Translations under genes and position numbers: made by a program
The notes under the pieces: model-generated
Database searches by the model: none
Told to the model about the DNA's origin: nothing
What the model saw: only the letters and a program-made list of their open reading frames with translations
IMG/VR virus record: IMGVR_UViG_3300010354_007947
Coordinates: 1-20,970 of that record
Strand: one strand, 5' to 3'
DNA: 20,970 nt
Source of the DNA: a virus
Part shown: one piece after another, positions 1 to 20,970 of the stretch
Numbering within the stretch: the stretch's first letter is position 1
Layout: the number at the start of each line of letters is the position of its first letter

Positions 1-78
1 CAAGTCACCCAAAGTAAACAATGAAACCAATGAATCATTTGATACTCTACAATTTTTTACTTTTTCAGTATATTTCAT
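1..78 (-). CDS. Probable sugar C-methyltransferase, N-terminal fragment (runs off the window)
   Basis: An open frame starts at the ATG at 78-76 and runs off the left edge after 26 codons. Its start lies one base after the TAA of the upstream epimerase/reductase gene (TAATATG), which suggests translational coupling. The visible residues begin MKYTEKVKNCRVSNDSL and reach a LFTLGDL segment. From memory this looks like the N-terminal putative zinc-binding region of SAM-dependent methyltransferases that act on deoxysugars (Cys, a short spacer, then a leucine-rich LG.. turn). Only one Cys is visible in the fragment, so the metal site cannot be judged. The position after rmlA and a sugar-nucleotide reductase fits a sugar-modifying role. 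The coding call is fairly safe; the function is an inference from 26 residues and context. Confidence 0.55.
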   Translation of the reverse strand, partial: MKYTEKVKNCRVSNDSLVSLFTLGDL

Positions 79-79
79 A

Positions 80-946
80 TTATTCTTTCCAATTTTCTAA
101 ACAATTATCCAATGCTTCATCCACTGTTCTCATTTTAATTCCTACATTTAACAACTTTTGATTACTCATCACACAATTTGAACGTGGTGTTTTTGCAGCG
201 GTCTTATAAAAGTCATCTTCATTGTCAAAAAACTCAAAGGTTCTGTCTTTGGCAATTGTTTTTTGCATCTTTTCAATAACTTGTTTAGTGGTTACAAAAC
301 CGGTATTTGTAACATTATATGTTCCGTATGGAACCTTTTTAACAAGAGTCTGTACACACGCATTAACAAAATCTTGTTTATTAGATATGGAGTTTTCCGC
401 ATCCAGAAGTTTCCTGTAATTCAACATTTTGGACAAATAATTTCGAGGATTGTGTTTTTCTTCAAACGGAATACGTAGTCTCCAAATATAATGATTGCCC
501 CAATTGTGTCGAATAACATCTTCAGCAAGTGCTTTAGTTCCGCTATAAAAACTACAATTGTTTTGTTCAAAACTAAAGTTTGGTCGGTCGTTTTCAGTGA
601 ATGGCATACCATCCGATCTACGTCCTGTATAAATACATCCAGACGATACGTGTCCAAATAAAATTCCGTTATTACGACAAAATATTGATAACATCTCTGG
701 AACTATAACGTTTCCATAAATGGTATTGTGTTTATCAGTTTCACAAGCATCCACATTAGGTTTGCCTGTATATCCTGCACAATTAACTATAGTTGTTAAC
801 TTTAGTGTTTTATGTAATAAATCTAAATGTGTATATGTTAATTCCTTTGTAGGAGTCGAACACGTTCTAACAGGTAGATTGTTTTGAAATAATTGTTTAT
901 TGAATTCTTGTCCAATATAACCAGATGCGCCTAATAATAAAATCAT
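80..946 (-). CDS. NAD(P)-dependent sugar-nucleotide epimerase/reductase (NRS/ER or RmlD type)
   Basis: This is an extended short-chain dehydrogenase of 288 aa. The Rossmann glycine motif GASGYIG is at residues 6-12, and the catalytic YSGTK (Tyr134, Lys138) follows an SSGC segment at 101-104. It therefore reduces or epimerises a nucleotide-activated sugar in the cytoplasm. Beyond RmlD, the segments NCAGYTGKPNVDACE (55-69), NPRNYLSKM (166-174), YNVTNTGFV and TPRSN resemble, from memory, the C-terminal half of plant rhamnose synthases and the bifunctional 3,5-epimerase/4-reductase (NRS/ER) also known in giant viruses. Cys104 and Lys173 sit where that family has residues reported as important for epimerisation. 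It starts 15 nt after rmlA and ends one base before the next gene. No good ribosome binding site precedes the ATG. The family is secure; NRS/ER rather than RmlD is likely but unproven. Confidence 0.8.
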   Translation of the reverse strand: MILLLGASGYIGQEFNKQLFQNNLPVRTCSTPTKELTYTHLDLLHKTLKLTTIVNCAGYTGKPNVDACETDKHNTIYGNVIVPEMLSIFCRNNGILFGHVSSGCIYTGRRSDGMPFTENDRPNFSFEQNNCSFYSGTKALAEDVIRHNWGNHYIWRLRIPFEEKHNPRNYLSKMLNYRKLLDAENSISNKQDFVNACVQTLVKKVPYGTYNVTNTGFVTTKQVIEKMQKTIAKDRTFEFFDNEDDFYKTAAKTPRSNCVMSNQKLLNVGIKMRTVDEALDNCLENWKE

Positions 947-961
947 AACTGTTCATATATA

Positions 962-1804
962 TCATATGACAGATTCTAAATAATTTCTATATTCTGATTT
1001 TGGTGTTTTTTCTATTAATTTAATAAATTGTTTTTGATCTATAAACTCTTGATTTAAACACTCTTCTTCAATACATGCAATTTTACATCCTTGACGGTCT
1101 TGTACAGTTTGTACATAATTACTGGCTTGTCCCAATGTCGTTGGTGACCCAGCGTCCAACCAAACCGTACCTTTTGGCATTTTTACTACATTCAAATTAC
1201 CCTCTTCCATATATCTACGATTGATATCAGTAATTTCATATTCACCACGTTTAGAAGGTTTTAATACTCTAGCATATTCAATTACCTTATTGTCATAGAA
1301 ATATAGGCCAGGAACCGCATATTTGCTTTTAGGCACATTTGGTTTCTCTTCAATAGACAACGCTTTGCCGTTAGAATCAAACTCTACTACACCATATTCT
1401 TTTGGGTTGTTAACCTTATATGCAAATATAACAGCGCCGGTAAAATCAACCTTCATTCGATTGAATCCATGAAACACGTTATCACCCAAAATCAAACAAA
1501 CACTGTCGTTGCCTATAAAGTCTTCGGCAATCAAAAACGATTGTGCAATACCCTCCGGTTTTGGTTGTACCTTATAAGTCAGATTCAATCCTAAATGTTC
1601 ACCATCACCAAATAACTTTTGGTACAATGGAAGAAAATCATATGATGATATGATACAAATATCTTTGATTCCGCAAGAAATTAAGGTTGATAATGGATAG
1701 TATATCATCGGTTTATCATACACTGGCAACAATTGTTTATTAACAACTGTTGTTAGTGGATATAACCTAGATCCCGTTCCTCCTGATAAGATAATACCTT
1801 TCAT
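962..1804 (-). CDS. rmlA: Glucose-1-phosphate thymidylyltransferase
   Basis: RmlA joins dTTP and glucose 1-phosphate to give dTDP-glucose, the entry step to dTDP-deoxysugars such as rhamnose. The 280-aa product begins with the nucleotidyltransferase signature GGTGSRLYPLT (8-18), followed by NKQLLPVYDKPMIYYP (22-37). Further family blocks are LGDNVFHG (106-113, Asp108 a likely metal/sugar ligand), SIEEKP (150-155), EYEITDIN, and WLDAGSP (215-221) with a C-terminal RQG.KIACIEE. The length is close to the usual 290 aa and nothing essential appears missing. The start ATG overlaps the stop of the kinase gene upstream in an ATGA arrangement. The epimerase/reductase gene follows 15 nt later, so this is a sugar-nucleotide operon embedded among phage replication genes. 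No RmlB dehydratase is in the window. Confidence 0.95.
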   Translation of the reverse strand: MKGIILSGGTGSRLYPLTTVVNKQLLPVYDKPMIYYPLSTLISCGIKDICIISSYDFLPLYQKLFGDGEHLGLNLTYKVQPKPEGIAQSFLIAEDFIGNDSVCLILGDNVFHGFNRMKVDFTGAVIFAYKVNNPKEYGVVEFDSNGKALSIEEKPNVPKSKYAVPGLYFYDNKVIEYARVLKPSKRGEYEITDINRRYMEEGNLNVVKMPKGTVWLDAGSPTTLGQASNYVQTVQDRQGCKIACIEEECLNQEFIDQKQFIKLIEKTPKSEYRNYLESVI

Positions 1805-2466
1805 ACTAAAAATATACGTTCATATATAGGTGATATTATCTTATTTAATTGATCATCATTAATTATATCTTGATAAGTTTTACCTTCTGATTTTACATGA
1901 GGCCATTCAACAACAAAATCAGCTTCGGCTTTGACCTTTGGATCATTCCAACGTTCATGATCGTTAGCGGGTTCAACCCAAATCTTTTGATTGGTATTTG
2001 CTATATCACTACGAATACGTCTACCATCTGTAGGAAAGCCATATGTGTATTTTGATATGTGAATCAACTTACCATTCAAGTCATTGTGAATCCAGTATAC
2101 TTCATCTTTGGGATAAAAGTTGTAACGTATGTCAGTTATAAAAACGACATCTGAATTGTCCTTTTCTATATCATCTTGCAATTTTTCTGTCCAATACCGT
2201 CCTTGTGTTTGTTTACGTTTTACATCACCGTACCATACAAGCATTTCTCTAAAAATCTTTTTGTCTTCGGTATCTTCTGTAAATACATCTAGTCCTAACT
2301 TGTCTTTGATAAATTCTTTACAGTCGTTTTTTAAATAATACGCCAAAGCATATGAACTACATGTTTTTTGATATTTTTCCGTGATGATTTTTTTAGAAAT
2401 ATCACAAAATAGATTTTTTCCAGATCTTGCTACTCCTGATATTCCAATATAAAGTTTACTTTTCAT
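1801..2466 (-). CDS. P-loop deoxynucleoside monophosphate kinase-like protein (gp1-like)
   Basis: The 221-aa protein starts with a beta strand and a Walker A loop, GVARSGKN (11-18), of the P-loop kinase type. A DIRYNFYPKDEV segment sits mid-protein, where NMP kinases often have an Asp-x-Arg motif. The layout resembles T4 gp1 and related dNMP kinases, which turn dNMPs into dNDPs for phage DNA synthesis. That role fits a genome carrying its own ribonucleotide reductase. Adenylate-kinase hallmarks are not obvious, so the substrate is open. The ATG overlaps the end of the upstream clamp-loader-like gene by 11 nt, and its own stop overlaps rmlA by 4 nt. A kinase for another small substrate, including a sugar pathway intermediate, cannot be excluded. 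Confidence 0.65.
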   Translation of the reverse strand: MKSKLYIGISGVARSGKNLFCDISKKIITEKYQKTCSSYALAYYLKNDCKEFIKDKLGLDVFTEDTEDKKIFREMLVWYGDVKRKQTQGRYWTEKLQDDIEKDNSDVVFITDIRYNFYPKDEVYWIHNDLNGKLIHISKYTYGFPTDGRRIRSDIANTNQKIWVEPANDHERWNDPKVKAEADFVVEWPHVKSEGKTYQDIINDDQLNKIISPIYERIFLV

Positions 2467-2971
2467 TAGTCATTAATTTTTCTACTTCACCATCTGTCAA
2501 ACCATATGCTTTACATATATTGATCATTTCTTTGATTCCATCGTCTGTTTGACCAAGAATTTCAGAATATTCCTCTGCTTCTGATGATGAACATTCATAC
2601 CAACGTGCTAATAGTGTATAAAACTCGTCATCATACTTGTTCTTACCGGCTTTAATATACTTATGAAACTGATTAGTACGAGGTACTGTCGCAATCAATA
2701 AGGTATAAAAATTTTCAGATGGCATACTGTCTTGATACTTTCCGATATAAGAAAGTGAATCAAGAGCGTTACGATCCATTGATAAAAACTTCATCAACAT
2801 CACATGAGCAAAACTCTTTTTATCAGCATCACTTAATGTTGAAAAGTATTTTGGATTTTGTACACCACGAATGTGGTTAACATGATCAAACAAACCTAAT
2901 GCTTTCGGTACATTACCTTTGTCTGTCGATTCCTTTTTTGACTTCTTTGGTGATAATTTTTTTGTTGCCAT
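2456..2971 (-). CDS. 62: Probable sliding-clamp loader small subunit (gp62-like)
   Basis: The product is 171 aa. After a lysine-rich N-terminus (about residues 1-22) the protein is helical. Its middle reads LLIATVPRTNQFHKYIKAGK, followed by YTLLARWYECSSSEAEEYSEIL. From memory this closely parallels T4 gp62, which has a MAAVPRGKRYGKWAK segment followed by LLAKRYQVNTNDAINYKSIL. gp62 works with gp44 to load the gp45 clamp on DNA. T4 gp62 is 187 aa, so the length fits. No gp44 or gp45 gene is in this window, so the partner must be elsewhere. The ATG lies 59 nt inside the end of the upstream membrane-protein gene, an unusually long overlap; no better start is seen. The call rests on recalled similarity rather than an alignment. 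Confidence 0.6.
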   Translation of the reverse strand: MATKKLSPKKSKKESTDKGNVPKALGLFDHVNHIRGVQNPKYFSTLSDADKKSFAHVMLMKFLSMDRNALDSLSYIGKYQDSMPSENFYTLLIATVPRTNQFHKYIKAGKNKYDDEFYTLLARWYECSSSEAEEYSEILGQTDDGIKEMINICKAYGLTDGEVEKLMTNEK

Positions 2972-3230
2972 TCTTATGGTTTTTATTAATTTCGTTTCTC
3001 AACAGTTTAAGATCTGACAATAACACTTTTTGATTGTTAAGTAAAGTTGTTATAACCTTATTAGTGTTAACTGTATTTTCATCTATAATATTTTTATTGA
3101 TTAGTAACATCTTATCAACCTGTGCCAAACAAAATACCACCAGAATAAATCCCAGTGGTATTAGTGATTGAAACTTATAGGTTAACAAAGATAATACTAC
3201 AAATAATATGAGTATAATCTTTTTAAGCAT
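2913..3230 (-). CDS. Small membrane protein with a cytoplasmic-type coiled tail
   Basis: With the ATG at 3230-3228 the product is 105 aa. The open frame continues upstream only to a TTG, and that stretch overlaps another small gene, so I prefer the ATG. The start MLKKIILILFVVLSLL gives a first hydrophobic segment of about 16 residues. A second (roughly residues 20-40, IPLGFILVVFCLA) follows after a short polar turn. The remainder is polar and lysine/asparagine rich, and could form one long helix (VITTLLNNQKVLLSDLKLLR). A two-segment hairpin in the inner membrane with a charged tail is the likely form. The 3' end overlaps the gp62-like gene by 59 nt and the 5' end overlaps the 48-aa gene by 8 nt. 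No family is recognised; a holin-like or envelope-modifying role is possible but not supported. Confidence 0.6.
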   Translation of the reverse strand: MLKKIILILFVVLSLLTYKFQSLIPLGFILVVFCLAQVDKMLLINKNIIDENTVNTNKVITTLLNNQKVLLSDLKLLRNEINKNHKNGNKKIITKEVKKGIDRQR

Positions 3231-3369
3231 ACTCTTCGTCGTCTTTTCCTGCAAAACGGTTTTTGTCAAATTTCATCGGCTTAGACTTTGTTTTAAACTT
3301 ATCCATCCGATTTTTATTTTTACGTTTACGTTCAAACGAATCCGAATTGTGTCTATAAGTCTTTCCCAT
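3223..3369 (-). CDS. Very small basic protein, 48 aa, unrecognised
   Basis: An ATG at 3369-3367 opens a 48-codon frame ending in TAA at 3225-3223. The product begins MGKTYRHNSDSFERKRKN, continues with clusters of Lys and Arg to about residue 40, and ends in an acidic tail GKDDEEYA. A purine-rich GAGAG stands a few bases before the ATG, a better ribosome binding site than most genes here have. The frame fills the gap between its neighbours exactly, starting 19 nt after one gene and overlapping the next start by 8 nt, as expected of a real phage gene. The charge pattern suggests binding to nucleic acid or to an acidic protein; this is inference. No family is recognised. Confidence 0.6.
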   Translation of the reverse strand: MGKTYRHNSDSFERKRKNKNRMDKFKTKSKPMKFDKNRFAGKDDEEYA

Positions 3370-3388
3370 ACGCTCTCTAATTTAGTGT

Positions 3389-3625
3389 TTACTTCTTAAT
3401 GTTCCGACGAGTACGAACACCCGCAACGTTCTTACTTGCATCAAGCACTTCACGAATTGCTCGAATCTGACGACCGTTAAGATCCAATCGAGTCTTTCCC
3501 GACTGGATTGTCATACGGGTCGCACGATGTGCGCCATTCGTTGGGCCAGCAATATAAGTGTTAATTGCGGCATTCTTCCGTTGAACAAAATACGTCTTAC
3601 GACGTGAATCATTAATTACCTTCAT
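3389..3625 (-). CDS. Small basic protein, 78 aa, unrecognised
   Basis: The product has many Arg and Lys residues (RRKTYFVQRKN near the start, VRTRRNIKK at the end). A central amphipathic stretch, LDLNGRQIRAIREVLDASKN (48-67), reads as a probable helix. This would suit a nucleic-acid-binding protein, but no family motif is recognised. It is the first gene after a clear TTGACT promoter, and AAAGG stands about 13 nt upstream of the ATG. It may therefore be expressed early and lead a transcription unit that continues through the 48-aa gene, the membrane protein, the gp62-like gene, the kinase and the sugar genes. The coding call is supported by tight packing with its neighbours and the promoter/leader arrangement. 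Confidence 0.7.
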   Translation of the reverse strand: MKVINDSRRKTYFVQRKNAAINTYIAGPTNGAHRATRMTIQSGKTRLDLNGRQIRAIREVLDASKNVAGVRTRRNIKK

Positions 3626-3678
3626 ATAACTTTATACCTTTATTTTTTATGTTTCGTTAGTTTTGTACTAACATAGTC

Positions 3679-3706
3679 ATCATACCATAACTAGTTTATT
3701 AGTCAA
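3679..3706 (-). promoter_or_regulatory. Sigma70-type promoter for the 78-aa gene unit
   Basis: On the minus strand TTGACT (3706-3701) is separated by 16 bases from TATGAT (3684-3679). The -35 box overlaps the last Asp codon and the stop of uvsE. A 6-bp inverted repeat, GTTAGT/ACTAAC (3656-3661 with 3667-3672), lies where the transcript should begin. It is one of four exact TTGACT sites with 16-17 base spacers in this window. Confidence 0.55.
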
Positions 3707-4646
3707 CAAAATTCATTTTTTTATTGAACTCATTTTGAAATTTTTCAATAGCGTAATCTTTGGCTTTAAACTCCATTTCCAAGTCCAACGGACAATTGAC
3801 GTTATGAAATTCCTCTGGAAAAGATGTGGCATAATGACCGTGTGCTCGCACATTCTTTTCAGAAGGATCATTGTCACTAAAATGAAACAACGGGATATAT
3901 TGTTGCCATGTATTTTTTGCCATGGCAATTGCATCATCCGCAGTTTGACGACCGGGGTTACATCGAAAGTGTAGATTGTCATACGTAATTGGAATGCCAG
4001 TTTGTTGATATACATGTTCGTACAACTGTTCAACATTCCAACTATTTGGTTTATCTTCGTTTTCCAAAACCAATCTACTCCTCACATTGATTGGAAGATC
4101 GTTGTATACGTCAATAAAACGCTTTGCGATATCTTTTAAGTCCGCTCCTTTGAAGCAATTCATATGAATGTTGATAGGTGCATCATATGATTGAGGAAGT
4201 CCCAGATAATCCATCATCTTTCCATGAGCTTTCAACTCAATAACAGATTTTTGAGCCACATTTGGATTTGCGCTAGCAGGAACGACAAATTGATCAGGAT
4301 GTGTTGAACAACGAATGTTGTGTTGTTTGATGACGGACGCACACAGATCAAATTCACGTTTGATTGTGTCAAAATTGTAAGTAGATTCAATTGAAAGATT
4401 TGCTTCTGGTAGAGTTTCCAGAGGCATCATCCCGCTACTGATACGATAATTCCACTTACGAGAAGCACAATACTCTAGAGTCTTGCGTGTTACAAATACA
4501 TTATTTAGGGTACGATCCGCAACGACACGTTCAGCGTTTACTCGTTCCAATTGAAGGAAACGAGTTTTTGTCATGGTAGATGCTTGAATTCCCTGTTCTT
4601 GAAGTTTGAGGGAAATACAACAGAGTCCGAAACGTAAATTACGCAT
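3699..4646 (-). CDS. uvsE: UV damage endonuclease
   Basis: UvsE/UVDE nicks DNA immediately 5' of UV photoproducts and other lesions, starting an excision repair that needs no photolyase. The 315-aa product is a TIM-barrel metal enzyme of the usual length. Family landmarks are all present: RFGLCCISLKLQ at the N-terminus, SSGMMPL (70-76), HPDQFVVPAS (116-125), NIHMN (159-163), LVLENEDK (192-199), DNLHF (223-227), HFSD (255-258), AHGHY (268-272) and LEMEFKAKD (289-297). These supply the His, Glu and Asp metal ligands. The first ATG is needed for the conserved N-terminus. That ATG lies in the 3' arm of a 10-bp hairpin, so translation may be controlled. The gene ends within a promoter for the next unit. 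Confidence 0.95.
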   Translation of the reverse strand: MRNLRFGLCCISLKLQEQGIQASTMTKTRFLQLERVNAERVVADRTLNNVFVTRKTLEYCASRKWNYRISSGMMPLETLPEANLSIESTYNFDTIKREFDLCASVIKQHNIRCSTHPDQFVVPASANPNVAQKSVIELKAHGKMMDYLGLPQSYDAPINIHMNCFKGADLKDIAKRFIDVYNDLPINVRSRLVLENEDKPNSWNVEQLYEHVYQQTGIPITYDNLHFRCNPGRQTADDAIAMAKNTWQQYIPLFHFSDNDPSEKNVRAHGHYATSFPEEFHNVNCPLDLEMEFKAKDYAIEKFQNEFNKKMNFVD

Positions 4647-4668
4647 GACAAGACTTTATCATGCGTAA
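4639..4668 (-). promoter_or_regulatory. Hairpin over the uvsE start codon, with a 7-codon upstream ORF
   Basis: TTACGCATGA (4639-4648) and TCATGCGTAA (4659-4668) form a perfect 10-bp stem with a 10-base loop. The uvsE ATG (4646-4644) is inside one arm. A second ATG in the other arm (4662-4660) opens a 7-codon frame (MIKSCHA) that stops at 4639, overlapping the uvsE start out of frame. A weak promoter match, TTTACA (4681-4676), 17 bases, TAAAGT (4658-4653), would start transcription in or after the loop and so drop one arm. No T-run follows, so it is not a typical terminator. Confidence 0.5.
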
Positions 4669-4688
4669 AGTTTCGTGTAAAGTATTTT

Positions 4689-4880
4689 TTATGAATATAC
4701 GCTCAATTCACCACGTTTCCATTGAACGCCGTCGTAGACATAAATGTAATTTTCACAAACGATAATCTGTCCAAACGTACCCGCAGTGCTTGGTGTAGGT
4801 GTACAAGAACCCGGATCATTCACAATTAATGTTGTGATTGTCGCAGTTCCCGCTATAATTTCATCACATGTGTCTGCCAT
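4689..4880 (-). CDS. Short protein made of a duplicated virion-type C-terminal module
   Basis: With ATG at 4880-4878 the product is 63 aa; a TTG two codons earlier overlaps the upstream stop and is less likely. It consists almost entirely of a module reading TITTLIVN, a short Pro/Thr linker, STAGTFGQIIVCENYIYVYD and WKRGELSVY. The same module ends the upstream gene, so this looks like a tandem gene duplicate that kept only the module. Similar GTxGQI..D.NYLYV...WKR.AL sequences are, from memory, common in phage tail-fibre and other virion proteins, where they form small beta-rich units. It starts two bases after the upstream stop, so the two are probably made together. A structural role is inferred; the exact virion component is unknown. 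Confidence 0.65.
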   Translation of the reverse strand: MADTCDEIIAGTATITTLIVNDPGSCTPTPSTAGTFGQIIVCENYIYVYDGVQWKRGELSVYS

Positions 4881-4882
4881 AA

Positions 4883-5512
4883 TCAATAATAATTAGAAAG
4901 TTCAAATCGTTTCCATCCGGCACTATCGTAAATATATAAATAATTTTCGCAAACTGAAATTTGTCCATATGTTCCGGCAGTTGATGGAGGACAATCTGTA
5001 ATGCTATCTACAATCAACGTCGTAACTCTTAATGTATTAATTGTAACAGATGCTCCCAAATCACCACAACAATTTGGTAATGGCGATGTTGGAATTGGAT
5101 ATGTAGGAATTATATATGTAACAATAGGTGTTGCACATGGTTGTGAAGGTGCAATTTCACAAATAATACATTCCTGTACGTTAACGCCACGGTTTGCCCA
5201 CGTTTTGTTAGGACTATTATCTGTTTTAATCCAAGTTACATTTCTATTAACTCCTCCATTTAATAATACTTCATATTTCTTACACAGTTTTTCTATCGAA
5301 TTATTGGCATAATTGATAATAGTAAAGTCAGAATCGCCTGGATATTTATATGAAAATACATTTCCTCTCTTTTGAAGAATTGTACCAATCGGACTGGTAA
5401 ATAAGTCATTTGGAGAGTTATCTACGTAAGACGTAGAAGTCACAGTAGTACGTACTGTGACTAAACGATCAATAAACGTATTGAATCTGTTATAAGAAAT
5501 AAAGTCTAACAC
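4883..5512 (-). CDS. Probable virion protein with GTxGQI...WKR module
   Basis: The 209-aa product starts at GTG, with AGGA seven bases upstream, one of the clearest ribosome binding sites here. Residues 1 to about 115 form an unrecognised N-terminal domain that includes SIEKLCKKYEVLLNGG and WIKTDNSPNKTWANRG. A Cys/Pro/Thr-rich linker follows (about 115-150, CIICEIAPSQPCATP onwards). The C-terminus, TINTLRVTTLIVDSITD then STAGTYGQISVCENYLYIYD and WKRFELSNYY, duplicates the protein encoded next door. The general pattern of N-terminal attachment domain, flexible linker and small beta module suits a tail-fibre, head-fibre or neck component. No gene family is recognised, and no other structural genes are nearby. 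Confidence 0.6.
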   Translation of the reverse strand: MLDFISYNRFNTFIDRLVTVRTTVTSTSYVDNSPNDLFTSPIGTILQKRGNVFSYKYPGDSDFTIINYANNSIEKLCKKYEVLLNGGVNRNVTWIKTDNSPNKTWANRGVNVQECIICEIAPSQPCATPIVTYIIPTYPIPTSPLPNCCGDLGASVTINTLRVTTLIVDSITDCPPSTAGTYGQISVCENYLYIYDSAGWKRFELSNYY

Positions 5513-5549
5513 AAAAAAATCCTGTTTCTTGTGCTATATAAATATAAAC

Positions 5550-6725
5550 TTATCTACCAACCTCTTGAAAAAAATTACTCTTAGCGGTGTTATATGACAT
5601 ATCCATTATAGAGTTATAGTACAATACGTCCTTTTTAAGGTTATTTTCCGACTTCAATTTCAAATATCGATCTTTGGCTTTTACTTTCCACCAATCCAAA
5701 ATGGCATTTTTATCATCAGAAAACAACTTTTTCATCACCAATTGGTCTTCATTTACCTTATTTTGTAAGAATTCCTTGGTATTTTCGTAAAAACTACTGT
5801 AATAAACCCCACGTTCATACCCATGAACATAATTTTGAGTTTTAATATTCAATTCTTGAAATATCATGCTTATGACTCGTTGTTTAGCACCTGTTACTGG
5901 TCCAGACACATCGTCCTTTTGTGTCATTTTCTTGATATATTCCTCAGATTTATTCTCCTTGATCCAATCGTGCCATTTCTGATAAACATTGTCGTCTGGC
6001 TTAATGGGTATTTTACCAGTACTTGTGCCACACTTATGCCACCACTTCAAACTATTATACATGCTGTAACTACCATACAAACTAGTCGTAGTCATTCCCA
6101 CCAAAGTTTGATTATAAAGTTTCTTCCAAACATCTCTAACCACAGATGATGTGACCAAACACGCAATCAACTTACCACCTAAAAAGTTATATCCAAACGG
6201 TTGCGTACTCATAATGCAACTTCCAATCGAACTATGCGTCAGTTTACCCTCTTCCAACTTGTTTTTTGGAGTCCATCCAATAAACTTGTCACGATCAGTA
6301 ATAGTAATAACATCACTTGATACAGAAACCGCTCCTAGATACCGTGTACGATCACTATTACCGTCTGTAATAAGAAACTTTAAAAATCTACCCGGCGTTT
6401 GACTAAACTCCATTGTGTGACAAAAGACACGCAACATCAACCAATCCAATTCTTGTTGTTCAGTTTCAACATGAACAACTGTCGGATTAATCATATCCAA
6501 TTCTTTCAAAGTTAATTCTTCATTGTAAATATCAGTTGGCTTCCAGATTTTATACTTGACATCATCTGATCGAGACGCAAAGTTGCGATATTCTCTAACC
6601 TCTTCCCATTTCTTATAAAACGTAGCTTCTTCTACGCTCATAGACTTCAAATAGTTCATATTGTCTATGAACTTTTGTTTTTCCAACTCGTATTCAAACT
6701 CCGGTATATCGAAAAAATTAATCAT
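5550..6725 (-). CDS. DUF4338/DruA-like protein of unknown function
   Basis: The 391-aa product has a central block of RYLGAVSVSSD (128-138), RDKFIGW (145-151), HSSIGSCIMSTQPFG (164-178), GGKLIACLVTSSVVRDVW (183-200) and TTSLYG...LKWWHKCGTSTGK (213-238). The order and spacing recall, from memory, the DUF4338 domain of DruA, a component of the Druantia antiphage system, with its YLG, RD.(Y/F)IGW, L(A/G)..LL...W and YG/G.T.G segments. The N-terminal 100 and C-terminal 150 residues are helical and charged, with no recognised motif. The biochemical role of this domain is unknown. The gene overlaps the stop of the 90-aa gene upstream (ATGA), so they are likely coupled. The assignment is moderate; an unrelated phage enzyme with a similar core is possible. 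Confidence 0.5.
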   Translation of the reverse strand: MINFFDIPEFEYELEKQKFIDNMNYLKSMSVEEATFYKKWEEVREYRNFASRSDDVKYKIWKPTDIYNEELTLKELDMINPTVVHVETEQQELDWLMLRVFCHTMEFSQTPGRFLKFLITDGNSDRTRYLGAVSVSSDVITITDRDKFIGWTPKNKLEEGKLTHSSIGSCIMSTQPFGYNFLGGKLIACLVTSSVVRDVWKKLYNQTLVGMTTTSLYGSYSMYNSLKWWHKCGTSTGKIPIKPDDNVYQKWHDWIKENKSEEYIKKMTQKDDVSGPVTGAKQRVISMIFQELNIKTQNYVHGYERGVYYSSFYENTKEFLQNKVNEDQLVMKKLFSDDKNAILDWWKVKAKDRYLKLKSENNLKKDVLYYNSIMDMSYNTAKSNFFQEVGR

Positions 6726-6994
6726 TGTTTTTTGTTTCTATCTCGTTCTGGATGTCCATAATCAATCGTACTTTCGTACTTAAGTATCATAGTACTAGAT
6801 GAAGGAGTAAAACTCAATAAATTATAAGTGGTTATGGTATTTTTCTTCAATACTAAATCACTAATAACTTTTTTCATTTCATTTTTATCGCCAATAAAAA
6901 GGGGAGAGTCTTTTTTCTTAAGACTCTCCCTATTGTGTATATAACCAGCACCATCTTTAGAAAGTTTAAAATAAAAATATTGGTCCGTTTTCAT
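6722..6994 (-). CDS. Small unrecognised protein upstream of the DruA-like gene
   Basis: The ATG at 6994 gives a 90-aa product beginning MKTDQYFYFKLSKDGAGYIH. It is rich in Lys, Ser and Thr and has no signal or membrane segment. No family is recognised. Its stop overlaps the ATG of the DruA-like gene (ATGA), implying coupled translation. Two odd features precede or interrupt it: an 8-codon frame (MSCKNSIV, 7017-6991) whose stop overlaps this start, and an 11-bp hairpin with T-run inside codons 22-31. A shorter product from the ATG at 6877 would place the hairpin in the leader, but no ribosome binding site is visible there either. The start therefore remains uncertain. Confidence 0.5.
   Translation of the reverse strand: MKTDQYFYFKLSKDGAGYIHNRESLKKKDSPLFIGDKNEMKKVISDLVLKKNTITTYNLLSFTPSSSTMILKYESTIDYGHPERDRNKKQ
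6896..6930 (-). terminator. Terminator-like hairpin inside a reading frame
   Basis: GGGAGAGTCTT (6902-6912) and AAGACTCTCCC (6920-6930) form a perfect 11-bp stem with a 7-base loop. On the transcribed minus strand it is followed by one C and TTTTT (6900-6896), the form of an intrinsic terminator. It lies inside the 90-aa frame rather than between genes, so it could attenuate expression of that gene and of the DruA-like gene. Confidence 0.5.
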
Positions 6995-7050
6995 ACTATA
7001 GAGTTTTTACAACTCATATATATAGAAACCGACCAGTATTCGTTTTTATT

Positions 7051-7461
7051 TTAAACCGTCTGAGTGACTGATGTAGACGTTTTTTCCCGAACCTCAACAC
7101 TCTCAGATGTCTCCTCAGTGACAGGAGACACATTCATAACATTCACAACATTAGGAATGTTATCCTCAAGAACAACTCCCGCCGTACGAGCTGCATCAAT
7201 AGTTTCCTGAGAAACCGGAGTGTTGGCAAAAACCAACTTCGGACGCCCCTTTCCACCCTTGATTGTACCCAACTTAACAACTTGATTGTCCTCAAGTGCA
7301 TTGGTGAGACGAACCCGAAGCGTAATCAGAGCAGCAAAATGCCGATTCTGATCCCAGAGGTTTGTAATGTTAGGGTGAGACTCACTTGCATCCATGGTAT
7401 AAAAACCATTAGGCCAGTTAACAGTCAATCCAGTCTTATTCTGTCTATTTGTCTTTTTCAT
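7051..7461 (-). CDS. Possible winged-helix-like small protein, 136 aa
   Basis: The region at about 38-78, HFAALITLRVRLTNALEDNQ followed by VVKLGTIKGGKGRPKLVFA, looks like a recognition helix followed by a beta-wing, with the GxGRPxLVF pattern common in winged helix-turn-helix domains. DNA binding is therefore plausible but not proven. Residues 83-136 are a low-complexity Val/Thr/Glu/Ser-rich tail. A clear AGAAAGGA ribosome binding site lies about 11 nt before the ATG. It follows the VWA protein gene by 27 nt and shares its transcription direction, so it is probably in the same operon. Family unknown. Confidence 0.6.
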   Translation of the reverse strand: MKKTNRQNKTGLTVNWPNGFYTMDASESHPNITNLWDQNRHFAALITLRVRLTNALEDNQVVKLGTIKGGKGRPKLVFANTPVSQETIDAARTAGVVLEDNIPNVVNVMNVSPVTEETSESVEVREKTSTSVTQTV

Positions 7462-7488
7462 GTTATATATTTTCCTTTCTATTTTTTG

Positions 7489-9546
7489 TTAGATTTTACT
7501 ACTACTGTTCAAAAACATTTCATTCATCGTCTTAGCAACACTAATGATGTTGGTCACATCAATAAATCTTGCATCAGCACCATACATTGTTTTAAAACAA
7601 TTATATGGTCCAAAACTAATATTGTCAACTTTTATTTTATTAATTGCAATTTCTGAAATAAAATATGACAAAACCTTATATCCCTTTCCACGAATCTTAT
7701 TCACCTGTTTACGAGTGTGAATACCACCATTATGGGCACCATACGTTATGTATTTGTCACGATTGGAATAATGGTACGCTGGTTCGCCATCTGAGAAATT
7801 CAAGAAATAACAATCTTCAAATTCACCACAATCCTTGAGTAGATCCATGATAGCCTCAAAACACAATCCTTCAGGGGTACTTCCATTACAGTAAAGATAC
7901 GGAAAAATAGTACGGACCTTGTTAAATGAATCCTTGGCAGAATCGTATACCATAGCAATATATGGAAGACCATTATGGCCAGTGGTTCTCATACTCACAC
8001 TGACACGAATGTTACTAATCATAGATGCTGCCTTACAAATAGCAGTAACACTAGTAATTGTATTTGTCCACTTTTTAGCGTGTTGCATACTTCCACTAGC
8101 ATCTATTGAAATATGAATGAATCCTTTCTTATACTGATCGGTATCAATTCGATAAAAAACATTCTCATTCTCAATACCAAGATCGGAAAGTACACGACGA
8201 TCAATCTTACCGGCAGACTTTCTCATGTACTTAGTAGTGTTAATTTCACTACGAATACTAAGACGTTTTCCCAAAAGGTTGCCAAGTTGGATACCACGAT
8301 TCACAGCATCAACATTATTTGGATGTGGATTACCATCACGGTCAACCCACACACAAGGACAAGTGTCTGACAAAGCAAATTCCTTGGTAAAATTCTTCAC
8401 AACTACACAATCAATACCCTTAGTAACAACCGTGGTATCATCAAGATTAGATCCTACATTCACGATAGTTACTCCCGCCTTCTCCAAGTCTTCAAGAATA
8501 CGTTTTTCACGATTGTTAACCTTCTTCTTCTTAATCGTACCAGACAAAAAGTCACGTTGTTTACTAAGAGCCTTTTCAATCGCTTTCAACTTACTCTTGG
8601 AAATGCCAGTATTGTCATTATCTTTCTTTGTCTTTTCTTCGGACTTTTCAACGCCAACGCTACTTACATTGGTTTCAATTCCACCAAATCCATCGTCCGA
8701 TTCAGAATTAACTACAGTAATAACGTGAGATTCATCGCCACTACCATTACCACTGCCGTTCATTTCCAATTGAGTGGACGCATTCTCTTTTTGTTGGTCA
8801 TTAATATTAATGTTCTGATAAATTATTTCACAAACTTGTACCGCCACTTCATAACGATCCTTAGGAGTCTTAAGTCTGTTAATATTAGCAATATCAATAC
8901 ACTCAGCAATCTTTCTAAGAGCCGGTAATGCATCCAAATCCGTATAAGGATTCATCAGATTAATCAATCGTGCTTCATATGACTGGACCGTTGCGGAACG
9001 ATACAAATCGGTAGTCAGTAGTGTTTTAATATGCGGACTATTAAAGTACTTTTCATACAAAGCCAAATAATAACCACGATATCCGGGAGCTGAGTTGTAA
9101 ACAAAGTTATCAATATACCTATCTTCAATGATATTCAGTATGTTCTTAATATAAGAAGCAACCTCTGTCTTGCTGAATCCCTTAGTCTCAGCAATATTAT
9201 ATAGACTACGAGGTACGTTCTGCCAAATATCAGCAATCAGTCGAAAATCGCTCAACAAAATATGAGATCCCTCATGTAAAGCAAGTCCAACTGTACTGTC
9301 GAAATCTTCAGCTTTTTCAATGTCTGCCGACAGATGAATAATATGTCCATCCGTAGAATTTGTATTTGAATCGTTAAAAACAACCGGAATAGATTTGTTG
9401 GTGAGGATACTAACAAAATTTGACACTGCACGACGATTCATATTGAGTCGAATAAGACGAGTCGTATCGTCCATCTTAACAGAGTCATCAAAGTCATCAA
9501 ATTCATCCAACCAAAAGTCAGAGTGAATGGTAGATTTATTTTTCAT
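7489..9546 (-). CDS. VWA-domain protein with N-terminal metallopeptidase-like HExxH domain (CobT-like)
   Basis: In this 685-aa protein, residues 87-99 read GLALHEGSHILLS. This is an HExxH zinc-peptidase motif (His91, Glu92, His95), and NIIEDRYID (138-146) offers a downstream Glu as third ligand. This matches the metallopeptidase-like domains often fused to VWA in CobT/DUF2201-type proteins. A low-complexity Gly/Ser/Asp/Glu/Lys-rich linker spans about 255-345. The C-terminal VWA domain has a complete MIDAS metal site: DASGS (482-486), Thr557 in GSTPEG and Asp586 in FSDGEP. The gene follows the CobS/MoxR-like ATPase, and such AAA+/VWA pairs work together in chelatases and in MoxR chaperones. 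The substrate in a phage is unknown. The gene has its own promoter and a leader matching that of the ATPase gene. Confidence 0.8.
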   Translation of the reverse strand: MKNKSTIHSDFWLDEFDDFDDSVKMDDTTRLIRLNMNRRAVSNFVSILTNKSIPVVFNDSNTNSTDGHIIHLSADIEKAEDFDSTVGLALHEGSHILLSDFRLIADIWQNVPRSLYNIAETKGFSKTEVASYIKNILNIIEDRYIDNFVYNSAPGYRGYYLALYEKYFNSPHIKTLLTTDLYRSATVQSYEARLINLMNPYTDLDALPALRKIAECIDIANINRLKTPKDRYEVAVQVCEIIYQNININDQQKENASTQLEMNGSGNGSGDESHVITVVNSESDDGFGGIETNVSSVGVEKSEEKTKKDNDNTGISKSKLKAIEKALSKQRDFLSGTIKKKKVNNREKRILEDLEKAGVTIVNVGSNLDDTTVVTKGIDCVVVKNFTKEFALSDTCPCVWVDRDGNPHPNNVDAVNRGIQLGNLLGKRLSIRSEINTTKYMRKSAGKIDRRVLSDLGIENENVFYRIDTDQYKKGFIHISIDASGSMQHAKKWTNTITSVTAICKAASMISNIRVSVSMRTTGHNGLPYIAMVYDSAKDSFNKVRTIFPYLYCNGSTPEGLCFEAIMDLLKDCGEFEDCYFLNFSDGEPAYHYSNRDKYITYGAHNGGIHTRKQVNKIRGKGYKVLSYFISEIAINKIKVDNISFGPYNCFKTMYGADARFIDVTNIISVAKTMNEMFLNSSSKI

Positions 9547-9555
9547 TGTGTTAAT

Positions 9556-9584
9556 ATCCTACACCAACATTATAACAAAGTCAA
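9556..9584 (-). promoter_or_regulatory. Promoter of the VWA gene, -35 box inside a palindrome
   Basis: On the minus strand TTGACT (9584-9579) is followed after 17 bases by TAGGAT (9561-9556). The -35 box lies in the 15-base palindrome AAAGTCA-T-TGACTTT (9577-9591), a candidate operator. The stretch TTGGTGTAGGATAT (9567-9554) is identical to that before the CobS-like gene. Its AGGA is also about 10 nt from the ATG and could serve as ribosome binding site, so promoter and RBS readings compete. Confidence 0.45.
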
Positions 9585-9593
9585 TGACTTTTT

Positions 9594-10541
9594 TTAGAAC
9601 GGAGGTTGCGTCTTCTTCAAAGGATCGTTCATCAATGGATCATTGGTAGCTTCACTTGGAACATACTTTTGAACAACTTGTTTGATATAAGTCCTTTCAC
9701 TGTCAACTCCGCCGTCAGAAGCAAATTCAGGATAGATTACACTTTCAGCAATTTCCTTAAGGCTAAAGCCATCCTTAGCAAGTTCAACCATTTCACAAAC
9801 CGCCCGAGTTGAAACAAAGTTGGTAATCTTACCATCTTCCTGCCGATATTGGTCTCGGGTATGGGCAGAAATCTCACAAATAGAACTAATAGTATTAAAC
9901 AAATTAGTATCAGTTGTATCAATCCCAAATCGGTTAATCATCAAAGTAAGTTCAGACTGCTTGTCAAGAAAATCCATTTCAATCTTAACGGAGAACCGGT
10001 CCATAAGAGCACGATCCATAACACGGGTAGCAGTATATTGATTGCCAATATTAGCCGTTCCGATGAAGCATACGCCGGACGCAACATTAACAACTGCATT
10101 ATCCTTCTTTTCATCCAATCGAAGATATCGTTGAAGAGCGTCAAGAACAGTCATCATGATATTAGCAGCATCATGATGAGCACGACTAATTTCGTCCAAC
10201 AAAATAACGGCGTTTGGAGTTTGAATTGCCTTTACAAAGGTGGATTCACTGAAAATGGTTCCTGTTTCCTTTTCAAAATGAGTGTTACCAATAAGAGCAC
10301 TACGTGCATCTTGGGTAGACCCCATGTTAAAATAAAAAAATGGACGATTAAATGCTTTAGCAACTGTTTGGGCAGCGAGAGTCTTGCCGCATCCAGTTGG
10401 TCCCACCATCAACACGTTCTTTCCGTAAAGAACAGATCGAACGAGATACTTCCACTTAGTATCTGAAATGATAACATTATCCGGCTTCTTAGAAACAGCG
10501 GAGTCGAGGATTTGATTGACTGACTTGTTAGTGTTTTTCAT
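9594..10541 (-). CDS. cobS: CobS/MoxR-type AAA+ ATPase
   Basis: This cytoplasmic AAA+ ATPase of 315 aa has Walker A GPTGCGKT (47-54), Walker B VILLDEI (112-118), a sensor-1 stretch GTANIG (161-166) and arginine-finger region DRALMDRF (176-183). The pattern is that of MoxR and CobS, the ATPase of the aerobic cobaltochelatase. Genes named cobS are frequent in marine T4-type phages. The next gene encodes a VWA protein with a metallopeptidase-like domain, the class of partner these ATPases normally use. The pair probably remodels or inserts metal into a target protein; cobalamin synthesis itself is not shown. It sits just after a strong terminator and a TTGACT promoter, so it starts its own unit. 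No Shine-Dalgarno stands at normal spacing from the ATG. Confidence 0.9.
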   Translation of the reverse strand: MKNTNKSVNQILDSAVSKKPDNVIISDTKWKYLVRSVLYGKNVLMVGPTGCGKTLAAQTVAKAFNRPFFYFNMGSTQDARSALIGNTHFEKETGTIFSESTFVKAIQTPNAVILLDEISRAHHDAANIMMTVLDALQRYLRLDEKKDNAVVNVASGVCFIGTANIGNQYTATRVMDRALMDRFSVKIEMDFLDKQSELTLMINRFGIDTTDTNLFNTISSICEISAHTRDQYRQEDGKITNFVSTRAVCEMVELAKDGFSLKEIAESVIYPEFASDGGVDSERTYIKQVVQKYVPSEATNDPLMNDPLKKTQPPF

Positions 10542-10557
10542 AAACTTAATTTTCTAT

Positions 10558-10585
10558 ATCCTACACCAAGTTTAAAAGAAGTCAA
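10558..10585 (-). promoter_or_regulatory. Promoter of the CobS-like gene
   Basis: TTGACT (10585-10580), 16 bases, then TAGGAT (10563-10558) on the minus strand. It follows the T-run of the preceding terminator almost without gap, a terminator/promoter boundary between units. TTGGTGTAGGATAT (10569-10556) matches the leader of the VWA gene exactly. Here AGGA is about 17 nt from the ATG, too far for a usual ribosome binding site, which favours the promoter reading. Confidence 0.5.
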
Positions 10586-10586
10586 C

Positions 10587-10616
10587 AAAAAAGCCGCTGT
10601 TTTTTACAGCGGCTTT
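10587..10616 (-). terminator. Strong intrinsic terminator after the PXPV-like gene
   Basis: AAAGCCGCTG (10590-10599) pairs with CAGCGGCTTT (10607-10616) in a perfect GC-rich 10-bp stem with a 7-base loop. On the minus strand it ends in TTTTTT (10592-10587). It closes the unit containing the 227-aa and secreted proteins. Confidence 0.9.
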
Positions 10617-10639
10617 CGGAATAATTTTTTAAATTAAGT

Positions 10640-10936
10640 TTAACGTCTATGTCCACGATGATAGTGACCACCGCCAATCCAGATCGTAGGAGCGGGGTAA
10701 TAAACCACCGGCGAAGGAGCGACCACAACCACTGGTTGTGGATATACTACATGTTGAACGACTGGTTGTTGAACTACGACCATTTGTGGCTGATAAACAA
10801 CTGGTGTGTAAACAACTGGTGGTGGACAATATACTGGTCCACCAAATCCAACTGAGACCCCCCAACTGAAATGTCCGGCATTAGCTGTTACTGATCCAAG
10901 TAATGCTGCAACAATGAGTGAATTTAGTTTTTTCAT
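10640..10936 (-). CDS. Secreted Pro/Val/Tyr-rich protein (PXPV-repeat-like)
   Basis: The 98-aa product begins with a typical signal peptide, MKKLNSLIVAALLGSVTANA, with likely cleavage after residue 20. The mature part starts GHFSWGVSVGFGGPVYCPPP and continues with repeated PVVY, QPVV and PQPVVVVAPSPVVYYP motifs (about 40-83), ending in a Gly/His/Arg tail GGGHYHRGHRR. This composition recalls the PXPV-repeat family and other small envelope proteins of bacteria. It is unusual in a phage replication region and may derive from a host gene. It could be exported to the periplasm or surface of the infected cell; the function is unknown. No ribosome binding site is visible. A palindrome abuts the start codon and a strong terminator follows the stop. 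Confidence 0.7.
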   Translation of the reverse strand: MKKLNSLIVAALLGSVTANAGHFSWGVSVGFGGPVYCPPPVVYTPVVYQPQMVVVQQPVVQHVVYPQPVVVVAPSPVVYYPAPTIWIGGGHYHRGHRR

Positions 10937-10938
10937 AT

Positions 10939-10956
10939 TTTTACTGAACAGTAAAA
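10939..10956 (-). repeat. Palindrome just upstream of the secreted-protein start
   Basis: TTTTACTG (10939-10946) and CAGTAAAA (10949-10956) form an 8-bp inverted repeat with a 2-base centre, ending two bases before the ATG at 10936. It could be a protein operator or, less likely given the tight loop, a hairpin covering the initiation region. Confidence 0.4.
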
Positions 10957-10980
10957 TGATTTGTTTTAGTAAAAATCACC

Positions 10981-11664
10981 TTACTTAAATTTTACAGTCA
11001 AGTCGTCATCCTTTTGTTTAGGAAACTTATACTTGACCTTTTCACCCTTCAAAGAGTGATCGGATTGTTTTTCAACCTTTTTAAGATTCACATCTTGCAT
11101 TGGTTGATCTGGCAAATCTTCTTTCTTTTCAACAGCATCTACCACTTTTTCATCGGTTTCTTGTGGTTTATCTCCTTGATTCTTCTTTTTTTCCTTATCA
11201 ACGCTGTTTTCGGCTGCTTTATTGTATGCAGTGTTGAGATAGTTCTCTTTATCGCTGGTCAAAAACGTCTTTAAAAAGTCTTTTACTTCGTCATAATCAC
11301 AACCAATCTTCTTAGTTCTATCAGTTTTGTCTTTATATGCAAGAATTTCAAAATTATTATTCCAACGTGGTCTAATATGAATGTGATACGGTTCACATCC
11401 GCACAATTCAAAGTTTCCAGCATCATTTTTCTTAACACTGTATGTTTTATTGATTCCGTGTGCTAATCTATTTAATTCTTCTTCCATCTGAACACACGTT
11501 TTATCAAACTCTATTGTTTTTTCTTCAATTACTTCAGCAATCAAATTCTTCAAAACTGCCGAAAGTCTTTTAGTTTCATTTAAACGTTTCTTTTTTTCAG
11601 CACGTTCTACAAGAACTTCCTTGATAGTTTCAGAAATAAGTTGGCGCAAGTGGTCAATTTTCAT
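10981..11664 (-). CDS. Unrecognised charged protein, 227 aa, helical N-terminus
   Basis: Residues 1-60 form a long charged helix starting MKIDHLRQLISETIKEVL; comparable LRxLIxExIxEVL starts occur in several T4-type phage proteins, from memory. A compact middle part (about 65-135) includes CGCEPYHIHIRP and WNNNFEILAYKDK, probably a small folded domain. The C-terminal 90 residues are a disordered Lys/Glu/Asp-rich tail. There is no signal peptide or membrane segment. It follows the nrdB terminator, so it starts a separate unit with the secreted protein; its own promoter is not clear. A virion or scaffold-type role is possible but is only a guess. Confidence 0.65.
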   Translation of the reverse strand: MKIDHLRQLISETIKEVLVERAEKKKRLNETKRLSAVLKNLIAEVIEEKTIEFDKTCVQMEEELNRLAHGINKTYSVKKNDAGNFELCGCEPYHIHIRPRWNNNFEILAYKDKTDRTKKIGCDYDEVKDFLKTFLTSDKENYLNTAYNKAAENSVDKEKKKNQGDKPQETDEKVVDAVEKKEDLPDQPMQDVNLKKVEKQSDHSLKGEKVKYKFPKQKDDDLTVKFK

Positions 11665-11702
11665 ATTATAACTATAAATATACGAAGTTTACATATAATA
11701 AC

Positions 11703-11730
11703 AAAAAAAGAACATCCTTTTGGATGTTCT
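11703..11730 (-). terminator. Intrinsic terminator after nrdB
   Basis: AGAACATCC (11709-11717) pairs with GGATGTTCT (11722-11730) around a TTTT loop, followed on the minus strand by TTTTTTT (11709-11703). It ends the uvsX-to-nrdB unit. The 11665-11762 gap otherwise holds only AT-rich sequence, with a weak promoter-like TTGTTA-16-TATATT upstream of the next gene. Confidence 0.85.
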
Positions 11731-11762
11731 CGGTGACGTATTTAGGTTATAATATATAGTAT

Positions 11763-12821
11763 TTACAGTTTAAAGCCAGAGAATACATTTTCGTCAATTG
11801 TATTATCTACTCCCTTTACATAACTGCTCAATTCAGTTTCCTGAGGAGCAACTTGGAGTTTTTTACTATCATAATAACTATCCAACCATCCAGACAGAGG
11901 ATTTGTTTTAGCATTAGGATATATTTTCTTATATCCCAAACTTGAAAGTCGATTATTTGCCAACCATTCAATATAATGTTTAAGACTTTCAGACGTTAAT
12001 CCAATCAAATTACCCTTACTAAACAAGTAATCCGCCCAATCCTTTTCAGCATTAACTGCCATTTCATAGGCAGCATATACCTTATCCTCGTTCTTCTTAA
12101 CAACGTCTTGGAATCCTTCATCTGGGTTATTCATCCAATTCTTCATGATGTTTTGAGTAATTGCAACATGAAGATTTTCATCACGGCTAATAAACTTGAT
12201 AATCTTTGAGTTACCCTCCATCTTTCCACGATACCCAAAATAAAAACTACATGCAAAACTGACATAAAAAATCAATCCTTCAGTGATTTGAGTAGCCAAT
12301 ATAGCATCATATAATCTTTGACGATCATCTTGACCACCAGTCAGAAGTTGATCATACTTTTGAGATATTGCAGTTGCTCGTTTTACAATTTCTGGATCTT
12401 CCAAAACACTATTAAAGAACTTAGTAGCATCAGGATAAACGTTATTCAGAATGTATGTATAACTGTTGCTGTGAATCGTTTCGAAAAACGACCAAGTATT
12501 CATACAAATCTCCAACTCTGGATTTGTAACATACTTCATCAACTCATGAATGCTTCGACTCAACATCGAATCGGTCATTGTTTGAAACTTAAGATTACTA
12601 TCAAACACAAATCGTTCTTCGTCTGATAGACTCTTATAATCACTGATATCTTTCACCAACGAAACCTCTTGTGGTCTCCAGAAGAAATTCAATTGTTGAT
12701 CATAAAGTTCATAAAACTTCTGATACTTAATCTGATCATATCTTTGAAGAGACAAATCTTCACCAAAAAACATGGGGTTCTTTAACTGGTCAATATTCTT
12801 CTTGTTTAGTACTGTTTTCAT
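11763..12821 (-). CDS. nrdB: Class I ribonucleotide reductase, small (radical) subunit
   Basis: NrdB holds the diferric-tyrosyl radical used by NrdA to reduce ribonucleotides to deoxyribonucleotides. All metal ligands of the class Ia fold are visible: Asp84 (QTMTDSM), Glu114 and His117 (FFETIHSNSY), Glu181 (ITEGLIFYVSFACSF), Glu215 and His218 (SRDENLH). The radical Tyr is present as Tyr121. These fall almost at the E. coli NrdB numbering. The C-terminal VFSGFKL is the peptide type that docks on NrdA. At 352 aa it is slightly shorter than E. coli NrdB, and it appears intact. It follows nrdA by 12 nt and is closed by a terminator, so the holoenzyme subunits are co-expressed. Confidence 0.97.
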   Translation of the reverse strand: MKTVLNKKNIDQLKNPMFFGEDLSLQRYDQIKYQKFYELYDQQLNFFWRPQEVSLVKDISDYKSLSDEERFVFDSNLKFQTMTDSMLSRSIHELMKYVTNPELEICMNTWSFFETIHSNSYTYILNNVYPDATKFFNSVLEDPEIVKRATAISQKYDQLLTGGQDDRQRLYDAILATQITEGLIFYVSFACSFYFGYRGKMEGNSKIIKFISRDENLHVAITQNIMKNWMNNPDEGFQDVVKKNEDKVYAAYEMAVNAEKDWADYLFSKGNLIGLTSESLKHYIEWLANNRLSSLGYKKIYPNAKTNPLSGWLDSYYDSKKLQVAPQETELSSYVKGVDNTIDENVFSGFKL

Positions 12822-12833
12822 AATTTTATTATT

Positions 12834-15131
12834 TTACATTGCACATGCACCACTAACACAACCAGACTGTTCTTCTTCAATCTTAGGTTCAGTCTTCACA
12901 GTCTCTTTAACATCCGACATTGCCGTTTGTTTATCACCATCATCCGTATTAGCATAGTACAGATTCTTAAGTCCATACTTGTATGCCAACATCATATCCT
13001 TAATAACGTCCTGAACAGGTACCTTGTTTTGTGGGTATCTTGAAGGAATATAATAAGTGTTGGTACTAATACTCATATCGGTAAATTTCTGAATAGCTGC
13101 CGCTACCCTAAGGTATCCTGAGTTGTCAGGCATGTCAAACGCAAATGTGTAATCATCTTTGTATTTTTCCACACCGGGAACAACCACAGGCAAAATATTC
13201 GTTTTACTTCCCTTGTGACTAATCAAACTACGTGGAGGTTCAATTCCGTTGGTACTACTCTGAATAACACTGCTTGATTCAACAGGCATACAAGCAGTCA
13301 ACGTACTATGACGCATTCCATGTGTCTTGATCTTTTCACGAAGACCTTCCCAATCCATGTTAAGAGGTTCGGTAATAAACTCATCGACATCTTTCTTGTA
13401 TGTATCAACAGGTAAAATACCTTGACTAAATTTTGTTCGGTCAAACTTCTCACACGGACCAAACTCTTTTGCCATTTCAACGCTGGCTTCAATGAGATAA
13501 TAACTCATCTTCTCCATCCAACGTGCAGCAATATTCGGAGCTTCTTTATCCCAATACTTAACTCCTTCTCTTGCAAGCATTGCTGCTAAATTGGTAATAC
13601 CAACTCCAAGACTACGACGTTTCTTAGCAAAATTTTCAGCGGCTGGAACAAAATAATTTTGATGTTCAATTAATGAATCAAGCATTCGAACAATAACGTC
13701 ACAAACACTCTTCATTTCATCGTCAGATGTAATCTCCAACCAGTTAACAGCTGCCAAAATACACACTCCAATTTCTCCATTTGGATCATTAACATCATTA
13801 ATTGGAATTAGTGGATGATTAACCTCAAGACAAAGATTGCTAGTGTCAACCTGATCCAACCAACTACCATGTGAATTAGCATGATCAACAAACATTGTAT
13901 AAATACGACCCGTTTCAAGACGTTCTTTTGCCAAGAGCATCAACAAGTCACGTGCCTTAACCTTCTTCTTAAACTTGATATTCTTATTGTTCTCTGCTTT
14001 TTCATATTTTTCCTTGAAATCATCATAACCGAATCGGTTCCAAAGACTCTGACACTCATGATAACTGAAAAGTGTGACATCCTTGTTCTCTATGAATCGT
14101 TCAAAAATCAACTTATCGAGACCAATACAATAATCCAACTTACGAACACGATTATCGTCAGTACCAGCATTATTCTTCAACACTAGAATATCCATAATGT
14201 CATAATGAAACCATGCAAAGTTAACCGTGGCACTTCCACCACGAATACCATTCTGGTGACAACTCTTCACAGTTGATTCAAATGCCTTGGCAAACGGAAT
14301 AGGACCAGTATGAATCACTTCTCCGTTACGAATAGGAGCATTTGTAGCACGTAGACGTGACAAATTGAGTCCGATACCATAACGACTTGCAGTTGCATAT
14401 CCAACAGCACTGTTGTTACTGAAAATACTCTTGAGAGTATCATCAACGGTAAACAAAGAACATGAAGCGTAACTCTTCATGACAGAACGAACACCCGCCA
14501 TAATTGGTGTGGGTAGATTGATCTTGTGTTTACTGAAATAGTTGTACGCTTTCTTGACATAATCCAGACGGTTCTCCTTATAGTTCTTGAAGAAAGTCAT
14601 GGCGATCAACATATATGCAAACTGAGGAGTTTCATAAATCTCCTTGGTACTACGATTTTGAATCAAGTACTTATCACACAACTGTTTGATACCGGCATAA
14701 GAAAAGTCAAGATCACGATCATGCTTCAGATATTCATCCAACTTGTCGAAGTCCTTCTTGGAATACCATTCTAGAATTTGTTCGTCATAAACAAACTTCT
14801 CGATGTTTGTCTTAACAAGATCATACAACTTTGGCGGATTCTTTCCACCCCAAACACGTTTACGAAGTTGATAATTCAACAAACGTGACGCAACATATTG
14901 ATAATTTGGTTTTTCAACGGATATCTGTTGAGCAGCTGCTTCAATTAAAGCCACATGAATGTTATCAGAAGTCATTCCATCAAAGAATGACAGATGTGCA
15001 TTCATTGCAACCTCTTCAAACGATACATTTTTGATACCTTCAGTTGCCCACTGCAAAACCTTATTGATTTTATCTGCACTGAACTTCTCCAATGCACCGC
15101 CTCTTTTCTTGATAAAGATTTCTTTGTTCAT
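12834..15131 (-). CDS. nrdA: Class I ribonucleotide reductase, large (catalytic) subunit
   Basis: The 765-aa product has an N-terminal ATP-cone (about 3-90, starting IFIKKRGG) for allosteric on/off control, followed by the catalytic barrel. Key residues are visible: Cys224 (SYASCS) and Cys457 (GEIGVCIL) for the redox pair, Cys434, Asn432 and Glu436 (SNLCLE) at the radical site, and Tyr725-Tyr726 (NLYY) of the radical pathway. The C-terminal CVSGAC tail (Cys758, Cys763) would receive electrons from thioredoxin or glutaredoxin. The length matches E. coli NrdA. The phage uses it to boost dNTP supply. No ribosome binding site is evident before the ATG at 15131. It lies between the helicase gene and nrdB in one unit. 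Confidence 0.97.
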   Translation of the reverse strand: MNKEIFIKKRGGALEKFSADKINKVLQWATEGIKNVSFEEVAMNAHLSFFDGMTSDNIHVALIEAAAQQISVEKPNYQYVASRLLNYQLRKRVWGGKNPPKLYDLVKTNIEKFVYDEQILEWYSKKDFDKLDEYLKHDRDLDFSYAGIKQLCDKYLIQNRSTKEIYETPQFAYMLIAMTFFKNYKENRLDYVKKAYNYFSKHKINLPTPIMAGVRSVMKSYASCSLFTVDDTLKSIFSNNSAVGYATASRYGIGLNLSRLRATNAPIRNGEVIHTGPIPFAKAFESTVKSCHQNGIRGGSATVNFAWFHYDIMDILVLKNNAGTDDNRVRKLDYCIGLDKLIFERFIENKDVTLFSYHECQSLWNRFGYDDFKEKYEKAENNKNIKFKKKVKARDLLMLLAKERLETGRIYTMFVDHANSHGSWLDQVDTSNLCLEVNHPLIPINDVNDPNGEIGVCILAAVNWLEITSDDEMKSVCDVIVRMLDSLIEHQNYFVPAAENFAKKRRSLGVGITNLAAMLAREGVKYWDKEAPNIAARWMEKMSYYLIEASVEMAKEFGPCEKFDRTKFSQGILPVDTYKKDVDEFITEPLNMDWEGLREKIKTHGMRHSTLTACMPVESSSVIQSSTNGIEPPRSLISHKGSKTNILPVVVPGVEKYKDDYTFAFDMPDNSGYLRVAAAIQKFTDMSISTNTYYIPSRYPQNKVPVQDVIKDMMLAYKYGLKNLYYANTDDGDKQTAMSDVKETVKTEPKIEEEQSGCVSGACAM

Positions 15132-15146
15132 ATAGACAGAAAATAA

Positions 15147-15224
15147 CTATGATTTTATATTTGTAAATTCCCTCAGTTGATACTCATTTTGATAAATTTT
15201 TTTGACGTTTTTTGATCGTAACAT
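15147..15224 (-). CDS. Possible 25-residue ORF between helicase and nrdA
   Basis: An ATG four bases after the helicase stop opens a 25-codon frame ending in TAG at 15149-15147 (MLRSKNVKKIYQNEYQLREF, then TNIKS). It occupies most of the 97-base gap before nrdA and is basic. No ribosome binding site is clear, and a frame this short is readily found by chance in AT-rich DNA. It could be a micropeptide or a leader that couples translation to nrdA. Confidence 0.3.
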   Translation of the reverse strand: MLRSKNVKKIYQNEYQLREFTNIKS

Positions 15225-15228
15225 ACTA

Positions 15229-16614
15229 TCATTCGTCATCACTGTCACTCATATGAGTATTCCACTTGTTACTCAAGGCTTTCTTTACAAGATTCTCACT
15301 ATCACCCATTTCGGTAAGAATTGCCACACCATCCTTGGAGTTCTCAGCATAAATCTGGATATCACCACATCCGGCGTTCATTCTACTTGGGAATGTCAAA
15401 CCATCAGGACCAAAACGGTTCTTAATGATATGAAAACGTGCAGTATTCGCAACTTTATCGGTAACTTTACGGCTAAGTGACATAACAAAGTCGGCAGTCA
15501 TGATCTTTCGATACGAATCCGAGATGTTGTTTGCCTGAATAATGTCTTCATCCATAGCAGCACGATTACTCTGTGAAGCACTCCAGATAGGAACTTGAAG
15601 TTCACCAGCAATACTACGAAGTTCTTCATATATACCACCGGCTTCACTATAACTGTTACTGTTACGGTCACTCTGATATGGACGTAGAATGTCAGCGTAA
15701 TCAACAATAATCATGTCAATTTTACTTCCCAACATCATAATACGTTCAGTATGCATCTTTAGATGATGAGCACTAACGGTTTTGATAGGAAAATACTTGA
15801 TGAACAACTTACCGGGAACTTGTTCAATCTTCTTACGAACGATATCAACGTTATTACGAATATTCTGGAAATCAATTCCTGTAAAACAACTGTCATAACG
15901 AAGACCCACATAGTTTTCATTCAACTCAAGAGTAAAATGAACAACATTCTTTCCTTGCTTCATGGCTTCAGCACCAATCTTTGCCAAAACCCAACTCTTA
16001 CCACTACCCGCACAAGCAGTAATAATACCAAGTTCACCGCCTGCCAATCCACCATCCATAATAGTGTCAATTTCAGTCCAGTTGGTCCTAACTGTATTAC
16101 GTGCCATAACACTCATACGTTTTTCAACATCAGTCATATAATCATGACCAATATTACGTTCCATTCCAGCCTTCATTGCATTATCAACCAATGCTTTTAC
16201 CTGTTCGTAATTACCCTGTTTCAGGTAATCAACGCTATCCATAATTGCACTCTTGAGTTTCTGACTCTTACAAAATTCAAGATATTGTTCCTTAACAAAC
16301 TTCAAATCACTATCTGTGATTTTTTGATACACATTACGAAGTTGTGAAACAACGCTTTCCTTCAATACGTTGTTTTCAATACCATCCACCTTTATCTTAA
16401 AAACATTAAGTGTAGGTAGATCTTTATACTGCATAAAGTAGGATACAGTTTGTTTTACAATCCATTGATGTGCATCTGATTCAAATGAAGTTGGATCGAT
16501 GATATCAGAAAGTCTTTCCAGAAAAGTCTTATCGCTAAGAATTCCAGATATACATTTGATTTGGAATTCGGATCCAAACTTCTTCAAGTTGTCTATAACG
16601 TGATTTTCACTCAT
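15229..16614 (-). CDS. 41: Replicative DNA helicase (DnaB/gp41 type)
   Basis: The hexameric helicase unwinds DNA at the fork and works with a primase. The 461-aa product has an N-terminal helical domain (1 to about 100), a linker, and a RecA-like motor. Walker A is CAGSGKS (201-207), Walker B is MIIVDYAD (301-308), the DnaB-type SxSQSNR stretch is at 345-351, and a KNRFGPDG arginine-finger region is at 398-405. The acidic C-terminus (SDSDDE) is common for gp41. Size and layout match T4 gp41 (475 aa). It follows the exonuclease gene after a 72-base gap that contains a 6-bp inverted repeat (16636-16653) but no convincing promoter. Starts lacking a ribosome binding site are frequent in this unit, including here. 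Confidence 0.93.
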   Translation of the reverse strand: MSENHVIDNLKKFGSEFQIKCISGILSDKTFLERLSDIIDPTSFESDAHQWIVKQTVSYFMQYKDLPTLNVFKIKVDGIENNVLKESVVSQLRNVYQKITDSDLKFVKEQYLEFCKSQKLKSAIMDSVDYLKQGNYEQVKALVDNAMKAGMERNIGHDYMTDVEKRMSVMARNTVRTNWTEIDTIMDGGLAGGELGIITACAGSGKSWVLAKIGAEAMKQGKNVVHFTLELNENYVGLRYDSCFTGIDFQNIRNNVDIVRKKIEQVPGKLFIKYFPIKTVSAHHLKMHTERIMMLGSKIDMIIVDYADILRPYQSDRNSNSYSEAGGIYEELRSIAGELQVPIWSASQSNRAAMDEDIIQANNISDSYRKIMTADFVMSLSRKVTDKVANTARFHIIKNRFGPDGLTFPSRMNAGCGDIQIYAENSKDGVAILTEMGDSENLVKKALSNKWNTHMSDSDDE

Positions 16615-16686
16615 AATTAATAATATTTTACTACATAACCAGTATAGGTTATATTTACCTCTTTGTATACTTATTTTATTGATTTA

Positions 16687-17751
16687 TTATCTTACCAACG
16701 TGGTCAATTTACCAAAACATTCATTGAGCCATATTTGGTAATTAGGAATATTACTCCACATTTTATCTTCGGTGACTAGTTTAGAAAATCCAACTCGGTC
16801 TAGCTTCTTCGTTGGCTCATCTAGTATTTCATTAATACGGAGTTGTGAAAAACTTTGAATCTCCGTATCTTTCAACTGCATCAACGTATAGTTACGTTCT
16901 ACAATATTTTTGTTTTCAAGTATAGTACGATACAATTTATACTTGCTTTGATTGTTTTCACAGTAGTTATAAATCTCGTCCAGTTGTACATGCCGATTCT
17001 CGGCAAAAAAAGGAAAACACTTGATAATCATTTTTAGTCCAGCGCCCTGTAAACCGTCAATATTGTCGGATACATCTCCTTCCAAAACTCTATACCAAAT
17101 GTAATTTTGACAACTAACACCGTATTCATTTAGAATCTCAGCGCATCCATATAGTTTCTTTTTAGTAGGACTCCAAATCTTGACCTTTTCACTAGCTAAT
17201 TGTAGAAAATCTTTGTCAGCACTCATTATAGTAACATTACTGTCCTTACAGTATTGTTGTGCAATATAAGCAATAGTATCGTCTGCTTCAATGTGGTCAA
17301 TTGCCATAGTTGAAACTGGCAAACAATCTAAATAATGAACTGACCTCAACAGTTGAGATTTCATATTCTTTTCTTCTACATCAGATGTAGACAATTCTGA
17401 ATATGCTCTGTTAAGACGAATTTTTGTGTGTCGTTTATCTTTGTATTGTGGATAAATCTTACGACGTTTCATGCTTCCACCATTACCATCAAATATAACA
17501 ACACATCGAGTAGGGTTAAGCAATTTAATTGCATATCCCATACTTTTAAGAAATCCGGCAATGCCACCCGTGTGAAGACCGTCTTCATTCATGGATGGCA
17601 TTACCGAATACGCGCGAATAAATGTATTGAGCGCATCAATCAAGAGAATATCGGAATTTTGATTTCGATTAGATACTTTATTCTTATCTTCTTGTGAAAT
17701 ATTCTCAAAGATAGAGAATAGTCTCTTTTTTTCGTCTTGATTAAAACTCAT
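16687..17751 (-). CDS. rnh: 5'-3' exonuclease / RNase H (T4 Rnh/FEN type)
   Basis: This flap/5' nuclease of 354 aa removes RNA primers and 5' flaps from Okazaki fragments. Metal-binding acids are in the right order: Asp39 (LLIDALN), Asp88 (VIFDGNGG), Glu155, Asp157 and Asp158 (HIEADDT), Asp179 and Asp181 (SADKDF), and Asp226 and Asp229 (GDVSDNIDGLQG), the last beginning the helix-hairpin-helix-like H3TH region (DNIDGLQGAGLK). The KRRKIYPQYK arch region is present at 95-104. It has an extra 30 or so N-terminal residues compared with T4 RNase H (305 aa). It begins three bases after the uvsX stop; a GAAGAA ribosome binding site lies in the coding end of uvsX, so the two are coupled. Confidence 0.92.
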   Translation of the reverse strand: MSFNQDEKKRLFSIFENISQEDKNKVSNRNQNSDILLIDALNTFIRAYSVMPSMNEDGLHTGGIAGFLKSMGYAIKLLNPTRCVVIFDGNGGSMKRRKIYPQYKDKRHTKIRLNRAYSELSTSDVEEKNMKSQLLRSVHYLDCLPVSTMAIDHIEADDTIAYIAQQYCKDSNVTIMSADKDFLQLASEKVKIWSPTKKKLYGCAEILNEYGVSCQNYIWYRVLEGDVSDNIDGLQGAGLKMIIKCFPFFAENRHVQLDEIYNYCENNQSKYKLYRTILENKNIVERNYTLMQLKDTEIQSFSQLRINEILDEPTKKLDRVGFSKLVTEDKMWSNIPNYQIWLNECFGKLTTLVR

Positions 17752-17754
17752 ATA

Positions 17755-18951
17755 TTATTCTTCAGCTTCTCCACCAACTTCTTCTGCATCCTCGGAAGAA
17801 TCAACTTCCACATCCTCACGAATTTCACTGTCAGGTGACTTGTACTTCATAATTGTAACATCGGCAATCTTTTGATATAACTCCTCACGAAGTTCGTTAT
17901 CAATCTTTACGTCTTTAGCAAACGTCTTTACATCGATCTTAACAATTTCACCATTGTTCTTAGTATAAGTATATGGTGATTTAGCTCCTGTAATAATTGA
18001 GTGTTTCTTCAACACCTCAATCCAGTTACCATAATTATCAATGCCGCTATCAAAGTAAATATTAAAGTCAGCAAATCTCATAGGTGGACCCATTCGATTC
18101 TTGACAACAACTGCCCGTGTCTTGACACCAATATGCGCGGGTTCGCCATTCTGCGTAACCTTCAGTGCTCCCATACCCTTCAGACGAAGACGAACACTAG
18201 CATGATACTGAATAGCCTTACCACCACTGGTAGTGTACTTGTCACCAAACATTGCGGCTTGAAGATTTACACGTAACTGATTAGTAAAAATCAACGCAAT
18301 ACGTTGTCTACCAATCATATCATTAATCTTGCGCATCGCCTTGGAGATGATAATTGCCTTACCAGTCGCAAAACCATCCTTACCATGGTCCGCTTCCAAT
18401 TCTCCCTTGGTTGATGCTGCTGCAACACTATCAACAACGATTGTAACAAGACGATCCCGATTTGACTTACGAACATGAGCGATCAATGTTTCAATCTTCT
18501 CGAAAATGTCTTCTACTGTGTGAGCGTCAACATACAACATCTTTGGTACGTCAACTCCGATTGCGGCCAAAAAGTCTTGTGAAACAGATTGTTCCGTATC
18601 AATAAATACAGCAAGTCCACCTTTCTTTTGAGTTTCCGCAAGCAAATGTGCTGCCAACAAACTCTTGCCTGAGGCTTCAAGTCCGGTAACTTCGGTTATA
18701 CGTCCAACTGGAATACCAGCATGTGGACGATTTGAAATTGCGAGATCCAAGATGTCGCAACCTGTACTGATCCAATCTGTGATTGTAGATGGATCTTCCT
18801 TTTGATCCAAGAAAAACGCACACTTGCCTGCGTCTTTATTGGCTTTGTTTAGAACATCAGCGAGAGACTCAACTAGTTCATCTCGTTGTGATTCAACTTC
18901 ATGTGTCACATGATTTGATTTCTTTTTCTTTTTTGATGTATCTTCTATCAT
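17755..18951 (-). CDS. uvsX: RecA/UvsX-type recombinase
   Basis: This strand-exchange protein coats ssDNA and drives homologous pairing, recombination-dependent replication and repair. The 398-aa product has Walker A GLEASGKS (90-97), Walker B TIVVDSVAA (170-178, Asp174), an IFTNQLR sensor (221-227), and a GGKAIQYHASVRLRL stretch corresponding to the L2/core region of RecA. The N-terminus is lysine-rich (KKKKK at 7-11), and the C-terminal 25 residues are strongly acidic, as in RecA and UvsX. Length matches T4 UvsX (391). It lies downstream of gene 32 behind a strong terminator. No TTGACT promoter is visible in the 64-base gap, so it is probably expressed by read-through or an unrecognised phage promoter. 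Confidence 0.95.
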   Translation of the reverse strand: MIEDTSKKKKKSNHVTHEVESQRDELVESLADVLNKANKDAGKCAFFLDQKEDPSTITDWISTGCDILDLAISNRPHAGIPVGRITEVTGLEASGKSLLAAHLLAETQKKGGLAVFIDTEQSVSQDFLAAIGVDVPKMLYVDAHTVEDIFEKIETLIAHVRKSNRDRLVTIVVDSVAAASTKGELEADHGKDGFATGKAIIISKAMRKINDMIGRQRIALIFTNQLRVNLQAAMFGDKYTTSGGKAIQYHASVRLRLKGMGALKVTQNGEPAHIGVKTRAVVVKNRMGPPMRFADFNIYFDSGIDNYGNWIEVLKKHSIITGAKSPYTYTKNNGEIVKIDVKTFAKDVKIDNELREELYQKIADVTIMKYKSPDSEIREDVEVDSSEDAEEVGGEAEE

Positions 18952-18966
18952 AACTTTTTTGAAAAC

Positions 18967-19002
18967 TAAAAAAAAGAGGTGACAGTTTTTCCGTCACCTC
19001 TT
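18967..19002 (-). terminator. Strong terminator after gene 32
   Basis: AAGAGGTGAC (18974-18983) pairs perfectly with GTCACCTCTT (18993-19002) around a 9-base loop, and the minus strand continues with a T-run to about 18968. It should make gene 32 message mostly monocistronic, while leaving some read-through into uvsX. Confidence 0.9.
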
Positions 19003-19015
19003 CTATTATTGTTTG

Positions 19016-19894
19016 TTAACTATTGAACAAATTATCAAACGCCTTTGTTAGGTCTTCGGTGTTTGACTTTGCCGAACTAGCACTTGGAGACTTACTGGCA
19101 CTTGGGGTCTTACTAGGAGATGGTGACTTACTAGTAAGTACATTTGCCTCGTCTGTCTGAGCAATAGCTGTTCCAGCAATTGGCTGAGTATCCTCTTCAT
19201 CAACAACTGCATTGGTGACAGTTTCAGACTGAGCCTCCTCAGGATTTAGCCATGCGTTCATAACCTCCTTGAGTTCGTCGTACTTGGGTTCTGGGAACAA
19301 GTCAAGAATGTCTGGCTGACTCTTGATAGCCTCAATCATCTTAGTATCCTTCGGATCAACTGCAGGTGTAGAATTAGGCTTTACACGAATTGAAGTTTCT
19401 GGGTAACTCTTACCGCTATCATCAGCGGTACGAAACTCAACGACGATATCACGACCGGATGATAGATCACTAATATCTCCATAATCTGGATCGGCCATAA
19501 CCGATAGAATTTCCTGATAAACCTGCTTACCGAAACCCCAGAACTTTACACCCTCATGTTCCTCGCCACGAACAATAACAGGAGCGAAAGTACGCATCTT
19601 AGGTTCCATCTTACGTCCGGTCTGCCAATCTTCCTTGGAACCAGTCTTCTTGAGTCTATTGCTAAACTCGACGATTGGATCTGGACGGTTGAACGAATCT
19701 GGACTCAGATATGTCTTGTTATTAATGCCGTAATGAAACTTGAGTTCAATAAACGGGGTATCTGGCTGATACCGATAAGGTACGATACGGATAGTTTGCT
19801 TACCGGGCTTTGGCTTCCAAATAATTTGAGTCTTATTATTTGTGTTTGAAAGGGAGTTCAAACGGCTCTTGATTTTAGACAAGTCGATTGCCAT
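19016..19894 (-). CDS. 32: gp32-like single-stranded DNA-binding protein lacking zinc ligands
   Basis: gp32 covers ssDNA cooperatively during replication, recombination and repair. The 292-aa product has an N-terminal basic arm (1-20), a core with KPKPGKQTIRIVPYRY (27-42), FIELKFHYGINNKTY (48-62) and the RGEEHEGVKFWGFGKQVYQ block (109-127) that matches T4 gp32's ENEGKVFKYRFGKKIWD, from memory. A PxVDPKDTK region and a helix DELKEVMNAW follow. The C-terminus is a disordered linker with SKSPSP-like repeats and a short end, DLTKAFDNLF, for partner binding. There are no cysteines, so the T4-type zinc finger is absent. It lies between its own promoter and terminator, with a structured leader like the autoregulated T4 gene 32. 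The family is clear; the missing metal site is notable. Confidence 0.85.
   Translation of the reverse strand: MAIDLSKIKSRLNSLSNTNNKTQIIWKPKPGKQTIRIVPYRYQPDTPFIELKFHYGINNKTYLSPDSFNRPDPIVEFSNRLKKTGSKEDWQTGRKMEPKMRTFAPVIVRGEEHEGVKFWGFGKQVYQEILSVMADPDYGDISDLSSGRDIVVEFRTADDSGKSYPETSIRVKPNSTPAVDPKDTKMIEAIKSQPDILDLFPEPKYDELKEVMNAWLNPEEAQSETVTNAVVDEEDTQPIAGTAIAQTDEANVLTSKSPSPSKTPSASKSPSASSAKSNTEDLTKAFDNLFNS
19079..19132 (-). repeat. Three 18-base coding repeats in gene 32
   Basis: Residues 255-272 read SKSPSP, SKTPSA, SKSPSA: three imperfect copies of an 18-base unit. They make a basic, flexible linker before the C-terminal segment. Such repeats can vary in copy number between related phages. Confidence 0.7.
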
Positions 19895-19974
19895 AATTAT
19901 TTATTTATTAATTGTTAAGTAGTAATTAGTATATCATTCGATTTCACTCGAAATCAAACAGTGTAACTAATTCT
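19895..19974 (-). promoter_or_regulatory. Structured AU-rich leader of gene 32
   Basis: The stretch just before the ATG reads AATTAATAAATAAATAATT with no Shine-Dalgarno, an unstructured AU-rich site of the kind gp32 binds in T4 to repress its own translation. Upstream, AATTAGT (19972-19966) can pair with ACTAATT (19930-19924) around an inner hairpin, GATTTC/GAAATC (19955-19950 with 19945-19940), with a 4-base loop. In T4 a pseudoknot occupies this position; I see a nested stem-loop, not a proven pseudoknot. Confidence 0.5.
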
Positions 19975-19980
19975 GTTATA

Positions 19981-20009
19981 ACTATAGTATACGCACGGGA
20001 AAAAGTCAA
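19981..20009 (-). promoter_or_regulatory. Sigma70-type promoter of gene 32
   Basis: TTGACT (20009-20004), 17 bases, TATAGT (19986-19981) on the minus strand. The -35 box contains the TGA stop of the preceding gene. It is the best match to a bacterial housekeeping promoter in the window, and transcription would begin just before the structured gene 32 leader. Confidence 0.65.
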
Positions 20010-20398
20010 CTTATTACGTCAAAAATCTTCAAGGAAATTATTTTGACCGAAACATCATTTGTTATAATTAACGAGTTTTTATAATACTCCCAATTCAACT
20101 GATATGACTTGTCGAAAACGCCATTATTTTCTTCGGTAATCAACTTATTCATGGCATTTAAAGTATACAAAGTATTGGTTTGTTTTTTACGATGTATAGA
20201 AATAGTATTAGGTAGTTTTTTTAAACCTGACTCTGTGTAAAAAATATTATAAGTCAAATATAACTCATTATTGTTTTTTTCATTATTAAAAACAAAAATC
20301 TTATTGTTTGATAATTTATAAAAAAATTTGATCTGTTCCAGTAACAACTTATATTCAGTTGGTATAGAAAACGTACAGAGTAATTGTGTATCTTTCAT
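20006..20398 (-). CDS. Unrecognised protein, 130 aa, upstream of gene 32
   Basis: It is Asn/Lys/Tyr-rich and probably alpha/beta. A TLYTLNAMNKLITEENNG stretch (78-95) is followed by DKSYQLNWEYYKNSLII (96-112), a helix-then-strand pattern that I associate with small conserved phage proteins but cannot name. No signal peptide or membrane segment is present. The ATG overlaps the stop of the upstream gene (ATGA), so they are coupled. T4 has gene 59 and gene 33 near gene 32, but I see no similarity strong enough to assign either. Confidence 0.6.
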   Translation of the reverse strand: MKDTQLLCTFSIPTEYKLLLEQIKFFYKLSNNKIFVFNNEKNNNELYLTYNIFYTESGLKKLPNTISIHRKKQTNTLYTLNAMNKLITEENNGVFDKSYQLNWEYYKNSLIITNDVSVKIISLKIFDVIS

Positions 20399-20964
20399 CT
20401 TATGGACAATATCATGGTTTTTTGGCTATTTATATTATACCATTCGTAACCAACTAATAGTCCATCGGCATTATACCAACGACTTTTATTTTTGATCCAG
20501 TTATTATTTACAGCCTCTTCCAACGTAAATTCAGTCGTTAGGATTTTTTCGACTTCTTCAGCATCTTTTTCTTTTTGATCGGAACTTCTGGTTTCAATGT
20601 CGGTGGTGTCAACTCCTGATTGGCCTTGATTGGTGGGTTGACTGGTTGTTTGATCTGTTGTACCGATGTTTTGTTGAACAATTTGTTGATTAGGTTCTTG
20701 AGCACCTGGCTCAATTTCGATAGGTTTTTCATTAGGTGATATTGGTTCTTGTACTGGCTGTGTGGGAGCGTTAAAATCCAAGTTGGTTTGTCCTTTTGTA
20801 GGATCCTCTTCAAAATGGGTTCCACGTTTTATTGCACGTTGTTTATATTCTGGGTTTGGAAATGTAACCAATATACCCTTTGAGTTATAAGCTTGTCTCT
20901 CTGGGTATTTACCTTCAATAACTTTATTTGCCAATTCAACAACTTCTCCTTTTGGAATTCCCAT
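20395..20964 (-). CDS. Unrecognised protein with disordered Gln/Pro/Thr-rich middle, possibly 5' partial
   Basis: The ATG at 20964 gives 189 aa, but the frame stays open to the window edge (six more bases), so the true start may lie outside. Residues 1-50 form a small domain with LANKVIEGKYPERQAY and GILVTFPNPEYKQRAIKRG. Residues 60-130 are low complexity (Gln, Pro, Thr, Asn). The C-terminus has EEAVNNNWIKNKSRWYNADG and LLVGYEWYN, resembling a second folded module with YN..G.LV similar to the N-terminal YNSKGILVTF. No family is recognised. It is the first gene of the window in transcription order. Confidence 0.55.
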   Translation of the reverse strand: MGIPKGEVVELANKVIEGKYPERQAYNSKGILVTFPNPEYKQRAIKRGTHFEEDPTKGQTNLDFNAPTQPVQEPISPNEKPIEIEPGAQEPNQQIVQQNIGTTDQTTSQPTNQGQSGVDTTDIETRSSDQKEKDAEEVEKILTTEFTLEEAVNNNWIKNKSRWYNADGLLVGYEWYNINSQKTMILSIR

Positions 20965-20970
20965 TTCAGA

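What the first reader, a model, noticed from the sequence alone, without database searches (positions are those of the whole stretch)
7489..10585. CobS/MoxR-like ATPase paired with a metallopeptidase-VWA protein under twin promoters
The ATPase gene is followed directly by a 685-aa protein with both an intact HExxH motif (His91-Glu92-His95) and a complete VWA MIDAS. Chelatases and MoxR chaperones use ATPase/VWA pairs, but a candidate peptidase site in the VWA partner suggests a remodelling or protein-processing machine acting in infection. Phage cobS is usually discussed as cobalamin related; this arrangement argues for a broader role. Each gene has its own near-identical promoter/leader, implying matched expression.
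Basis: partly seen in the sequence, partly recalled or inferred. Interest (0 to 1): 0.7.

Follow-up and report, generated by a model that had tools for sequence, protein, structure and literature searches.

The report
Phage ATPase with protease-like adaptor pair
This phage carries a two-gene protein-remodelling machine, a ring ATPase plus an adaptor that still has an intact zinc-protease-type site, of a kind often labelled as vitamin B12 genes; the machine type is already known, but the evidence here speaks against a B12 role and makes the protease idea testable.

Summary
ATPase (9594-10541, -) and VWA protein (7489-9546, -) are adjacent, with HExxH (H91-E92-H95) and full MIDAS. All 97 distinct VWA sequences aligned keep H91, E92, H95, N138, E141, D142, D146 and five MIDAS residues. 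The N-terminal domain folds confidently (pLDDT 93.3); its structural neighbours are almost all zincin metalloenzymes, at weak scores (best Z 5.8). The VWA half resembles NorD, partner of NorQ (Z 20.4). 81 of 85 viral loci fetched by the VWA protein also hold the ATPase. Near-identical promoters sit at these two genes and nowhere else in seven relative contigs. The kind is already in print: MoxR-vWA pairs with an N-terminal metallopeptidase in jumbo phages (PMC7824862) and 'cobST' of tailed viruses (PMC8651126). New here: canonical CobT, linked through bridging phage sequences, lacks HExxH (0 of 5), as does one Acinetobacter plasmid copy; CobN was found in 0 of 16 phage records, some perhaps fragments. 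A cobaltochelatase role is unlikely. Best reading: ATP-driven remodelling, probably with proteolysis; target unknown, catalysis untested.

The parts
9594..10541 (-). MoxR/CobS-type AAA+ ATPase, 315 aa
   Evidence: AAA_5 E 1.3e-19; best solved relatives are midasin AAA modules; Walker A 47-54, Walker B 112-117
10380..10403 (-). Walker A (residues 47-54)
   Evidence: G47, G50, G52, K53, T54 invariant in 8 of 8
10191..10208 (-). Walker B (residues 112-117)
   Evidence: V112-E117 invariant in 8 of 8
7489..9546 (-). zincin-VWA adaptor protein, 685 aa
8791..9474 (-). N-terminal zincin-like domain (residues 25-252)
   Evidence: predicted alone pLDDT 93.3, pTM 0.89; structural neighbours mostly zincin metalloenzymes at low Z
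9262..9276 (-). HExxH (HEGSH, residues 91-95)
   Evidence: 97 of 97 keep H91, E92, H95
9109..9135 (-). N-x-x-E-D-x-x-I-D motif (residues 138-146), candidate third metal ligand E141 or D142
   Evidence: N138, E141, D142, D146 in 97 of 97; which one binds is inferred, not tested
7492..8313 (-). VWA domain with finger-like extension (residues 412-685)
   Evidence: Z 20.4 to NorD VWA in the NorQ-NorD complex, 266 residues aligned, rmsd 6.8; that the extension acts as a finger is inferred
8089..8103 (-). MIDAS DxSxS (residues 482-486); T557 at 7876-7878 and D586 at 7789-7791 complete it
   Evidence: 97 of 97
10558..10585 (-). promoter of the ATPase gene (TTGACT-16-TAGGAT)
9556..9584 (-). promoter of the VWA gene (TTGACT-17-TAGGAT)
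10593..10610 (-). terminator-like hairpin just upstream of the ATPase promoter
   Evidence: 4 terminator-like sites found in the region, 2.3 expected

Best explanation
The pair is a phage MoxR-vWA remodelling machine. Inferred by analogy with NorQ-NorD: the ATPase forms a hexameric ring, the VWA protein docks its finger into the pore and holds a target through its MIDAS, and ATP hydrolysis pulls or twists the target. Shown here: the adaptor's N-terminal domain keeps an intact HExxH plus an invariant E/D pair and is predicted to fold like a zincin. Inferred: this domain binds zinc and cleaves the captured, loosened protein. Its neighbours are replication, repair and nucleotide genes, so I favour a target in the replication phase of infection. 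It is not a cobaltochelatase.
For: Motifs in 97 of 97. Zincin-like neighbours of the isolated domain. VWA half closest to NorD, then midasin MIDAS. Linkage: 81 of 85 VWA-fetched and 77 of 80 ATPase-fetched viral loci hold both. Twin promoters. The HExxH + N-x-x-E-D pattern recurs in phages and plasmids, nearly all of which the window protein's own BLAST search missed: P-SSM2, Bacteroides BS162P1, Gordonia GMA6, Microcystis Mae-Yong1326-1, Ochrobactrum vB_OspM_OC, one E. coli and one Klebsiella plasmid. Profile comparison of the window family with a mixed set of nine such proteins: 99.8%, E 5.5e-30 over 528 columns. Replication context: between gp46 and gp45/gp44 in P-SSM2, between endonuclease subunits and clamp/clamp loader genes in the Ochrobactrum phage, at or two genes before dnaE in three plasmids, beside nrdA/nrdB here.
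Against: No activity, zinc binding or target is shown. Best Z of the domain is only 5.8, below the level at which the tool trusts a fold match, and Foldseek alone gave no match below E 1.5, with unrelated proteins on top. The Acinetobacter plasmid copy lost the site but kept VWA and ATPase, so cleavage is not needed in every lineage. Context does not prove target: T4 assembly chaperones also lie outside the structural genes (recalled).
Confidence: 0.55

Rival explanations
1. Virion assembly chaperone-protease, as proposed for group 2.2 jumbo phages: the machine folds and trims structural proteins during head or tail assembly.
For: Published proposal for the same architecture, citing a MoxR-vWA pair needed for tail assembly of Acidianus two-tailed virus (PMC7824862, passages).
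Against: Neighbours are replication, repair and nucleotide genes in the lineages looked at. 8 of 16 records also carry an S77 prohead protease, so there the pair is not simply standing in for it (the other eight may be fragments).
Confidence: 0.25
2. Metal-insertion chaperone like NorQ-NorD: the N-terminal domain holds or delivers a metal to a client enzyme rather than cutting peptides, for example the class I ribonucleotide reductase nearby.
For: Closest solved VWA relative serves iron insertion into nitric oxide reductase (PMC13036017, passages). nrdB relatives lie in 51 of 96 neighbourhoods.
Against: A catalytic-type HExxH glutamate should not be needed for metal carriage (inference), yet is in 97 of 97. 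In P-SSM2 the large reductase gene is about 33 kb from cobS.
Confidence: 0.1
3. Cobaltochelatase helper: viral CobS and CobT hijack host CobN to raise cobalamin output.
For: Published view (PMC8651126, passages). Homology with canonical CobT is real through bridging phage sequences (99.8%, E 1e-30). Weak model hits point the same way: CobT_C in one of 8 members at E 0.12, a putative cobaltochelatase model in one of 8 at E 0.014, a cobalamin PHROG in one of 8 at E 5.4e-4.
Against: Canonical CobT lacks HExxH (0 of 5). The curated CobT model was not among the hits. CobN in 0 of 16 phage records, and not in the E. coli control genome, although an E. coli plasmid carries the pair with the site intact. 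The B12-dependent reductase model passes its cut-off in only 1 of 16; weaker matches in 14 others may be other classes; this window has class I.
Confidence: 0.07

Closest known systems
MoxR AAA+ / metallopeptidase-vWA pair of group 2.2 jumbo phages (PMC7824862)
   Same: Same two genes and domain order: N-terminal metallopeptidase, C-terminal vWA, partner MoxR ATPase (passages)
   Different: Their named example proteins were not compared here. The window VWA protein has no Pfam, NCBIfam or PHROGs match better than E 0.01; among 8 members the best is a tape-measure PHROG at 3.7e-5 in one member, probably low complexity (inference). The close clade has dedicated twin promoters
T4-type cyanophage cobS and 'peptidase' (P-SSM2 PSSM2_154 and PSSM2_150)
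   Same: HExxH, N-x-x-E-D-x-x-I-E, GxLD and MIDAS motifs
   Different: Very distant: direct profile match only E 4.4e-6 over 61 VWA columns, and E 8.4e-5 over 63 columns round HExxH; the two genes are about 1.2 kb apart there
Canonical cobaltochelatase CobT (Methylobacterium, Sinorhizobium; solved 9uka, 21vu)
   Same: Same superfamily via bridging phage profiles; CobS-type partner
   Different: HExxH absent in 5 of 5; in the two where my second-motif pattern matched, E-D has become E-Q
NorQ-NorD
   Same: Closest solved VWA domain (Z 20.4)
   Different: The words metalloprotease and HExxH do not occur in the two NorQD papers searched (passages); target is a membrane reductase

Membership tests
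MoxR-vWA pair with N-terminal metallopeptidase (PMC7824862) | MoxR-clade AAA+ ATPase linked to a vWA gene | tested here: met
   AAA_5 and midasin as best matches; both genes in 81 of 85 VWA-fetched loci. The helix-2 insert was judged by eye only
MoxR-vWA pair with N-terminal metallopeptidase (PMC7824862) | vWA protein fused to an N-terminal metallopeptidase-type domain | tested here: met
   HExxH in 97 of 97; zincin-like predicted fold at low Z
MoxR-vWA pair with N-terminal metallopeptidase (PMC7824862) | role in virion assembly and processing (proposal of the authors) | not testable with these tools
   needs phage genetics
Zincin-like metallopeptidases | HExxH plus a conserved downstream acidic candidate ligand | tested here: met
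   motifs by sequence, invariant; geometry not measured
Zincin-like metallopeptidases | zincin fold | tested here: inconclusive
   rows 2-36 of 50 are zincin metalloenzymes, best Z 5.8; Foldseek alone no match under E 1.5
Zincin-like metallopeptidases | peptidase activity | not testable with these tools
   needs biochemistry
Canonical cobaltochelatase CobT (TIGR01651, number recalled) | match to the curated CobT model | tested here: not met
   not among the hits for 8 members of A1 at E up to 10, nor for four distant phage VWA proteins at E up to 0.1; HMMER filters hide very weak matches
Canonical cobaltochelatase CobT (TIGR01651, number recalled) | works with CobN | tested here: inconclusive
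   CobN in 0 of 16 phage records, which may be fragments; a host CobN is not excluded
Canonical cobaltochelatase CobS (TIGR01650) | score over the curated cut-off | tested here: not met
   41.8 bits against 558.55
DUF2201-type metallopeptidase/VWA (PF13203, PF09967; numbers recalled) | match to the Pfam models | tested here: not met
   neither among the 14 families listed for 8 members at E up to 10; HMMER filters drop most matches above about 0.1
NorQ-NorD | VWA with pore finger bound to a MoxR ring | tested here: inconclusive
   VWA fold match Z 20.4; complex not modelled

The most novel reading that the evidence does not exclude
These phage proteins keep the working form of a machine from which cobaltochelatase CobT descends as a dead peptidase: an AAA+-powered zinc protease that phages use in the replication phase, perhaps to clear or process proteins on replicating DNA. 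CobT and the Acinetobacter plasmid copy would be separate losses of the active site.
Probability: 0.25. Interest if true: 0.75.

Novelty: new member of a known kind. Interest (0 to 1): 0.45.

Why it matters
Phage 'cobS/cobT' genes are described as widespread in tailed viruses and read as vitamin B12 genes (PMC8651126, passages). The contrast between an intact metal site in the phage proteins and its absence in canonical CobT gives a residue-level test of that label, and cultured phages of Bacteroides, Gordonia and Prochlorococcus carry the intact form. If catalysis is shown, it would add an ATP-driven zinc protease to phage biology and suggest where CobT came from.

Tried and rejected
Pfam, NCBIfam and PHROGs scans of the window VWA protein: best E 0.016, to unrelated families. 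Other members of A1 give single hits: tape-measure PHROG 3.7e-5, cobalamin PHROG 5.4e-4, putative cobaltochelatase 0.014, VWA 0.016, CobT_C 0.12. PDB sequence search with the protein and with its profile: no match. PDB search with the P-SSM2 and Mae-Yong proteins: none, or low-complexity matches. Direct profile comparison of the window family with canonical CobT: weak (15%, E 0.0017, VWA part; N-terminal part 0.3%), so the CobT link rests on the bridging mixed set (99.8% on both sides); for the N-terminal domain alone, mixed set against CobT gives only 43%, E 2.4e-4. Foldseek with the N-terminal domain alone: top rows unrelated, a zincin first at rank 7, E 3.6.

A perfect sigma-70 consensus inside the VWA gene (7628-7600) looked attractive but its two hexamers are kept in 1 of 10 close relatives (L003). 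A shared third gene: relatives of the 227-aa gene upstream (74 of 96 neighbourhoods) and of the 136-aa gene downstream (62 of 96) are the nearest candidates; neither has a known domain, and synteny alone could explain them. One search ran hhalign in global mode by mistake; the local runs are used. My first regular expression for MIDAS missed Gordonia GMA6 and Mae-Yong1326-1; reading the sequences shows DxSxS in both.

The 71 cyanophage sequences were picked as over 600 aa with a DxSGS motif.
Full report
Observation. The two genes lie head to tail on the minus strand: ATPase 9594-10541 (315 aa) and VWA protein 7489-9546 (685 aa). Motifs are as reported: HEGSH at 91-95 and DASGS at 482-486, with T557 and D586 completing the MIDAS. 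The record is a virus record of 20,970 bases with T4-type replication genes: DnaB-like helicase, 5'-3' exonuclease, RecA, gp32-like protein, class I ribonucleotide reductase, UvdE, clamp-loader and nucleotide-kinase relatives. No near-identical DNA was found in the phage collection, from which records near the window's own may be left out.

Conservation. Relatives come from IMG/VR, two phage records and three genome contigs, one partial. Of the VWA hits I kept those over 550 aa and distinct: 96 plus the window. All 97 of 97 keep H91, E92, H95, N138, E141, D142, D146 and D482, S484, S486, T557, D586. One search pattern included the HE dipeptide, so I also looked at the 22 sequences whose loci came only through the ATPase: 22 of 22 agree.

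Linkage. Among 85 viral loci fetched by the VWA protein (L001-L010, L014-L088), 81 hold an ATPase relative; the others are L068, L071, L072 and L088, of which L088 starts inside the gene and L068 has 1.5 kb before its contig end. For L071 and L072 the whole 22 and 38 kb contigs hold none; they may be fragments. Among 80 loci fetched by the ATPase, 77 hold the VWA gene and the other three end at the ATPase. By distinct VWA sequence, 93 of 96 have the ATPase, 79 upstream and 14 downstream, 89 within 500 bp and 72 within 50 bp. In Microcystis phage Mel-JY01 they are 13 kb apart.

Promoters. Both genes have TTGACT, 16 or 17 bases, TAGGAT inside a shared GTGTAGGATAT. Of 24 gene starts examined in the window only these two have it. 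In seven relative contigs of 52-134 kb (four distinct sequence pairs) the pattern occurs exactly twice each, at these two genes, with no hit for the reversed-pattern control. The two copies vary partly together: TTGGTG at both genes in the window, CCGGTG at both in L005, but not alike in L001 or L003. In more distant relatives the second promoter fades and the genes close up.

Fold. Whole protein: pLDDT 81.9; its VWA half matches NorD in complex with NorQ (Z 20.4, rmsd 6.8, 266 aligned) and midasin MIDAS domains. Residues 25-252 folded alone: pLDDT 93.3, pTM 0.89. Foldseek finds nothing significant, and its first rows are unrelated. The second look by VIA-align over 581 chains puts zincin metalloenzymes in rows 2-36 and 38-39 of the 50 shown: a Zn peptidase (3c37), selecase, abylysin, jannalysin, ArdC, ERAP1, LTA4H, IRAP, thermolysin-like and M1 enzymes, IrrE, collagenase T (the class of ArdC, IrrE and LTA4H is recalled, not in the titles); row 1 has an uninformative title. 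Best Z is 5.8, which the tool says can be a common arrangement; the uniform character of the rows is what persuades me. HExxH sits in helix 79-98 and the E/D pair in helix 126-152, a gluzincin-like layout (recalled).

Relatives further off. P-SSM2 'peptidase' PSSM2_150 and cobS PSSM2_154 lie between gp46 and gp45/gp44; the peptidase carries the motif chain HExxH, N-x-x-E-D-x-x-I-E, GxLD, MIDAS. Of 71 cyanophage sequences, 70 have HExxH; the other is cut at its start. HExxH, the E-D motif and DxSxS are also in Bacteroides BS162P1, Gordonia GMA6, Mae-Yong1326-1, Ochrobactrum vB_OspM_OC, one E. coli and one Klebsiella plasmid. In those two plasmids dnaE follows the pair directly; in the Acinetobacter plasmid it is two genes further on, and there the metal site is degenerate.

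CobT. Five canonical CobT proteins have no HExxH; of two more distant 'cobalt chelatase' relatives one has none and one has a match only at residue 376. Profiles link the window family to the mixed phage set (99.8%, E 5.5e-30) and the mixed set to CobT (99.8%, E 1e-30); the direct comparison is weak. In the N-terminal alignment of mixed set and CobT (43%, E 2.4e-4) CobT reads D-S-M-A-L-R against D-H-E-V-A-H and keeps the glutamate of the second motif. So CobT looks like a relative that lost the metal site; this is my inference.

Cobalamin role. CobN-type subunit in 0 of 16 phage records; the E. coli control has none either. The B12-dependent reductase model passes its cut-off in 1 of 16, with weaker matches in 14 others. 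The window has class I. These speak against cobaltochelatase function, without excluding a host CobN.

Known work. PMC7824862 (passages) describes the MoxR-vWA pair with N-terminal metallopeptidase in group 2.2 jumbo phages and proposes virion assembly with processing. PMC8651126 (passages) calls the genes cobST, says cyanophage cobT is mistakenly annotated as a peptidase, and proposes CobN hijack; PMC9503304 (passages) repeats the annotation point. PMC7159879 (passages) reviews MoxR-vWA coupling. PMC13036017 and PMC9976466 (passages) give the NorQD mechanism used as analogy. [quoted passage not shown] PMC3037559 (passages) lists cobS as cyanophage core. Searches for CobT with zincin, metalloprotease or HExxH listed no paper that treats CobT as a lost zincin (titles and abstract starts); the single paper holding both CobT and zincin, PMC9503650, does not concern this (passages).

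Verdict. Real, conserved, and a divergent member of a known kind. The remodelling role is well supported by analogy, proteolysis is plausible, the target is unknown, and a B12 role is unlikely.

Noticed in passing
window 5550-6725 (-): Protein matching Druantia DruA (PF14236, E 1.1e-23), a defence-system protein family, carried by a phage; relatives lie in 60 of 96 neighbourhoods.
   Followed up: partly
window 10981-11664 (-) and 7051-7461 (-): Genes of unknown function flanking the pair, with relatives in 74 and 62 of 96 neighbourhoods; possible third components or substrates.
   Followed up: partly
window 3699-4646 (-): UV-damage endonuclease UvdE (E 1.2e-41) in a phage genome; relatives in 54 of 96 neighbourhoods.
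   Followed up: no
window 7600-7628 (-): Perfect sigma-70 consensus promoter inside the VWA gene; both hexamers kept in 1 of 10 close relatives.
   Followed up: yes
window 10640-10936 (-): Small protein rich in valine, proline and tyrosine repeats with a signal-like start (by eye); no family match.
   Followed up: no
window 80-1804 (-): RmlD-like reductase and sugar-nucleotide transferase genes, suggesting deoxysugar-nucleotide synthesis.
   Followed up: no
L270, L271, L272: CobT-like and AAA+ genes on about 110 kb plasmids, directly before dnaE in E. coli and Klebsiella and two genes before it in Acinetobacter; the Acinetobacter copy has a degenerate metal site.
   Followed up: partly
L011 3144-4826: In Microcystis phage Mel-JY01 the ATPase carries a long extra N-terminal part and lies 13 kb from the VWA gene.
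   Followed up: no
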